Shown: in pieces, positions 1 through 64,000 of the stretch
Layout of the letters: each line of letters begins with the position of its first letter
Position numbering within the stretch: position 1 is the stretch's first letter
Assembly (NCBI RefSeq): GCF_000403645.1
Contig: NC_021313.1
Span: 1,054,001 to 1,118,000, forward strand
DNA: 64,000 nucleotides
DNA from: Salinarchaeum sp. Harcht-Bsk1
GTDB lineage: Archaea > Halobacteriota > Halobacteria > Halobacteriales > Salinarchaeaceae
Direction: 5' to 3'
Made by a program: the position numbers and the translations under genes
The notes under the pieces: generated by a model
Told to the model about the DNA's origin: nothing
The model's database searches: none
Seen by the model: only the letters and a program-made list of their open reading frames with translations

Positions 1-251
1 TTGACGTCCTTGATCGAGAGGTCGATCTGCTGGCTGGACTCGTCGACGTCCAGCACCTTCGCGACGACGGTCTGCCCCTCCTGAACGTGGTCGCGGACGT
101 TCTTGATCCAGCCGGAGGCGACCTCGCTGATGTGGACCAGCCCGCGCTTGTCCTCGTACTCCTTGAGGTCGACGAACACGCCGAAGTCCTCGATCTCGTC
201 GATCTCGCCGACGACGAGCTCGCCGGGCTCGGGCCAGCCGCTGTACTTCAT
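1..251 (-). CDS. Translation initiation factor aIF2 subunit alpha (partial, N-terminal part)
   Basis: This is the N-terminal S1/OB domain of the alpha subunit of archaeal IF2, which helps the ternary complex bring initiator Met-tRNA to the small ribosomal subunit. About 83 codons are visible. The protein opens [17 protein letters not shown], followed by an S1-type segment with [11 protein letters not shown] and GLVHISEV. The gene runs off the left edge, so the helical and C-terminal domains are missing here. Its ATG overlaps the eS27 stop codon (ATGA), so the two are translationally coupled. The order eL44-eS27-aIF2alpha is standard in Archaea. Confidence 0.95.
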
Positions 252-436
252 AGTGCGTCTGCCTGTCGGGACTCGACGACCTCGACGACGTCGGACTCGA
301 GCGTGGCGAGCCCGCCGGTCGGCGTCGCGAGCGTGTGGCCACAGACCGCACAGACGACGTCGCTGGCGGCCTTGCCGAAGATTACCTGTTCGTTCTCACA
401 GTCGGGGCACTCGACGCGGATGAAATCTCCTGCCAT
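248..436 (-). CDS. rps27e: Ribosomal protein eS27
   Basis: A 62-residue zinc-ribbon protein of the small ribosomal subunit. It starts [13 protein letters not shown] and has the expected four cysteines as two CxxC pairs (CPDC near residue 9, CAVC near residue 28). An in-frame ATG 36 bp upstream exists, but the added residues do not match the family and would run into eL44. It lies 2 bp after the eL44 stop and overlaps aIF2alpha by 4 bp. Confidence 0.95.
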
Positions 437-438
437 CG

Positions 439-720
439 TTACTCCTGGAACTCCAGTCGACCGGCGCGCCATCCCTCGCGGAGGTGGGCCTTCCCGCAGT
501 CGCCACAGCGGTACTTGAGATCAGTCTTCTTGGTGGGCTTGTCGCCACCGGGCACCTTCGAGAACCGACCGCGGTTCCCGATGCCCTTTCGACCGGCGCG
601 CTCGCGGCGGGCCATCCACTTGAGGCCGGTCGTGCGGCCCGTTCGGACCTTCTCGACCTCGTGTTCGTGGTGTGCTTTGCAGTGCGGACAGTACGTGTTA
701 AAGCGGCGCGGCATCTCCAT
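439..720 (-). CDS. rpl44e: Ribosomal protein eL44 (L44e)
   Basis: A 93-residue large-subunit protein that contacts the tRNA E site region. It begins [14 protein letters not shown], has the basic middle with [18 protein letters not shown], and a second CGDC pair, giving the four zinc ligands of the family. Length matches haloarchaeal L44e. A TATA-like TTTAAG lies at 757-763 and an AAGGTGA Shine-Dalgarno-like match at 727-733, 7 bp before the ATG, so this first gene of the operon probably has a short leader. Confidence 0.96.
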
Positions 721-850
721 CCGTGGTCACCTTGGATGGTGAGTTACGTGGGGCGGCTTAAACCCGCTACGGTTCGCCGTTGGCAGCGTCCGCCCCCGTC
801 GTGGCAAGAGCAGGAGGAAGGGCGAAGGCAAGAGACGTTCCTACAGAATT

Positions 851-914
851 CATATATTCGGCATATTCGGCATATTATCGGTCATACACGAACTGTAACG
901 GTTATTATCGGCAG
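851..914. repeat. AT-rich 9-bp iterated motif upstream of the Usp gene
   Basis: ATATTCGGC occurs twice head to tail (854-862, 863-871), followed by ATATTATCGG (872-881). A further TATTATCGG lies at 903-911. The block is much more AT-rich than its surroundings and sits between the divergent eL44 operon and the Usp gene, so it is a plausible operator or promoter region. No protein is coded here. Confidence 0.6.
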
Positions 915-969
915 AATTGTTAACTTACTGGCAGTGATACCAACGATCGACGGAGACGCACCCACCGAC

Positions 970-1446
970 ATGTTCGACTCGATACTCGTGGTGACGAACG
1001 GCACCGACCCCGGATCCCGGCCCGCCGAGCGTGCTGTAGCGCTCGCCGAGACGCACGACGCCGAACTGCACGCGCTGTACGTCGTCGACGTGGCCAAGGA
1101 CTGGGATATGGCCGTCGAGCGACGCGAGGCCGAGGGCGAAGCGGCGGTCGAGTTCGTCGCGAACCGCGGCGCGGAACGGGACGTCCCGGTCGTCAAGCAC
1201 TTCCGGTACGGTCGCACTCACGAGGAGATCGTGGACTACGCGGCAGCCCACGAGGTGGACCTGGTCGTCGTCCCGTCGACGACTCGGCGCGGGCTCTCAC
1301 GAATGCTCGCTCCGACAGACCTCGCCGAGCGAGTGATCGGACGGACCGACGTGCCGGTGCTCGGGATCGACGTGGCGGACGCCACCGAGCATGGGTCGGC
1401 CGAGGAGGCCGGTGACGGTGCGAACGCGCCCACCGTCGCGGACTGA
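970..1446 (+). CDS. Universal stress protein (UspA family)
   Basis: A single-domain 158-residue UspA protein of the adenine nucleotide alpha hydrolase-like fold. It starts MFDSILVVTNGTD, shows the typical LHALYVVDV strand and ends the fold with DVPVLGID. The usual ATP-binding signature (Gx2Gx9GS/T) near residue 100 is replaced by STTRRGLSRMLAPTD, so nucleotide binding may be lost. A much longer in-frame reading upstream exists but is GC-rich noise crossing the AT-rich promoter block. The last 25 residues are a low-complexity acidic tail. Confidence 0.88.
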   Translation: MFDSILVVTNGTDPGSRPAERAVALAETHDAELHALYVVDVAKDWDMAVERREAEGEAAVEFVANRGAERDVPVVKHFRYGRTHEEIVDYAAAHEVDLVVVPSTTRRGLSRMLAPTDLAERVIGRTDVPVLGIDVADATEHGSAEEAGDGANAPTVAD

Positions 1447-1523
1447 GAACGGATGCACGGGATCGATCACCGACGGAGCCCGGTCTCGAAGCCCTTAATT
1501 GACGGTCCCACCAAGCCGCTTGC

Positions 1524-1790
1524 ATGAAGCGGCTCATCGTGAACGGGGACCCGGGGTTCCGGAAGGACGCCGAGATCACGGTCGACGGCGAGGAGCTGGT
1601 GGCCTTCCAGGTCACCCGGAACGGCGACTGGCACGGGCCGGACCGCGTCCAGCTATGGTGCGTCGTCGGCACCGAGGACGAGCGTCAGACGTACGTCGAG
1701 CGGGACTTCGTCCCCCACTGGCTCGACGTCGAGCGCGTCGAGGACTCCGCGGTCGAGGTGCGGACGAAGGGCGGCGACCTCATCGTGTGA
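1524..1790 (+). CDS. Small conserved haloarchaeal protein (HAH_0734-like)
   Basis: An 88-residue acidic protein starting MKRLIVNGDPGFRK and containing NGDWHGPDRVQLWC. It resembles a small haloarchaeal family I know as HAH_0734; its function is not known. A TATA-like CTTAATT is centred 27 bp before the ATG (1493-1499), so the mRNA is probably leaderless and the start is well supported. No signal peptide or membrane segment is visible. Confidence 0.7.
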   Translation: MKRLIVNGDPGFRKDAEITVDGEELVAFQVTRNGDWHGPDRVQLWCVVGTEDERQTYVERDFVPHWLDVERVEDSAVEVRTKGGDLIV

Positions 1791-1859
1791 ATCGGGCGCG
1801 CCCGGTGCCTCCTCGCCGAGGCCGGCAGCCAGTACCGCACACGCCTGGCCGCGACCGCC

Positions 1860-1869
1860 GCGTTTTACG
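1860..1869 (+). promoter_or_regulatory. TATA-like box before the antiporter leader ORF
   Basis: CGTTTTACGT is centred about 34 bp before an ATG at 1898. Transcription would then start near 1892, placing the 26-codon ORF 1898-1978 first on the mRNA, ahead of the antiporter GTG at 1975. Confidence 0.4.
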
Positions 1870-1897
1870 TAGCCGGCCGTCGAGCCGTCGGTTGTCG

Positions 1898-1978
1898 ATG
1901 GTATCACCAGCCGTGATCGCGGGCAGCGTGACGCAGGCTGCTCGGAACGCCGTCGCAGGACCCACACGCTGCACGTGA
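1898..1978 (+). CDS. Possible 26-residue leader peptide overlapping the antiporter start
   Basis: ATG at 1898 opens MVSPAVIAGSVTQAA and ends with TGA at 1976-1978, which overlaps the antiporter start as GTGA. A TATA-like box lies 34 bp upstream. It could be a coupling or regulatory leader ORF, or a chance reading in GC-rich DNA. No homologue is recognised. Confidence 0.3.
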   Translation: MVSPAVIAGSVTQAARNAVAGPTRCT

Positions 1979-3891
1979 TCCCAACAGTGCTGTCCGCGAT
2001 CGCCGCCACGCCCCTCGCCGCGAGCGGCGGAAACACGCTCATCCTCGTCGCGATCATCCTCGCGCTCGGCGTCACCGCACAGCTGCTCGGGGACGCGTTC
2101 CAGGTGCCGAGCGTGCTGTTCCTGATCATCGCGGGCATCCTCGTGGGGCCGGAAGTGATCGGCCTCGTCACCTTCGCCGACCTCGAGCCCGCGCTCCGGA
2201 CGATCGTCGGGGTCAGCGTCGCGATCATCGTCTTCGAGGGCGCCTTCCACCTGAAGCTCGAGAAGGTCCGGGAGGCGCCGTCCGCGGCGCTGCTAATGGT
2301 CACCCTCGGCGCCGCCATCTCCTTCGTCGGGACGACCGTGGCAGTCCAGTTCCTCCTCGAGCCGGGGTGGGGGATCGCCGCGACGGTGGGCGCGTTGCTC
2401 ATCGCGACCGGCCCCACCGTCATCACGCCGATCCTCTCCGTCGTTCCGGTCCGGGATCGCGTGGCGGCCGTCCTCGAGACGGAGGGGATCGTCAACGACG
2501 TCACCGCAGCGATCCTCGCGGTCGTCATCTTCGAGCTGCTCGCGAGCCAGGAGACCTACCCCACAGACTTCCTCTACGAGTTCCTCGAGCGCCTTAGCGT
2601 CGGCCTGGTCGTGGGGATCGCGACGGCGCTGGTCATCTGGTACCTGCTCGAACACGTCGACGTGGGCACCGGCTGGACGCCTCAGAGCGCCCGGCTGATG
2701 ACCCTCGCCGGAGCTGTCCTCGCGTTCGCGGCGGCCGACCAGATATCCACGGAGGCCGGCGTCGCAGCCGTCGCCGCGGCAGGGGTCCTGCTCGGGAACC
2801 TCGATCTTCCCTTCGAGGAGGAGATCGAGGAGTTCAAGGGCGACATTACGCTGATCGTGCTCTCCTTCGTCTTCATCGCGCTCGCGGCGCTGATCGAGTT
2901 CGACGTCCTCGTCGACATCGGGATCGCCGGGCTGCTCGTCGTGCTCGTGGTGACGCTGGTGCTCCGACCGCTGCTCGTCTTCCTCTCGACGATCGGGGAC
3001 CGGTTCACCTTCCAGGAGCGCCTGTTCATCAGTTTCGTCGGGCCGCGGGGGATCATCCCCGCGAGCGTCGCGACGCTGTTCGCGATCCAGTTGCAGGATC
3101 CGACGGTCGCGCCGACGGACGTCTACGGCGGAGAGGTGCTCGCGGGGACGGTCTTCCTCGCAATCTTGCTGACGGTCGTCTTCCAGGCTGGCCTCGCCAG
3201 ACAGATCGCGGAGAAACTCAACGTGGTTCCAATGCGCGTACTCATCATCGGAGGCGGTCGCGTGGGCCTCGCGCTCGCCGAACGCCTCGAAGAACGTGGA
3301 GAGAACATCGTCCTCCTCGAGGAGGACGAGGAAAAGATCGACCAGTTGCGGGCCGACGGGTACACCGTCCGACAGGGCGACGGTACCGACATCGAGTTCC
3401 TCGAGGCTTCCGGTGCGGGCAACGCGAAGATCCTCGTGGCCGCGACGGGCGACGACGACACCAACCTGCTCGTCGCCCAGCTCGCGAGTTCGAAGTTCGA
3501 CGTCGAGACGGTGATCACGCGGGTGAACCAGCCCGAGAACGTCGACGCCTTCCGCGAACTCGAGGTCGAGACCGTCGACGCGTCGATGGCCACCGCGTGG
3601 GCGATCGACAACTCGATCGAGCGGCCGGCGCTCTCGAACTGGATGAACGAACTCGGCAGAGCAGGCGACGTCCAGGAGATCGAGGTGACGGACCGGTCCC
3701 TCGAGGGCCGAACGATCCGCGAACTCGACGAGGAGCTACCCAACGGCTGCATCCTCGCACTGGTCTCCCGTGGTGACGAGAACGAGATTCCCGATCCCGA
3801 CTTCGAGATCGAGTGTGGCGATCACCTCACCGTGCTCGGTCGGACCGAGGACGTGCGCCAGGCCCTGAAGATCCTCCACCCGCACGACTGA
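1975..3891 (+). CDS. Na+/H+ antiporter with C-terminal TrkA (RCK) regulatory domains
   Basis: A 638-residue membrane antiporter exchanging cytoplasmic Na+ (or K+) for H+. Residues about 15-405 form the CPA-type transmembrane domain with some 12 segments, including LFLIIAGILVGPEVIG, the GPTVITPIL motif and FVGPRGIIPASVA. An RCK_N/TrkA-N domain follows (Rossmann motif MRVLIIGGGRVG near residue 419), then a TrkA-C domain to the end. The tail should sense NAD(H) or another nucleotide ligand. The GTG start is the first in frame and overlaps the stop of a short upstream ORF. Confidence 0.88.
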   Translation: MIPTVLSAIAATPLAASGGNTLILVAIILALGVTAQLLGDAFQVPSVLFLIIAGILVGPEVIGLVTFADLEPALRTIVGVSVAIIVFEGAFHLKLEKVREAPSAALLMVTLGAAISFVGTTVAVQFLLEPGWGIAATVGALLIATGPTVITPILSVVPVRDRVAAVLETEGIVNDVTAAILAVVIFELLASQETYPTDFLYEFLERLSVGLVVGIATALVIWYLLEHVDVGTGWTPQSARLMTLAGAVLAFAAADQISTEAGVAAVAAAGVLLGNLDLPFEEEIEEFKGDITLIVLSFVFIALAALIEFDVLVDIGIAGLLVVLVVTLVLRPLLVFLSTIGDRFTFQERLFISFVGPRGIIPASVATLFAIQLQDPTVAPTDVYGGEVLAGTVFLAILLTVVFQAGLARQIAEKLNVVPMRVLIIGGGRVGLALAERLEERGENIVLLEEDEEKIDQLRADGYTVRQGDGTDIEFLEASGAGNAKILVAATGDDDTNLLVAQLASSKFDVETVITRVNQPENVDAFRELEVETVDASMATAWAIDNSIERPALSNWMNELGRAGDVQEIEVTDRSLEGRTIRELDEELPNGCILALVSRGDENEIPDPDFEIECGDHLTVLGRTEDVRQALKILHPHD

Positions 3892-4021
3892 TCGAGGGGC
3901 GCCGTGCCGCCGACGGTCGCACCGCCGGCCTGCGACACCCGCTCGTACTGTACACGTCCGCTCTGCACTCGTCCGCGTTGGACCCGCTCGGTCGCACCCG
4001 GTACGCTCCTGCACCCGACGA

Positions 4022-4393
4022 CTAGAGATCCAGCAATCCTTCCAGCAGCAGCTCCGCAGAGGCGTCGTTCGTCGCCAGAGGGGTGTCGTGGACGTCGCAG
4101 ATCCGCAGGAGGGCGGAGATGTCGGGTTCGTGGGGCTGGGCGGTCAGCGGATCACGGAAGAAGCAGATGGCGTCGAGTTCGTCGTCGGCGACCTCCGCGC
4201 CGATCTGGAGGTCGCCGCCTAGCGGGCCGGACTGCTTGCGCTCGACGTCGAGGCCGGTCTCCTCCTGGATGCGCTTGCCGGTCGTCCCGGTACAGACGAG
4301 TTCGCACTCGGCGAGGGCGTCGCTGTGGCGCTCGGCGAAGGCGATGATCGCGGGCTTCTCCTCGTCGTGTGCGATGAGCGCGATACGGGCCAT
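4022..4393 (-). CDS. mgsA: Methylglyoxal synthase
   Basis: Converts dihydroxyacetone phosphate to methylglyoxal plus phosphate in the cytoplasm. The 123-residue protein fits the family. It opens [14 protein letters not shown] and contains the phosphate-binding GTTGKRIQ, the [12 protein letters not shown] segment with the catalytic aspartate, and [15 protein letters not shown] with the conserved Asp and His. Its end is convergent with the antiporter gene, with about 130 bp between. Confidence 0.95.
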
Positions 4394-4453
4394 GATCGAA
4401 CCGTCGCCGTGCCCGCAGAAAATCCTTCGCGTGGGAGCGGCGAGGTCTCCGGG

Positions 4454-5488
4454 CTACGCGCCACCGACCGTCGCGCCCTCGTTGGTCGGCGACACGACGC
4501 GAACGGTGCCATCACAGCCAGCCGCGTCGAGGGCGGCGGCAGCGGCGTCGCGGGCCGCCGCGGCGTGCTCGGCGCTGCTCAGCCCGTAGACGGTCGGGCC
4601 CCAGGAGGACTGTCCGGCCGCGTCGATCGCGTCGCTCGCCTGCATGGATTCGACGATCGCACCGGCTGGCGGCCGGAACACGCCGCCCTGTGCGTCGGCG
4701 TACCAGCTCCCGTTCAACCGCTCGATCTCGGCGACGGCGTCGCCGAACGCGGCGCGGTCGCCCTGCGCTGCGGCGGGGAGCAGCTTCCGGGTGAGGACCG
4801 CCGATACCTGGTCGGCGACCGCCGGCGTCGCCTGCTCGACGACGGTGCGCATCGCGGCGTCCTCGTCCTCGCCGTGCCGACCGCGGTTCGGTTCGGTTCC
4901 CTGGCACTCGGCCGTCTGGCCGTCCTCGCCAGCGACGGCGGGCATCGCGAGGACGAACCGCCAGTCCTCGGGGAGTTCGTGGCGGGCGACGATCGGCGGA
5001 ACGGTCCACTCGCCACGGGGCGGTCGTTCAGTCGTGAACCGCGCCGTCGGGTGGCCACCGTCGACGACGAAGCCGCCTCGCTGGAAGGCCGCGACGCCGA
5101 CGCCACTCCGGCCGCCGCGGCCGAGGTCGGGCGCAGCCTCTCGGACGTCGACCGGCTCGTCGTAGGCCCGCGCGATCGCCGCGTAGATCGTCAGCGCGAG
5201 CTGGGTACCGCTGCCGAGCCCGACGTGCCGCGGGAGCCGGTCCTCGACCGTGACGTGCGCGCCGGGAACGTCGAGCAGTTCGGTGGCCAGGGCCGCGTAC
5301 TCCGCCGCGAGGTCGTCGGGGTCGCCGGTGTCGGCAGATTCGGCGTTGATCGCGTCGGCGGGCTCGGCCGTGACCGAGACGCGGGGCTCGTCGAGCGCCA
5401 CACCGATGCCGCCGTAAAGACGCTCGTGGGCCAGGGAGAGGTTGCAGAAGCCGACGTGGAGACGCGCGCCGGCGCTGACCGTTGGCAT
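4454..5488 (-). CDS. Beta-ribofuranosylaminobenzene 5'-phosphate synthase family protein (GHMP superfamily)
   Basis: In methanogens this family condenses 4-hydroxybenzoate with PRPP as the first step of tetrahydromethanopterin side-chain synthesis. The 344-residue protein has the family N-terminus (SAGARLHVGFCNLSLAHERL), a GHMP-like glycine loop HVGLGSGTQLALT, and GRGGRSGVGVAAFQRGG. The C-terminal part has QSSWGPTVYGL. Start at 5488 is chosen because upstream sequence is divergent and lies near the AlkA start. With MptD elsewhere in the window, it points to a methanopterin-like C1 carrier, but the haloarchaeal product is not established. Confidence 0.87.
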   Translation of the reverse strand: MPTVSAGARLHVGFCNLSLAHERLYGGIGVALDEPRVSVTAEPADAINAESADTGDPDDLAAEYAALATELLDVPGAHVTVEDRLPRHVGLGSGTQLALTIYAAIARAYDEPVDVREAAPDLGRGGRSGVGVAAFQRGGFVVDGGHPTARFTTERPPRGEWTVPPIVARHELPEDWRFVLAMPAVAGEDGQTAECQGTEPNRGRHGEDEDAAMRTVVEQATPAVADQVSAVLTRKLLPAAAQGDRAAFGDAVAEIERLNGSWYADAQGGVFRPPAGAIVESMQASDAIDAAGQSSWGPTVYGLSSAEHAAAARDAAAAALDAAGCDGTVRVVSPTNEGATVGGA

Positions 5489-5600
5489 TGGATCTGGTTG
5501 GGGGTTTGGCGGGGATGGGCGTTTCGACGGTGGCAACGGAGCCGTCGCACGGCCGCTCCCCACCGACAGACACAGGGCGCTCGGCCGCTCACTCCCCGGC

Positions 5601-6173
5601 GTGCCTTCGCCGAGTGACACCCTGGAATCGGATCCACACCTCGGACCGCTCTGGGAGACCCACGGCCCGGTGGCGATCGAACCGGCCGAGGACCTCTTCG
5701 AGCGGACGATAGTCTCGATCGTGAACCAGCAGCTGTCTGTCGATTCTGCGGCAGCCATCCAGGAACGCCTGTTCGACGCCGTCGAGATCACGCCGGCCGG
5801 CGTGCTCGCCGCCGAGGAATCGACACTCCGGGAGACCGGGCTCTCCGGGAGCAAGGTCGAGTACGTACGGAACGTCGCGAGGGCGTTCGAGGAGCACGGC
5901 TACGACCACGCCTACTTCGAGGGAATGCCCGACGACGCCGTCGCCGACGAACTGACCGAGATCGCTGGCGTCGGGCCGTGGTCCGCGAAGATGTTCCTCA
6001 TGTTTGGACTGGGCCGCGAGGACGTCTTTCCCGTCGAGGATCTCGGGATTCGAGCCGGAATGAGTGAGGTCGTCGATCCCGAGTTGACGCGAGCGGAGAT
6101 GCGCGACCACGCCGAGGCGTGGGCGCCGCATCGCTCGTACGCGAGCCTGCTGCTCTGGAACGCGGTGGACTGA
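5601..6173 (+). CDS. DNA-3-methyladenine glycosylase (AlkA-type HhH-GPD)
   Basis: A 190-residue base-excision glycosylase removing alkylated purines. It has the HhH-GPD core: IVNQQLSVDSAA, then ELTEIAGVGPWSAKM as the helix-hairpin-helix and FPVEDLGI with the catalytic aspartate. The start used is GTG at 5601 (VPSPSDTLESD); longer readings add non-conserved sequence over the divergent promoter region. It is shorter than bacterial AlkA because the N-terminal TBP-like domain is absent, as usual in Archaea. Confidence 0.88.
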   Translation: MPSPSDTLESDPHLGPLWETHGPVAIEPAEDLFERTIVSIVNQQLSVDSAAAIQERLFDAVEITPAGVLAAEESTLRETGLSGSKVEYVRNVARAFEEHGYDHAYFEGMPDDAVADELTEIAGVGPWSAKMFLMFGLGREDVFPVEDLGIRAGMSEVVDPELTRAEMRDHAEAWAPHRSYASLLLWNAVD

Positions 6174-6225
6174 ATCGGCCGTCTGGCAGTTCGGTTCCAG
6201 GCCCCCGAAAACGAGCGAGGGATCG

Positions 6226-7647
6226 CTACTCCTCTTCGAGTTCCTGTTCGTCGGGCTCGTCCTTATCGACCCGACGACGGACGTCGACCTGATAGTGCTG
6301 GAGGATGTCCCGGCCGAGCAGCAGTGGGTAGCTCATGTGACTGCGGTCCTCGACGCTCGCGGTGACGGTGTGCTGGGTGCCCCCGATCCCGACGACGAGG
6401 TCGACGACGGGACGGGCCTTGCCCTCTTTGACGCTTCCGGACTTGACCCGGGTCATGGACTTGATCGGGCCAGCTCCGATCTCGGCGGCGAGTGCGGTGT
6501 CGATGCTCGATCTGGTCGCGCCGGTGTCGGACTTCGCGAGCGTCGTGGTCGAGCCGCTGGTGCCCGAGACGACGACCTCCTCGGTGTAGCCAATCGTCGG
6601 GGCAGGGGCGTTCCCGGCGGTGGGATCCGGCCGTGGCGCACAGCTCGGTCGCGAGTCGTCGAGAGTGTTGGAGAGTTCCTGGACGCGCTCCTCGTCGACC
6701 TCGCCGCCGGCGCGCTCGATCCCCAGCTTCGCGATGTACGGTGCGGGGCTGTGGCCGGTCGCCTCGAAGAGGCCCTTGAAGCCCGCCGTGGGGTTGACCT
6801 CGAGGACGAACCAGCCGTCGTGGCCCTGAATCAGGTCGACGCCAGCGTAGTCCAGTTCCATGACCTCGGCGGCGTAGAGCGCGGTGTCGCGGGCCTCCTC
6901 GGGGAGGTCCTCGGTCGCGTCCTGAACGTCGCCGCCGAGCGCGACGTTCGTGCGCCACTCGCCCTCGGGCGCGTAGCGGTACATCGCGCCGACGATCTCG
7001 TCGTCGACGACGTAGACCCGCGCGTCGCGGTGGGCCTCGTCGTCGCGCTCGATGAGGTCCTGGAGGAACGCCATCCGGCGGCCGACCATCGGGTTGACGG
7101 GTTCGTCGAGGTTCACCTTCCACGTCCCGCCGCCGTGGGTGCCGATCGCGGTCTTGTAGACGCCGACGTCGCCGAAGCGATCGCGCTCGCGGTTCAGGCG
7201 CTCGTTCGAGAGCGCGAGCAGGGCGTCGGGCACCTGCACTTTCCAGTCCGCGAGCGTCGTGGCGGTCGCGAACTTGTGAAGCGCGGCGAGGACCGGACCT
7301 GGCTCGTTGCACATCGGACGGATCCGGTTGAGCGTCATCGCGAGGCCGAGCCCCTCCGCGGGCTCCTCGGTGTTCGAGAGGAGCAGACGGTTGCAGATCG
7401 CGTCGACCTCCGGCTCCAGCGCGACCTCGCCGTCCTCGATCGAGACCGCGAGGTTCTCCGCACGCAGCCAGACTGGCTCGTGGCCGAGCGCCTCGATCGC
7501 GTTGCAGATCGCCTTCGTCTCCTTGCTCGTGTGGAGACTCAGGACGCCGACGCGTGCCGGTTCGTCGGCCGCTGCCGCTGCCGTCGCCGCGACCGCCGTC
7601 GTCTGGTCCCCCGAATCGCCGCTCAAATCCGCAGCGTCGCCGCTCAT
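6226..7647 (-). CDS. RimK-family ATP-grasp ligase fused to a RimB-like retropepsin-fold protease domain
   Basis: Residues about 33-320 of this 473-residue protein form a RimK/LysX ATP-grasp ligase, which adds glutamates to a protein or carrier: GTHGGGTWKV (169-178), the AGVDLIQG strand and LEVNPTAGF (282-290, metal site). After a low-complexity linker (about 330-350), residues 351-455 match the PF05618 domain called RimB or ATP-dependent zinc protease, with the aspartyl-protease-like SDTGAT at 373-378 and LLLGRD at 442-447. Start is MSGDAADL at 7647. In Pseudomonas RimB and RimK are separate proteins acting on the same modification. The target here is unknown. Confidence 0.85.
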   Translation of the reverse strand: MSGDAADLSGDSGDQTTAVAATAAAAADEPARVGVLSLHTSKETKAICNAIEALGHEPVWLRAENLAVSIEDGEVALEPEVDAICNRLLLSNTEEPAEGLGLAMTLNRIRPMCNEPGPVLAALHKFATATTLADWKVQVPDALLALSNERLNRERDRFGDVGVYKTAIGTHGGGTWKVNLDEPVNPMVGRRMAFLQDLIERDDEAHRDARVYVVDDEIVGAMYRYAPEGEWRTNVALGGDVQDATEDLPEEARDTALYAAEVMELDYAGVDLIQGHDGWFVLEVNPTAGFKGLFEATGHSPAPYIAKLGIERAGGEVDEERVQELSNTLDDSRPSCAPRPDPTAGNAPAPTIGYTEEVVVSGTSGSTTTLAKSDTGATRSSIDTALAAEIGAGPIKSMTRVKSGSVKEGKARPVVDLVVGIGGTQHTVTASVEDRSHMSYPLLLGRDILQHYQVDVRRRVDKDEPDEQELEEE

Positions 7648-7762
7648 ACGTCTGTGCTCGATTGCGCCCGGGAAAACCGTGCCGATCGGCCGGACCCGAT
7701 ACGGCGACGGTACCACGCGAGAATGCGTCGAACGTTCGGCAACTGCCGTACTGCCGGTGGAG

Positions 7763-7769
7763 TTATAAT
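7763..7769 (+). promoter_or_regulatory. TATA box fixing a leaderless GTG start
   Basis: TTATAAT is centred 27 bp before GTG 7793. This spacing puts the transcription start on the start codon of the GNAT gene. Confidence 0.65.
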
Positions 7770-7792
7770 CGCCACTCCGCTACAGAACGACA

Positions 7793-8266
7793 GTGAGCGT
7801 CACCGTCGAGACCAGGTCAGTGGGCCCGGGGAGCGACGAGTACCTCGAGGCGGCCTGGGAGCTCAAAGAGCGCATTCGCCGCTCGGAAGGCGTGCTGAAA
7901 CAGCGACGCGGCTTCTTCGCGGACGCGTACCGACGGTCACGCGTGCACGTCCTGCTGGCGGACGAAGAGGTCGTGGGGTTCGCGGCCGTCCGCCGCGACG
8001 GCTACGTGCTCTTCCTCGCGATCGCCTCCGAGTACCGCGGCCAGGGGTTCGGCGAACGCCTGATCGCGCGCGTCGCGGAGGAACACGATTCGATCACCTG
8101 CCACGCCCGCGCCTCGAACGAGGGCGCACTCGGCTTCTACGAGAATCTCGGCTTCGAGATCCGCCGCCGCATCGACAACTACTACGAGGACGGCGGGGAC
8201 GCCTATTACCTGAAACTCGGCGAGGACACCGGGCTGACGAGCAAGATCACCGACGCGCTTCGGTGA
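7793..8266 (+). CDS. GNAT family N-acetyltransferase (RimI-like)
   Basis: A 157-residue single-domain acetyl-CoA-dependent transferase. The acetyl-CoA loop is YRGQGFGERLI (motif A, Q/RxxGxG/A), preceded by the LFLAIASEYRG strand and followed by ASNEGALGFYENLGF, typical of RimI-type protein N-acetyltransferases. The GTG start agrees with a TATA box 27 bp upstream. Substrate is not predictable; N-terminal protein acetylation is one option. It is divergent from the RimK-RimB gene. Confidence 0.88.
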   Translation: MSVTVETRSVGPGSDEYLEAAWELKERIRRSEGVLKQRRGFFADAYRRSRVHVLLADEEVVGFAAVRRDGYVLFLAIASEYRGQGFGERLIARVAEEHDSITCHARASNEGALGFYENLGFEIRRRIDNYYEDGGDAYYLKLGEDTGLTSKITDALR

Positions 8267-8465
8267 GCGAGTTCTCGCGACGAGCGCTGCTGGCGCGTTC
8301 GTGAGTGCTAACTGAAGTTGGCTGTACGGCGAACCCACAGGGCAGGCGCTAGGTGCACCGACCGGAAGGCGACTGCCCGGTAGCTGCCAAGAACGTAGTT
8401 CATCCCTACAGCGTAGTGGAGGGTCGGCAGCGTTTTAGGACCGTCTTGCATACTGGGCAAGCGAG

Positions 8466-9674
8466 ATGGAGGAGCGCACCCGAGCCTACCTTCGCGGGCG
8501 CTTTCGCGACCACTATCGACGGGCGGAGCTGACGATGCCGCCCCTCGCGGAGCGCCGCGAGTGGGGCTACATCCCGTGGTCCTCGGGTGGGACGACGATG
8601 GTGCGTCACCAGTCGCTGCTGGAACTCGGCGCGGTCGAGAGCTTCCTCGAGCGCGAGCGGCCCCGCCACGTCTACTTCTCGGCGGGCGTCTACCACGATC
8701 CGGGCGCGAACGCGATGGAGGCGAAGGGCTGGCGGGGCTCGGACCTCGTCTTCGACCTCGACGCCGACCACCTGCCAGGAGTCGATCCAGACACCACGAG
8801 CTACGCGGACATGCTGGAAGCGTGCAAGGACGCACTGTTCAAGCTCCTCTCCTTCCTCGAGGACGACTTCGGCTTCGAGGACCTCACGATCGCTTTCTCC
8901 GGCGGACGCGGGTACCACGTACATGTCCGGGACGACGGCGTCCGGACGCTCGATCGGGAGGCGCGCCGCGAGATCGTCGACTACGTTCGCGGCGTGGACG
9001 TCACCGCCGACCGCGTCGTCGACACCGAGACCGTCGTCGGGGAGGCGGGGCGCACCTCCCCGGCGGACAAGCGCACGCTCGACACCAGCGGCGGCTGGAG
9101 CGCGCGCGTCCACCGCCGGGTCGTCGATCTCGTCGAGGAACTCGAGGCCGTGGACGAAGCAACGGCAAAGGAGCGCCTCCAGTCCTTCGAGGGGATCGGC
9201 GCGGGCCGTTCGGAGGCGATCGCCAACGCCATCGCCGAGAACGCCGGTGCCGTGCGGGCCGGCAACGTCGACGTCCACGGTTCCTTCAAGGGCCTCGTCG
9301 AGGCGCTGGTCGAGGAGACCGTCGCCGAGGAGAGCGCGCCGATCGACGAACCGGTCACCACGGACACCCACCGGCTCATCCGCCTGCCGGGGAGCCTCCA
9401 CGGCGGCAGCGGCCTCGCCGTCACGCGGATCGACCGCGAGGATCTCGCCGACTTCGACCCGATGGTCGACGCCGTCCCGGAGACGTTCCGGGGCAACGAG
9501 ATCCACGTCGAGGTGACGGACCTCTCGGGTCTCGCGCCGTTCGAGGACGACCAGCTCGGCATCGTGGAGGTCGGTGGCGACAGCTTTAGTGTGGGTCCCG
9601 GCACACAACTGCTTCCAGAGCCAGTCGCGATCTTCCTGATGACCAGGGATCGTGCGGAGAAGGAGAAAGAATGA
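8466..9674 (+). CDS. priS: DNA primase small (catalytic) subunit PriS
   Basis: Makes RNA/DNA primers at replication forks with PriL. The 402-residue protein has the archaeo-eukaryotic primase signatures: the catalytic aspartates in DLDAD (97-101) and SGGRGYHVHV (145-154). It starts MEERTRAYLRGRF. A TTTTAGG element about 30 bp upstream supports this start. The GINS gene follows 64 bp downstream, a pairing conserved in haloarchaea. Confidence 0.97.
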   Translation: MEERTRAYLRGRFRDHYRRAELTMPPLAERREWGYIPWSSGGTTMVRHQSLLELGAVESFLERERPRHVYFSAGVYHDPGANAMEAKGWRGSDLVFDLDADHLPGVDPDTTSYADMLEACKDALFKLLSFLEDDFGFEDLTIAFSGGRGYHVHVRDDGVRTLDREARREIVDYVRGVDVTADRVVDTETVVGEAGRTSPADKRTLDTSGGWSARVHRRVVDLVEELEAVDEATAKERLQSFEGIGAGRSEAIANAIAENAGAVRAGNVDVHGSFKGLVEALVEETVAEESAPIDEPVTTDTHRLIRLPGSLHGGSGLAVTRIDREDLADFDPMVDAVPETFRGNEIHVEVTDLSGLAPFEDDQLGIVEVGGDSFSVGPGTQLLPEPVAIFLMTRDRAEKEKE

Positions 9675-9738
9675 TCCGGAACGTGCGATGCCGGTGCTCG
9701 CCGCTGCCGAGCGACCCGCCCGTGCGGAGGTGTCCACC

Positions 9739-10683
9739 GTGAATCTCGACGAGCTACGCGCCGTCCAGGATCGCGAGCGAGAGAAGGACAGTCTCCAGCA
9801 CCTGCGGGACTCGTTCTACTCCGAAGTCGGTCAGTACATCGGCGACCTGCGCGCCGAACGGGAACGCCAGGCCGACCGCGCGGAGGATCCCTTCGCCGAC
9901 GCGGAGGTCCGCCAGCTCACCGACGAGATCGAGACCGCCGAGGAGGTCGCCGAGTCGATCTACGAGCGCCGGATGGGGAAGGTCGTCAAGACCGCGAGCC
10001 TCGCCGCCGCGGGCTACCGCGCGGAGACGGAGGGCCTGACCGCGGAGGAATCGGAGCTGTTCGACGACCTCGTCGACCGGATCGAGGCCAACCAGTCCAC
10101 CGTCCTCGACGTCCTCGCCGGGGACGACGCCGTCGAGCCGCCGGGCGACGCCGAGGCGGCTCTCGATGCGGCCGACGGCGGTGCAAACGGTGCGGACGCC
10201 CCGCCCGCGCCGCCGAGTCCGCCCTCCGGTGACGGGAGCGACGGTGCTACAGCCGCTGACGGCGCAGACGGCGACGGAACCGCCGACGGCGACGACGGGG
10301 ACCGTCCCGCCGCGGAGGCGCTCGCAGCGACCGCACCGGACGATGGAAACGGCGGCGCGGGTAGCGCCAGCAGTGGGGGATCGGCGAGCAGCAGCGGGGG
10401 ATCGGCGGGCAGCAGCGGCGGATCGGCGGTGAGCAGTGGGGGAAGCGCGGCGGCCGAGGGAGCCGGCGACGCGAGCGGCGACGGCGACGGCGCCCTTACG
10501 ACCGACGCCGCAGCGGCGATGGGCGATCCGGATCGCGTCACGGTGCGGATCACCGCGGAGGTCGGCGAGATCGTCGGCATCGACGGCACGGCCTACGACC
10601 TCCACGCCGACGACGTCGTCACGTTGCCCGAGGAGAACGCGATGCCGCTGGTCGAGAAGGACGCCGCGACGAAGGTGGAGTAG
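9739..10683 (+). CDS. GINS complex protein (Gins51-type) of the replicative helicase
   Basis: Archaeal GINS subunit of the CMG-like helicase. The GTG start at 9739 gives VNLDELRAVQDRER, matching the conserved N-terminus; an ATG 51 bp earlier is in frame but not family-like. Residues 1-130 form the helical A domain. A long Ala/Gly/Ser/Asp linker (about 135-265) includes a run of GSA-SSGG heptads at 10370-10445. The last 45 residues (VRITAEVGEIVGIDGTAYDL) form the small B domain. The linker length and repeat are unusual; the 314-residue product is otherwise typical. Confidence 0.88.
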   Translation: MNLDELRAVQDREREKDSLQHLRDSFYSEVGQYIGDLRAERERQADRAEDPFADAEVRQLTDEIETAEEVAESIYERRMGKVVKTASLAAAGYRAETEGLTAEESELFDDLVDRIEANQSTVLDVLAGDDAVEPPGDAEAALDAADGGANGADAPPAPPSPPSGDGSDGATAADGADGDGTADGDDGDRPAAEALAATAPDDGNGGAGSASSGGSASSSGGSAGSSGGSAVSSGGSAAAEGAGDASGDGDGALTTDAAAAMGDPDRVTVRITAEVGEIVGIDGTAYDLHADDVVTLPEENAMPLVEKDAATKVE

Positions 10684-10811
10684 GCGACCGACCAGGCCAT
10701 CGGTCCGGTGCCAGAGGAGCCACTCACACGTCCCGGCTACAGCACCGACGACGGGGCTAATCGCAGCATAACAATAGCCGGTTCCCGACCATCCCGGGAC
10801 GAGATCACCCG

Positions 10812-10877
10812 ATGCGTGCAATCACCACGAGCGCAGTCACTACCGTCGCCGCCAGTGGGGGAGGATCGTCCCGATGA
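10812..10877 (+). CDS. Possible 21-residue leader peptide before the AP-superfamily gene
   Basis: ATG 10812 opens MRAITTSAVTTVAASGGGSSR, ending at TGA 10875-10877, which overlaps the next gene's start as ATGA. A TATA-like CATAACAATA (10767-10776) lies about 41 bp upstream. Either a coupled leader ORF or chance. Confidence 0.28.
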   Translation: MRAITTSAVTTVAASGGGSSR

Positions 10878-12505
10878 CAGCGGACGCGGAGCGGGCCGAC
10901 CTGACCGGCGGTGACGACGGAGCGGGCGGTGCCGAGCGGGCCTTCGTGCTCGGACTGGACGGCGTTCCCTGGGACCTCCTCAGCGAGTGGGCGGCCGACG
11001 GCGACCTGCCGAACGTCGCCCGGTTGATCGAGGAGGGCGCCGCCGGGCCGCTGGAGAGCACGACGCCCGCGACGACGCCGCTTGCCTGGCCCTCGATCGC
11101 GACAGGTGTCGGCCCGGACAAACACGGCATCTACGGCTGGCGCGACCTCTCCCCGTCCTATAGCCACCGGATGTACACCGCCAACGACGTCGCCGGACCC
11201 TTCCTCTGGGACGTGCTCTCGCCGGCGGTCGTCGGCAACGTCCCGATGACCTATCCGGCGAGATCGATCGACGGCGCGATGGTCGCGGGGTTGATGACGC
11301 CCGATCTCGAGGACGAGGGGTTCACCGCGCCGGACTCGCTGGCGGCGGAGATCCGATCCGAGATCCCCGACTACGAGATCGGGCTGTACTGGGAGGACTA
11401 CGAGGGCGACACGCCGGAGTTCCGGGCCGACCTCCAGTCCCTCGTCGAGAACAGGCGACGGCTCATGCACCACCTGTTGGAGCGGGAGCCCTGGCGGCTG
11501 TTCTTCTTCGTCTACACTGCGCCGGACCGTCTCCAGCACCTCGTCTGGGACGAGGCCGTGCTCCTCGAACACTATCGCTACCTCGACGAGATCGTCGGAG
11601 AGGCGATCGCCGCCGCCGAGGCGAACGACGCGACGCTCTACGTCGTCTCCGACCACGGCTTCGGCCCCGTCGAGACCACCGTCGCGCCGAACCGGGCGCT
11701 CGCGGACGCCGGCTTCCTCACCGGACGCGAGGGCTCCGGTGGGCGTGGTGCCCTTGAGCGGTTCGGGGTAACCCGCGAGCGAGTGCTCGGCGCGCTCGAT
11801 CGGGTCGGCGTCGACCAGCAGACGCTCCTCTCCCACCTGCCTCGGTCGGTGGTCGACTCCGTCGCGGAGCGCATCCCGGGGAACAACGTGCTCTACGACG
11901 TCGACTTCGAGCAGACCCAGGCGTTCGCTCACGGCCCGGGCAACGTCTACATCAACGACACCGAGCGCTTCGAGTCCGGCGTCGTCGCTCCGGCCGACGT
12001 CCCCGACGTCAGAGCCGCCGTCGCCGACGTGCTCAGTGGTATCACCGATCCGGCGACCGGAGAGCCAGTCCTCGAGGTGCTCGACGGCGACGGGGCGTTC
12101 CCGGCCGACGACGCCTCGCCCGACATCGCGATCGAGGGGCGGGACGGCTACGAGGTCGTCAACAGCTGGCAGGACACCGACGTCCTCTCGGAGGCGGGAC
12201 GCATGGCCGCCGGCCACCGCATGGACGGGATCGTGCTCGCCTGGGGTCCCTCGATCCGGGCCGGCGCGACGCCGGAGGACGCGAGCGTCTACGACCTCGC
12301 GCCGACGCTCCTCCACGACCTCGGTGAACCGGTGCCTGATCGGGTCGACGGCCGCGTGCTCACCGAACTGTTCGAGCCGGGCAGCGAGCCGGCGACGGCC
12401 CCGGTGGAGACGGCGGCGTACGCAGCCGACGGCACCGAGGCGTCGGTCGCGGAGGACATGGGCGCCGTCGAGGATCGCCTGAAGGGGCTGGGCTACATGG
12501 AGTAA
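10874..12505 (+). CDS. Alkaline phosphatase superfamily protein (type I phosphodiesterase/nucleotide pyrophosphatase-like)
   Basis: A 543-residue cytoplasmic metallo-hydrolase of the AP superfamily. The first metal-binding aspartate is in FVLGLDGVPWDLL, a nucleophile Thr/Ser region follows (STTPATTPLAWPSIATG), and the second metal site is VVSDHGFGPVET. A C-terminal AGHRMDGIVLAWGP also carries a conserved His. There is no signal peptide. Such genes often sit in haloarchaeal surface-glycan clusters, which fits the downstream flippase. The true substrate (phosphodiester, phosphoglycan or sulfate) cannot be told. Confidence 0.8.
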   Translation: MTADAERADLTGGDDGAGGAERAFVLGLDGVPWDLLSEWAADGDLPNVARLIEEGAAGPLESTTPATTPLAWPSIATGVGPDKHGIYGWRDLSPSYSHRMYTANDVAGPFLWDVLSPAVVGNVPMTYPARSIDGAMVAGLMTPDLEDEGFTAPDSLAAEIRSEIPDYEIGLYWEDYEGDTPEFRADLQSLVENRRRLMHHLLEREPWRLFFFVYTAPDRLQHLVWDEAVLLEHYRYLDEIVGEAIAAAEANDATLYVVSDHGFGPVETTVAPNRALADAGFLTGREGSGGRGALERFGVTRERVLGALDRVGVDQQTLLSHLPRSVVDSVAERIPGNNVLYDVDFEQTQAFAHGPGNVYINDTERFESGVVAPADVPDVRAAVADVLSGITDPATGEPVLEVLDGDGAFPADDASPDIAIEGRDGYEVVNSWQDTDVLSEAGRMAAGHRMDGIVLAWGPSIRAGATPEDASVYDLAPTLLHDLGEPVPDRVDGRVLTELFEPGSEPATAPVETAAYAADGTEASVAEDMGAVEDRLKGLGYME

Positions 12506-12564
12506 TTGGCAGGGGCTGCCGGAGCGACGGCGCGGAATGGGCCCAGCGCGACGAACTGGAAAAA

Positions 12565-12634
12565 CGGGCTGAAAACCGAACTGCAAACCGGGCTGAAAAC
12601 CGAACTGCAAACCAGGCTGAAAACTGAACGAACT
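12565..12634. repeat. 24-bp intergenic tandem repeat (about 3 copies)
   Basis: Two identical 24-bp units (12565-12588 and 12589-12612, starting CGGGCTGAAAACCGAACTGC) are followed by a diverged third (12613-12634). They lie between the convergent ends of the AP-superfamily and surface-protein genes. The core CGGGCTGAAA...CTGCA recurs in the 57388-57456 repeats. Confidence 0.9.
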
Positions 12635-12665
12635 GGAGCAACGACTGAAACCGCGGCGAGGGCGG

Positions 12666-14130
12666 TCAGCCGAGCGTGGCCGGATCGACCGTCTCGCCGT
12701 TGACCGTGAGCGTCACGTCGCCGTCGGCCTCGAAGCTGACGAGGTCGCCGGCGAACTCGTAGGAGTCGCTGCCGCCGGCGAGTGCGCCGCTCGCGGTCGT
12801 GCCGGAGGCGCTGTCCTCGCTGTTGGCCTGCTCGCCGGTCTCGACCGCCTCGGTGACGGTGAACGAGTAGTCGACGACGTTCGCGAAGGTGCCGCCGGAG
12901 ACGACCAGCGTCTCGGTGAGTTCGGGCGGCTCATCGGTCGACGTCTGCTCGGTGGAATCGCTGTAGTTCGCCGGATCGACCGTCTCGCCGTCGACGGTCA
13001 GCGTGACGTCGCCGGTCGCGTCGAAGCTCACCAGCTCGCCGGCGAACGCGTAGTCGTCGGTGCCGCCGGCGACCACGCCGCTCGCGCTCGTGCCGGAAGC
13101 GGAGTCCTCGCTGTTGGCGTTCGAGCCCTCTTCGACGACCTCAGTTACCGTCAGCGAGTAGTCGATCTTGTTCGAGGGGCTGCCGCCGGAGACGGCGAGT
13201 GATCGCGTCGGCTCCGGTGGTTCCTCGGTGGTGTCGTCGGTCCCGTCGTCGGTTCCGCTGGAGCCGTCGTCGCCGAGCTGTGCCGGATCGACCGCCTCGC
13301 CGTTGATCGTGACCGCCACGTCGCCGGTGGCCTCGAAGGACGTGACGGTGCTCGCGAAGACGTAGTCGTCGGTACCGCCGGCGAGGACGCCGTCGGCGGT
13401 CGTCCCGGAGACGGTGTCCTCGCTGTTAGCATCCTCACCCTTCTCGACGACCTCGTCCACGGCGAAGGCGTAGCTATCGGGATCCGACGGGCTGCCGCCC
13501 GAGAGCGCAATGGTCTCCGTGGGCTCGGACGTCGGCTCGCTCGTCGAGCCGTCCGTGCTGTCGCCGAGCGTCTCGGGATCGACGGTCTCGCCGTCCACGA
13601 GGACGCCGACCACGCCGTCCGCCTGGAAGCTCGTGATCTCGCCAGCGAACGAGTAGCTGTCGCTGCCGCCGGCCAGGACTCCGGACGCGTCCGTGCCCGA
13701 CACCTCGTCCTCGCTATTGGCGAGGTCGCCGAGCGCGACCGCTTCGCTGACGGAAAAGGAGTACTCGACGACGTCGGACGGCATCCCACCGGAGACGGTG
13801 ATCGATCGTGAGAGCGTCTGCGAGTCGGTGGTCTCGTCGCCGGAGCCGTCCGTCGAGTCGTCGTCGAGGTAGTCGCCGTCGCTCGCGAGCGTCGCGGGAT
13901 CGACGGTCGACCCGTCGATCAGGACGGACACCGTGCCCGACGCGGAGAAGTCGGCGATCTCTCCAGTGTAGGTGAAGCTATCAGTGCCGCCAGCGAGGAC
14001 GCCGGCCGCCGTCGTACCGGAGACGGAGTCCTCGTCGTTCGCCTGGCTGCCGAGTTCGACGGTCTCGGTGACCTCGAACGTGTACGTCACCGCGTTCGTG
14101 GGGCTGCCGCCGGCGATCTCGATGACGTTA
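12666..14130 (-). repeat. Five-fold coding repeat of the surface protein
   Basis: Approximate unit spans on the minus strand are 13893-14127, 13563-13813, 13272-13516, 12960-13205 and 12666-12915. Each unit ends in GETVDP or GSTVDP/GEAVDP. The two C-terminal units are most alike at DNA level, pointing to the most recent duplication there. Confidence 0.85.
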
Positions 14131-15377
14131 CCGGCCGAGCCCCCAGACCCATTTCCCGAATCACCAGACGTGGAGTCGTCCGATCCCGAGGCAGTTCCTC
14201 CGCTGGCCGCCACCTCGGCGGAGTCGGGAACGCCCGACGGAAGGGACAGATCGGGGGCGGACCCGACGTTCGACTGATTGACGTTGCCGCCGACCGTGCC
14301 ACGGACCTCGGAGTCGACGAGGTCGATCGGCGCCTCACCGGCCCAGACGGACGTGGCCTGACACGGACCGTCGTAGTCCCAGGGCGCGTCGCACGTGTTC
14401 TCCTCACGAACGTCGATGTCGCAGTTCTCGACGCGCGTCGTCGAGCCGCTGTAGCTCGTCCAGATTCCTCGAGCGGTCATCGCCTGGTCGAGCCCACCGA
14501 AGGTGCGCGGGATGTAGACGGCCTCGTTCGTGTTCGTGATCGTACAGTTGCGGATCGTGACGTTCCCTGCGGGGCGGATGTGGGCCGTGCCCGCGGAGTT
14601 GGCGAAGTACGAATCCTCGATCGTCATCGTCCCACCAGTGCGCTCCCGGCCGAAGCCGGAGACGTAGAATGCAGTCGTCGAGAAGCCGCCGCAGTTGAAG
14701 TTCCGTACGTCGATGTGGCCGTCGTGGTTCGTCGCCGTGATGAGGGCGGACTTGTCGACGCCGGGCTCGATCCCGTCGCCGAGATAGACGTTCTCGATGA
14801 GGCCGCTCCCACCGGAACTGGCGTCGACCGTGAACACGGAGTTGTAGCCGCCCTCGTAGGACGGATCGTCCCCGCCAGGGCTGTCGTCCCCGATGTCGAT
14901 GGCGCCGCGGATGCCCACGTTGCGGATCACCCAGCCGTCACCGTCGGCGCCGATGTGGACGTCGGCGCCGTCGGCAGTCACGTCGATCAGGACGTTCTCG
15001 AGCGTGTCGCCACTGCCGAGATTCGCGGTGTAGGAACCGCCTGCATCGACGGTAATCGTTTCGTACTCCGCCGCCGCGCCCGAGCCAGTCAGCGCGCCGA
15101 GTCCGGCCGCTGCCGCTGCGGCGCCACCCAGGACGCGCATGTAGTCGCGGCGGTCGACGAGCGTCGACCCAGCAGCGGGGTCTGCCGACGGGTCGTCGTT
15201 GGCCACGTCGCTGGTGCCCCTCTCCGCAGGATCGGCCGTGCCGTCGTTCGGATCGGTCGTTCCGTCAGTAACGAGGTCGATACGCCGAGTATCCTCGGCC
15301 TTCTCCTCGTCCGCGCCGCCGCTATCTGCAGTAGGTTCGTGTGTGTCCCCACCATCCGGATCTGGCGTGTGTGCCAT
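12666..15377 (-). CDS. Tat-exported surface protein: right-handed beta-helix plus five C-terminal repeats
   Basis: A 903-residue exported protein. A long acidic N-region precedes the twin-arginine motif DRRDYMRVLGG (75-85) and an Ala-rich h-region ending GSGAAA. Residues about 105-400 look like a parallel beta-helix (WVIRNVGIRGAID, VTIRNCTITNTNEAVYI). From about residue 420 to the end, five repeats of 80-95 residues each read SGGSPS...Y.F.V.E.VE.G..AN.ED..SG...GV.AGG.D.Y.FAG...F.A.G.V.V...G..VDP, joined by Ser/Thr/Asp/Glu/Pro linkers. No membrane anchor or sortase-like tail is visible. The start agrees with a TATA box 25 bp upstream. Confidence 0.85.
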   Translation of the reverse strand: MAHTPDPDGGDTHEPTADSGGADEEKAEDTRRIDLVTDGTTDPNDGTADPAERGTSDVANDDPSADPAAGSTLVDRRDYMRVLGGAAAAAAGLGALTGSGAAAEYETITVDAGGSYTANLGSGDTLENVLIDVTADGADVHIGADGDGWVIRNVGIRGAIDIGDDSPGGDDPSYEGGYNSVFTVDASSGGSGLIENVYLGDGIEPGVDKSALITATNHDGHIDVRNFNCGGFSTTAFYVSGFGRERTGGTMTIEDSYFANSAGTAHIRPAGNVTIRNCTITNTNEAVYIPRTFGGLDQAMTARGIWTSYSGSTTRVENCDIDVREENTCDAPWDYDGPCQATSVWAGEAPIDLVDSEVRGTVGGNVNQSNVGSAPDLSLPSGVPDSAEVAASGGTASGSDDSTSGDSGNGSGGSAGNVIEIAGGSPTNAVTYTFEVTETVELGSQANDEDSVSGTTAAGVLAGGTDSFTYTGEIADFSASGTVSVLIDGSTVDPATLASDGDYLDDDSTDGSGDETTDSQTLSRSITVSGGMPSDVVEYSFSVSEAVALGDLANSEDEVSGTDASGVLAGGSDSYSFAGEITSFQADGVVGVLVDGETVDPETLGDSTDGSTSEPTSEPTETIALSGGSPSDPDSYAFAVDEVVEKGEDANSEDTVSGTTADGVLAGGTDDYVFASTVTSFEATGDVAVTINGEAVDPAQLGDDGSSGTDDGTDDTTEEPPEPTRSLAVSGGSPSNKIDYSLTVTEVVEEGSNANSEDSASGTSASGVVAGGTDDYAFAGELVSFDATGDVTLTVDGETVDPANYSDSTEQTSTDEPPELTETLVVSGGTFANVVDYSFTVTEAVETGEQANSEDSASGTTASGALAGGSDSYEFAGDLVSFEADGDVTLTVNGETVDPATLG

Positions 15378-15398
15378 GGCCGGGTAGGACGGAGTTAG

Positions 15399-15406
15399 TA
15401 TAATAA
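15399..15406 (-). promoter_or_regulatory. TATA box of the five-repeat surface protein
   Basis: TTATTATA on the minus strand, centred about 25 bp before the ATG at 15377, indicates a leaderless transcript and supports that start over a codon further upstream. Confidence 0.65.
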
Positions 15407-15936
15407 CCGTTCTGACCACCTCGGGCGCTCTACGCCGCCTTACGGGCCGTTTGAAGCCTCGTACGTACCACTCGGTGACCAGCTATCCACCTGCCGGGCA
15501 TACTTGGCAGTAAGAGCGAGTTAATTCCGCGATTTCCTGCGGCAACGGAACCGCGATGACCCGTCGGTTCGGGGCTGGGGCTGCCCTCCCAGTAAGCCCT
15601 ACATTCGAACCAGCAGCACCAGTGCCACGCGCCCAGAGCCGTCGAGATCGATAGTAGGACGATACTACGGCGATAGCAGGACGGCCCACGACGGGGATGG
15701 GAGCCACTGACCGCAGTTCTGACGAACCGGGCGTTAGCGGCGTGTGGTTTCGGTGGTGCGTCTGCGCTTCCTGGAGACGTGCGTGTAGGACGGGCGTACC
15801 CCCTGTGGTGGGGTGTATGCCGGAGGTACGACGAGCGTATTAGGGGAGAGACGCCATCCAGATCCCGGCATGCCCCACGATTCGCCGGGGCGTCGTCGCC
15901 CGGTACGATTTGCCTGTCGTGGGGATACGCGCGGGG
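15407..15936. other. Non-coding divergent intergenic region
   Basis: No convincing gene is visible between the divergent surface-protein and asparagine-synthase-like genes. It holds an imperfect inverted repeat (GATAGTAGGACGATACTAC at about 15651-15669) and a GCCCCACG...CGGGGC palindrome near 15873. A TTACAAA element at 15937-15943 lies about 32 bp before the ATG at 15973. Confidence 0.5.
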
Positions 15937-15972
15937 TTACAAAGGAGATACTCTGCTTGAAGGCAGGTACCG

Positions 15973-17949
15973 ATGCCAGGACTCAGCGTTGCGTGTGGCG
16001 ACGCGGTCGGCGGGAGCGACGACTCCAGTGGGGACGAGCACGCGTTCGAGGACGCACTCGACGCCACGGCGGTCCTCGACCACTACGCAACGACGATCGA
16101 TCTGGAGGGAGACGGCGTCGCCGTCGGCAGCACCGAGTACGACGGCTATCCGATCCGGCGGGCCGAAACCGAGCACGGAACCGCGTTCCTGGAGGGGGAA
16201 CTCTACGACGTCGAGGATCCGGATGCGCACCTCGAACGCGTGGCTGCGATGATCGCCGACGACGACCTCGAGGGGCTTCGCGCGTGGGTCGGCGCGCGGG
16301 ACGGCGACTACCTGCTCGCCGTCGCCGACGGCGACGCCGTCGCAATGCTCAACGACCCCTTCGGCCGCCTCCCCGCCTACACCGCGACGATCGGCGGCGC
16401 GACGGTGTGTTCCCGCGAACTCGGATTCGTCCGCGCGTTGGCGAGCGGGCGGGACGACCCGCTCGAACTCGATCGGCTCGCCCTCGCACAGCTACTGTCC
16501 TTCGGCTATCCCCTCGGCAATCGCACGCCGTTCGCCGAGGTCCGGACCGTGCCACCGGGCTCGCTGGTTCGATTCGGCGACGCGACCGATTCGGCCTGCG
16601 AATCCACCGCGGACGCCGGTCCGCGGATCGAATCCCTCTACGAACACGACTTCGACGACTGCACCAACGACGACAGGGACGTCGAGACCAACGCGGACGA
16701 ACTGGCCGACCGCATCGCGACGGCCTGCCAGCGTCGCGCGTCCCCGGATCGACCGACCGTCGTCTCGCTCAGCGGTGGACTCGATTCTCGGATCGCCGCC
16801 GCCGCGTACGACGCGAGCGACCTGCCGGCGACGGCAACAACCTTCCAGCGGGGCGGCGGCAGCGACGCGGAGGTCGGGGCTGCCGGCGCGGTCGCGAAGC
16901 GCCTCGGCCTCGACTGGCGCGTCTACGACGTCGAGTCCTCCCCCGAACGCAGACGGACCCTCCTCGAGACGAAACAGGGGACGAACTACCTCGGAATGGC
17001 GTTCATCCTCGACTTCTTCGAACAGCTCCGGAACCGCCACGGCACGGCGACCTACGTCACCGGTGACGGTGGCGACAAAGTGCTGGTCGACCTCGAGCCA
17101 GCGACGACGCCCGGCTCCGAGTCCGAACTCGTCGACCACGCGATCGCCGCCAACAGCCGACTGTCGCTGGAAACGGCCGCGGACGTCGCGAACGTCGACG
17201 CCGACGCGATTCGCGCGTCGGTCGCCCAGCGGATCGGGAGCTACCCGGAGTCCGATCTCGCACGCCGGTACGTCCACTTCCTCGTGCGAGAGCGAGGCGT
17301 CAACTTCCTCGTTCAGGGAGAGGACCGCAACCGGTACTACGCCTGGAGCGTCTCGCCGTTCTACGCGCTCCCCGTGTTCGAGTACGCGATGAACTGTCCG
17401 GACGACCAGAAGGCCTACCGCGGGCTCGTGGCGGCGATCCTCGAACGGTTCGATCCGGGGCTCGTCGACCTGCCCTACCCCAACTACGGCGCACCGATCT
17501 CCACGCGGCGGTACCGCGCGAAGCAGTTCGTCTACGACGCGCTGGAGCGCTATCCGGCGATCCGCGGTCGGGTCGTCGACCTCGTCACGGGCGACGGCGC
17601 TACACCGGGGCTCGCTACCGAGGCGATCCGTGGCGACCTCCCCTGGCTGGACCGCGCCGGACTCTCCGCCGCTGCGACGGCCGGCGTCCTCGAATCGCCG
17701 GAGGCACACTCCAGGATCCAGTTCCAGTACCTCTCGACGGTCACCGCGCTCGCCCGAGCCGTGGTGACCGACGCGGAGAGTGAGTCACCCCCCGAGGCGG
17801 CCGCTACCCCAGCGACGAGCGTGCAGGGGGCTGGCGCCGAGGGAGCAGGGGGCCATTCGACCACGTCCGACGGCGATCGGATGCCCGACGCCGACCCCGC
17901 CGACGAGCAACCCACACCCGGGCCCCGATCGGCCCGGGCCGAACGATGA
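15973..17949 (+). CDS. Asparagine synthase-related protein lacking the glutaminase cysteine
   Basis: A 658-residue AsnB-like protein. Residues about 1-220 match the class II glutamine amidotransferase fold (GDYLLAVADGDAVAMLNDPFGRLP), but position 2 is Pro rather than the nucleophilic Cys (MPGL instead of MCGI). Residues about 240-600 form the PP-loop ATP pyrophosphatase domain with SLSGGLDSRIAAAA. Family members adenylate a carboxylate and transfer NH3; in some polysaccharide clusters they amidate uronic acids. Without Cys2 this one would need free ammonia or another donor. It overlaps the next gene by 4 bp (ATGA). The C-terminal 60 residues are low complexity. Confidence 0.82.
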   Translation: MPGLSVACGDAVGGSDDSSGDEHAFEDALDATAVLDHYATTIDLEGDGVAVGSTEYDGYPIRRAETEHGTAFLEGELYDVEDPDAHLERVAAMIADDDLEGLRAWVGARDGDYLLAVADGDAVAMLNDPFGRLPAYTATIGGATVCSRELGFVRALASGRDDPLELDRLALAQLLSFGYPLGNRTPFAEVRTVPPGSLVRFGDATDSACESTADAGPRIESLYEHDFDDCTNDDRDVETNADELADRIATACQRRASPDRPTVVSLSGGLDSRIAAAAYDASDLPATATTFQRGGGSDAEVGAAGAVAKRLGLDWRVYDVESSPERRRTLLETKQGTNYLGMAFILDFFEQLRNRHGTATYVTGDGGDKVLVDLEPATTPGSESELVDHAIAANSRLSLETAADVANVDADAIRASVAQRIGSYPESDLARRYVHFLVRERGVNFLVQGEDRNRYYAWSVSPFYALPVFEYAMNCPDDQKAYRGLVAAILERFDPGLVDLPYPNYGAPISTRRYRAKQFVYDALERYPAIRGRVVDLVTGDGATPGLATEAIRGDLPWLDRAGLSAAATAGVLESPEAHSRIQFQYLSTVTALARAVVTDAESESPPEAAATPATSVQGAGAEGAGGHSTTSDGDRMPDADPADEQPTPGPRSARAER

Positions 17950-19376
17950 CCGACGACGACAGCGACGACACCACGAGTGATTCGTTCGCCCATCGGGGTC
18001 GCGACGACGCTCCCTGGCAACGCATGGGCCGGCGCGACCTGCTCAGAATCGGTGCAGCGGGCGCGGCGACCGCGATCGCCGGCTGTTCCGAAGGAGACGG
18101 CGACGACGGGGGGACGGAGCCGAGCCCGGATGCTCCGCCGTCGGCGGACGACGATGCAGACGACGGCCCCGAGTCGATTCCGTACGCGGACGAGTACGAC
18201 ACCGTCGTGGACGTCGTCGCGGACGCTGGCGCAAACCCCGACGGCGAGGAGTCTATCATCCCGGTGCTGGAAGCGAACGCAAGCAGCGACACGCTGTTGT
18301 TCTTCCCACCAGGTGAGTACCTGATGGACGGACGGTGGTTGCTCCCCTCCTTCGAACACCTTGGACTCGTCGGCGACGAGGCGACGATCCGTCCTCCGCG
18401 CGACTACTTCGGCTACCTGTTCATCTTCGGTCTCCAGGACAGCGGCGCATCCGACGTCCTGTTCGAGGGCATCGACTTCGACTTCACCGCTGCCAACACC
18501 GCCCCGCGACCGCTCCAGGCACAGGTCGACGACGGCATCACCGTCCGGAACGTCACGGTCGAGGGGACCAGTGGCACGGCGCGGTTCGACGTGACGACTC
18601 CCCAGGGCTCGGGCGTCGTCAGCAACCTGACGATGCCCGACGGCATGGAGATCGTGGAGACCCTCGATATCCCCGAGAACGGCGGCAACCCCGACGGCGT
18701 CGGCGTCCTCGTGGGACCTGCCAACCGTGGACGTCTCCGATTCGAAGACTGTCACGTCGAGGGGTTCCCGGGCAACGGCCTCTACGCCTCGCCGTCGAAC
18801 GGCCCGATCGAAGTCAGCGGCGGTCTGTTCGCGAACAACGGGATCGCGAGCGTCCGCGTCAGCAGTCCAGCGACCATCCGCAACGTCGAGGTCCGGTGCG
18901 ACGAGGCACCACAGGGCTTCCGCAACATGCGAGGCATCCGGCTCCGGCACGGTGAATCCGTGCTCGTCGAGAACTGTCGGATCGTCATGCGTGATCTCAC
19001 CTACTCGGACGGCGGACTCGTCATCGAGCAGCAGATGGAGTCGGCGACGATTCGTGACCTCGAGATCGACTCGTCGGTCGACGGCATCCCGGCGATTCAC
19101 GTCAAGTCACCCAACCACGAGCAGCCCGATGCAGAGATCGAGTTCGAACGCGTCCAGGTGACGGGGGAGGCCGGCCAGGGGTCGGCCGTCCAGATCTCCG
19201 ACCGCCACGACTGCCGGCTGAACGCCTTCGACATCGAACAGTCGGGACCGGACCGGAACGGCGTCTACCTCGTCCGGACGACCGACTCGGTCCTCCGCGA
19301 CTCGAACATCGAGGTGACTGGCGAACCGGTCGTCCTCGAAGAGTCCGAGCTCCGGCAACGGAACAACCGGTTCTGA
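17946..19376 (+). CDS. Tat lipoprotein with right-handed beta-helix fold
   Basis: A 476-residue exported lipoprotein. The Tat motif RRDLLRIGAAG (about 29-39) leads to a lipobox AIAGC, so the mature protein should be lipid-anchored on the outer face of the membrane. After an acidic spacer, residues about 85-470 show pectate-lyase-type beta-helix rungs (FEGIDFDF, ITVRNVTVEG, LRFEDCHVEGFPGNGLYASPSNG, TIRNVEVRC). No catalytic residues can be assigned. ATGA overlap with the asparagine-synthase-like gene implies they work together. Confidence 0.83.
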   Translation: MTDDDSDDTTSDSFAHRGRDDAPWQRMGRRDLLRIGAAGAATAIAGCSEGDGDDGGTEPSPDAPPSADDDADDGPESIPYADEYDTVVDVVADAGANPDGEESIIPVLEANASSDTLLFFPPGEYLMDGRWLLPSFEHLGLVGDEATIRPPRDYFGYLFIFGLQDSGASDVLFEGIDFDFTAANTAPRPLQAQVDDGITVRNVTVEGTSGTARFDVTTPQGSGVVSNLTMPDGMEIVETLDIPENGGNPDGVGVLVGPANRGRLRFEDCHVEGFPGNGLYASPSNGPIEVSGGLFANNGIASVRVSSPATIRNVEVRCDEAPQGFRNMRGIRLRHGESVLVENCRIVMRDLTYSDGGLVIEQQMESATIRDLEIDSSVDGIPAIHVKSPNHEQPDAEIEFERVQVTGEAGQGSAVQISDRHDCRLNAFDIEQSGPDRNGVYLVRTTDSVLRDSNIEVTGEPVVLEESELRQRNNRF

Positions 19377-19470
19377 GCGATCACGACGCATGGATCGGCG
19401 TCCTGCCGGATCGCGAGTGGAAACGCCACGTTCTCGGAGCGGTACGACCGTCCTACCGACGGTAGCCCGA

Positions 19471-19480
19471 CTATTACAAT
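19471..19480 (+). promoter_or_regulatory. TATA-like box upstream of the flippase leader ORF
   Basis: CTATTACAAT, centred about 32 bp before the ATG at 19508, would start transcription near 19502, just before the 17-codon ORF. Confidence 0.4.
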
Positions 19481-19507
19481 GCGTATTTGCCGGCGAGGTC
19501 GGACTGC

Positions 19508-19561
19508 ATGAGCGTCGCCGAGTGTCGATCGGTGCGAGTCCGGAGTGAACTCGACGCGTGA
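19508..19561 (+). CDS. Possible 17-residue leader peptide overlapping the flippase start
   Basis: ATG 19508 opens MSVAECRSVRVRSELDA and stops at TGA 19559-19561, overlapping the flippase GTG as GTGA. A TATA-like box 32 bp upstream would make it the first ORF of the message. It may couple translation or be a chance reading. Confidence 0.3.
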   Translation: MSVAECRSVRVRSELDA

Positions 19562-21084
19562 CCACCGCGCGAGAGAAACACCTCACGACCCTGCTCACGG
19601 GCGCTGGGCTCGTCACCGTCGGGAAGCTCGTCGGCTCGTTCACGACGCTCGGTGAGCGCGTGCTCATCGGCCGAGTGCTTTCGCCAGAGGCCTACGGCGA
19701 GGTGTCCGTCGGGCTGGCGCTGCTGGCCTTCGCGACCACTGGCGCGCTCGTCGGCTTCTCCCAGGGCGTCCCGCGGTACATCTCCCGGTTCGACGACGAG
19801 GTGGACCGACGGGGCGTCTGGGTCAGCGGCATTCTCGTGACCGGCGCTGTCGCGCTCGTGCTCACTGCAGTCCTGTTGCTCTCCGTCGAGTGGCTGACCG
19901 AGACGCTGCTCGCTCGCGCGGACTCGCCGGCGATGCTCGCGCTGTTCGTGCTCGCGCTTCCCTTCGTCGTCGGGATGAAGATCACCGTTGCCGCGATCCG
20001 CGGGCACAACAACGCCATCTACCGCATCTACGCGCAGGACCTCACCTACCCGCTGACGCGCATCGTCCTCCTGGTCGCCCTCCTGTTTGCCGGGTTCAAC
20101 GTCCTCGCGGCCGGCTACGCCTACCTCGTCGCCGCGGTGCTGTCCTTCGCGGTCTCGCTCGTCCTCCTCCACCGGCTCACCGCCCTGCGCGGTGAGGTCC
20201 GAACGCACGTGAAGGAGATCGGGCGGTTCTCACTCCCGATCGTGATCTCCGGCGTCCTGACGGTCCTGCTGACGCGGACAGACACCCTGATGCTCTCCTA
20301 CTTCCGCACCACCTACGAGGTCGGGCAATACGCCGCGGCGTACCCGATCGCGAACGGACTGATCATCGTGATCTCCTCCTTCGGCTTCCTCTACCTCCCG
20401 CTGGCCTCCCGGCTCGACGCCGACGACGAGCACGACGAGATCGATTCGATCTACGAGACGACGACAAAGTGGATCTACCTCGTCACGTTCCCGGCCCTGC
20501 TGACGTTCGTGTTGTTCGGCGGCGACGTCGTCGAGATCTTCTTCGGTAGCGCGTACTCCGAGGCGCCGATCGCACTCGCGATCCTCTCGGTAGGCTTTTT
20601 CACGAACGCCGTCGGCGGCCGCAACCGCGAGACGATCTCCGCGCTCGGCGTCACCTCCTACCTGCTGGTCGTGAACGGCGCTGCCTTTGGCATCAACGTC
20701 GTGCTCAATCTCTGGCTCATTCCCGAGTACGGCCTCGTGGGCGCGGCCGTCGCGAGCGCGATCGCCTACGGCATCCTCAACGCAACCGCCTGCGCGATCC
20801 TCTGGCGGAAGTACGGGATTACTCCCTTCTCCCGCTGGTCCGTTCGAACGTTCCTGGTCCTCCCGCTGACGCTCCTCCCGCCCGCCTACGTCGTCTCCCA
20901 GTACGTCTCCCTCTCGATCGTGACGCTGCTCCCGTGGCTCGTCGCCGTCGGCCTCCTGAGCATCGCCGTGGTCGCACTGACCGGTTGCCTCCAGCCCGAG
21001 GACGAGATCGTGCTGGAGTTCCTCGAGCAGACGACCGGCGTCGAGATTCCACTGGTGCGGCGGTTCATCCCGCCCGAGGAGTGA
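19558..21084 (+). CDS. Polysaccharide flippase (Wzx/MurJ-like, MOP superfamily)
   Basis: A 508-residue membrane protein with about 14 hydrophobic segments, of the oligosaccharidyl-lipid flippase family that moves lipid-linked glycans to the outer face. Family-like stretches are TVGKLVGSFTTLGERVLIGRVLSPEAYG at the N-terminus (polysacc_synt domain), LTRTDTLMLSYFRTTYEVGQYAAAYP in the middle and the LWLIPEYGLVGAAVASAIAYG segment. The GTG start is the first in frame. With the upstream genes it suggests export of a modified surface glycan. Confidence 0.87.
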   Translation: MTTAREKHLTTLLTGAGLVTVGKLVGSFTTLGERVLIGRVLSPEAYGEVSVGLALLAFATTGALVGFSQGVPRYISRFDDEVDRRGVWVSGILVTGAVALVLTAVLLLSVEWLTETLLARADSPAMLALFVLALPFVVGMKITVAAIRGHNNAIYRIYAQDLTYPLTRIVLLVALLFAGFNVLAAGYAYLVAAVLSFAVSLVLLHRLTALRGEVRTHVKEIGRFSLPIVISGVLTVLLTRTDTLMLSYFRTTYEVGQYAAAYPIANGLIIVISSFGFLYLPLASRLDADDEHDEIDSIYETTTKWIYLVTFPALLTFVLFGGDVVEIFFGSAYSEAPIALAILSVGFFTNAVGGRNRETISALGVTSYLLVVNGAAFGINVVLNLWLIPEYGLVGAAVASAIAYGILNATACAILWRKYGITPFSRWSVRTFLVLPLTLLPPAYVVSQYVSLSIVTLLPWLVAVGLLSIAVVALTGCLQPEDEIVLEFLEQTTGVEIPLVRRFIPPEE

Positions 21085-21145
21085 ATCGGTAGTGCAGGGC
21101 CGGCGGGGATCAGTGACCGCTGACACCGCCAGTCACGAGGGCCGG

Positions 21146-22324
21146 TTACAGCCCGAACAGCGGCACGAACCGGAAGGTGAGATACGACCCAACCGTCGCG
21201 ATCGCCGGCACGATATTCTGCATCAGGACGACCCGAGCCGTCGTCGCCGGGTTGAACAGGCTCCCCGGACTGGGGATGTCCTCGACGTCCTCCTCGCCGA
21301 TCGGGGGCAACTCTTCGCCCGCTTCGTCGGCGGCCAACGCGTCGACAGTCACCGGTGGGGATTCCCCGCCCGAAACGGCTTCGGGGACGGTCACCGGTCG
21401 GGTCGCACGTCCCCAGCCGAGCCCGACGATCGACATCGTCGCGATGATGACGAAACTCGCGGGAATGCCCAGCGCCGAGAGGAAGATCACGAGCGTCGAA
21501 CTAACGGAGGCGACGACGATTGCAGCCGTCAACGGGAGTTCCGTAATGTCGCTTCCCATCGTCTCCAGGGTCCGCCTGGCGATCGTGAACGCGCCGATCG
21601 TGACGGCGATGCCCCCGACGATTATCGCCGGATTCATCGCCACTTCACCGCTGCCGACCAGCGGCGCGACGGCGTTGGCGATGTTGGACGTACCGGAGCT
21701 GAAGGCCATCAGGCAGCCGATCGCGACGACCGTCACCGTCCCGATCAGTTCGCGACGGTTCGTCGTCCGGTGGAGCTTCGGGAGCGGAACGGCGCCGGAG
21801 CGATCGACCTCGATGAGCGGGCCCGAACTTCGTTCGATTGCCACCATGCGGTTGAGTCGTGCGTAGAAGTACCGGCCGATGATCAACGATACCCAGAAGC
21901 CGATGACCGGCGAGACGATCCACCACGTGAGGATCTCGCCCATGACGGCGACGTCCAGGACGCCACCGGCCAGTGCCAGCCCTGCGATCGCCCCGACGGC
22001 AGTCATCGACGTCGAGGCCGGGACGCCGAAAAGGTTGCCCATGAGGAGCGCGACGCCGATGAAAAACAGCACCGCGATCGACGTTTCGAGCGTGAAGACC
22101 CCGGGATCGACGACGAGTTCCGAGCCGAGCTTCGTCACGACGTTCCGGCCGAGCGTCCAGGCGCCGATGAAGAAGAAGACGCCCATCAGCGCTGCAGCCG
22201 TCGTTTTCGATATCGCGTCGGCGCCGACGGCCGGCCCGAACGCCGGGCCGGTCGTCGAGCCGCCGATGTTGTACGCGACGAACATGGCGACGACGACGCC
22301 GACGACGAGGAGGATCCCGACCAT
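21146..22324 (-). CDS. Inorganic phosphate transporter (PiT family)
   Basis: A 392-residue permease for phosphate:cation symport. It shows the internal inverted duplication of PiT proteins: FVAYNIGGSTTGPAFGPAVGA at the N-terminus and MAFSSGTSNIANAVAPLVGSG in the second half, plus GNLFGVPASTSMTAVGAI. About 9-10 membrane segments are visible, with a soluble acidic insert near residue 330-360. Its ATG overlaps the stop of the upstream repeat protein (TGATG), so the two are co-expressed. PiT genes are often paired with PhoU-like or DUF47 genes; none is here. Confidence 0.9.
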   Translation of the reverse strand: MVGILLVVGVVVAMFVAYNIGGSTTGPAFGPAVGADAISKTTAAALMGVFFFIGAWTLGRNVVTKLGSELVVDPGVFTLETSIAVLFFIGVALLMGNLFGVPASTSMTAVGAIAGLALAGGVLDVAVMGEILTWWIVSPVIGFWVSLIIGRYFYARLNRMVAIERSSGPLIEVDRSGAVPLPKLHRTTNRRELIGTVTVVAIGCLMAFSSGTSNIANAVAPLVGSGEVAMNPAIIVGGIAVTIGAFTIARRTLETMGSDITELPLTAAIVVASVSSTLVIFLSALGIPASFVIIATMSIVGLGWGRATRPVTVPEAVSGGESPPVTVDALAADEAGEELPPIGEEDVEDIPSPGSLFNPATTARVVLMQNIVPAIATVGSYLTFRFVPLFGL

Positions 22325-23190
22325 CAGTCGCTCTCGTTCCCGGCAGCGTCCTCGTCGTCTTGTGCGTCGGACTCGCCCTCGTCGTCCCGCTGCTCGTCGC
22401 CAGCCTGGGACTGCAGTTCACCCTCCAACTTCTCCTCGACGGTCTCTTCGACCGTATCACTGACCGTCTCCTCGACGGTATCGTTCACCGTCTGCTCGAC
22501 GGTTTCCTCGACAGTCTCCTCCACCGTGTCGCTGACCGTCTGTTCGACCGTGTCACTGACCGTCTCGCCGACCTTCGCTTCGACCGCCTCCTCGACGGTT
22601 TCCTCGACCGTCTCCTCCACCGTATCGCTGACCGTCTGTTCGACGGTCTCTTCGACGGTTTCACTGACGGTCTCTTCCACCGTTTCGCCGACCTTCTCGT
22701 CCACCGTTTTGTCGACCGTCTCCTCGACGGTCTCGCCGACCGTATCGTCGACCGTCGGTTCGACCGACTCGCCCACTTTCGCCTCGACGGTTTCCTCGAC
22801 CGACTGACTGACCGTCTGGTCGACGGTCTCTTCGACGGTTTCACTGACGGTCTCTTCCACCGTTTCGCCGACCTTCTCGTCCACCGTTTTATCGACCGTC
22901 TCCTCGACCGTCTCCTCGACCGTCTCCTCGACGGTCTCCTTGACTGCCGTGGTCATCCAGTCCGGGTCGAACCTGGCCATCTTCCAGCCGACGTGGATCA
23001 CGTAGGAGAGCAAGACGCCGAATCCGAACGCCACTCCGACGGAGGTTCCGGCGACGAGGATCAGCCCCACCGAGATTGCGATCAGGAGACCGTATACGAG
23101 ATCGACGATCGAGTCGACGCGATTAGGGTTCACGCTGCCCACCCGTGATCGTCGCAGATACTGCTGGGACGAGCGCGGTTCGTCGTCCAC
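22324..23190 (-). CDS. Membrane protein with about 45 tandem four-residue (ETVE-type) repeats
   Basis: An unrecognised 288-residue protein. Residues about 27-72 contain two hydrophobic segments (LVYGLLIAISVGLILVAG and VAFGFGVLLSYVIHVGW). From about residue 80 to 255 the sequence is almost pure x-T-V-E tetrapeptides with Val at every fourth position (ETVEETVDKTVDEKVGETV), then an acidic tail. A 60-residue block is duplicated. A strict period of 4 fits neither a heptad coiled coil nor known beta-solenoids well. Start is GTG 23190, supported by a TATA box centred 28 bp upstream. Translation is coupled to the phosphate permease by TGATG. Confidence 0.8.
   Translation of the reverse strand: MDDEPRSSQQYLRRSRVGSVNPNRVDSIVDLVYGLLIAISVGLILVAGTSVGVAFGFGVLLSYVIHVGWKMARFDPDWMTTAVKETVEETVEETVEETVDKTVDEKVGETVEETVSETVEETVDQTVSQSVEETVEAKVGESVEPTVDDTVGETVEETVDKTVDEKVGETVEETVSETVEETVEQTVSDTVEETVEETVEEAVEAKVGETVSDTVEQTVSDTVEETVEETVEQTVNDTVEETVSDTVEETVEEKLEGELQSQAGDEQRDDEGESDAQDDEDAAGNESD
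22420..22950 (-). repeat. 12-bp coding tandem repeat with a 180-bp duplication
   Basis: The ETVE units are encoded by a degenerate 12-bp repeat. Within it 22641-22710 and 22821-22890 are identical over 70 bp, exactly 180 bp apart, and similarity continues on both sides, showing a recent 60-codon duplication. Confidence 0.9.
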
Positions 23191-23213
23191 GAAGCGTTGT
23201 AGAAATCACGTGA

Positions 23214-23222
23214 ATAATTATA
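23214..23222 (-). promoter_or_regulatory. TATA box of the ETVE-repeat protein/phosphate permease pair
   Basis: TATAATTAT on the minus strand, centred 28 bp before the GTG at 23190, gives a leaderless message for the two-gene unit. Confidence 0.6.
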
Positions 23223-23573
23223 GAAACCACCGAGTAAAGTATCTTGGTAAAGGCAGCGGAACGCCGGCGCCAGTACGATGTTTCGCCGGGGATTCGGCGA
23301 TCTGCGTGAGAACGATGACCGCGGCCAGATATTGGAGCCGAGACCCTCAGAGGCCACCCATACACGCTGCTCCGAAAACTCGGTGTCGATGACGTGCGAG
23401 GGCGAATAGCGGGCTTCAGAACGGCTAGGCCAGTGGTCAGTAGTTGGGCGGTTGCGGTTGCAGGAACGCAGTTCACCGACGGCGAGGGGCGAAGCCCCGA
23501 GTCGGCGGGCCTTTTTCATGAACGTTTTTCGAGGGGGCGGGTCGCCGGGCGACCCGCGCCCTGGAAAAAGGTT
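23223..23573. other. Non-coding region after cdc48, with hairpin
   Basis: No gene is supported. Next to the cdc48 stop lie a T-rich stretch (CCTTTTTCC on the minus strand, 23562-23570), a perfect inverted repeat (see 23537-23557) and a second hairpin-like GGGGCGAAGCCCC near 23487-23499. Confidence 0.5.
23537..23557 (-). terminator. Hairpin downstream of cdc48
   Basis: GCGGGTCGC and GCGACCCGC form a perfect 9-bp stem with a 3-base loop, 17 bp after the cdc48 stop. A run of five T on the minus strand precedes it. It is a likely transcript end or stability element. Confidence 0.5.
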
Positions 23574-25841
23574 CTATTGGAACGTTCTGCCGGCGTCCCG
23601 TCCAGCGGGCTCGGTCGGCTCGTCCCGGTCGAACTGCTGTTCGATCTCCTCGTAGCGCTCCCGGACGTCGTCGGTCACGCTGGGGTTGACCTCTTCGAGC
23701 GCGTGCTCGAAGTGCTCTTTGCTGATCCGGACGTTGCCGACGGACTCGGCGACTTCGGACTTGTCGACGGAGTTGACGAACTCGCGGCTGGCGGCCATCG
23801 CGGCCTCGCGGGCGACGGCTTCGACGTCGGCGCCGACGTAGCCCTCGGTCTCGCGGGCCAGCCAGTTGAGGTCGACGTCGTCGGCGATGGGCTTGTTCCG
23901 CGTGTGGACCTCGAAGATCTTGCGGCGGGCCTCCTCGTCGGGCACGGGCACGTGGACGTGGCGGTCCAGGCGACCGGGCCGGAGCAGGGCGTTGTCGATG
24001 AGGTCCGGACGGTTGGTCGTCGCGATGACGACGACGTCCTCCATGGCCTCGACGCCGTCCAGTTCCGTCAGGAGCTGTGAGACGACGCGCTCGCCGACCT
24101 GAGAGTCACCGGCGGACTGTCCTCGTTCGCCGGCGATTGAGTCGATCTCGTCGAAGAACACGACGGTCGGGGCGTTCTCGCGGGCCTTGCTGAAGACCTC
24201 GCGAACGCCCTTCTCCGACTCCCCGACGAACTTGTTCAGCAGCTCCGGTCCCTTCACCGAGATGAAGTTGGACTGGGCCTCGTTGGCGACGGCCTTCGCG
24301 AGCAGGGTCTTCCCCGTCCCGGGCGGGCCGTACATCAGGACGCCCTTGGCGGCCTGCATGTCCAACTCCTCGAAGACCTCGGGGTATTCGAGTGGCCACT
24401 GGATCGTCTCGCGGAGGCGCTCCTTGGTGTCCTCGAGGCCGCCGACGTCGTTCCAGGTGATGTCGGGAACCTCGACGAAGACCTCCCGCAGTGCGGAGGG
24501 CTCGATGCCCTTCTGTGCCTCTCGGAGGTCTCGTTCGGTGACCTGCAACGAGTCGAGCACCTCGGCGTCGATCTCCTCCTCCTCGAGGTCGATCTCGGGG
24601 CGGATGCGCCGGAGGGCGTTCATCGCGGCCTCCTTCGTCAGGGACTCGAGGTCCGCGCCGACGAATCCGTGCGTGCTCTCGGCGTACTCGTCGAGGTCGA
24701 TGCCGTCGGCGAGGGGCATCCCGCGGGTGTGGACCTGCAGGATCTCGCGGCGACCCTCGCGGTCTGGCACGCCGACCTCGATCTCGCGGTCGAAGCGGCC
24801 ACCGCGCCGGAGCGCGGGGTCGATGTCGTCCACGCGGTTGGTCGCGGCGATGACGGTGACCTGGCCCCGCTCCTCGAGGCCGTCCATCAGGCTGAGGAGC
24901 TGTGCGACGACGCGGCGCTCCACGTCGCCCTGGGCCTCACCGCGCTTGGGCGCGATGGAGTCGAGTTCGTCGATGAAGACGATGGCGGGCTCGTTCTCCT
25001 CGGCCTCCTCGAAGATGTCACGCAGCTGCTCCTCGCTTTCCCCGTAGTACTTCGACATGATCTCCGGGCCGGAGATCGTCTCGAAATGGGCGTCGATTTC
25101 GCTGGCGACTGCGCGGGCCATCAGCGTCTTGCCGGTGCCCGGCGGGCCATGGAGCAACACGCCCTTCGGGGGATCGATGCCGAGCTGGCGGAACAGCTCG
25201 GGGTGGCGCATCGGCAGCTCGATCATCTCGCGGACCTGCTCGAGTTCGTCGTCGAGGCCACCGATGTCCTCGTAGGTCACGTCCGGGACGCCGTCGCCGG
25301 CATCCGCACCGGTCTCGGTGAGCTGCTCGGCGGGCGTCTCGCTGACGACGACCTCCGTGGAGTCGGTGATGACGACGGTACCGGTGGGCTGGGTCTCTGC
25401 GACCTTCACGGGGACCGCCTGGCTGGAATCCGAGAGGGGACCGAAGGAGAGCGGGAAGGGGACCGTCTGTCCCTCCGCGACGGCGCGGCCGCTCAGCTTG
25501 TCGCGCACGAGCGGGCCGATGTTGCCCCGAATGCGGAGGTTCTGGGGCAGCGCCACCGTCACGGAGTCGGCGGGCTGGACGTCCGCGGGCTCGAGGTCCA
25601 CGCGGTCGTCGACGCTAACGCCGGCCTGCTTGCGGATGCGGCCGTCGACGCGCACGACGTCCTTGCCGCGGTCCTCGGGGTAGCCGGGCCAGACGCGAGC
25701 GACGGCCTTCCCGTCGCCAGGGCCTTCCAGCAGCACGTAGTCGCCGTTCTCGAGATCGAGCTCGTCCATCGCGAGCCGGTCGATCGCGGCGAGTCCGCGT
25801 CCTGCGTCTTTCTGTTTGAGGGGTTTGACAGTCAGTCTCAT
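23574..25841 (-). CDS. cdc48: Cdc48/p97-type AAA+ ATPase
   Basis: A hexameric unfoldase that feeds proteins to the proteasome. The 755-residue protein has an N-terminal double-psi barrel/substrate domain (1-180), then two AAA modules. Each has a Walker A GPPGTGKT (about residues 235 and 510), Walker B ([29 protein letters not shown]) and arginine-finger region ([34 protein letters not shown]). It ends GRTFQ, with no clear hydrophobic HbYX-type tail. Its ATG overlaps the stop of the upstream small gene (TAATG). Confidence 0.97.
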
Positions 25842-26083
25842 TACTCGTCGGCCTCCAGTTCGATGGTTAGCACGCCGTTTTCCATAAACGCACGTGCGAC
25901 GGGCTCGGGGAGGTCGATGTCGGTCTGTTCCTCGCCGTGCATGACGATCGCAGTGTCGCCGACCACGTCCACCGACGCGTCCCCCGCGCCAGGGCCGAAG
26001 TCCGCGACGACGGTCTGACCGCCGTCTCGACGGACGGAGTGGACCGACCGATCGTCGTCGTTGATGAACTGTTGTAGCTCCAT
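25841..26083 (-). CDS. Small Hsp20-like protein upstream of cdc48 (DUF7127-like)
   Basis: An 80-residue acidic protein beginning [11 protein letters not shown], with alternating strands ([45 protein letters not shown]) resembling a minimal alpha-crystallin/p23-type fold. I recall the haloarchaeal family as DUF7127. A TTAAATAC box at 26112-26119 is centred 32 bp before this ATG and 20 bp before an in-frame ATG at 26095, which favours 26083. Coupling (1-bp overlap) suggests an accessory role for Cdc48. Confidence 0.72.
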
Positions 26084-26345
26084 TCGACTAACCATACGTA
26101 AGTGCGATAAGTATTTAAGCTTAACGCCAATGTACCCCCGGTGCGTCGGTCGATTCGCGATCTAATCTTGGTCTGGAGTGGATTTGTAGTTCACGGACTC
26201 CGATCGCCGCGAGACACCGTCGAGGCCGGAACGGAAGTCGTGACTTCGTCCGGATTCCGGACGGAGCATCCACCCGGAGTCGGCACCGTTCGGTGCCGCC
26301 GGACGAACGGCCCAGGGGATTCGACGTCGCCGTACCGAGCGAATA

Positions 26346-26455
26346 CGATCTCCGACCCGATCGAGGACCGTCTCCGATCCGATCGAATACCATCGCCGAC
26401 CCGATCAAAAACCATCTCCGGTCCGATCGAATACCGTCCCCTGATTGATCGCGTG
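26346..26455. repeat. 22-bp intergenic tandem repeat (5 degenerate copies)
   Basis: Units at 26346-26367, 26368-26389, 26390-26411, 26412-26433 and 26434-26455 share the form CCRTCTCCGAYCCGATCGAATA. There is no spacer between units. The period is two helical turns and not a multiple of three, so it is not coding. It lies between the divergent cdc48 operon and the alpha/beta hydrolase gene. The rest of 26120-26345 shows no gene. Confidence 0.9.
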
Positions 26456-26505
26456 CCACCCCTGCACCGGACGAATGCTATCGCGACGCTATCGAAACGT
26501 GGTGC

Positions 26506-26513
26506 GATTTATC
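26506..26513 (+). promoter_or_regulatory. TATA box of the alpha/beta hydrolase gene
   Basis: GATTTATC centred 27 bp before ATG 26537 selects that codon over the in-frame ATG at 26528. Confidence 0.6.
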
Positions 26514-26536
26514 CCACGGCGCGACCTATGACCGGT

Positions 26537-27319
26537 ATGGAGACGGTTAGCCACTACGGGCGGACCACGGCCTACCGCGAGTCCGATCGCGGCGGTTCGG
26601 GCTCGCCCCTGCTCTTCGTCCACGGTAGCGGCGGTTCACACGCCGTCTGGCGCTCGCAGTTCCGGCTCGCCGACGACCACCCGATCACGACGCTCGACCT
26701 GAGCGGGCACGGCGAGTCCGACGACGTCGACGCGAACGCGGGCTACGAGACGCTCTCTGCGTACGCGGACGACGTGATCGCTGTTGCGGACGCCACGGAC
26801 GCCCGGATTCTTGCGGGGAACTCGCTGGGCGGCGCCGTCGCCCTGCACGTCGCGCTCGAACGGACCGACGAGATCGACCTCGACGGCCTGATTCTGGCTG
26901 GCACCGGTGCCCGCCTCGCCGTCCTCGAATCGCTCCGGGAGTGGCTGGCCGAGGACTTCGATCGCGCGATCGAGTTCCTCCACGCACCGGGCCGGCTCTT
27001 CGTCGATCCCAGCCCGGAACTGGTCGACGCCTCCGAGACCGTCATGCGCGAAACGGGGCGCGCGGTCACCGAGCGAGACTTCCTGACCTGCCACGAGTTC
27101 GATGTGCGGGACCGCCTCGACGAGATCGACGTGCCCACGCTCGCCATCGCCGGCGGAGGCGATCAGCTCACGCCGCCGCGCTATCACGACTACCTCGCGA
27201 GCGAAATCCCCGACGCCGCGCTGGCGATCCTCGAGAACGCCGGCCACCTCGCGATGCTCGAACAGCCAGAGGCGTTCAACACCGCGATCTACCGGTTCGT
27301 CACCGACCTCGATCGCTGA
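26537..27319 (+). CDS. Alpha/beta-fold hydrolase
   Basis: A 260-residue cytoplasmic hydrolase with a complete catalytic triad: oxyanion-hole HGSGGSHAVW, nucleophile elbow GNSLGG, acid in AGGGDQLTPP and histidine in NAGHLAMLEQPEAF. The small cap between strand 6 and helix D is typical of esterase/peroxidase-type members. Substrate is unknown. The start METVSHYG agrees with a TATA box 27 bp upstream; a start 3 codons earlier is possible. Confidence 0.88.
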   Translation: METVSHYGRTTAYRESDRGGSGSPLLFVHGSGGSHAVWRSQFRLADDHPITTLDLSGHGESDDVDANAGYETLSAYADDVIAVADATDARILAGNSLGGAVALHVALERTDEIDLDGLILAGTGARLAVLESLREWLAEDFDRAIEFLHAPGRLFVDPSPELVDASETVMRETGRAVTERDFLTCHEFDVRDRLDEIDVPTLAIAGGGDQLTPPRYHDYLASEIPDAALAILENAGHLAMLEQPEAFNTAIYRFVTDLDR

Positions 27320-27388
27320 AGCCGCAGGCAGCCCCGCGCCGCGAGCGTTCGGCAGCCTTTTTCCAGATGCCGCACCCAGTTTTCGTCC

Positions 27389-27634
27389 ATGTACACGACT
27401 CGGGACCTCCTCGCGATCGTACTCGCCGCGGTGCTCGGCCTCGCGCTCGTCGTCGCGCCCGGCGCGGTTCTCCGACTCCAGTGGTTCACGTTCGATCCGA
27501 CCTCGGGGCGCCGGGGCGAGTGGGGGAACGACGAGCCGCGGCAGTTCGACGCGAAGTGGCTCTGGCTCCTCCGCGGAATCGGCGTCGTCGTGCTCGCGAT
27601 CGGCGCAGCGATCGTGGCGATACCGCTCCTCTGA
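27389..27634 (+). CDS. Small two-helix membrane protein
   Basis: An unrecognised 81-residue protein with two membrane helices (LLAIVLAAVLGLALVVAPGA and WLLRGIGVVVLAIGAAIVA) flanking a 25-residue polar loop with GRRGEWGNDEP. The MYTTRDLLAIV start lies about 30 bp after a T-rich element (CCTTTTTCC). It is probably an uncharacterised haloarchaeal integral membrane protein. Confidence 0.7.
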   Translation: MYTTRDLLAIVLAAVLGLALVVAPGAVLRLQWFTFDPTSGRRGEWGNDEPRQFDAKWLWLLRGIGVVVLAIGAAIVAIPLL

Positions 27635-27674
27635 GCGGGCGGCATTTTTCAGGCGCCGACGCGTCCACACGGCC

Positions 27675-28286
27675 ATGCACCAGCGCCTCCGCGCCGGCGC
27701 CGCCGTCTACAACGCCGGCGAGTACCACGCCGCCCACGACGCCTGGGAGGAGCGCTGGCTGGACCTCCAGGACGGTACCGACGACGAGCGCCTGCTCCAC
27801 GGCCTGATCCAGTACACCGCCGCGGTCCACCACGCGACGAACCGGAACTGGGCTGGCGCCGTCGGCCTCGCGGAGAGCGCACTGGACTACCTCGCCGAAC
27901 TCCCCGCGGACTATCGCGGCGTCGACCTCGTCCGAGCGCGGGAGTACCTCGACCTGCTCGCCGCCGATCCCGAGCGCATCGAGCGCGCGCCGGCCTGGCC
28001 GCTGGCGATCGACGGCGCGGTGATTTCGGTCGGGGAGCTGTCGGCGACTGAACTGGGGATCGCTGCTGCGACGGTGGCCGAGGACGACGAACTCGACGAA
28101 TCAGTGTGCGAGCGAGCGGCCGAGCGCGTCGCGGACGGCACGACCGAAAACGAGGGGCGGCTGAAGGCGCTGCTGGAAGATTTCGTCACGTCGGCGGAGT
28201 CACGGGGGATCGTCCACCAGCGGCTGCGCGGGCACGTCGAACGGGAGGAAGCGCGCGATCGGGACGTCGAGGGGCTGTTCGAGTAA
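27675..28286 (+). CDS. DUF309 domain protein
   Basis: A 203-residue protein whose N-terminal 100 residues carry the DUF309 pattern YNAGEYHAAHDAWEERW and LLHGLIQYTAAVHHATNRNW, an all-helical fold with conserved His and Glu residues of unknown function. The C-terminal half is acidic and less conserved. The start MHQRLRAGAAV is about 29 bp after a CATTTTTC element. Confidence 0.85.
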   Translation: MHQRLRAGAAVYNAGEYHAAHDAWEERWLDLQDGTDDERLLHGLIQYTAAVHHATNRNWAGAVGLAESALDYLAELPADYRGVDLVRAREYLDLLAADPERIERAPAWPLAIDGAVISVGELSATELGIAAATVAEDDELDESVCERAAERVADGTTENEGRLKALLEDFVTSAESRGIVHQRLRGHVEREEARDRDVEGLFE

Positions 28287-28329
28287 CCCGAGCGCAGTTT
28301 TATCAAACGGTGCACCGTCTCTCTCGAAA

Positions 28330-28731
28330 ATGGATCCCTCGATCTCGCTCGTCACCCTCGGCGTCGACGACCTCGAAGAATCGATCCGGTTCTACCGGGA
28401 CGGACTCGGACTCCCGCTACAGGATCGCGAAGCCGACAGTGACGTCGCCTTCTTCACGCTCGAAGGAACCTGGCTCTCGCTGTATCCGCGGGAACTACTC
28501 GCGGAAGACGCAACCGTTCCCGACGAAGGGCCGGGGTTTTCAGGCGTGACCATCGCGCACAACGTCGAGACGAAGGCGGAAGTCGACGAGACGCTGCAGG
28601 AAGCAGTGGACGCCGGCGGTCGCCTCGTCAAGCCGGCACAGGAAGTCTTCTGGGGCGGCTACTCCGGCTACTTCGCGGATCCGGACGGACACGTCTGGGA
28701 GGTCGCGTATCCACAGCTAACCGACGACTGA
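28330..28731 (+). CDS. VOC (glyoxalase/dioxygenase superfamily) protein
   Basis: A 133-residue single-domain VOC protein made of two beta-alpha-beta-beta-beta modules: LVTLGVDDLEESIRFYRDGLGL at the N-terminus and GYSGYFADPDGHVWEVAY at the C-terminus, the latter with the common metal Glu. It resembles the uncharacterised glyoxalase I-like group; the substrate is unknown. A TTTTATC element 29 bp upstream supports the start. Confidence 0.88.
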   Translation: MDPSISLVTLGVDDLEESIRFYRDGLGLPLQDREADSDVAFFTLEGTWLSLYPRELLAEDATVPDEGPGFSGVTIAHNVETKAEVDETLQEAVDAGGRLVKPAQEVFWGGYSGYFADPDGHVWEVAYPQLTDD

Positions 28732-28743
28732 CGGCGCGCGCAG

Positions 28744-29514
28744 TCACTCCTCGATCGGCTCGCCCTCGAACGTGAAATCGGCCGAGTCGTCCTGGGGTTC
28801 GTACCCCAGGATCTCCCGCGCGCCCTCCAGCGAGTAGTACTTCCGCTCGTTGTCGGAGATGCCGTAAACGATCGCGTGCCCGTAGTCGGCCTCGAGACTC
28901 CGCTCGAAGAGGTGCGCGCAGTCGCGGTAGGAGAGCCACATCGCCTGGCCGCGCTCGTACTCCTTCGGCGGGTGGTTCCTGGTGAGGTTCCCGATCCGGA
29001 TGGAGCAGACGTCCATCTCGGAGTGGTCGTAGTAGTAGCGGCCCAGGATCTCGCCGGTAGCCTTGGAGACGCCGTAGAGGTTCGAAGGGCGTGGGAGCTC
29101 TGTACCGTCGAGCCGGAAGTCGTCCCCCGGGCGGTACATCTCGGGCGTTCGCTCGCTCGTCTCGAAGGCGCCGACGGCGTGGTTCGAGGAGGCGTAGACG
29201 AACTTCTCGACGCCCGCGTCGGCGGCCGCCTCCATGATCACCTTCGTGCCGTGGATGTTGTTCTCGAGGACGCTGTCCCACGGCGCTTCCGGCCGGGGGT
29301 CGCCCGCGAGGTGGATGACGGCGCCGGCGCCCTCGACGAGGTCCCGGACCTTCTCCTCCTCGACGACGTCGCCGACGATCACCTCGCCGTCGGCGAGCAC
29401 CTCGTCAGGGTGGCTGTGGTAGAACAGCCGCCAGTCGTAGTCCTCGCCGATCCCCTCCAGAATGGCCGCACCTACGCGACCACCTGCCCCCGTCAGTACG
29501 ACCGGTTCGTCCAT
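28744..29514 (-). CDS. azf: NAD-dependent glucose-6-phosphate dehydrogenase (Azf-type SDR)
   Basis: A 256-residue extended short-chain dehydrogenase. It has the NAD-binding GAGGRVG at the N-terminus, HLAGDPRPEAPWD, YASSNHAVGAFE with the catalytic Ser, and the YGVSK catalytic pair. These segments and the length match the Haloferax Azf enzyme, which oxidises glucose 6-phosphate in the haloarchaeal oxidative pentose phosphate pathway. Related uronate or galactose dehydrogenases are the main alternative. Confidence 0.82.
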   Translation of the reverse strand: MDEPVVLTGAGGRVGAAILEGIGEDYDWRLFYHSHPDEVLADGEVIVGDVVEEEKVRDLVEGAGAVIHLAGDPRPEAPWDSVLENNIHGTKVIMEAAADAGVEKFVYASSNHAVGAFETSERTPEMYRPGDDFRLDGTELPRPSNLYGVSKATGEILGRYYYDHSEMDVCSIRIGNLTRNHPPKEYERGQAMWLSYRDCAHLFERSLEADYGHAIVYGISDNERKYYSLEGAREILGYEPQDDSADFTFEGEPIEE

Positions 29515-29688
29515 CGCTCGGTCGGAGCCACGGAGGGACCCGATAAGGGGGTTACGCTTCGGTAGTCAACGTGTGAGCAGCTGAGTGACAGCACGGTGGG
29601 TAGAGGGTGACGATTGCCCGCGATCGGTATTGCACCGTCCAGACCCGATTCCGGCAGTGACTTGCCACAGGGGGTCACACAGCACGCC

Positions 29689-30147
29689 ATGACCGAGCCC
29701 ACGGACGCCGAACGGGCCGCCTTCGAGGCGGGCATCAAGTTCGGCGCGCTCTACCACCAGTTCGCGGGGACGCCGGTGAGCCCCGAGAGCGCGGAGAGCC
29801 TGGCCACGGCGATGGCGGAGTCGATCGAGAACCAGCCGTTCTGTGAGAACGTCGAGGTCCAGCCACTGGAGGAGCGAATCGAACGCGCCGTCGCCGGCCT
29901 GAATCCCCTCGACGAGACGGCCGATCCGGCGAGCAGCGATGCCGGTTCGGAATCTCCCGACGCAGGACCGCTCGACGCCGAGGAACCCGCCGGCGACGCG
30001 ACCGACGAGGCCGACTACACCGAACTCACGGGAACCCTCTTCGACGCCATCGTCGAGGTCGAGCGGGCCGACACGAAGGTCCGGGCCGAGATGGCGACGG
30101 AGGGCGACTACCCGCTGATGTCGCTGGTGGACGTCGAGCGGGAGTGA
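29689..30147 (+). CDS. mptD: Archaeal dihydroneopterin aldolase (MptD)
   Basis: Cleaves 7,8-dihydroneopterin to 6-hydroxymethyl-dihydropterin in pterin cofactor synthesis. The 152-residue protein opens MTEPTDAERAAFEAGIKFGALYHQFAGTPVS and carries ADYTELTGTLFDAIVEV and YPLMSLVDV, all typical of the MptD family (PF04038). A 30-residue low-complexity acidic insert (about 80-110) makes it longer than usual. Confidence 0.87.
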   Translation: MTEPTDAERAAFEAGIKFGALYHQFAGTPVSPESAESLATAMAESIENQPFCENVEVQPLEERIERAVAGLNPLDETADPASSDAGSESPDAGPLDAEEPAGDATDEADYTELTGTLFDAIVEVERADTKVRAEMATEGDYPLMSLVDVERE

Positions 30148-30237
30148 TCGCGCGAATCGACCGGTCTCGGGGGCGGTCGCCGCTGGATCGGCTCCTGCTA
30201 CCGACGCGTTGATACGTCGCGGCCCCTCCGCCCCAAT

Positions 30238-30999
30238 ATGGACGAATTCGAGATCGAGCGACCCGCCGAGGTCGACCTCGAGGACGCGGTGCTGGTCGAG
30301 GGGCTCCCTGGCGTCGGCCACGTGGGCAAACTCGCGGCCGAGCACCTCCGCGACGAACTCGACGCGGAGACGGTGCGTCGGATCCACTCCGAACACTTCC
30401 CGCCGCAGGTCACCGTCGGGGACGACGGCGTCGCCAGCCTCGCGGCGGCGGAGTTCCACGCCGTCTCGACGGAGGGCCGCGACCTCCTCCTGCTGACGGG
30501 CGACCACCAGGCCCAGAGCAACGAGGGCCACTACCACCTCACCGACGCGATCCTCGACGTCGCCGACGACTTCGACGTGTCCGAGGTGTACGCGCTCGGC
30601 GGCGTTCCCACGGGCGAACTGATCGAGGAGTACGACGTGCTCGGCGCCGCTAGCGGCGAGGAAATCGTCGAGACGCTCGAAGAACACGGCGTCGAGTTCC
30701 GCGAGGACGAGCCCGCCGGCGGGATCGTCGGCGTCAGCGGCCTGCTGCTGGGCATGGGCGCCCGCCGCGGCCTCGACGCCGCGTGCCTGATGGGCGAGAC
30801 GTCTGGCTACCTCGTCGATCCGAAGTCCGCCCAGGCCGTGCTGGAGGTTCTGGAGGCCGTCCTCGACGTCGAGGTCGACGACGAGGACCTCGAGGACCGT
30901 GCCGACGAGATGGAGGAGGTCGTCGGGAAGATCCGCGAGATGGAACAACAGCAGCAGGCGCCGGCGCCGACCGAGGACGACCTGCGGTACATCGGATAG
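30238..30999 (+). CDS. PAC2-family proteasome assembly chaperone homologue
   Basis: A 253-residue PAC2-domain protein. Key segments are EGLPGVGHVGKLAAEHL near the N-terminus, GDHQAQSNEGHYHLTDAIL, and VSGLLLGMGARRGLDAACLMGET. The last 40 residues are acidic and predicted coiled-coil with a Gln/Pro tail ending DDLRYIG. Archaeal relatives (PbaB type) assist proteasome or other complex assembly; the ending might contact a proteasome ring, which is inference. A GTTGATACG element about 26 bp upstream supports the start. Confidence 0.88.
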   Translation: MDEFEIERPAEVDLEDAVLVEGLPGVGHVGKLAAEHLRDELDAETVRRIHSEHFPPQVTVGDDGVASLAAAEFHAVSTEGRDLLLLTGDHQAQSNEGHYHLTDAILDVADDFDVSEVYALGGVPTGELIEEYDVLGAASGEEIVETLEEHGVEFREDEPAGGIVGVSGLLLGMGARRGLDAACLMGETSGYLVDPKSAQAVLEVLEAVLDVEVDDEDLEDRADEMEEVVGKIREMEQQQQAPAPTEDDLRYIG

Positions 31000-31055
31000 G
31001 ACCCGCCTCGCTGCGACCCCACGCACTTTTCACCGATTCCGCGCAACGGTCGGCC

Positions 31056-32366
31056 ATGACGCTGGATCGGGTCCACTTCCGCGGCATCGCCAGGCACGCC
31101 CGGCGGATCAGCCGCGGCATCGACGAGCGCGAACACCAGCGGTTCGCCGAGACGGTCTGGAAGGAGTTCCTCGACCCGCTCCGCGACGACGACGGCCGCG
31201 CAGTCCTGCGGCCACTCGACGACCAGGAGCTTCGCGAGATCGACCTCGAGGTCGCCGCGTTGCGAGACCCGGTCTTCGAGACCGCCCACGGCCTCGACTC
31301 GGGCACGATCAACCCGACCTCCTACAAGAACGGGCTCGTGCTCGACGTCGCACAGGCCGCGATGGCAGCCGAGCCGTCGGATCTCGACCTCCACCGCCAG
31401 CGATCCCTCATCACGACGGTCCACTCCGGCGACCTCGCGAGCGTCGAGGAGATCGAGGAGCGCCTCGACGAGGGCAACACCCACAGCCAGCTCCTCCGCG
31501 CGCCCCAGGTCCCGCGCTTCGAGGAGAGCGTGGTGCACGAACTCTCCCTGTACCTCGCGGAGAGCCAACACGCACTCGCACACTTCGACGCCGTAGAGGA
31601 CCTGCTCGTCCTCGACGGACCGATCTACCCGAAGGGGATGCTCAACTGGGCCGATCGCGCGCCGGAACTCCGGGACCTCCTCTACGACGAACCCGAGCCG
31701 CGTGACGTCATCGAGAACTACGTCCACCTGGTCGAGCGAGCCGTCGATCGCGAGGTGCCAGTCATCGGCTTCGTGAAGAACCCCGCGACGAAGGCGATCA
31801 CCCGTACCCTCCGCGAGCGCGGGGAGCAGGCGCCGTGGGTCGGCGACACTGCGCTGTTCACCCGGCTGCTCGAACGCGGCGAGTTCGTCGAGACCGTCGA
31901 CGAGCACGGGGAGACCCACCGCGAACGCCGGCGGGACACCGACGCGCTGACCTACACCTCCTGGTTCCGCTCCCGCGGCGGCGCGGACCGACTCCTCGCC
32001 GGCAATGGCGACCCCGGAACGGGGACGACCGATCCGGGCGCCTTCGGCATCGACCGCGAACTCGACCCCGAGGCCTACGAGGTCACCTTCTTCGCGCTTT
32101 ATGACCCTCGCGACGACCTCCTCTACCGGATCGAGGCGCCGCTCGCGCTCACGGAGGACGAGGACTGCCGCAGCGCGCTCACCGACTTCGTCCTCCGGGA
32201 GGTCGCCGCGGAGCGCGGTCCACCGACCGCGGTCGCGAAGGCGGATTCGCTGGCGAGGATCGGACAGCGCAGCACGAACGACCTCAGAGACGCCCTCGCC
32301 GAAGCCTTCGGCACAGACCGGATGCGGGACTACGACGACCGGCGCTGGGGCGGCGAGGTCGGCTAG
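31056..32366 (+). CDS. nurA: DNA double-strand break repair nuclease NurA
   Basis: NurA works with the HerA helicase and Mre11-Rad50 to resect DNA ends. The 436-residue protein has an RNase H-like nuclease core: LVLDVAQAAMAAEP with a metal aspartate, LLVLDGPIYPKGM with a second, and GFVKNPATKAI. The C-terminal part has VAKADSLARIGQRSTNDL. The start MTLDRVHFRGIA follows an ACTTTTCAC element by about 28 bp. herA is not in this window. Confidence 0.87.
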   Translation: MTLDRVHFRGIARHARRISRGIDEREHQRFAETVWKEFLDPLRDDDGRAVLRPLDDQELREIDLEVAALRDPVFETAHGLDSGTINPTSYKNGLVLDVAQAAMAAEPSDLDLHRQRSLITTVHSGDLASVEEIEERLDEGNTHSQLLRAPQVPRFEESVVHELSLYLAESQHALAHFDAVEDLLVLDGPIYPKGMLNWADRAPELRDLLYDEPEPRDVIENYVHLVERAVDREVPVIGFVKNPATKAITRTLRERGEQAPWVGDTALFTRLLERGEFVETVDEHGETHRERRRDTDALTYTSWFRSRGGADRLLAGNGDPGTGTTDPGAFGIDRELDPEAYEVTFFALYDPRDDLLYRIEAPLALTEDEDCRSALTDFVLREVAAERGPPTAVAKADSLARIGQRSTNDLRDALAEAFGTDRMRDYDDRRWGGEVG

Positions 32367-32390
32367 AAGCAGTCCGCCGGGAACGGCAAC

Positions 32391-32762
32391 TCAGGAGTCC
32401 TGCTCGGCGGGCGCGCCCTCGTCGGCGGCGACCTCGGCGTCCTCCACGACCTCGATCTCGACGTCGGTCGTCGCGACGCCGACGCGCGAGAACTGCGTCC
32501 GGACGTGCTCGCGAGCGGCCGCCAGGGCCTGGTCGCGGGTGTCGAACCCGCGGGGCATCGGCGACTCGAAGGCGACGTGGATCTCTCGGCCGTCGATCTC
32601 CTGGATGGAGCCGCCGCTCTCGACCTCGTAGAACTCGTCGCAGACCCAGACGTAGGCGGCGTCGTCTTCGGGCGCACCCCGGAAGGTCGGCGCCCGCTCG
32701 CCGCGCTCGTAGATCGTCCCGGTCAACTCGGTCCCGCCGGCCCTACCCCGAACCAGCAGCAT
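32391..32762 (-). CDS. Conserved haloarchaeal protein (DUF7113-like)
   Basis: A 123-residue acidic protein starting MLLVRGRAGGTELTG, with DAAYVWVCDEFYEVESGG and HVAFESPMPRGFDTRDQALAAA. It matches a haloarchaea-specific family that I recall as DUF7113; the function is unknown. No membrane segment or signal is visible. Its end converges on nurA with 24 bp between. Confidence 0.68.
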   Translation of the reverse strand: MLLVRGRAGGTELTGTIYERGERAPTFRGAPEDDAAYVWVCDEFYEVESGGSIQEIDGREIHVAFESPMPRGFDTRDQALAAAREHVRTQFSRVGVATTDVEIEVVEDAEVAADEGAPAEQDS

Positions 32763-32897
32763 AGCTCAGGGTCCGCCACGGCCGTGCAAAAGGCCGTCGT
32801 GTTGGCCATCACAGCTACCAGCTGGCGGCCCGTTCGGTGTCGGCACGCGGAGCAGCGGCTCGTCGTGCCCGACACGGGTCCGATCCGCGCCGCCGCG

Positions 32898-33338
32898 CTA
32901 CTCGGCCTCGGCTTCCGCTTCGAGTTCGTCGATGAACTCGTGGGCGTCTTCGAGGATTTCGCGGGGGCCGTCCTGGGTGATCGTGTTGATCGCCTGCTCG
33001 TAGTCGCGCCACTGGTGGTCGCGGTGCTCGTGGGAGAGTTCGGCGGAGGCCTCGAAGGACTTCGCCACGAACAGGTGGACGGTCTTGTGGATCGTGTTGC
33101 CGTTCGCTTCGAACACGTAGTCGTACTCGTCGCGGAAGCCGTCGAGGAGACGGAAGTCTTCGATGCCCGCCTCCTCCTCGACCTCGCGGATCGCCGTCTG
33201 CTGGAGCTCTTCTGCCCCCTCCACCCCGCCCTTGGGGAACTCCCAGTCCCCCGGGCGAGATTTGAGGAGCAGGTACTCCCGCCGGCCGCGCGTATCCCGA
33301 TAGAGGATGGCGCCGGCGCTAGTCGCTTCGACTGGCAT
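32898..33338 (-). CDS. NUDIX hydrolase (Ap4A pyrophosphatase-like)
   Basis: A 146-residue NUDIX protein. The Nudix box is GGVEGAEELQQTAIREVEEEAG (GX5EX7REUXEEXGU), and MPVEATSAGAILYRD, KSRPGDWEFPKGG and VHLFVAKSF fit the bis(5'-nucleosyl)-tetraphosphatase group. It probably clears Ap4A or related nucleotides. The start at 33338 is chosen at the conserved MPVEATSAGAI; upstream codons in frame cross the intergenic promoter. Confidence 0.9.
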   Translation of the reverse strand: MPVEATSAGAILYRDTRGRREYLLLKSRPGDWEFPKGGVEGAEELQQTAIREVEEEAGIEDFRLLDGFRDEYDYVFEANGNTIHKTVHLFVAKSFEASAELSHEHRDHQWRDYEQAINTITQDGPREILEDAHEFIDELEAEAEAE

Positions 33339-33601
33339 TTGACGGCTATAGGCAGTCGCGTGGTAAAGGAATATCGGAGGGGAGCAGCGGTCGCTCCCTC
33401 GAACGTGGCGGATCGCGTTGCTTGCTATCGGACAGCAACGGCAGTCGTCTCCAGTGTGTCGCTCCGCTATCCGATCGCGTTCGGCCTGCCCGACGGACCG
33501 CCGTTCGCAAATTCGAGGTGAACGGATCCCCCGAGCGGTCCACGAGGTGGCCGGTAAGAAAAGATATTTGTAGAATCGCAACCATAGCACTATCTGTATT
33601 C

Positions 33602-33609
33602 GAGGTGAG
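33602..33609 (+). promoter_or_regulatory. Shine-Dalgarno sequence of the hsp20 gene
   Basis: GAGGTGAG ends 4 bp before ATG 33614 and matches the haloarchaeal anti-SD. A GATATTTG TATA-like box at 33563-33570 predicts a ~20-nt leader, so this gene is leadered unlike many neighbours. Confidence 0.6.
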
Positions 33610-33613
33610 ACTC

Positions 33614-33985
33614 ATGGCACTTCCCATGCGACCATCCACCTCGTGGACCCGTGGTATCGACCTGCCAAACCAGCTCTTCGAGACCGGAAGCGACGACTAC
33701 GAACTCTACGAGGCCGACGACGAGTTCGTGCTCACCGTCGAGCTTCCGGGCTTCGACCTCGAGGACATCGCCGTCAGCTGGGACGACGGCGTCCTCAACG
33801 TCTCTGCCGAGCACGAGGACGAACAGCGCGGCCGGCAGAAGACGTATCACCGACGGTTCCGCTTCCCGAAACGGATCGTCGAGGAGGAGATCGACGCCGA
33901 GTACACCAACGGCGTCCTCGAGATCACGCTCCCCGTGGAGAGCGGTGCGACCGCGCGGGGAACGGAGATCGAAGTGCGCGGCTAA
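33614..33985 (+). CDS. Small heat shock protein Hsp20
   Basis: A 123-residue alpha-crystallin-domain chaperone that holds unfolded proteins. The crystallin domain spans about residues 28-115 (YELYEADDEFVLTVELPGF, NVSAEHEDEQ, and YTNGVLEITLPV with the G-V-L-x-I motif). A short C-terminal TEIEVRG provides an I/V-x-I/V-like anchor. An upstream SD and TATA box suggest stress-regulated transcription, but no specific operator is recognised. Confidence 0.92.
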   Translation: MALPMRPSTSWTRGIDLPNQLFETGSDDYELYEADDEFVLTVELPGFDLEDIAVSWDDGVLNVSAEHEDEQRGRQKTYHRRFRFPKRIVEEEIDAEYTNGVLEITLPVESGATARGTEIEVRG

Positions 33986-34117
33986 TCGATCCCACCACGT
34001 CGCTATCCCCCACAGTCGCCGATTTTTCGTGAGTGGACGCCACCCAGTGCGTTGAGCGGATACTGCACCAGCCATGAGTGGTTCCTCGATTGGCTGCTAC
34101 GTCGATCACGCCTGCGA

Positions 34118-35287
34118 CTAGCCCTCCGCCGCGGCCTGCCGCTCCGCGTCCGCCGCCGTCGAGGCCGAGATCGCCAGCGAGAAGGCGACGACGAGCACGC
34201 CGAGCACCGCGACGTAGCCGTACATCGCCTGGACGCCGACGGCGTCGACGAGCACGCCGGTCACCAGCTCCCCGATCGCCCGACCGGCACTGACGCCGCC
34301 GACCATCAGGAGACTCTGGGCGGTCGACTTCAGCGCCGCCGGGGAGATCGAGTGCGCCAGGTTCACCGACGCGAGGTTGAAGAGTGCATAGCCGAGGCCG
34401 AGCATGACCTGCGAGGAGACGACCACGACGATCGAACCGGTCGTCGCCAGCAGGAGGTAGGTGCTCATGTAGAACACGCCGGCAGCGGCCATCAACCAGC
34501 GGTAGGAGCCACCGCCCCGCCGCGCGACGTAGACGAAGGCGACTGCCTCCGCGACCGTCTTGATGAACCACGCGAACCCCGTGATGGTGTCGGGCTGGTC
34601 GATCGCGCGGACGTAGACGGAGAAGAAGGCGGCCGTCGCGGGTGTCATCACGCCGAGGAAGAAGGCAGCGCCGAGCAGCAGGAAGAACTGCCGTGAGAGC
34701 AGCCGTCGGATCGACTCCAGGTCGAGGTCGTCCCCGAGCGCCTCCGGATCGTCGGCGGGGAGTCGCGTGAGCAACAATGCGAGCAACAGCGTGCCAACGG
34801 TGTAGGCGTAGAAGACGGCCTCCGTCGCCGTGATGCCGATCAGGAAGCCGAAGCCGAGGCCGGCGAGGCCGAAGGCGATCGAGCCGTAGGCCCGGACGCC
34901 CTCGTAGGACATTCCCGAGGAGAGCACCAGCGCGTTCGCGATCGGCACCGCCGGCGCGCGAAACGTCGCGAACACCACCGTCGCGACGAGGACCGCCGCG
35001 AACGTCGCGCCGACGAACGGCGCAAGCGGGTAGAGCAGGGCTGCGAGGGCGGCGACGATCGTCGAGACGTAGAGAATCGGCTTGCTCGCACCCTTCCAGT
35101 CGGCGATCAGCCCCCAGATCGGCTGGGCGATCATTCCACACAGCGGGAAGAGGAAGCCGACGATCCCCATCTGTGTCCCCGTGAGTCCGATCTCGTCGAG
35201 GAACACGTTCCGGAACATCACGTAGCCGGAGAAGGAGGCAAAGAGGATGAAGTAGAACAGTTTGAACCCGCGCTCCTCGCTCACCAT
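34118..35287 (-). CDS. MFS transporter (MFS_1-like)
   Basis: A 389-residue permease with about 11-12 membrane segments. It begins MVSEERGFKLFYFILFASF and has the loop 2-3 GLIADWKGASKP typical of MFS proteins, with a second half opening near RRLLSRQFFLLLGAAFFLG. It looks like the nucleoside-symporter-like/MFS_1_like branch. Substrate is not predictable. The gene is divergent from the histidine kinase gene; an upstream extension in frame is not hydrophobic and not family-like. Confidence 0.85.
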   Translation of the reverse strand: MVSEERGFKLFYFILFASFSGYVMFRNVFLDEIGLTGTQMGIVGFLFPLCGMIAQPIWGLIADWKGASKPILYVSTIVAALAALLYPLAPFVGATFAAVLVATVVFATFRAPAVPIANALVLSSGMSYEGVRAYGSIAFGLAGLGFGFLIGITATEAVFYAYTVGTLLLALLLTRLPADDPEALGDDLDLESIRRLLSRQFFLLLGAAFFLGVMTPATAAFFSVYVRAIDQPDTITGFAWFIKTVAEAVAFVYVARRGGGSYRWLMAAAGVFYMSTYLLLATTGSIVVVVSSQVMLGLGYALFNLASVNLAHSISPAALKSTAQSLLMVGGVSAGRAIGELVTGVLVDAVGVQAMYGYVAVLGVLVVAFSLAISASTAADAERQAAAEG

Positions 35288-35521
35288 CGGGCGATCACTC
35301 CCGGCGCCACATCCACGGCCGTCGCTGCCGACCCCGCGGCGCTGCCAGCCTGTCCCGTCGTCATCAACTATCTCGACAGTCGGACGCCTGCGTCGCTTGA
35401 GTATTCCGACCGCGGCGGGCCTACCCGCTTCCCGCGCTACCGCAGTAACGCCGTCGACCGGCCGGCGATCGATCGACCTTCGTCCGCGTCCAGTCGATGA
35501 TAAGATCGAGTCGGGTCGGCC

Positions 35522-37639
35522 GTGAAACGGCGGGCATACGGCCAATCGCCAACCGCCGCTGCCGTCGGCATCCGGCCGTCACGTATTCACGTCGGAACCG
35601 ACAACCGGTCCCTACCTTTGTCGTCACCGCTGCACAGTCCGTCCCGCGGCCTCGTCGTCACGACCGACGAGGCGCTTGCCGACGCGCTCGAAGCCGCGCT
35701 GCTCGGCGGTCGACTCGACCAGATCGACGTCGCGTCCGACGCGGCCGCAGCGTTGCAGTCGATCGACGCCGAGGCAGCCCAGCCCGTCGGCTGCGTGCTC
35801 GTCACCGACGCGATCGCAGCCGAGTCGCCTCCGGACGTCGTCGCCGAACTCCGGGGCAGTAACGGGCGGCTGCCGATTCTCGTCGTCGGGGACGACGCCC
35901 GGGACGCGTGGCGTGCCACGGCGGCAGGCGCAGACGGCTTCGTGCCGAGGGAGCCCCCCGAGGCGCTGCGCGAGACCGTCGACGAACGCATCGAGGCGTA
36001 CGAACGCCGCCGGTGGGAAGCGGCCGACAGCGCGGCGCTCGAGGCGCTGCTCGCCACGGTCCAGGGATCGGTCTACGTCAAAGACGCCGAGGCGCGCCAC
36101 CTCCGGAAGTCTCGCGAGCAAGGTGACATCCCGCCTGAGGAGGCCATCGGCAAGACGGACGCAGAGATCTACGACGAGGCGACCTACCAGGAGGACCTCG
36201 ACGTGCTCCGGACGGGCGAAGGGTTCGACGCCAAGTCCGAGAGCTTCGAGACGACTGACGGCACCCACTGGCTCGAGACCTCGAAACACGTCTGGCGGGA
36301 CGACGACGGCGAGATCGCTGGCCTCGTCGGCTATACGGAGGACGTGACAGACTCCGTCGAGCGCCAGGAACGCATCGCCGACCAGCAGCGCCGACTCGAG
36401 GCCGTCGCGGAGAGCTACACGCACGACCTCCGAACGCCGCTCTCGCTGGCGACGGGGTACCTCGAACAGGCCCGCATGACCGGCGAGGAGGAGTTCCTCG
36501 ACGAGGTCGAAGACGCACTCGAACGCATCGACGAGATGCTCGACGATCTCAAAGCCGTGGCGACCAGCGAGGACGAGGACGTCGCCGAGACGAGGGAGGC
36601 GGAGGACCCGCTTCCCTCGACGTCGCTCGCGTCGGTCGCACGTGACGTGTGGCGACTCACTGGCACCGACGCCGCGACGCTCGACCTCGATTTCCCCGAG
36701 TCGACCGTCGTGCAGGTCGCACCCGGGACGCTCCGAACGGTCCTCGAGAACCTGTTCAAGAATGCAGTACAGCACGCCGGCGACGACGTGACCGTACAAG
36801 TGACGTGCCTCGATGAGGACGGCGGGTTCGCCGTCGAAGACGACGGCCCCGGCATCCCCGCAGCGGACCGGGACGCCGTGCTCGAGCGTGGTTTCAGTAC
36901 GAGCGATACCGGCACCGGGGTCGGCCTCGGGCTGGTCTCGGAGATCGCCGACCGTCTCGAGTGGGACGTTCGCGTCACGGAGAGCGAGAGCGGCGGCGCC
37001 CGCATCGAACTGGCGAACTGCCCGACGGTCCAGGACCCGCCGTCGACGGCGGGCGAGTGGACGCAACGAAACCTCGATTCGACGGCGACGATCGGATACG
37101 ACGACGAGCAGAGCGAGGCGAGCACGACCGGGACCGCCGGCCAGTGGACCGTCACCGGCGCTGGCCGGTCGATCATCGAGGACGTCAACGAGTTCCAGTT
37201 CGCCTACGGGACTGTGGAACCGCCAGTGCGGATCGAGGCTCGCATCGCGGACCTCGAGGCCGTCTCGGAGTGGAGCTTCGGCGGCGTCATGGTGCGCTCC
37301 GCGGTCGACCCCGACGCGGCGTACGCCGGGATCGGGCCATCAGTGGGCCGGGGCACCACGCTGTTGTGGCGGCCCGCGCCCGACGAACTGGGCGTCGGCC
37401 AGGCGGTGGCCGACGCCGCAGACACCCACGACTGGGCCAGACTCGAGGTTGCAGACGGAACAGTCACGGCGTCCGTCTCGCGCGACGGGACTGACTGGAC
37501 GCCAGTCGATCAGCGCCGGGTCGCCCTCGAGGGCCCGATACACGCCGGGATCGCCGTCTGCAGTACGATCCCTGGCGAGCACTGCACGGCCACCTTCGAG
37601 TCGGTCTCGCTCTGCGTTCGGTCGTCACCGGACCCGTAA
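35522..37639 (+). CDS. Cytosolic sensor histidine kinase with a C-terminal ConA-like (DUF1349-type) domain
   Basis: A 705-residue protein with no membrane segment. Residues about 43-160 form a receiver-like domain; D96 (VLVTDAI) could be its phospho-site. Residues 170-280 form a PAS domain. HisKA has ESYTHDLRTPLS with H301. The ATPase has NLFKNAVQHAG (410-420), EDDGPGIP and GTGVGLGLV. Residues about 535-702 then form a beta-rich domain (GQWTVTGAGRSI, WSFGGVMVRSAVDP, VSRDGTDWTPV) like the concanavalin-fold DUF1349 domains normally found in secreted carbohydrate-active proteins. The GTG start lies 22 bp after a weak TATA box. Confidence 0.8.
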   Translation: MKRRAYGQSPTAAAVGIRPSRIHVGTDNRSLPLSSPLHSPSRGLVVTTDEALADALEAALLGGRLDQIDVASDAAAALQSIDAEAAQPVGCVLVTDAIAAESPPDVVAELRGSNGRLPILVVGDDARDAWRATAAGADGFVPREPPEALRETVDERIEAYERRRWEAADSAALEALLATVQGSVYVKDAEARHLRKSREQGDIPPEEAIGKTDAEIYDEATYQEDLDVLRTGEGFDAKSESFETTDGTHWLETSKHVWRDDDGEIAGLVGYTEDVTDSVERQERIADQQRRLEAVAESYTHDLRTPLSLATGYLEQARMTGEEEFLDEVEDALERIDEMLDDLKAVATSEDEDVAETREAEDPLPSTSLASVARDVWRLTGTDAATLDLDFPESTVVQVAPGTLRTVLENLFKNAVQHAGDDVTVQVTCLDEDGGFAVEDDGPGIPAADRDAVLERGFSTSDTGTGVGLGLVSEIADRLEWDVRVTESESGGARIELANCPTVQDPPSTAGEWTQRNLDSTATIGYDDEQSEASTTGTAGQWTVTGAGRSIIEDVNEFQFAYGTVEPPVRIEARIADLEAVSEWSFGGVMVRSAVDPDAAYAGIGPSVGRGTTLLWRPAPDELGVGQAVADAADTHDWARLEVADGTVTASVSRDGTDWTPVDQRRVALEGPIHAGIAVCSTIPGEHCTATFESVSLCVRSSPDP

Positions 37640-37716
37640 GGTCCGATCGCGAGCGACACTCGATCGCGACCCGCCGAAACGAAAGGCACAATTGCCGTCC
37701 CGGAGAATCACGGGGC

Positions 37717-38010
37717 ATGAGCGAGGACGACGCCGAAGACGAGGAGGCCGAAGAGCCCGCCGTCGAACTCGGCGAGCAGACGCCCGTCGAGGGCGCGCCG
37801 CTGGCCCGCGTGACCGCACGGCTGCACTTCCCCCTCCAGAAGAGCGAGATCCAGCGCCGCGAGGGCGGGTCGACGATCCGAACGCCCTCCGGCCCGCGGA
37901 CCGTCACCGACGTGCTCGCCGACGTCGAGACGACCTACTTCGCCACCGACGACGAGTTCCGGAGCACGGTCGAGGACGTGATCGGGACCGGCCCAGTCCC
38001 GACGGAGTAG
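37717..38010 (+). CDS. DUF5789-like small protein
   Basis: A 97-residue acidic protein with TARLHFPLQKSEIQRREGG, VTDVLADV and FRSTVEDVIGTG, which resembles the haloarchaeal DUF5789 family of unknown function. It ends 4 bp before the CPBP protease start, so the two are likely co-transcribed. Confidence 0.72.
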   Translation: MSEDDAEDEEAEEPAVELGEQTPVEGAPLARVTARLHFPLQKSEIQRREGGSTIRTPSGPRTVTDVLADVETTYFATDDEFRSTVEDVIGTGPVPTE

Positions 38011-38014
38011 CGCC

Positions 38015-38713
38015 GTGTCGACGGCCGCCGACGCCCGGACGGCTGCCCTCCGGGACCGGCTGGCCACCCTCTCCTGGTACCAGCGCTCCGTCCTCCTGGG
38101 CGGCGCCGTGACCATCGCCTGGATGAACGTTCCCCTCCAGGGAATCGACGCGCGGCTCCTGCGAGACGGGCTCCTGTTCCTGGCGATCCCGATGGCGTTC
38201 GCGCTGGCCCACGGCAACCGGCTGGGCTGGCGCGTCGACCGTCGCGCCGTCAAGGACGCCCTCCTGCTGTCGGCGTTCGTCCTCCCGTTCTACGTCGTCG
38301 GCTCGACGCTCCCCGGCGTTCGCGAGTTCTACCCGATGTGGGGCCTCGACAGCGCCGCGCCCGTTCCGTTCCTCACTCACGCGATCAAACAGCTCTTCCT
38401 CGTGATCGCCGGCGAGACGTTCTTCCGTGGCCTCCTGTGTGTGGGCCTGCGCGAGAAGGGCCCGTGGGTGGCGTTCGTCAGCCCCGTGATCTACGCGCTG
38501 TTGCACGCCAGCAAGCCGCCCGTCGAACTCCTGCTCTCGGGGCCGACGGACGTCCTCTTCGGGCTGACCGACTACCACGCCAACTCGCTGTTGCCCTCCG
38601 TCGTGGCACACGGGTTCGGACTGATCCTGCTGGACTGGCTGGTCCTGCACGATCCGCTGCTCGATCCCGAGACGACGGCCGGGTGGTTCGAGTGGCTGCC
38701 GTTCGTGGTATAG
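38015..38713 (+). CDS. CPBP family intramembrane metalloprotease-like protein
   Basis: A 232-residue protein with about six membrane helices. It carries the Abi/CPBP pattern: VIAGETFFRGLL (ExxxR; the usual first Glu of EExxxR is Gly), IYALLHASKPP (the FxxxH motif with Tyr) and VVAHGFG with the last histidine. These are Rce1-like glutamic proteases; the substrate is unknown. GTG start. Loss of one Glu may weaken activity. Confidence 0.84.
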   Translation: MSTAADARTAALRDRLATLSWYQRSVLLGGAVTIAWMNVPLQGIDARLLRDGLLFLAIPMAFALAHGNRLGWRVDRRAVKDALLLSAFVLPFYVVGSTLPGVREFYPMWGLDSAAPVPFLTHAIKQLFLVIAGETFFRGLLCVGLREKGPWVAFVSPVIYALLHASKPPVELLLSGPTDVLFGLTDYHANSLLPSVVAHGFGLILLDWLVLHDPLLDPETTAGWFEWLPFVV

Positions 38714-38872
38714 TTAGCGCCAATTCCTGTTCACGTAGACAGGGCGCTCGATCTACTCCTGCGGGAGGTCGCTTGAAATCGCGTCGACGTGCTCGACGTC
38801 GTGACCGTCGGCCCGGAGTCCAGCAACGGCTTGGCGGTCGATAGTCTCGTCCGCGAGGATCCGGTAGCTCAC
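38714..38872 (-). pseudogene. Decayed DUF5615 (PIN-like) toxin gene
   Basis: GTG 38872 opens SYRILADETIDRQAVAGLRA and GHDVEHVD, the typical N-terminus of DUF5615 proteins, but stops at TAG 38753-38755 after 39 codons. The same frame continues past the stop for 12 codons (ending YVNRNWR, TAA 38714-38716), resembling a DUF5615 C-terminus. The middle two-thirds of the domain is missing. The start overlaps the DUF433 stop (GTGA), the normal arrangement of DUF433-DUF5615 pairs. Confidence 0.6.
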
Positions 38873-39159
38873 ACGTCGTCCGGACCAGTAATCGCGTCAG
38901 CCCGATGCGTCTCGATCGTCTCCGAACGGCGCTCCTCGACGGTGCGCATCTCCTCGGGGTGGTCGTGATAGTACGCGAGGGCGTGGTAAACGTCTGCGAG
39001 GTCGACCCCGTACTGCTCTGCGAAACTCGCCGGCCCCAGGTCACCCTCCTCCACGCGCTCGTGAACGAAGCGGACCGTGACTCGGCTGTCAGTGATGTGG
39101 GGCTCGTCGTGGAGCTCCGAATCCTGCCCAGCGACGATCCGGCGGGACGCCTGTGCCAT
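38869..39159 (-). CDS. DUF433 antitoxin-like protein
   Basis: A 96-residue protein of the DUF433 (VapB-like winged HTH) family: IVAGQDSELHDEPHITDSRVTVRFVHERV followed by FAEQYGVDLADVYHALAYYHDHPEEM. DUF433 genes usually precede DUF5615 PIN-like genes and probably act as their antitoxin. The start at 39159 has a TATA-like TAAATAC centred about 28 bp upstream. The partner downstream is a remnant. Confidence 0.83.
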   Translation of the reverse strand: MAQASRRIVAGQDSELHDEPHITDSRVTVRFVHERVEEGDLGPASFAEQYGVDLADVYHALAYYHDHPEEMRTVEERRSETIETHRADAITGPDDV

Positions 39160-39324
39160 AGTGGACGAAGGTTGGGCCGCAATCGTATTTAGGGCTGTGG
39201 CGATTGGAGCGTAGCGCAATCTGGAGTTCGTACGCGAACGACGTGGCAGCCGCTTCCAGTCGAATCGACCCTCGAAGAAGTCCGCGCAAACGATCGCGCC
39301 CGTGACGAAATTCGAATGCCGCGT

Positions 39325-40101
39325 TCAGATGCCGCCCTCGAAGTCGTCGAGGGCGTAGGTCGGCTCCGCGCCGCGGCGGTCGAGCGTCTCGTTGGCGAGC
39401 AGCCAGTAGACGACGGAGAGGGCCTTGCGACCCTTGTTGTTCGTCGGGATGACGAGGTCGACGTTGCTCGTGGCGTTGTTGGAGTCACACATCGCGATCA
39501 CGGGGATCCCGACGGTGATGGCCTCCTTGACGGCCTGGGCGTCGCCGATCGGGTCGGTGACGACCACGACGTCCGGCTCGATGTAGCCGTCGTACTTCGG
39601 GTTCGTCAGCGTTCCCGGGATGAAGCGGCCGGTGCGGGCCCGCGCGCCGATCGCCTCGGCGAACTTCTCGGCGGGGAACTGGCCGTACTGGCGGGACGAC
39701 GCGACGAGGACCTGCTCGGGGTCGTAGCCCGAGAGGAAGTCCGCGGCGGTGCGGATGCGCCCGTCGGTCTGGGCGACGTCCAGCACGTAGAGGCCGTCGG
39801 TCCGGACGCGGTGGATGAACCGCTCCATGTCCGAGGTCTTCTGCTGGGTCCCGATGTGGACGCCAGCGCCGAGGTACTCCTCGACGGGGATCAGCAGGTC
39901 GGCCTCCTCGTCGCCGAGCACGTCGTCGTCGAGCTGTGGTTCGTCGGCGGCCGCCTCGTCCTCGGCCTCGGCGGCCTCGGCGTCGGCGTCTGCCGCGTCC
40001 GGTGCGTCGGTGGGCTCTTCGGTTGCCTCGGCGGCGGACGCCTCGTCGGCCTCCGCTTCCTCGGCGTCGAGCCCCTCCATTTCGTTGTCGTTGTTACTCA
40101 T
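39325..40101 (-). CDS. rps2: Ribosomal protein uS2
   Basis: A 258-residue small-subunit protein. The N-terminal 65 residues are an acidic Glu/Ala/Asp extension. The uS2 fold starts at [20 protein letters not shown], with [51 protein letters not shown] and [20 protein letters not shown]. It is the last gene of the cluster and overlaps eno by 4 bp (ATGA). Confidence 0.97.
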
Positions 40102-41300
40102 GTTGCGTCGTCGTCGATCCGGATGAGTTCGTTGAGCTTCGCGGTCCGCTCGCCGCCGACGGCGCCCGTCTTGATGAAGGGGACGTCCGTCGCGACGGCG
40201 AGGTGTGCGATCGTCGCGTCCTCGGTCTCGCCCGAGCGGTGGGAGACGACCGAGGCGAGCCCGTTCTCGCGAGCCAGTTCGATCGCGTCGACCGCGTCGG
40301 TCAGCGTGCCGATCTGGTTGGGCTTGATCAGGATGGAGTTGGCGGCGCCGGTGTCGATGCCGGTCTGGAGGCGCTCGACGTTCGTCACGAAGAGGTCGTC
40401 GCCACAGATCAGCGTCCGGTCGCCGTCCACTCGGTCTGTGAGGTTGGCGAAGGCCTCGTAGTCGTTCTCGTCGAGTGGGTCCTCGACGTAGACGAGGTCG
40501 TACTCCTCGATGAGGTCGACCATGTAGTCGATCTGCTCCTCGGTGGAGCGGGTCTCCTCGCCGTAGTGGTACTCGCCGTCCTCGTAGAGTTCGGCGCCGG
40601 CGACGTCGAGGCCGAAGCGGATCTCGAAGCCGACCTCGTCCTCGACGTCGTCGACGGCCTGCTCGACCAGGTCGAACGCCTCGGCGTCGTCGATCGACGG
40701 CGCCCAGGCGCCCTCGTCGCCCTTGCCGGCCGCGATGCCGTCCTCGTGGAGTAGCTCCGCGACGCGGGCGTGGACCGCCGCGTTCGCGAACACTGCCTCC
40801 TGGACGTTCGGGGCGCCGACGGGTGCGGAGAGGAACTCCTGGATGTGCGTCGCGTCGGCAGCGTGCTCGCCGCCGCCCACGACGTTGCCGAGCGGCGTCG
40901 GGAAGGAGTCGCCGCGGAACGCACCGCCGAGGTGCTGGTACAGCGGCGCACCGAGCGTGTCGGCGGCGGCCTTCGCGGCGGCCATCGAGATGGCGACCGC
41001 GGAGTTCGCGCCGATCTCGGAGAAGTCGTCGGTGCCGTCAGCAGCGCGCAGCGTCCGGTCGACAGAGCGCTGGTCGCCGACGTGGACCTCACCGACGAGT
41101 CGCGGGATCGCGTGTTCGCGTGCCGCGGCGATGGCCTCGGCAGCGGGCAGTTCGATGGCCTCGTACTCGCCCGTGGAAGCGCCGGATGGCGCCGCCGCGC
41201 GGCCGAAGCCGCCGGTCTCGGTGAGTACGTCGGCCTCGACCGTCGCATTGCCGCGGGAGTCGAGGATCCGGCGGAGCCGGACGTCGGTGATCAGCACCAC
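40098..41300 (-). CDS. eno: Enolase
   Basis: Interconverts 2-phosphoglycerate and phosphoenolpyruvate. The 400-residue protein begins [24 protein letters not shown]. Catalytic and metal residues lie in DEGAWAP, the LDVAGAEL and [11 protein letters not shown] strands, [18 protein letters not shown] (catalytic Lys) and [11 protein letters not shown]. The GTG start follows the rpoK stop directly. Its position between Rpo6 and uS2 is a conserved archaeal arrangement. Confidence 0.97.
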
Positions 41301-41477
41301 CTACGCGTCACCCCGATCGACCGTGAACGGGAGCACGCCCGCGTCGTACTCTTCGGCAGCGACGAGGATCGGTTCCGTCTGGTCGGTGTCGATGAGCACC
41401 GGCGCGCCGTAGGAGACCTGCAGCGCTCGCGCGCCGAGGATCCGTGCCCGCTCGTAGCGGGTGAAGCGCTGTGTCAT
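41301..41477 (-). CDS. rpoK: RNA polymerase subunit Rpo6 (K)
   Basis: A 58-residue subunit that helps assemble the polymerase (omega/Rpb6 equivalent). It reads [20 protein letters not shown] and ends with the conserved [18 protein letters not shown] pattern. It overlaps Rpo10 by 4 bp and abuts the enolase start. Confidence 0.96.
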
Positions 41478-41674
41478 TGGTAGGGAGCCACGATGTCGAC
41501 GAGGTCCTTGTGCGAGACGAGCATCCGCCGGCAGCAGTGGCGGTCCACGCCGAGGTCGTCGAGGACCTTCTCCGGGTCCTCGGGCTCCTCGGCCTCGCGC
41601 GTCCGAGCCTTGAACTCCTCCCAGTGCTCGCCGACGACGTTGCCGCACGTGAAACAGCGAACTGGGACCATCAT
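41474..41674 (-). CDS. rpoN: RNA polymerase subunit Rpo10 (N)
   Basis: A 66-residue zinc-binding subunit of archaeal RNA polymerase (Rpb10 equivalent). It starts [18 protein letters not shown] and has the CFTC and HCCRRML cysteine pattern that binds one zinc. The name here is the archaeal subunit N, not the bacterial sigma-54. Confidence 0.97.
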
Positions 41675-41681
41675 GGTTAGA

Positions 41682-42077
41682 TCACCGGTAGGACTTCTGG
41701 TAGCGGGCCCGTGCGCCGGGGCCGCCCCACTTCTTGGGTTCGGAGCGACGGACGTCGTTGACGAGCAGCGTCCGGTCGAACTCCATGTACGCGTCGCGGA
41801 GTTCGGCGTCGCCGCTGTGCTCGACGATGCCCCGTGCGATCGCGGTCCGGGCCGCGTCGGCCTGCCCGATCACGCCGCCGCCCTCGACGTCGACCTCGAT
41901 GTCGACGTCGTCGCGGATGCCGTCGACGACGCGGAAGGGTTCGAGGACCTTCAGGCGCGCCGTCTCCGGCTCGAGCAGTTCGACGGGCTCCGAGTTGATG
42001 CGAACGCGACCCTCGCCCTCGCGAACGGTCGCGCGAGCGATGGCGGTCTTCTTCTTGCCGCTAGTGTTCGTTACCAT
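41682..42077 (-). CDS. rps9: Ribosomal protein uS9
   Basis: A 131-residue small-subunit protein whose C-terminal tail reaches the P site. It opens [18 protein letters not shown], has [21 protein letters not shown] and ends [22 protein letters not shown]-type with the conserved basic tail. It overlaps uL13 by 7 bp. Confidence 0.97.
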
Positions 42078-42508
42078 GTGACGTTGGCTCCGAGTTGCTC
42101 GCTGACCTCGCCCAGGTGGACGAAGCGGATGTTCGAGAGTCGATCCAGCGAGGTGTCCGGGAGGTGTTCGGCCTCCTGGTCGTTCGGGTTCCCGACGTAG
42201 GCGCGAACCCGTCCGAGGGCCTCTCGGCCTCGCTGCTTCTTGTGGGGGAGCATGCCGCGCACGGTGCGCTTCATGATCGTGTCCGGGCGCTTGGGGTAGG
42301 CCGGGCCACGGTCGCTCCCGATCTCGCGTCGCTTGCGATACTTCGCGAAGATGTCCTCGCGATCGCCGGTGATGACGGCGCCTTCCGCGTTGACGATCGC
42401 GACCGAGTCGCCGTCCAGGGCCGCCTGCGCGACCTGGCTGGCGACGCGACCGAGGATGGCGTCGCGGGCGTCGACGACGAGGTCCGCCTCGAACTCGGCG
42501 GCGCTCAT
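42071..42508 (-). CDS. rpl13: Ribosomal protein uL13
   Basis: A 145-residue large-subunit protein: [39 protein letters not shown] and [24 protein letters not shown] overlap with eL18. Confidence 0.97.
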
Positions 42509-42855
42509 CGGATCACCCGGACGTTGGATCCTTCGGGGTTGTTCTGGATTGCCTGTTCGAGTGTCGTAGTCTCGCCGACCTGCTCGATCTTGGTCTGTGC
42601 GGACGAACTAAAGTCGACCGCGGCGACCGTGACCGCCTTGCGCAGCGAGCCGCTGCCGAGCACCTTGCCCGGCACGACGACGGTCTCGTCCTCGTCGGCG
42701 TACCGCTCGATGCGGCCGAGGTTGACCTCGGCGTGGGTACGTCGAGGCTTCTGGAGACGGTCGGCGACGTCGCTCCACACGTCGGCGTCGGTCTCGCGAG
42801 CCGCCGACTTGAGGTCGGCGACGAGACTGGTGAGACGTGGATTCGTCTTGCTCAT
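42505..42855 (-). CDS. rpl18e: Ribosomal protein eL18
   Basis: A 116-residue large-subunit protein starting [16 protein letters not shown] and containing [41 protein letters not shown]. It follows the tRNA-Leu gene by 27 bp, so the tRNA is processed from, or transcribed just ahead of, the ribosomal message. Confidence 0.97.
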
Positions 42856-42882
42856 GGATGAATTCGGTGAGAAGCGGACGGA

Positions 42883-42967
42883 TGCAGGGAGCAGGATTTG
42901 AACCTGCGAACCCCTACGGGACAGCGCCCTGAACGCTGCGCCGTTGACCTGACTTGGCTATCCCTGC
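42883..42967 (-). tRNA. tRNA-Leu (anticodon CAG)
   Basis: A complete type II tRNA on the minus strand: acceptor GCAGGGA/TCCCTGC, D-arm with AGCCAAGTCAGGTCAACGGC, anticodon stem CAGCG/CGCTG with loop TTCAGGG (CAG reads CUG), an extended variable arm, and a TTCAAAT T-loop. CCA is not encoded. It lies between rpoD and eL18, a conserved site in haloarchaea. Confidence 0.96.
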
Positions 42968-43181
42968 GCGCATCCGTCCGTTGATCGCAGGCCTTCAAAC
43001 CCCTTTCGGTGCGGCGATCTGTCGGGACGTTCCCGGCGATGGCAGCGACACCGCCGGCCGTTCGGCCGGCGCGAGCGCTCCCGGTGGCAGCGGCTTCAGG
43101 CGAGCCGCGTGCGAGCCGCGTGTGGTGGGTTCGAAGGGTCATCTGTGCTGTGTCGGTTGTGTGGTCGTTCGATGCGGTCCG

Positions 43182-43964
43182 TTAGAGCTGGACGGCTTCC
43201 TCGAGCTCGTCGGCGCGGTCGCCGAGCGAGCCGATGGCCTCCGTCACGAGCGTCTCGACGTCCAGCGACCCGTCGGTCTCGACGTGGAACACGAACGCCT
43301 CGGGGACGTCGTGCACTTCGAGCTCCTTGCCGGGGTACCGGTTCGTGAGGTCGTTGTCGAACGCGTCGGTCGCGACGAGGTCGCCCTCCTCGGCGTCGTC
43401 GTCGGCAGCGTGCTCGGGTGCACGCTCCTCGATGACGCCGCGCAGGACGTGGGGTTCGTCGTCCTCGTACTCGCCGCGGTCGCCGAGCACCTCGACGTAC
43501 TGGAGGTGTCGGTAGCCGACGGAGACGCCGCCCTGGTGCTTCGCGTGCTCGCGCCCGCGATCGAGGACCGCGTCGGCCTCGAGTTCGAGGCGCTGGTCCT
43601 CCTTGAGGTCGATGATGGGCACGTTGTCCTCGGCGGGCTGGACCAGCTCGTCGCTGGAGACGATGTCGCCGGAGTAGGCCGTGTCGGGCCCCTCGACGTC
43701 CAGGGACAGCGTGACGCCCTCGCCGATCTCGAAGTCGTCGACCGGCGTCGTCAGCGGCACGAGTCCGAGGCGGTGGCCGATCTGCTCGTCGAACATCACC
43801 GACTCGTTCTCGATCATCCGCACGGTCTCGATCGCCATCGTCGGCACGTCGGCGATCATCGCGCGGCGGATGCCGTTGGCGAAGGCGGGGCTGATGCCCC
43901 GGACGAGGACGCGCGCGGCGCGTTCCTCGCGTTCGATGTACTCGACCTCGTAGTCCTGTGTCAT
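43182..43964 (-). CDS. rpoD: RNA polymerase subunit Rpo3 (D)
   Basis: A 260-residue alpha-like assembly subunit (Rpb3 equivalent). It has [29 protein letters not shown] at the N-terminus and [23 protein letters not shown] at the C-terminus. The inserted domain 3 lacks the cysteine cluster found in Fe-S versions, and is acidic here. It ends 4 bp after uS11 begins its own stop region and heads the second half of the cluster. Confidence 0.96.
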
Positions 43965-43968
43965 CGTG

Positions 43969-44358
43969 TTAGAAGCCGCTCTTGCCCTTCGGGGGTCGCG
44001 ATCCGTCGTGTGGGATCGGGGTGACGTCCTCGATGCGGCCGATCTCGAGGCCGGCACGGGCGAGCGCGCGGATCGTCGCCTGTGCGCCCGGACCGGGGCT
44101 CTTCTGGAGGTTACCGCCGGGGCCGCGGACGCGAACGTGGACGCCCTCGAAGCCGGCCTCCTGGACCTCCTCGCCGATCTCCTCGGCCATCTGCATGGCC
44201 GCGTACGGCGACGCCTCGTCGCGGTTCTGCTTGACGACGGCCCCACCGGAGGACTTCGCGATCGTCTCCGCGCCGGTGAGGTCGGTCACCGTCAGGATCG
44301 TGTTGTTGAACGATGCGTGCACGTGGGCGATGCCCCACTTGTCGTCGTTGTCTGCCAT
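43969..44358 (-). CDS. rps11: Ribosomal protein uS11
   Basis: A 129-residue platform protein: [42 protein letters not shown], and [21 protein letters not shown], ending with the basic [14 protein letters not shown] tail. It lies 1-2 bp from uS4 and 4 bp from Rpo3. Confidence 0.97.
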
Positions 44359-44359
44359 G

Positions 44360-44884
44360 TTACTGGTCCTCCGCTCGTTCGGGGTGGAGCTCGTCCGCGA
44401 GGGGGCTGGACTCGTCGAACTCGATGTCCGCCGCCTCGTCGACCTCCACGGTGTAGGACGGTCGCTGGACGCGCTGGCCGTCGATCGTCACGTGGCCGTG
44501 GACGATGAACTGTCGCGCCTGCTGAGGCGTATTCGCCAGCCCCTTGCGGTAGGCGACGGTCTGGAGGCGACGCTCGAGTACGTCGGTGATCTCCAGGGAC
44601 AGGACGTCGTCCAGCGCCTCGGACTCGTCGAGGACGCCGTAGCGCTTGAGGCGGGCGAGGAACTCAGCGCCCTCCTGGGTCGCTGCGTCGGCGTCGCCGC
44701 CAGCGCGACCGAGCAGTTCGCGGGCCTCCCGGCGGAGGTCGCGTAGCTCGGACTGGGCGCGCCAGAGTTCTTCCTTGTTGGCGAGGCCGTAGCGCTCGAC
44801 GAGGTTGTGCTCGCCGGCGATGCGCTCGCCCTGCCAGGGGTGGTTCGGCGTCTCGTACTGCTTGGTGGAACTACCAAGCGGCAT
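44360..44884 (-). CDS. rps4: Ribosomal protein uS4
   Basis: A 174-residue assembly protein with [18 protein letters not shown] at the start and an S4 RNA-binding domain ([32 protein letters not shown]). The C-terminus is acidic. It abuts uS13. Confidence 0.97.
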
Positions 44885-45421
44885 TTAGAGACCACCCTCG
44901 TCGTCTTCTTCCTCGGCCTCTTCGGCGGCCTCCGCCGCCATGTCCTCCTTGATCTCCTCGACGTTGACGCCGATCGTCCCCTCGGTACGGCCGGTGGACT
45001 TGGTGCGCTGTCCGCGGACCTTGTGGCCGCCGCGATGGCGGACGCCCTTGTAGGAGTCGATCTTCTTCATGCGGTTGATGTCGTGCTGTCGAGTCATCGA
45101 GAGGTCGTTCCCGGTCTCGTGGGTGGCCTCGCCCGTGTAGTAGTCGCTGGGGCGGTTGACCATCCACTCGGGAATCTCGTCCTCGATGGACTCGACGAGT
45201 TCGACGACCGATTCGATGACGTCGTCGTCGAGAGCACCGAAGGTGGCGCGGCGGTCGACGCCGGCCTCCTCGGCGATGATGCGAGCCGTTCGACGGCCGA
45301 TGCCGTTCATCTCCGTGAGGGACCGCTCGACGGACTTCGTCCCATCGAGGTCCGTCTGCCCGATGCGGACGAAGTATCGAAGGTCCTCGTCTTCGTCGTC
45401 TGGTGTGTCTTCTGCGCTCAT
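44885..45421 (-). CDS. rps13: Ribosomal protein uS13
   Basis: A 178-residue head protein: DLRYFVRIGQTDLDGTKSVERSL, MNGIGRRTARIIAEEAGVD (helix-two-turn-helix), RHRGGHKVRGQRTKSTGR. Acidic extensions at both ends are typical of haloarchaea. Start MSAEDTPDDEDED at 45421; upstream codons cover the promoter and tRNA region. It is the first protein gene of the cluster. Confidence 0.96.
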   Translation of the reverse strand: MSAEDTPDDEDEDLRYFVRIGQTDLDGTKSVERSLTEMNGIGRRTARIIAEEAGVDRRATFGALDDDVIESVVELVESIEDEIPEWMVNRPSDYYTGEATHETGNDLSMTRQHDINRMKKIDSYKGVRHRGGHKVRGQRTKSTGRTEGTIGVNVEEIKEDMAAEAAEEAEEEDDEGGL

Positions 45422-45594
45422 GTGTTGGGTGAAGCGGTTGGACGCATCGCGCGTCTCGCTTCGGTGTGTTGACCGCGAACCGCGAGGCGAGCGTCGCACC
45501 GTGGGCGGTTCCCGCTGGGTGCGGCGTGCGTCGCGGCGAGGCCTGCCGACCGCGCCCCGGCGATCCGGGGGACTGCGGGCGGCGAGTCACTGAG

Positions 45595-45678
45595 CGTCGT
45601 GGCGGGGATTTGAACCCCGGAGGCTTGCGCCACAGAGTTAGCAACCCTGCGCCTTGGGCCAGGCTAGGCTACCACGAC
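45595..45678 (-). tRNA. tRNA-Ser (anticodon GCT)
   Basis: A complete type II tRNA on the minus strand: acceptor GTCGTGG/CCACGAC, anticodon stem CAGGG/CTCTG-type with loop TTGCTAA (GCT reads AGC/AGU), long variable arm and GGTTCAAATCC T-arm. CCA is not encoded. It precedes the uS13 gene by about 170 bp. Confidence 0.95.
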
Positions 45679-45802
45679 CTGCCTCTCTGTCACTCGCGCC
45701 CTCGCGGACTCGGGGACCGGCTCCCCTGCAGGTGTGTCGCGGTGTTGGCTTCCCGGTTTGGCTACTTAAGCGCACCGAAGCCGAGCGGCCGGCTGGATCG
45801 CA

Positions 45803-45856
45803 CGTCCGTCCCACGTTCTGGCACCAAGGTCCTTCTCACCTTCTGGCACCCACCAG
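45803..45856. repeat. Short direct repeat upstream of the 45899 gene
   Basis: CAC-TTCTGGCACC occurs twice 25 bp apart (near 45808 and 45833). It may be a promoter-proximal regulatory repeat or a small duplication. Confidence 0.4.
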
Positions 45857-45898
45857 TGGCCTCTTTTCCGACGGGACCCAATGTGACATCGCACACAG

Positions 45899-46348
45899 AT
45901 GCACACGCCCACCTCCGACGCCCGATCGGCCGGGGGCATCCAGGCCCGCCTGCTCGGCCCGACCGGGGGTCGTGCCCTCCCGCTCGCAGTCGTCTTCGGC
46001 GCCGCGGTATCGATGCTCGCCTGGACGCTCCTTCCAGAGGCGTTCGCCGCGATGGCCCTCCTCGGCCCGCTCGTCGCGGGGTACCTCCACAACGCCGGAC
46101 CGCGCGCCGGTGCCACGGCCGGCGTCGCGACGCTCGCGCTGGCGGCGCCGCTGCAGTTCGCCCTCGCCAGCGTCTCCGCGCTCCCGAGCCCGTACCCGCT
46201 CTCGGTCCCGACCGATCCGGCCGGCGCCGAGCTGGCACTGTTTCTCGCGATCACCGCCGGACTCGTCGCGCTGTTAGTCGCTCTCGGCGGTGCGCTCGGC
46301 GCGCTCGGCGCAGAACTCGGGGTCAGCGGCGTCGACCGGGAGGAGTAG
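45899..46348 (+). CDS. Four-helix membrane protein (DUF5518-like)
   Basis: A 149-residue hydrophobic protein. After a short soluble N-terminus it has about four membrane segments (ALPLAVVFGAAVSMLAW, FAAMALLGPLVAGYL, GATAGVATLALAAPLQFAL, LALFLAITAGLVALLVALGGAL). The GPLVAGYLHNAGPRAGATAG stretch resembles DUF5518 membrane proteins common in haloarchaea. Function unknown. Confidence 0.65.
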   Translation: MHTPTSDARSAGGIQARLLGPTGGRALPLAVVFGAAVSMLAWTLLPEAFAAMALLGPLVAGYLHNAGPRAGATAGVATLALAAPLQFALASVSALPSPYPLSVPTDPAGAELALFLAITAGLVALLVALGGALGALGAELGVSGVDREE

Positions 46349-46356
46349 GTCGGTCC

Positions 46357-47544
46357 TCAGTCGTCGAGGTACGCCTCGTTGACGACCCACTCGGCATCGA
46401 CTCCGCTGCCCGTAGCGTCGGTTCCGCTGCTCGCAGCGTTGGCCTCGCTACTCTCACCGTCGGCCCCGCTGCCCGCAGCCTCGACCCCACTACCCTCTCC
46501 GTCGTCGCCTTCGGCGTCGGCTTTCACCAGGTACTCGCCGTAGTAGGGCACCCGATTGGCGACGGTCTCGCGGAACGTCGCCCTGATCTCGTCCTTCGTC
46601 TCGCCCATCGAGCGCAGGTCGTCGTTCCGGTTGAGACAGCCCTTGAGCTTCCCGTCGTGGGTGAGCCGGACGCGGTGGCAGTTCGCACAGAAGGATTCGT
46701 TCGCGACGGGATCGACGATCTCGACCATCCCCTCGCCGGGCACGGCGTCGGCCCCGCCTCGGCTCGCGGCACCGCCGCCGTCCGCGGCGACCTCGGCGAC
46801 CGGCTCTCCGGCTGCAGCCTCGGAAACCTCGGCGGCGGTCGCACCCTCGCGGAGGAAGTACCGGCGGCGGCCGTGCATCTCGCGGCGTTCGACCCGATGG
46901 GCCTGCTCGGCGAGCCAGTCGTGCACCCGCTCGATGTCGATCGCCCACTCCGGGTTGCCGGCGATCTCCGGCATGTACTCGATGAGCTGGAGCTGGAGGC
47001 CGTCGTTCGCCGCGACGTGTTCGACCATCGCCGGCACGTGGCCCGCGGTCGCCTCGAAGACGACCATGTTCAGTTTGACCGGCGCCAGTCCGGCGTCGAG
47101 GGCCGCCTCGACGCCCTCGATCACGCGATCGTACGCACCGGAGTTCGTCACCGCGGCGAAGGCGTCGGGATCGATCGCGTCCTGGGAGACGTTCACCCGC
47201 CCGACGCCGGCGGCGGCGAGGGCGGCGGCCCGATCGGGGAGCATCGTCCCGTTCGTCGTCAGCGAGACAGCCATCGAGTCCGGGGTCCGGCGGACGATCT
47301 CCTCGAGATCCGCCCGGAGGAGCGGCTCGCCGCCGGTGAACTTCACCGCTTCGACGTCGAACTCCGCCGCGACCTCCAGAAAGCGTACGACTTCGTCGGT
47401 GCCCAGTTCCTCGTCGGTGGGCTCCATCGGTCCCCGGACGTCGCCGAGACCCTCGTTGTGGCAGTAGACGCAGTCGAAGTTGCACCGGTCGGTCAGCGAG
47501 ACGCGAACGCCGCTGACCTCGCGACCGAACTCGTCTTCGAGCAT
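46357..47544 (-). CDS. moaA: GTP 3',8-cyclase MoaA (molybdenum cofactor synthesis)
   Basis: A 395-residue radical SAM enzyme making the cyclic pyranopterin precursor from GTP. The N-terminal cluster is [13 protein letters not shown], with [10 protein letters not shown] and SLTTNGTML. The C-terminal 4Fe-4S cluster is [22 protein letters not shown] Gly/Ala-rich insert lies between residues about 255 and 285. The tail carries a Ser/Gly/Ala-rich segment (46380-46500) and ends NEAYLDD rather than with the C-terminal Gly-Gly typical of bacterial MoaA. Confidence 0.94.
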
Positions 47545-47698
47545 CCGATTGCTGGTAGTTCAGCGACCGCGCGGTTAAGATTGTGGTTAGTATGCACAGA
47601 AACGCAACCGCTGGCAGTTACGTCGCTCGGGAATTCGTCCGGAGCGGCACCCGCCGGTCGAGTCGCTTCGCCGGGGAAGCGGCAGCTACCGTCGGCGT

Positions 47699-48337
47699 TT
47701 AGACGTCGTACTTGTACGTTGCCTCGTCGGGGTCGATCCCAAAGTCCTCGGCCGTCTCCTCTGGCTCGCTATCGCCGTCGCCGTCGTCGCCCCTGGGAGC
47801 GGCGTCCTTGAACCGCCGGCGGAGCCGATCGGGCACCACGAACTCGTCGACGTCGACGACGAGCGCGACGGTGTCCTCGCCCTCCTCCGCGACGACCGTG
47901 TCCATGCGATCGGCCATCGGATCTGGGAGCGAACTGCTCTCGACCGGCTCGAAGCCGAACTGGGTCGCGTACTCCGCTGCGGGGGTAAAGAGGAAGACGG
48001 TCTCGAACCCCTCGTCGCGAGCGTGCTCGATCAGCCGCTCCATCACGTGGGCGCCGACGCCCTGGCCGCGCCACTCGGGGAGGACGCCGACGCTCGTCAG
48101 TTCGCAGAACTCCCCACCGTCGGACCTCCGGTCCGACGAGGATCGCGATCCACCGGATCGCTCACCGCCCTCGGTCTTGTGGATTCGGATCCGACCGAAG
48201 CCCGCCTTCCCGCCGCCGGACTCGTCGATGGCGACGACGTAGTCCCGCGAGCGGAAGGCCGCGTCGTCCAGGCCGAACTCCTCGATGTGATCCAGCAGCC
48301 ACACCTCCTCCCTGTTTTTCGCGTCCCGGACGTACAT
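47699..48337 (-). CDS. GNAT family N-acetyltransferase
   Basis: A 212-residue acetyltransferase. The CoA-binding motif is TSVGVLPEWRGQGVGAHVMERLI, followed by ETVFLFTPAAEYATQFGF. A Ser/Arg-rich loop (about 55-75) and an acidic tail ending TYKYDV are additions to the fold. Start MYVRDAKNREEVW at 48337 agrees with an AAATATTC box about 31 bp upstream. It resembles ArgA-type or amino-acid N-acetyltransferases; the substrate is uncertain. Confidence 0.83.
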   Translation of the reverse strand: MYVRDAKNREEVWLLDHIEEFGLDDAAFRSRDYVVAIDESGGGKAGFGRIRIHKTEGGERSGGSRSSSDRRSDGGEFCELTSVGVLPEWRGQGVGAHVMERLIEHARDEGFETVFLFTPAAEYATQFGFEPVESSSLPDPMADRMDTVVAEEGEDTVALVVDVDEFVVPDRLRRRFKDAAPRGDDGDGDSEPEETAEDFGIDPDEATYKYDV

Positions 48338-48487
48338 GCGGAATGGTAGCACTCCGGCGCGTATGAATATTTGGTGGGCGCGGGAGCCGATGGCGCGGCG
48401 GGACGGTGCGAGGTAATCAGGTCGCTGGGCGGCCGGAGTCCGCCAGTCGGCACTGTCGAAGGCGGCGTACGGACCCCGGATGCACCA

Positions 48488-48496
48488 GCGCTTATG
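48488..48496 (+). promoter_or_regulatory. TATA box of the dehalogenase-like gene
   Basis: GCGCTTATGG is centred 27 bp before ATG 48520 and supports a leaderless start. Confidence 0.5.
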
Positions 48497-48519
48497 GCCA
48501 TCATCCCCGTTGTGAACGT

Positions 48520-49428
48520 ATGGCACTCCGGAGCACACCCGAAGACGCCTTCGACGGCGTCCCGAACTACGACTACGAGCCTCGGTACGTGTCCATCGAC
48601 GCCCCGGAATCGCCCGAGATGGCCTACGTGGATACGGATCCCGCAGGCGATGCCGCGGAGACGTTCCTCTGTCTGCACGGCGAGCCCACCTGGGGATTCC
48701 TCTACCGGACGATGCTCCCCACGCTGGCCGAGCGCGGCCGCGTCGTCGTGCCGGACTTCATCGGCTTCGGGCGCTCGGACAAGTATACCGAGCGCGAAGC
48801 ATACACCTACCGCCTGCACTACGACGCGCTGGAGCAGTTCGTCGCGGCCCTGGACCTGCAGGACGTCACGCTCGTCTGCCAGGACTGGGGCGGCATCCTC
48901 GGCCTCCCGGTCGCCGTCAACAACGAGGAGCGCTTCGCACGGCTCGTGCCGATGAACACCGGCTGTCCCACTGGCGCGGACGAGATGGCCGAGGAGTGGT
49001 ACGAGTTCCGGGACTTCGTCGAGTCCGTCGACGAACTCCCGATCGGGATGCTGATCGCCAATGCAACGGTGTCCGACCTGGACGAGGAGGTCCTGGCCGC
49101 CTACGAGGCACCGTTCCCCGACGAGGAGCTGAAGGCCGGTGCCCGGGAGTGGCCGGACATGGTTCCCCGTGCCGACGGCGGAGACGGTGCCGAGATCACT
49201 GCCCCGGCCCGGGAGAAACTGGGCGAGTGGGAGAAGCCCGCATTCGTGCTGTTCGGCGACTCCGATCCGATCACTGGCCCCGCCCGTGACCCGCTCCGGG
49301 AACTGATTCCGACGGCCAGCGAGGAGCCGGACGTCTGGATCGAGGACGCGGCGCACTTCCTCCAGGAAGACGCCGGCGAGGAGATTGCCGAGGAGATCGT
49401 CGCGTTCGTGGATCGGACGCCTCGCTGA
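48520..49428 (+). CDS. Haloalkane dehalogenase-like alpha/beta hydrolase
   Basis: A 302-residue hydrolase with dehalogenase features: HGEPTWGFLYRTM (oxyanion motif HGEPTW), nucleophile elbow VCQDWGGILG with Asp instead of Ser followed by the halide-binding Trp, acid in FGDSDPITGP and histidine in EDAAHFLQEDAGEE. These fit subfamily HLD-I, which cleaves carbon-halogen bonds and releases halide. Natural substrate is unknown. Confidence 0.85.
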   Translation: MALRSTPEDAFDGVPNYDYEPRYVSIDAPESPEMAYVDTDPAGDAAETFLCLHGEPTWGFLYRTMLPTLAERGRVVVPDFIGFGRSDKYTEREAYTYRLHYDALEQFVAALDLQDVTLVCQDWGGILGLPVAVNNEERFARLVPMNTGCPTGADEMAEEWYEFRDFVESVDELPIGMLIANATVSDLDEEVLAAYEAPFPDEELKAGAREWPDMVPRADGGDGAEITAPAREKLGEWEKPAFVLFGDSDPITGPARDPLRELIPTASEEPDVWIEDAAHFLQEDAGEEIAEEIVAFVDRTPR

Positions 49429-49479
49429 ACACCGGTCGGGCTGCTGGGAAAGTGAAGTGGGGTGGCTCCGTCAGGCCAG

Positions 49480-51759
49480 TCAGTCCCGCCGAGTACCGTG
49501 GCCGGGGTAGTCCCGCTCGAACCGCTCGGCCAATTCGTCGCCGTCGATCCGAATCAGCGTCGGGCGTCCGTGCGGACAGGCGTAGGGGTTCTCACACGCG
49601 TCCAGCGCCTCGAGCAGCGCCGTCACCGAGCCTTCCGTCAGCGAGGTGTTCCCCTTCACTGCCGGCGCGCAGGCCAGATCCCCGAGCAGTTCGTCCGCCA
49701 TCGCCTCCACGGTCCCCTCGCCGTCGCCGCCGGAGAGGAGCGCGCCGAACACGTCGCGAATCGCGTCCGGATCGAGCGTCTCTCCGAGGACGGTCGGCAC
49801 GCTCCGGACAGTGAGGGTGCGGTCCTCGCGGTCGGCGTGGAAGCCGAGCCGCTTGAGGGCGGGCGCGTAGGTGTCGTAGGTCTCGGCCTCCGTCGGCGTC
49901 AACGAGAGTTCGACCGGCGTCGCGAGGGCCTGTGCCGTTCCCGAATCGACCGCGTCGCGCAGCCGCTCGTAGTGAATCCGCTCGTCGGCGGCGTGCTGGT
50001 CGATCAGGACGAGACCGTCTGGCGCGGCGGCGACGACGTAGGTCTCGGCGTGCTGGCCGAGGACGCGCAGTGGCGGCAGCGAGTCGAATTCGGTGCTCGA
50101 CGCCGAGACGGACTCGCCATCGAGGGTCTGCTGGTCGGTCGCGGTGACGCTGGAGTCGATCGGCGACCCAAGTCGGGCGGTCCAGTCCCCGGCCTCTGGC
50201 GTCGCCGAGTGGCTGGGATCGCCGAGCGGTGCGGATCCGGACCCGCTCCCCGACGCTGGATCCGACGACTCGGCGGTATCGGAGCGGTCGACGGCATCGG
50301 TGCGGTCCGCGGCATGGGTGCGGTCCGCGGCATCTGACCGCTCGGGGTCGGTCGCACCCGTCGATCGCGGGGCGGAGCGACTGCCGTCGGACTCGGCCCC
50401 CTCGGCAGTCGTCGACCCTTCTTCGGCCGAGGGCGTGGTCGGAGCGTCGGTCGACCCCGTCGACGGCGGTGCGGATCCGGCCGCGGCTGCAGCCGAATCG
50501 TCGGCGTCGGAGTCCGTTGCGTCGGACTCCGCAGGGTCGGGGTCGGCAGCGTCAGAATCGGCAGCGTCGGACTGATCGCCGTCGCCCGGATCGACCCTCG
50601 CCTCCGCGGGCTTGGAGACGCCGCGTGGAGCCGACGCGCGGATGATCCCGTCCTCCAGCAGCGCGTCGCGAACGGCGTCGATCACCGCGTCCTCCACGGC
50701 GCCCGCATCGTCGAAGCGCACGGCCTGTTTCCGCGGATGGACGTTCACGTCGACCCGCTCGGGTGGCACCTCGACGAACAGGACGGCGAAGGGGTACCGC
50801 TCGGCGGAGAGCTGCCCGCTATAGGCCTCGACGATCGCACCCCGGACCGTGTCGCTCGCCACGGCCCGGTCGTTCACGTACGTCGCGAGGTACTCCCGGC
50901 TCGCTCGAGTCGTCTCGGGGTCGCTCACGTGGCCGACGATCCGGTCGACGGCGTCGGTGTCCGGGTCGGCGTCGACCTCGATCATCGACTCCGCCACTTC
51001 GCGGCCGTAGACCGCCATGATCGCCGCGACGCGGTCGCCGTCGCCGGTGGTCGCGAACACCTCGCGGCCGTCGTGGGAGAACGAGATCGCGACGTCCGGA
51101 TTGGCGAGCGCGTAGCGGCCGACGACCCGCGAGACGTGCCGGAACTCGGTGGCGGGCTCGGAGAGGTACTTCCGCCGAGCGGGCGTGTTGTGGAAGAGGT
51201 CGGTGACGGCGACGGTGGTGCCGCCGGGGTGGGCAGCATGCTCGACGGTCTCGACGTCGCCGCCGCGGTAGACGAGGCGGGTACCGGAGTCGGATTCCGT
51301 AGCGGCGTCGGCCTCACGGCGATCGGGATTGGATTTCGCGGTGATCTCGAGGTCGGCGACGGCGCCGATCGTGTGGAGCGCCTCGCCGCGGAAGCCCAGC
51401 GTTTCGACGGCGTGGAGCTCGCCCGCATCGGACAGCTTGCTCGTCGTGTGCTCGCGGACGGCGGCGCGGCAATCTGCCTCGGTCATACCGACGCCGTCGT
51501 CCCGGACCTCGACGAGATCGAGGCCGCCCTCCTCGACGGCGATTTCGATGCGTGTGGCGCCAGCGTCGAGGGCGTTTTCGACCAGTTCCTTGGCGACGGA
51601 CGCCGGGCGCTCGACGACCTCTCCGGCCGCGATCTTCGCGATGGTGTCGTCGTCGAGTGGCCGGATCTCGGTGTCGGCGGGCGAGTCCGGCTCGTCGGCG
51701 TCCTGGCGAGTTTGCGAGCCAGGGCTCGACGAGCTTTGCTCGTCGGCGTCCTCGGTCAC
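49480..51759 (-). CDS. mutL: DNA mismatch repair protein MutL
   Basis: A 759-residue GHKL ATPase of mismatch repair. The N-terminal domain has IAKIAAGEVVERPASVAKELVENALDAGA, VRDDGVGM and ETLGFRGEALHTIG. A Ser/Asp/Ala-rich linker of about 150 residues (50200-50600) leads to the C-terminal dimer domain with LIDQHAADERIHYERL and CPHGRPTLIRID. GTG 51759 (VTEDADEQ) is preferred; a TTG at 51837 would add 26 residues. No endonuclease DQHAX2EX4E metal site beyond DQHAADERIHYE can be judged with certainty. Confidence 0.92.
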   Translation of the reverse strand: MTEDADEQSSSSPGSQTRQDADEPDSPADTEIRPLDDDTIAKIAAGEVVERPASVAKELVENALDAGATRIEIAVEEGGLDLVEVRDDGVGMTEADCRAAVREHTTSKLSDAGELHAVETLGFRGEALHTIGAVADLEITAKSNPDRREADAATESDSGTRLVYRGGDVETVEHAAHPGGTTVAVTDLFHNTPARRKYLSEPATEFRHVSRVVGRYALANPDVAISFSHDGREVFATTGDGDRVAAIMAVYGREVAESMIEVDADPDTDAVDRIVGHVSDPETTRASREYLATYVNDRAVASDTVRGAIVEAYSGQLSAERYPFAVLFVEVPPERVDVNVHPRKQAVRFDDAGAVEDAVIDAVRDALLEDGIIRASAPRGVSKPAEARVDPGDGDQSDAADSDAADPDPAESDATDSDADDSAAAAAGSAPPSTGSTDAPTTPSAEEGSTTAEGAESDGSRSAPRSTGATDPERSDAADRTHAADRTDAVDRSDTAESSDPASGSGSGSAPLGDPSHSATPEAGDWTARLGSPIDSSVTATDQQTLDGESVSASSTEFDSLPPLRVLGQHAETYVVAAAPDGLVLIDQHAADERIHYERLRDAVDSGTAQALATPVELSLTPTEAETYDTYAPALKRLGFHADREDRTLTVRSVPTVLGETLDPDAIRDVFGALLSGGDGEGTVEAMADELLGDLACAPAVKGNTSLTEGSVTALLEALDACENPYACPHGRPTLIRIDGDELAERFERDYPGHGTRRD
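51728..51746. repeat. Perfect inverted repeat at the 5' end of mutL
   Basis: CGACGAGC-TTT-GCTCGTCG forms an 8-bp stem with 3-base loop inside the first codons of mutL, flanked by a longer imperfect GAGCCAGG/CCTGGCTC pair (51717-51776). Confidence 0.6.
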
Positions 51760-51837
51760 GTCACGTGCCTGGCTCCCAGGGACCAAAACTCCCGCGGGAG
51801 GGAATGGTGCTGAGTAGACGAATTGGATCGCTGGCAA

Positions 51838-52315
51838 ATGTAAGGTTTTAATCGCCAGAATTGACTGATTATTCGTCAGCTTACTAACTCATTCCCGCAT
51901 TTGTCATTCTCCGGTGAAAATCCCGCAAAGGGGCCCCACCCAGGGAACCAGTTTCTTAACTGGGAAGCGACTAGAAAAAGTCCATCGACAGTTTCCGGAT
52001 CGAAGCCATTGAACGCAGCGATCCAGACAATGTAAACGAATACCAGGCTTGACCGCTGCTATTTGGGCGCTCTCATCAGCCTTGTTCATTCCCAAATCCC
52101 AACCATCCCGTCGTTGGTATCTCTGTCTCCCTGCAAACAGAGGTCCGAAGATATCGCCGAAAGAAGACTCGGCGCGAATTGGACAGAGAGCTGGAAGCGG
52201 AGTGTTACGAGGTGCTGTCGGACGTGGGGGGTACGTTGCGAAATCGTTGGGTAGGGTGAGTTCGACGCGCCGATTCACTCGAGATGCACTCGAGTACCGC
52301 TCTTTGTACGAATGC
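51838..52315. other. AT-richer intergenic region between mutL and a secreted-protein gene
   Basis: About 480 bp with no supported gene. Base composition shifts to AT-rich just after the mutL start. Long readings on either strand have no domain and change character abruptly, so they are treated as noise. It may hold remnants of inserted DNA. Confidence 0.45.
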
Positions 52316-53350
52316 CTAATTCTCGGCCGACTCGCCACCACCGGATCTTTTCGTGATATGAATTTGCGGGTTTTGAGCGCGGTAGACGGCACCATCGCCA
52401 GCCAATTCCTGGACCCGAGGACTCTCGAGATCATCTGCAGGGACCTTCGTGGCCACGTTGGTTCGTTCAAGGAAATCGATGTATTCCTGGGTGCCTGGTT
52501 CGGGGCGGCTTTCAGCACTCGCGGTTCTAATATAAGGAGCCGCTTTTACGAACACGTCGTATTCATTCATCACCCAGAGGCCCGAATACTGACCGATTTC
52601 TTGCCGGACGGTGAAGTTGCAGTGATGGGACCCTTCGTGACTTTTGAACTGGTATTTGGCAAAGTGTACAGATTCGCACGGAGCGTCACTCGTCCCGTAG
52701 GACCAATTGTAGGTGACGGAACTACTGGAACCGGACTCACCGTTGTCGAGGAGGGCGGCAAAAGCCTGGACCGTGGGGATAGCGACTGCTGCAAAGGTAC
52801 TCGTCCCAGAAAGTGCTGCGGTCGCGGCGGTCCAAGCTGCCGAGCCGTAGTTGAGATCGTCCCCGTTGTTGGGCGATGGAGCAGCACCTACTTCCTTCGA
52901 ATTAGGACTCACAAAGATTGAAGCCACATCCTCATTGTCGTTAGATATCTTGAGTTCTTGGTGAGACATGGAAGAGGTAGGTTCGTATTCCCCCTCAGAA
53001 TAGGTCTCTTGTAGCGTATAGCCAGCACCGAACGACCGGAAAAAGTGGTGCCATTTACCCGTTATTTCTAAAAATTTAGATCCTAAATAAACAAGTCCGG
53101 ACTGGATTTCCGTCAGGCGGGTGAGAGGGTTCGTGTTGGATGATTCGTAATAGTCAGAGTTCGAACGTTCCCACTCATAGTCCTCCAGGCTGTCCTGCTG
53201 GCTCTGATCTGGGAGCTGACACGACGTTGCTGCGCTCGCTGTGCCAAGGACGCCAGCAAGCGTCATCGAAGCACCGGCTGCACCCGCACTCCGGAGGATA
53301 TTCCGCCGGTTGTATTTGCTACCCCGTCGATGTTCTCTGTTTTCAGACAT
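52316..53350 (-). CDS. Tat-exported protein of unknown function in an AT-richer insert
   Basis: An unrecognised 344-residue protein. The N-terminus has the Tat motif RRNILRSAGAAGASMTLAG (about 15-33) and a likely cleavage after TASA. The mature part is Ser/Asn/Tyr-rich, has three cysteines, a weak hydrophobic stretch (AAWTAATAALSGTSTFAAVAIP) and aromatic strands (YNWSYG, YSGLWVMNEYDVF). Codon and amino-acid use are much less GC-biased and less acidic than neighbours, suggesting horizontal transfer. A CATAATAAA TATA box (53376-53384) lies 30 bp before the start. Confidence 0.75.
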   Translation of the reverse strand: MSENREHRRGSKYNRRNILRSAGAAGASMTLAGVLGTASAATSCQLPDQSQQDSLEDYEWERSNSDYYESSNTNPLTRLTEIQSGLVYLGSKFLEITGKWHHFFRSFGAGYTLQETYSEGEYEPTSSMSHQELKISNDNEDVASIFVSPNSKEVGAAPSPNNGDDLNYGSAAWTAATAALSGTSTFAAVAIPTVQAFAALLDNGESGSSSSVTYNWSYGTSDAPCESVHFAKYQFKSHEGSHHCNFTVRQEIGQYSGLWVMNEYDVFVKAAPYIRTASAESRPEPGTQEYIDFLERTNVATKVPADDLESPRVQELAGDGAVYRAQNPQIHITKRSGGGESAEN

Positions 53351-53678
53351 TGCAACCATCCACCATTGCCGATGGCATAATAAAACTACTGACTAATAAA
53401 AATAAATTATTAGAATATTCATTTAATATATTGTTCGGAAGGCGCTCCGTGTTGCCCTCGTGATTATAGTTATCATCTTTGTATCATTATTGGATTCATC
53501 GGGAAAGCACACGACTCGAAGACAGTGATACGAAAACGGCGTGTAGAAGAGCAGCCGGCTGAAGCTATCAAGTGCGGCCATTTCACACTAGGCAGCGGTT
53601 TTATCACTCTCCAATGATACTTGGGATTAGTGTGATGCATGGCCAGATATTTATCTGCGCGATCAGACCTTCGTACGT
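53351..53678. other. AT-rich divergent intergenic region
   Basis: No gene. It contains a very AT-rich tract (about 53375-53440) and two opposing promoters: CATAATAAA for the secreted protein (53376-53384) and GATATTTATC (53646-53655), centred 28 bp before ATG 53679. Confidence 0.6.
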
Positions 53679-54128
53679 ATGCCCCAACGCGTCCCCCGAC
53701 GTTCCTTCCTCCAGTCGGCGTCAGTCGGAATCGCCGGCCTTGCCGGCTGTACGACGTTCGGGAGCCAGTCAGCGTCCCAGATGCCGGAGTTTGTCGGTTT
53801 GACCGCAATCAACCACCACGACGCGCCGCATACCGCACACGTCCGACTTGAGCTAGACGATGAAACCGTCTATCGAAAGTCCAAGCAGATCGCTGCTGGC
53901 GGATCGAGAGACTCGCGAGCAGCGGTGTTCTCCGACTATCCGACAGCAGCCGAACCCTACGTCCTGTCCGCGTGGCGGGACGACCACCCAGAAGCAGAAG
54001 CAATGACCCTCGACTTCGCATCGTTCGATACCGAGTGTCTCGGCGCGTCAGTCCAGATTGGGACGTTCGGAAGTGACGTCGAGAATCCTGAACTGGCCAT
54101 CTACTATACCACCAACTGTCGCTTCTGA
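53679..54128 (+). CDS. Tat lipoprotein of unknown function
   Basis: A 149-residue exported protein. Tat motif PRRSFLQSASVGIAGLAG is followed directly by a lipobox Cys (LAGC, about residue 24). The mature part has beta-strand-like segments (HTAHVRLELDDETVYR, EAMTLDFASF) and ends with YYTTNCRF; two further cysteines could form a disulfide. It resembles short haloarchaeal lipoproteins of unknown role. A TATA box 28 bp upstream fixes the ATG. Confidence 0.78.
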   Translation: MPQRVPRRSFLQSASVGIAGLAGCTTFGSQSASQMPEFVGLTAINHHDAPHTAHVRLELDDETVYRKSKQIAAGGSRDSRAAVFSDYPTAAEPYVLSAWRDDHPEAEAMTLDFASFDTECLGASVQIGTFGSDVENPELAIYYTTNCRF

Positions 54129-54614
54129 ACGTAGCGCCAGCATCTGGACGGCGCTGACCAGTCGCTTCCCGACCGTCGCGACATCATAGAGTCCGCTCAG
54201 TACTCCTCGACGTCGACGACGCGTTTCGTCTCCTCTTCGTGAGGTCACCATCCCCTGAGACGACTGGCGCGTCACTACGAACGACCTGTGACGGCAGTCA
54301 CTGGCGCTCGGACCTGCGGAAGACGTACATCGTGATCGCGTGGACCCTGCGATTGCGACGGCAGACGGCACGCAGAGGGACGAGCTATCGGCGAGGCTGA
54401 CGAGAGGGATCGCCAGCAAACTGACCAAGAAAGCGAGGACACCGAAGTGTACCGTCCGCATACGGCACTGGAGCGGCCGGGGCCGCATCAGCTTTTCTGC
54501 GGCGACCGTTCACCGAATGAATCGGAGACCCAACGCGCCGCCCTTCGAACGGAGTTCGCCGGATTCGGAGGACTCGTGCCCGCCGGGAGGGAAAATGAGC
54601 CGGTCGTCTCGCCG
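54129..54614. other. Intergenic region without recognised gene
   Basis: 486 bp between the Tat lipoprotein and the mutS stop. Several open frames cross it but none has family-like sequence or a promoter at the right spacing. It ends the AT-richer insert between mutL and mutS. Confidence 0.45.
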
Positions 54615-57299
54615 TCACTCACCGTCGAGTGACTCCTGCCACTCCTGGACCTTCGCGAGCAGTTCGACGGGCGGTGTCTCGTTCACGTCGAGGTCGGCTA
54701 GCTCCTCGAGCACTGCCTTCGTCTCGGGATCGAGTTGCTCGCTTGCGTCATCGTCGCTCGATTCCGGTCCGGACTTCCGTGGACGCTGCGCGCCGACCCC
54801 GCCATCGGCACTCGCCGTCCGGAGCTCTCCACTCCCGACGTCGAAGACCACCTGCTGCGGCTCGCCGTCGCCGGAACTCCCGCCGCGGGCCTCGATCGCT
54901 TTCTCCTGTCGCAGCCGATCCAGCACGCCCTCCGAGCGATCGACGACCGGCTCGGGCACCCCGGCGAGATCCGCGACGTGGATCCCGTAGCTACGATCGG
55001 TCGGCCCCTCGCGAACGGTCCGCAAGAACGTTACTTCGCCGTCGGTCTCCTCGGCGGCGACGTGGACGTTCGCGACGCGATCGAGGTGGTCGGCGAGCGT
55101 CGTGAGCTCGTGGTAGTGCGTCGCGAACAGCGTCTTCGCGCCGACCTCGTTGTGGAGGTACTCCGTCGCCGCCCACGCGATGGAGATGCCGTCGTAGGTC
55201 GCGGTGCCGCGGCCGACCTCGTCCAGAATGACGAGGGACTCCTCCGTCGCGGAGTGGAGGATGTTCGCGAGCTCCTGCATCTCGACCATGAACGTCGAGC
55301 GGCCCTGGGCCAGCTCGTCGAGCGCGCCGACGCGGGTGTAGATGCTGTCGACGAGCCCGATCCGCGCGGCGTCGGCGGGCACGAAGCTCCCGACCTGCGC
55401 GAGCAGGACGATCAGCGCCGTCTGGCGCATGTACGTCGACTTCCCGCTCATGTTCGGCCCCGTCACGATCACGAACCTGCGGTCGTCGCCGAGTCGTGCG
55501 TCGTTGGGCACGAACGTCGTCGTGGTCTCGACGACCGGATGGCGCCCGCGCTCAATTTCGACCGGGCCGCCGGCGGGTCCGAGTTCGGGCCGGACCCAGC
55601 CCTGCTCGGCGGCGTGGGTGGCCAGCGACGCGAGCGCGTCCACCGTCGCGATCGCGCGGCCGGCGTCCTGCAGGAGCGCCGCCTGGCTAGCGACGGTCTC
55701 CCGAATTTCCTCGAACAGCTCGCGCTCGATCTCCGACCGTTCCTCCTCCAGTCGCAGGATCTCCCGCTCGCGTTCCTCCAGCTCCTCGGTGACGAACCGC
55801 TCGTGGTTCTTCAGCGACTTGATCTGGCGGAAGTGGTCGGGCACCTGGTCGGCCTCGGAGTTTCCGACCTGCACGTAGTAGCCGTCGGTGGCGTTGCGAT
55901 CGACGGAGACGTGGGTGATCCCCAGTTCCGAGGAGACGCGATCGTCCAGGCCTTCGATCCACTCCAGCGCGGCCTCGTGGCGCTCCACGATCGCGTCGAG
56001 TTCGTCGTCGTAGCCGCGGGCGATCAGACCGCCCTCCGAAAGCGACGCAGGCGGTTCCTCCGCAAGCGCCGCGTCGAGTTCGGCGCGGAGTTCGGCGGCC
56101 GCGCGGCGGTCCGGGCGCTGGAGGATCTCGGGAAGGGGCGACTCGGCGAGCGTCGCGTCGTCCTCGATCACCGCCTCCGCGGCGGGGAGGACGTCGAGGG
56201 CGTCCCTGACCCGCAACAGGTCCCCCGCATCGGCGCTGCCGTGGGTCGCCTTGCTCGCGAGCCTGGCGAGGTCGGCGGCTTCGGATAGCTCCTCCCGGAG
56301 CCGCTCCCGCGCCAGGGCGGAGGATCCGAGAGCGTCGACCGAATCGAGCCGCGTTGCGATCGTCTCGCGATCCCGCCGCGGCCGGGCGAGCCACTCGCCG
56401 AGCCGTCGTCTGCCCGGGCTCGTCACGGTCTCGTCGATGGTCGCGAGCAGGGAACCGTCTCGATCGCCCTGCATCGTCTCGGTCAGTTCGAGGTTGCGCT
56501 GGGTCGTTGCGTCGAGGGCGACGTGCTCGCGGTCGCGGTAGCGCTGGAGCCGGGTGAAGGAAGCGAGTACCCCAGCGCCGGTCGTCTCGACGTAATCGAG
56601 CGTCGCGCCGGCGGCCTGCACGGCGGGCGCGGCCGCTTCGAGGCCGACGCTCTCGACCGCTCCTTCGCCGAACTGCTCGCGGAGGCGGTGGGCGGCCGCA
56701 CCGGGTGCGAACGCCTCGGCCTCGTGGAGGGTGAGCGTGGCGTCCAGATCGCCCCGGAGCGTCGCGATGGCGTCGTCGTCCTCGCGGAGGTCGGGCCCGG
56801 GTAGCACCTCGACGGGGTCGAACCGGGCGAGTTCGGCGAGCAGGTCGCCGAGGGTGCCGCCGACGCCAGTCACGTAGAACCGCCCCGTGGTCACGTCCGC
56901 AAGCGCCACGCCGTAGCGGTCGGTCTCCGCGACCACGGTCGCGAGGTATCGTGCGTCGGCGTCCGTCGTCGAGAGGAGCGTGCCTGGCGAGACGACCCGG
57001 GTCAGTTCGCGGGAGTGATCGCCGCCCTCGTCGCGCTGATCGGCGACGGCGACGCGGTAGCCACGTTCGACGAGCGCCTGGAGGTACGGCGATAGCTCCG
57101 AGAGCGGCACGCCCGCCATCGCGTAGGACTCGCCGCCGGAGGACTTCGAGGTCTGCTTGAGGTCCAGTTCGCGACAGACCAGCTCCGCGTCCTCGCCGAA
57201 GAACTCGTAGAAGTCGCCGACCTGCATGGCGAGCACGTCCGCTCCCGACTCCCGTTTCAGGGCGGCGAACTCGCCGACGATCCCCTCCGCTGCGTCCAT
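54615..57299 (-). CDS. mutS: DNA mismatch repair protein MutS
   Basis: An 894-residue mismatch-recognition ATPase. The mismatch-binding Phe-x-Glu is in VGDFYEFFGEDAE near residue 30. Walker A is TGPNMSGKSTYMRQ, with Walker B LVILDEVGRGTATYDG and the FATHYHELT signature. Middle lever/clamp domains span about 250-540. An acidic spacer precedes a final helix-turn-helix-like tail (LEELADLDVNETPPVELLAKVQEW). Start MDAAEGIVGEF is chosen from the family; the open frame continues far upstream without homology. Confidence 0.96.
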   Translation of the reverse strand: MDAAEGIVGEFAALKRESGADVLAMQVGDFYEFFGEDAELVCRELDLKQTSKSSGGESYAMAGVPLSELSPYLQALVERGYRVAVADQRDEGGDHSRELTRVVSPGTLLSTTDADARYLATVVAETDRYGVALADVTTGRFYVTGVGGTLGDLLAELARFDPVEVLPGPDLREDDDAIATLRGDLDATLTLHEAEAFAPGAAAHRLREQFGEGAVESVGLEAAAPAVQAAGATLDYVETTGAGVLASFTRLQRYRDREHVALDATTQRNLELTETMQGDRDGSLLATIDETVTSPGRRRLGEWLARPRRDRETIATRLDSVDALGSSALARERLREELSEAADLARLASKATHGSADAGDLLRVRDALDVLPAAEAVIEDDATLAESPLPEILQRPDRRAAAELRAELDAALAEEPPASLSEGGLIARGYDDELDAIVERHEAALEWIEGLDDRVSSELGITHVSVDRNATDGYYVQVGNSEADQVPDHFRQIKSLKNHERFVTEELEEREREILRLEEERSEIERELFEEIRETVASQAALLQDAGRAIATVDALASLATHAAEQGWVRPELGPAGGPVEIERGRHPVVETTTTFVPNDARLGDDRRFVIVTGPNMSGKSTYMRQTALIVLLAQVGSFVPADAARIGLVDSIYTRVGALDELAQGRSTFMVEMQELANILHSATEESLVILDEVGRGTATYDGISIAWAATEYLHNEVGAKTLFATHYHELTTLADHLDRVANVHVAAEETDGEVTFLRTVREGPTDRSYGIHVADLAGVPEPVVDRSEGVLDRLRQEKAIEARGGSSGDGEPQQVVFDVGSGELRTASADGGVGAQRPRKSGPESSDDDASEQLDPETKAVLEELADLDVNETPPVELLAKVQEWQESLDGE

Positions 57300-57387
57300 G
57301 CCCGTGGGAAAACGACTCGGCGGCAAAACGATGTGGGTTCCGGGGCGGAAGTGATCCCGACCGTGGGCGAGACCACAGTCCGGGAAG

Positions 57388-57456
57388 GACGGGCTGAAAC
57401 TGCAGGCGTGGACGGGCTGAAACTGCAGGCGGGGCGGGCGGGAACTGCGGCCGGGG
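57388..57456. repeat. 23-bp intergenic tandem repeat (3 copies)
   Basis: Units at 57388-57410 and 57411-57433 differ only at their ends (GACGGGCTGAAACTGCAGGC core); a third diverged unit covers 57434-57456. It lies between the Bat-type regulator and mutS. The core CGGGCTGAAA...CTGCA is shared with the repeats at 12565-12634. Confidence 0.88.
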
Positions 57457-57469
57457 GCTGAACGGCGGG

Positions 57470-58156
57470 CTACGTCTCCACGAGGAAGGTGACGAGTTTC
57501 CGCTCGGCGGCGCGGACGTGCTGCTGGAACGTCGTCGGACTGATGTCGAGTTCCTCGGCGATCTCCTCGCCCGTCTTCCGCCGTGGGCGCTCGTAGTAGC
57601 CGGCCTCGAAGGCAGCGTGGAGCACCTCCCGCTGGCGATCGGTGAGCCGATCGAGCACCGACGCCTGGAGTTCGCCCTCGCTGAGCAGCGGCGTCGGCCG
57701 GTCGCGTGCGCGCTTGGCGACCAGTTCGACGGCGTGATCCCGCTCGAACGCCGTTACGATCTCTCCTGGATCGTGCCGGGGCATGATCTCTGCGACGATC
57801 GTGCCACCGTCGGGCGTCCCTTCGACGGTCGTGGGGACCGCGCCACGCTCTGCGAGGTAGCGCGCGGGGCAGCCCTCGCCGACGACGAACTCGACCAGAC
57901 AACGGCCCTCGCCGTCGGCGAGTACGTTGGCGCTGTGGCAGGCGTCGCAATCGGCGGTGTCGAGGACGCCCGCTGTCGGCGCATCGTGCACACTGAAGTA
58001 CTCCGCCTGGAGGCCGTCGCCACGAGGAAGCTGCTTTTCGAGGACCATCCGACAGTCTTCCTCGCGAGCGATGCTGACGAACGGGTAGGCAGGGGCAGTG
58101 ACGGCGAACTCGACCTCGACAACGCGGCCGTCGTGTGACTCGGTGCCCCGGGACAT
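57470..58156 (-). CDS. Bat-type helix-turn-helix transcriptional regulator
   Basis: A 228-residue regulator of the haloarchaeal bacterio-opsin-activator family. The C-terminal HTH_10 domain reads LTDRQREVLHAAFEAGYYERPRRKTGEEIAEELDIS with TTFQQHVRAAERKLV. The N-terminal 150 residues form an uncharacterised sensor-like domain with four cysteines (DCR, CDAC, GCPAR) that could sense metal or redox state. Start 58156 has a GTTTAG TATA-like element centred 28 bp upstream; ATG 58162 is the alternative. Confidence 0.87.
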   Translation of the reverse strand: MSRGTESHDGRVVEVEFAVTAPAYPFVSIAREEDCRMVLEKQLPRGDGLQAEYFSVHDAPTAGVLDTADCDACHSANVLADGEGRCLVEFVVGEGCPARYLAERGAVPTTVEGTPDGGTIVAEIMPRHDPGEIVTAFERDHAVELVAKRARDRPTPLLSEGELQASVLDRLTDRQREVLHAAFEAGYYERPRRKTGEEIAEELDISPTTFQQHVRAAERKLVTFLVET

Positions 58157-58249
58157 ATCCATTGATACCAAATGAATAGCCTAAACTGTTCGTGTGCCAG
58201 TCGTCAGACGAGGTCGGAGACCGGGCCGACGGCCCCGCCCTCTGCCGAT

Positions 58250-58531
58250 TCAGGGCGTGATAGTCCCGGACTGGTGGACCTCGACTGCGCCCGACGAATC
58301 CAGCAGGATGTCGTACCCCGCAAAGACGAACGTGAGCCTGCCGATCGCGCCCTCGCTCGCGAAGACGGCGTCGAGTGCGTCGGGGTCAACGGAGTTCGCG
58401 AGCGTTGGGAGATCGTCTATCGTCTCGTCCGCGACGTCGGTGACGATCTGGGAGATGACGACTGACGCCGAGTCGGTCTGCTCGACGGTCGTCGTCGCGA
58501 TAGGCGTGCCATCAGCAGCCTGGAGGGACAT
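58250..58531 (-). CDS. HalOD1 output domain protein
   Basis: A 93-residue single-domain protein of the haloarchaeal HalOD1 family, thought to act as an output domain in regulation. It has VVISQIVTDVADETIDDLPTLANSVDPDALDAVF followed by a beta-hairpin (RLTFVFAGYDILLDSSGAVEVH). A TATAATT-type box at 58556-58564 lies 29 bp before the ATG. It is next to the Bat-type regulator, and the two may act in the same regulatory circuit. Confidence 0.83.
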   Translation of the reverse strand: MSLQAADGTPIATTTVEQTDSASVVISQIVTDVADETIDDLPTLANSVDPDALDAVFASEGAIGRLTFVFAGYDILLDSSGAVEVHQSGTITP

Positions 58532-58735
58532 ACTGGCGCGTTGTCACGGAACGGGTGTATAATTGATGGCTGTGTGTGGCGGTGGTGCCCGAACGCGCCA
58601 CGGAAGTGCACCGCTGACGAACGAGTCAGGTGGCAGCACCGGGCGACCGCGGTGCGGATAGCCAGCGAGATCGGTCCCCGTGTAGTCGGTGGTTACCGGC
58701 CGAACGGACCGCGAGACGCCTCCAGTCCACCGAAG

Positions 58736-58790
58736 CGTCGCACGACTCCGATGCGTCGCGCGACACCGACGCCTCTCACGACACTGACGA
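58736..58790. repeat. 18-bp tandem repeat upstream of the LysE gene
   Basis: Three degenerate 18-bp units of the form CGTCGCACGACTCCGATG are consecutive. In the lysE frame they would encode DASHDT-like hexapeptides, so they are either leader DNA or a coding N-terminal extension. Confidence 0.7.
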
Positions 58791-58824
58791 CGGGCTTACG
58801 TGCGGGCGCTTCGTCGCGGGGACT

Positions 58825-59577
58825 GTGTCGGTCGCACTCTCCCTCCTCGGCGGCGTCGCATTCGGGCTCGCGATGGCCGCGCCGCCGGGGCCGATGAACG
58901 CCGTCATCGCCGAAGAGAGCGTCCGCCGCGGGTGGACAGCGGGCTTTCGGGCCGGACTCGGCGCAATGACCGGCGACGCAATCTTCTGCGTCCTCGCGTT
59001 CGTGGGCGTCGTCGAGGTGGTCCAGCACGCGCCGAGGCTTCGGGCCGCGATGGTCGGCGTCGGGGGCGCCCTGATGCTCGTCTTCGCAGTCGACGCCGCC
59101 ACGGGCGTCAAAAGCGCGGCGGGAATGGAGGCGCCCGGAACGACGACGAAGGACGTCGAGGGGACGGAAGCAGCCGACGAAACCGTCGCCAGCGGTGCGC
59201 TCGACCGGACCACCGGGTTCCGGAAGGCGCTCGTCCTCGCGCTCACCAATCCCTACCAGATCGTCTTCTGGCTGACCGTCGGCGTGGGGCTGCTCCGTGC
59301 CGGCACCCTCGACCTGGTCACCCAGGCGCCGTGGCTCGGCGAACTGCTCGGCACGCTCGGACTCGGCGAGTCGCTCGTGATCGAGACCGGGAGCCTCGCG
59401 TTGCTGGTCGGCTTCTTCGGCGGCATCGGGCTCTGGATCACCGGCTATCCTGCGACGCTCGTGGCCGTCGACCGGCGGAGCGAGCGGGCCGGCCCCGTCG
59501 TCGCGGGCATCTCGGCGCTCGTGCTCGGCGGGTTCGGAATCCTCTTCCTGATCGACGGCGTGACCGGACTGGTCTGA
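58825..59577 (+). CDS. LysE family amino acid exporter
   Basis: A 250-residue membrane protein with about six helices of the LysE/RhtB type: LLGGVAFGLAMAAPPGPMNAVIAEE at the N-terminus (PGP motif), AGLGAMTGDAIFCVLAFVG, and LTNPYQIVFWLTVG in the second half. An acidic loop of about 40 residues separates the halves. GTG 58825 is chosen for a usual family N-terminus; a weak GCTTAC element is 28 bp upstream. A longer frame with a hydrophilic DASHDT-repeat extension is possible. Confidence 0.82.
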   Translation: MSVALSLLGGVAFGLAMAAPPGPMNAVIAEESVRRGWTAGFRAGLGAMTGDAIFCVLAFVGVVEVVQHAPRLRAAMVGVGGALMLVFAVDAATGVKSAAGMEAPGTTTKDVEGTEAADETVASGALDRTTGFRKALVLALTNPYQIVFWLTVGVGLLRAGTLDLVTQAPWLGELLGTLGLGESLVIETGSLALLVGFFGGIGLWITGYPATLVAVDRRSERAGPVVAGISALVLGGFGILFLIDGVTGLV

Positions 59578-59618
59578 CGATCCGACGGGCCCACCGACGG
59601 TCCCCGCGAGCGACACTG

Positions 59619-59790
59619 ATCGAAGGCCGCGCAGACTTCATCGACCGAAGACCGTTCGAGCTAGGACTATCGAAGGCCGCCCGGGCTGCAACGATCGAAG
59701 GCCGTCCGAGCTACGATTATCGAAGGCCCCTCGGGCTGCAACGACCGGAGTCGACCGGGCCTCAGCGATCGAAGTCGACCGGGCCCTCCG
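59619..59790. repeat. 25-bp tandem repeat between the LysE and HD genes
   Basis: Three regular 25-bp units (59669-59693, 59694-59718, 59719-59743; ATCGAAGGCCGCCCGGGCTG-type) are flanked by diverged units at 59619-59668 and 59744-59790. The last two units run over the HD-protein stop codon and its final codons (GPVDFDR). Confidence 0.85.
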
Positions 59791-60469
59791 CGGACCGGGG
59801 GTCGACGTTCGAGAGTTCCTCGGTCAGCCACTCTCGGAGCCACCGCACTCGCTTGAGGCGCCGGTGGACGACGCTCTCGGCGGCGTCGCTGCGGATGCGT
59901 TCCTCGGCCTCGTGGCCGCGCTCCAGCACCCGTTCGACCATCTCCGCGGCGTCCATGTGGGTCCGGGCCTCGTAGCCCATCCGGAGCATCATCAACACGG
60001 CGCCGTTGGCCCCGACCTTGTCGAGCAGGTCGGCCTCGATGAGGCACTGGGTCTCCAGGGAGAGGTCCTCGAGTGGTCCCTGGTAGGAGTGGTCCTCGAT
60101 CGACCGGCAGACCTCGTCCAGGAACGACTCGGGGTAATCGCAGTGCGTCTCGAGGTACTGTCGGGCTACCCGGGCACCCTCCTCGGCGTGGACGTCCTGT
60201 TCGGCGTCGAGTTTCGCGACGTCGTGAAACAGCGCGGCGACCCGGGTCACGTCGACGTCGGCGCCCTCCTTCCGCGCGATCTCGGCGGCGAGATCGACGA
60301 CGTTCCGGATGTGGTTGTAGCGGTACTCCGCGGAGTGCCAGGGGTACCACCGCATCCGGCCGCCCTCCTCCTCGCGCTCGACGCTGGCGGCGAGATACTC
60401 GAAGACGAACTCCTCCATGGCCGCGAACTCCTCTTCGGAGACGCGGCGCTCCTTGATTTCAACCCCCAC
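59762..60469 (-). CDS. HD-domain phosphohydrolase
   Basis: A 235-residue HD-superfamily protein. Metal residues appear in HIRNVVDLAAEIARKEG (first His), AALFHDVAKLDAEQD (HD pair) and the downstream IEDHSYQ and EADLLDKVGANG aspartate. It resembles small HDc/YpgQ-type nucleotidases or uncharacterised haloarchaeal HD proteins. The GTG start gives VGVEIKERRVSEEEF; a later Met is possible. Its last codons lie inside a 25-bp tandem repeat. Confidence 0.84.
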   Translation of the reverse strand: MGVEIKERRVSEEEFAAMEEFVFEYLAASVEREEEGGRMRWYPWHSAEYRYNHIRNVVDLAAEIARKEGADVDVTRVAALFHDVAKLDAEQDVHAEEGARVARQYLETHCDYPESFLDEVCRSIEDHSYQGPLEDLSLETQCLIEADLLDKVGANGAVLMMLRMGYEARTHMDAAEMVERVLERGHEAEERIRSDAAESVVHRRLKRVRWLREWLTEELSNVDPRSAEGPVDFDR

Positions 60470-60731
60470 CGAACCACCTCGACGAAAGCGTGTACTCGTT
60501 CATGTTAGGCGAATACAGGACCGTTCGACTCTTTAGGCTTACGTACCGGCCACCAGCGGGCGTCGATTCGGCCAGCGATCGGTGCTCAGCGGCCCGAGAG
60601 TCCACGATTGGCCACTCCGGGAGTCGCCCCCCTTTCGTCGCGGCGGCACCTCGTTTCGTGGACAGCCCGGGTGCGCGTCTTCCCCGACCGGCTCACGTGC
60701 GTTTTTCCGCTCCCAGCCCGTAGGACCCTGC

Positions 60732-61406
60732 ATGAAAGGCGAGGGAGTGACGACGCTCGAGACGGTCGGCGAGTTCGAGGGCGGTGCAAGCTGGATCGCC
60801 TATCCCGACGAGCAGATGCAGCGGGCGAGCCACGTGCTCGTCGAGGACGAGGAGCTGTGGCTCGTCGATCCCGTCGACGCCGACGACCTCGATCAGTGGC
60901 TCGCCGAGCTGGGGACCGTCGCCGGGATCGTGCTCCTCCTCGATCGGCACAAGCGCGACGCCGCCGAAATCGCGCGCCGCCACGACGTCGCCGTCCACCT
61001 TCCGGAACAGCTCGCAGCCGAGGGTGCGACGCTCGACGCCCCGTTCGAGACGTTCGAGGGACGGCTCGCGGACACCGGCTATCGCACGATCGAGGTCCTC
61101 GATCGGTTCTTCTGGCACGAGGTCGCCCTCTTCGATCCCGACAGCGCCACGCTCGTCGTCCCCGAAGCACTCGGCACGGCCGAGTACTTCTGCACCGCCA
61201 GCGAGCGCCTGGGCGTCCACCCCGCACTCCGGATGTTCCCGCCACGGGGAGCGCTGGGGAGCATCGACCCCGACCGGATCCTCGTCGGCCACGGTGCGCC
61301 CGTCCTCGAGGACGCGAGCGAGGCCCTCGGGACCGCCCTCTCGAACTCCCGGAGCGGCGCGCCCGGCCTCTACGCCAGGACCGTCCGCGCGGCGCTCCCG
61401 GTCTGA
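60732..61406 (+). CDS. Degenerate metallo-beta-lactamase-fold protein
   Basis: A 224-residue protein resembling the MBL fold (HVLVEDEELWLVDPVD, VAGIVLLLDRHKRDAAEIARRH, RILVGHGAPVLED) but with DRHKRD where the metal site HxHxDH should be, so one or both zinc sites are probably lost. ATG 60732 opens MKGEGVTTLETVGEF. It lies 2 bp before the next gene, so the two are an operon. Confidence 0.7.
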   Translation: MKGEGVTTLETVGEFEGGASWIAYPDEQMQRASHVLVEDEELWLVDPVDADDLDQWLAELGTVAGIVLLLDRHKRDAAEIARRHDVAVHLPEQLAAEGATLDAPFETFEGRLADTGYRTIEVLDRFFWHEVALFDPDSATLVVPEALGTAEYFCTASERLGVHPALRMFPPRGALGSIDPDRILVGHGAPVLEDASEALGTALSNSRSGAPGLYARTVRAALPV

Positions 61407-61408
61407 GC

Positions 61409-61849
61409 ATGGTCGAGACCTGCTACGTCACCGGTGGGCTGCTCGACGCGCTGCTGGCTATCGCCGGCGACCGCGAACCGGACGCCGTCTCGACGCTGCT
61501 CGTCGTCTCGCGGGCTGGCGAGCTCGACGAACTGCCCGCGAGCGAGGACGACGACCTCGATCCGGAGACGCCGGTGTTCACCGACCTCTACTTCCCTTCC
61601 GCCGGTCGCTCCGTCGACGCGGTGTTCGGCATGGACGTCTCCGTGCCCCACGGGCAGGCCCAGGGCCGCTTCGTCTCCCACCCGCTCGGCGAACTGTCGG
61701 TCTCGAACACCGACGACCTCCACGAAGTCGTGCTCGTCGCCGTGCCGCCCTGGACGCGCGAAGACGTCGCCGCCTTCGACCGGAGCGGCCGGCGATTGGA
61801 GCTCCGGATTGTAGCCGCCGCACCACCAGAGCAGCCGTTCGAGGGGTGA
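61409..61849 (+). CDS. Degenerate JAMM/MPN-like protein
   Basis: A 146-residue protein with an MPN-like layout: an N-terminal helix and strand (GGLLDALLAIAGDREPDAVSTLLVVS), then RFVSHPLGELSVSNTDD, which aligns with the JAMM motif HxHPxG...SxxD except that the first His is Val. It is therefore unlikely to be an active metallo-isopeptidase. Coupled to the MBL-like gene (2-bp gap). Function unknown. Confidence 0.62.
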   Translation: MVETCYVTGGLLDALLAIAGDREPDAVSTLLVVSRAGELDELPASEDDDLDPETPVFTDLYFPSAGRSVDAVFGMDVSVPHGQAQGRFVSHPLGELSVSNTDDLHEVVLVAVPPWTREDVAAFDRSGRRLELRIVAAAPPEQPFEG

Positions 61850-61910
61850 GAGAATCGTAGTCGGCGTGAGAAAGGGACATTTTGCGCGCACTGCCGCAGC
61901 AGGTGGAAGC

Positions 61911-62023
61911 CCCCTCCCGCTCGACCTGCCGCGACTCGCTGCGCGCTTCGCTCGGCCTTCGGCCTCGCTGCAGTGCTTGCTTCGTCGGGGCAGGGTCGAG
62001 CGTTCGGCCCCTTCCAGTCCCAC
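61911..62023 (-). repeat. ~115-bp structured repeat, copy A (minus orientation)
   Basis: On the minus strand it starts GGTGGGACTGGAAGGGGCCG and ends GGGGGCTT. CGCTCGAC near the 5' end is complementary to GTCGAGCG near the 3' end, and internal AGCGAAGCG/GCAGCGAGT elements suggest inner stems. Copy B at 62193-62310 is in the opposite orientation. No coding support. Confidence 0.72.
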
Positions 62024-62192
62024 CCTGTCCATCGGAGATACGCGAAACCCCGGTGGACTACGTCGGCGCGTGCTCGCGGAGGCCGTGAGCCCCGAAGCGG
62101 GCGAGCGGCCGGTGCGGACTCATCGCGCGAGGGATGAGCACCGAGCGCAGCGAGGCGCGCAATCGGTTGGGGAGGACGTGGACTGTTTGGGC
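62024..62192. other. Spacer between the inverted ~115-bp repeats
   Basis: No gene is supported. It contains CTCATC...GATGAG (62120-62137) and GCGCGCAATCGGTTGGGGAGG (62156-62176). The whole 61850-62368 interval between the JAMM-like gene and the ribbon-helix-helix gene is non-coding. Confidence 0.5.
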
Positions 62193-62310
62193 GGACTACG
62201 AAAGGGGCCGATCGCTCGGCGTTCGTCACGACGTAAGCACCGCAGGGAAGGAAGCGAAGCGACTGACTGAGGAGCGCAGCGAGTGAGGTGCGTCGAGCGT
62301 TCGGGGGCTT
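62193..62310 (+). repeat. ~115-bp structured repeat, copy B (plus orientation)
   Basis: It begins CGGACTACGAAAGGGGCCG and ends TTCGGGGGCTT, aligning with copy A over its full length (shared AAGGGGCCG, AAGCACYGCAG, GCGAAGCG, GCGCAGCGAGT and GGGGGCTT). Its outer stem CGCTCGGCG/CGTCGAGCG pairs with one G-U wobble, keeping the same structure as copy A. Confidence 0.72.
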
Positions 62311-62368
62311 TCGGTGGCCACTGGAACGGATAAGCCCGCCTTGCTCACGAACACGTATTTCCGTAGTC

Positions 62369-62581
62369 CTACTCCTGCAGGTACCCCAGGTCCTGCAACT
62401 GCTCGGCGATCTCCTGGAACTCGGCCTCCGTCAGCTCGCCGCGGCGCTCGTGCTGGATCACGATCGAGCGCAGCAGGAAGCGCACGAGGTCGCTCGTCGA
62501 GGAGAAGCTCGTCCCCTCGATCGTCTCGTCGACGCGCTCGGCGAGGTCGGCAGGGATCGAGACGGTGGTGTACTCGGTCAC
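62369..62581 (-). CDS. Ribbon-helix-helix transcriptional regulator (CopG-like)
   Basis: A 70-residue DNA-binding protein. The ribbon is TEYTTVSIPADLAERVDE, followed by FSSTSDLVRFLLRSIVIQHE as the two helices, and a short acidic C-terminal helix. No toxin partner is adjacent. GTG 62581 is preferred because a TATA-like ATTTGTAC (62603-62610) is centred 26 bp upstream. Confidence 0.82.
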   Translation of the reverse strand: MTEYTTVSIPADLAERVDETIEGTSFSSTSDLVRFLLRSIVIQHERRGELTEAEFQEIAEQLQDLGYLQE

Positions 62582-62680
62582 GACCGAGTGTCGGACGGGA
62601 CGGTACAAATCGGTTGTGCGACCGAACAGGAGCGGAGCGCTCGAAGCGCCGACGCTGCTCCTCCCGATACAGCGCGCCGA

Positions 62681-63607
62681 TCAGTCTTCGTCGTCGAACC
62701 GACGCTCCACGCGCTCGATCCGGCGGCGCTGATCGCGGTGCAGCGCGACGATCATGTCCGAGAGGAACCCGAACATGATCAACTGGATCCCCACGAGAAT
62801 GCCAGCGGCCGCGACGACCGCGAGCACCTCGTGGGGGACCCTGTTGACGAACCAGTCGTAGCCGACGTATGACGCGATCGCAAGACCGGTCAGCAACGCG
62901 ACGGTGCCGAAGCTCCCGAAGTAAAAGAGGGGATTGTTCGTCTTCGCGAGGCGATAGAGCGTGACGATGATCGTCCCGCCGTCCTTGATCGGGTGGAGGT
63001 TGGTCTCCGAACCGGCGGGTCGCGTCTCGTAGGTGATCGGTACCTCCATCGAGTCGATGCCGTGGCGGACGCACTCGACGCACATCTCCGTCTCGATGCC
63101 GAAGCCCTCCGCCGAGAGGTTCATCCGGTCGAGGGAGTCCACCGTCATCGCGCGATAGCCCGAGAGGATGTCGTAGTGCTCGCGCTGGTGGATCGTGCGG
63201 TAGGCCCAGTTGATTAGTTTGTTCCCGACCTGGTTGAGTCGCGGCATCGCGCCGGACTGGATGTCCGCGAACCGGTTGCCGACGACGTGCTCGGCCTCGC
63301 CCGACCGGAGCGGCTCCAGCAGGGCCTCGGCGTCCTTCGGGAGGTAGGTGCCGTCGCCGTCGAGCACGAGGACGTACTCGGTATCGATCTGGGCGAACCC
63401 CTGCATCATCGCGTCGCCCTTCCCGGTGCCGGACTGCTCGATCACGCGAGCGCCCGCCTCGCGGGCGATCTCCTGGGTGTCGTCGGACGAACCGCCGTCG
63501 ATCACGAGGACGTGTTCGTAGCCGCGCTCGACGAATCCCTCGACCACGTCGCCGATCGTGGCTGCCTCGTCGAGCGTCGGGATCATCACCGTGACGTCCT
63601 CGGTCAT
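62681..63607 (-). CDS. aglJ: Dolichyl-phosphate hexosyltransferase AglJ (N-glycosylation)
   Basis: A 308-residue GT2 enzyme that adds the first hexose to dolichyl phosphate for S-layer N-glycans. The N-terminal domain has MIPTLDEAATIGDVVEGF, HVLVIDGGSSDDTQEIA, VLVLDGDGTYLPKDAEALL and VGNRFADIQSGAMPRLNQVGNKLIN, with LSGYRAMT and GFGIETEMCVECV. Two C-terminal membrane helices follow (about 225-290). Start MTEDVTVMIPT at 63607 rather than five codons earlier. Other agl genes are not in view. Confidence 0.88.
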   Translation of the reverse strand: MTEDVTVMIPTLDEAATIGDVVEGFVERGYEHVLVIDGGSSDDTQEIAREAGARVIEQSGTGKGDAMMQGFAQIDTEYVLVLDGDGTYLPKDAEALLEPLRSGEAEHVVGNRFADIQSGAMPRLNQVGNKLINWAYRTIHQREHYDILSGYRAMTVDSLDRMNLSAEGFGIETEMCVECVRHGIDSMEVPITYETRPAGSETNLHPIKDGGTIIVTLYRLAKTNNPLFYFGSFGTVALLTGLAIASYVGYDWFVNRVPHEVLAVVAAAGILVGIQLIMFGFLSDMIVALHRDQRRRIERVERRFDDED

Positions 63608-63768
63608 CGGACGGGACTGCACGGCGGGCCCGTAAATGGGTTACTACTGTTAGCGCTCCTGCACGGACGCCGACGGAACAGCACACCCCGACGACCAGCC
63701 TGCGCCCCCAGCGCTCCGGCTACCAGCGGAAGGAAACGGGTTTGTGCGGTCGTGGTCAATTTCGCTCC

Positions 63769-64000
63769 ATGAACGTACGGGCCATCGCCGACCTGCCGCC
63801 CGACGAGCGGGCGGCCCTCTTCGAGCGCGACGCCGGGATCGGGGATGCACGGGCCGACGCCCGGGAGATCGTCGAGCGCGTTCGAGACGAGGGCGACGTC
63901 GCGTTGCGCGAGTACGCCGAGGACCTCGACGGCGTCGCCGTCGGCAACCTCGACGTCACCGACGAGGCCGAGCGCGCCTGGGAGCGTCTCGACGGCGACC
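63769..64000 (+). CDS. hisD: Histidinol dehydrogenase (partial, N-terminal part)
   Basis: The first 77 codons of the enzyme that oxidises histidinol to histidine in two NAD-dependent steps. The visible part, MNVRAIADLPPDERAALFERD followed by VREIVERVRDEGDVALREYAED-type sequence, matches the family N-terminus (V..I...VR..GD.AL..Y...D). The rest lies beyond the right edge, so active-site residues cannot be checked. Confidence 0.88.
   Translation, partial: MNVRAIADLPPDERAALFERDAGIGDARADAREIVERVRDEGDVALREYAEDLDGVAVGNLDVTDEAERAWERLDGD

Follow-up and report, generated by a model that had tools for sequence, protein, structure and literature searches.

In E. coli, the phosphate transporter PitA is modulated by the membrane protein MgtS (PMC10710835), and PitR works with PitA, the two being paired in this way in bacteria (PMC13170248). 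By analogy, MgtS and PitR indicate that accessory partners of PiT transporters exist, not that the protein described here is one of them. PiT transporters require the two aspartates of their GAND signatures to carry phosphate; the corresponding residues of the sulfate permease CysP are Gly and Asn (PMC5840216). For long helical proteins, the coiled-coil periodicities accessible run from about 3.33 to 3.9 residues; a value of 4.0 has been declared out of range, and the 3.8 of YadA is the most extreme periodicity known (PMC4786415).

The locus considered here lies in a window of 64,000 nucleotides of Salinarchaeum sp. Harcht-Bsk1 (the whole stretch of DNA analyzed; positions below are counted from its first letter), where the gene for a membrane protein with a tail of strict four-residue repeats overlaps that of a PiT-superfamily permease whose phosphate signatures are replaced.

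The Period-4 Gene and Its Protein

The period-4 gene was originally predicted as an ORF at 22324–23190 on the minus strand. The ORF is present, and the long form, from a GTG at 23190, would encode 288 aa; its start is the part of the prediction that fares less well. More than 100 homologues align from the motif M/V-N-P-x-R-V-D, which makes a conserved GTG at 23133 the likelier start, so that the coding sequence is likely 22324..23133 (minus strand; 269 aa). A TATA-like TATAAT (23217..23222, minus strand) stands ~29 bases upstream of the GTG at 23190; it may act as a promoter, and it would possibly fit a leaderless transcript with the longer start.

The protein opens with a predicted two-helix membrane hairpin (residues 3–54; 22972..23127, minus strand) of the pattern DxxxDLxYG ... 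AFGxGVxxSYxxHVxWKMAR. Sequence comparison defines a conserved membrane exit, WKMARFDPDWMT, at residues 50–61 (22951..22986, minus strand), and its K51 and R54 suggest, by the positive-inside rule, that both termini and the tail are cytoplasmic. The period-4 segment follows (residues 64–232; 22438..22944, minus strand), and the chain ends in an acidic nonrepetitive stretch (residues 247–269; 22327..22395, minus strand) with 12 D/E and one K/R among its 23 residues, which bears out the acidic tail that had been proposed. The TGATG predicted to join this gene to the permease gene downstream is likewise there (22322..22326, minus strand), the stop occupying 22326–22324 and the permease start 22324–22322. 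On the opposite strand, an antisense open frame of 571 residues (21092–22807, plus strand) crosses the permease and the repeat, reading SSTVSSTVS...; it is without independent support and mirrors the repeat and the high G+C content.

An Exact Period of Four

Val occupies each fourth residue from 64 to 232 with zero exceptions (43 consecutive, numbered from the GTG at 23133), and Leu 236 and Leu 240 extend the series to 45 tetrads across 177 residues, so the roughly 45 strict four-residue repeats first proposed hold without a slip. The residue before Val is Thr in 35 of the 46 units, and Glu, Asp, Ser, and Gly fill most of the remaining two positions of each unit. A single sharp peak, at 4.0 (1.84), stands out in the hydrophobicity spectrum, which stays at or below 0.24 between 3.43 and 3.9. 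On an ideal 3.6-residue helix, the hydrophobic moment is 1.75 when taken over 8 residues at a time and drops to 0.19 over 36; the stripe therefore goes round the helix about once per 36 residues. At the DNA level, a 180-bp repeat with an overlapping 24-bp array covers 22462..22936 (2.6 copies, 82% match, 0% indels), and the tail of this protein grew by duplications that preserved a 12-base register. No other period-4 protein was found in the same genome, where the weak match beyond the locus was low-complexity or in another frame.

A Widespread Family in Haloarchaea

A profile of the hairpin (A2), built from 21 sequences with 19 invariant columns, has 105 strong matches, spread over 99 of 145 complete Halobacteria genomes, a count that leaves out one extra match at E 9e-5. 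None was found outside Halobacteria among sampled genomes of the phylum, and none in a viral collection. Among named genomes, scanning yielded 80 loci, every one of them haloarchaeal, with carriers that include Halobacterium salinarum, Haloferax marinum, Natrinema, Halorubrum, and Haloarcula. Neither the short members nor the hairpin alone matched any Pfam or NCBIfam family above cut-off, the annotated copies in plasmid records are labeled hypothetical protein, and a text search of the literature with the letters of the repeat found no match. Proteins with this combination of membrane hairpin and period-4 tail form a previously undescribed family, widespread in haloarchaea.

Members share the conserved two-helix hairpin ending in WKMARFDPDWMT, followed by a period-4 tail of highly variable length, mostly ~54 to 288 residues. 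Among 108 unique members, the longest step-4 run of V/I/L spans 4 to 65 units (median 24.5), 75 of the runs start at the identical offset past the WM of FDPDWM, and 90% of successive V/I/L/M spacings in the tails equal 4, versus 10.4 ± 0.5% in shuffled tails, well in excess of what chance would produce. Unit sequences vary by lineage (ETVE, TVSKEVEE, VEKKAEEA). In 38 of the 108, though not in the window protein, the tail is closed by a heptad cap (h...h..h...h..h...h) ending D/E/N-R-R/K-P-R/K (RRPR). The distance from membrane exit to cap is 33, 37, 41, 45 ... 189, that is 33+4n, in 36 of these 38 proteins and for 18 of 20 distinct lengths; tails therefore lengthen or shorten by complete units. 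These steps are explained in part by tandem duplication in multiples of 12 bases, as in the indel-free 180-bp repeat. Members with few repeats follow the same length rule, and Val persists although its codons and the residues at other positions vary, which suggests that the four-residue register is under selection. The period-4 pattern expected of homologues is thus seen in most; 14 of the 108 have fewer than eight consecutive tetrads, and these are short, keep the same four-residue register, and terminate in a heptad segment.

Structure and the Coiled-Coil Limit

AlphaFold2 models bear on the structure of the tail. For the window protein, hairpin helices were predicted at 3–28 and 30–54 (pLDDT about 64–80) and long helices at 57–122 and 131–242 in a weak model (mean pLDDT 63); for one short member, an equally weak model (pLDDT 60) has the hairpin followed by two helices that are separated by a break at RRP. 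Long helices in the tail are thus predicted for the monomer, at low confidence. With its sole spectral peak at 4.0, the window protein falls outside the canonical range of about 3.33–3.9, and because accessible periodicity stops near 3.9, a long regular coiled coil is not expected. Conceivable instead are short contacts, helices that cross, or an arrangement of a new kind.

Several candidate relatives were set aside as composition: weak PDB matches (the best being the FD15 chain, 8ugc, and the tail of ribosomal L17) and DUF445, which scored 30.8 bits in the repeat part, under its cut-off of 33.8. The match to CdrL_M (PF24252), at 30.2 bits against a cut-off of 27 over 30 of 77 model positions, inside the repeat only, is probably of the same kind. 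Four short members scanned match neither DUF445 nor CdrL_M.

Gene Linkage to the Permease

In complete Halobacteria genomes, a permease of the linked clade is the immediate neighbor of 60 of the 105 family genes, where ~0.1–0.3% would be expected by chance from an estimated ~2 such permease genes per ~3,400 genes. Of the 60 pairs, 24 are divergent and 35 are co-directional with the permease second; in one the permease lies upstream, and none is convergent. Among the loci fetched, the pair is divergent in 27 and co-directional in 52, of which 28 have an overlap of 1 or 4 bases; the translational coupling noted in the window is thus conserved across many haloarchaeal genera. The pair survives two or more switches of arrangement along the permease tree, and arrangement is on this ground largely clade-wise and not the product of many independent events. 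The operon persists, with gaps of 0, −4, and −1, in deeply diverged relatives (L057, L058, and L060) whose hairpin sequence differs and whose tails are of V/A type.

A close orthologue of the permease is present in 89 of 99 genomes with the family and 7 of 46 without it (odds ratio 50, a hand tally uncorrected for kinship), and distances between hairpins track those between permeases (Mantel r 0.82), although shared descent can lie behind both this correlation and the co-occurrence. The linkage to PiT genes predicted for other haloarchaea therefore stands for these 60 genes and fails for 45 of the 105, which do not adjoin a linked-clade permease. Among 26 unlinked loci, no other common partner was found, and clustering of neighbors gave lineage-specific synteny only. 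Given these unlinked genes and the lack of a shared partner, the period-4 protein may also act alone.

Other arrangements were seen around these genes. Two genomes (G114 and G085) have two period-4/permease pairs separated by ~4 kb. One pair is co-directional and the other divergent, and in each the period-4 gene adjoins its own permease paralogue. In Natronococcus, Natronorubrum, Halovivax, and related loci (L092, L098, L103, L105, L109, L111, L114, and L117), the period-4 gene has a permease on either side: the divergent one belongs to the linked clade, and the other, ~48–51% identical, is downstream on the opposite strand. The gene next door in the window, a CDC48-type AAA ATPase (23574–25841, minus strand), was considered as a partner and rejected, its linkage not being conserved. 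A DUF7127-like small protein (25841–26095, minus strand; 26.9 bits against a cut-off of 27.6) ends at the start base of this ATPase and is possibly its translationally coupled partner.

Identity of the Permease

The linked gene (21146..22324, minus strand; 392 aa) belongs to the PiT superfamily by its PF01384 (PHO4) score of 144 bits against a cut-off of 33.7, and it matches the solved Thermotoga phosphate transporter 6l85 (E 2e-13). Alignment to 6l85 places NIGGSTT (22250..22270, minus strand) where that transporter has SIGANDV and GTSN (21683..21694, minus strand) where it has GAND; the signature of the first repeat is thus GGST and that of the second GTSN. In 81 linked transporter ORFs, GAND was found in none and both aspartates are missing in all, the first being mostly Thr and the second Asn. 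With the NCBIfam CysP model (NF053884), the window permease scores 158 bits, two further linked permeases 154 and 146, and three paralogues of the window genome 48–56; all scored permeases are below the equivalog cut-off of 400 bits, and further CysP-like permeases in other haloarchaea score as high.

The original prediction of a PiT phosphate permease thus keeps its superfamily and loses its substrate: CysP is the closest curated family, and the linked permease is probably not a phosphate transporter. Since GAND is gone and the CysP scores are below cut-off, we call the partner CysP-like and assign no specific anion, though it may be a sulfate-like one. All five PiT-superfamily genes of the window genome are without GAND, so none shows the textbook phosphate motif, and the missing aspartates alone do not mark out the linked clade. 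These five genes read GAGSS, GANSN, or GGSS/GGST in the first repeat and GGSQ, GASN, or GTSN in the second.

Discussion

We put at close to even, and if anything slightly below, the chance that the period-4 protein is an accessory membrane subunit of a CysP-like PiT-superfamily anion permease. The conserved hairpin would sit in the membrane alongside the permease and dock onto it, with the WKMARFDPDWMT patch as the point where the chain would leave the membrane for the cytoplasm. The arm extending from there, ~4 to 65 four-residue units long, would be strongly acidic and for the most part helical. On an ideal α-helix the Val/Thr stripe would wind round by ~40 degrees per unit, and the arm could therefore form short contacts with other arms or the permease and no long conventional coiled coil; members ending in an ordinary heptad segment could pair there. 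Such an arm might group permeases or gate them, in a way tolerant of length.

The same genes might instead encode a general membrane-anchored spacer or scaffold that sets the distance between components or forms a submembrane mesh, the permease neighborhood being an inherited operon and not a complex. That 45 of 105 genes are unlinked, that loci without a permease have no common neighbor, and that tails of ~54 to 288 residues suit a spacer more than a specific regulator all favor this account, which we nevertheless consider unlikely: the pair outlasts shifts in arrangement and persists in a deeply diverged lineage, and inheritance alone would not favor frequent overlap of stop and start. A PitR-like or PhoU-like accessory regulator of a phosphate permease, sensing phosphate flux and repressing uptake, comes near the original proposal and seems the most improbable of the alternatives. 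With PitR/PhoU_div (PF01865) present in no more than 29 of 145 Halobacteria genomes, there would be scope for a different accessory protein, and PitR and PitA are likewise a pair in bacteria (PMC13170248); against this, the partner is without both GAND aspartates essential for phosphate transport (PMC5840216), its score with the CysP model is well above the 48–56 bits of the three paralogues, and the period-4 protein has no PhoU_div match.

A further alternative concerns the tail, which could be a disordered acidic brush whose period is a by-product of recombining a 12-base repeat unit. The 180-bp and 24-bp DNA repeats, the low AlphaFold2 confidence, and the weak helix formers Val and Thr, which make up one third of tails, would fit. 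The brush is nonetheless distinctly unlikely, as Val is retained while codons and other positions change, short members with few repeats still step by 4 (33, 37, 41, 45), and hydrophobic spacings of 4 reach 90% despite lineage-specific units. It is also doubtful, at the other extreme, that the tail forms a regular helical assembly of true period 4 (a very tight right-handed supercoil or a mesh of crossing helices), an arm of adjustable length, stable in molar KCl, clustering or gating the permease; were it to do so, a natural structure would lie beyond the present range of coiled coils.

Returning to the accessory subunit of a CysP-like permease, the reading we prefer, its counterparts among known systems include partners of PiT transporters. 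PitR has a PhoU-type domain and no membrane hairpin. Like the period-4 gene, the PitR/PhoU_div gene is coupled to a PiT-superfamily transporter and has been proposed to have an accessory role (PMC13170248); no PhoU_div match was found in the window protein or the short members scanned. MgtS is, like the period-4 protein, a small membrane protein, and it is thought to modulate a PiT transporter (PMC10710835), but it has 31 residues, no period-4 tail, and no shown sequence relation to this protein of 269 aa with two predicted membrane helices. As for the transporter, the linked permease shares with CysP, a PiT-superfamily member of Bacillus, the Asn at the second GAND aspartate (PMC5840216). It differs in scoring below 400 bits and in the first aspartate, which is mostly Thr, not Gly. 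We know of no period-4 partner of CysP. A widespread haloarchaeal permease, carrying a phosphate-transporter family name without the phosphate motif, would on this reading have an undescribed partner. The tail resembles the right-handed coiled coils (hendecads at 3.67, pentadecads at 3.75, and YadA at 3.8) (PMC4786415) in that its stripe drifts in the right-handed sense along a predicted helix, and differs from them in holding exactly 4.0 across up to 65 units. With length steps that are almost always 4 and heptad ends in some members, the family offers a natural series probing the limit near 3.9.
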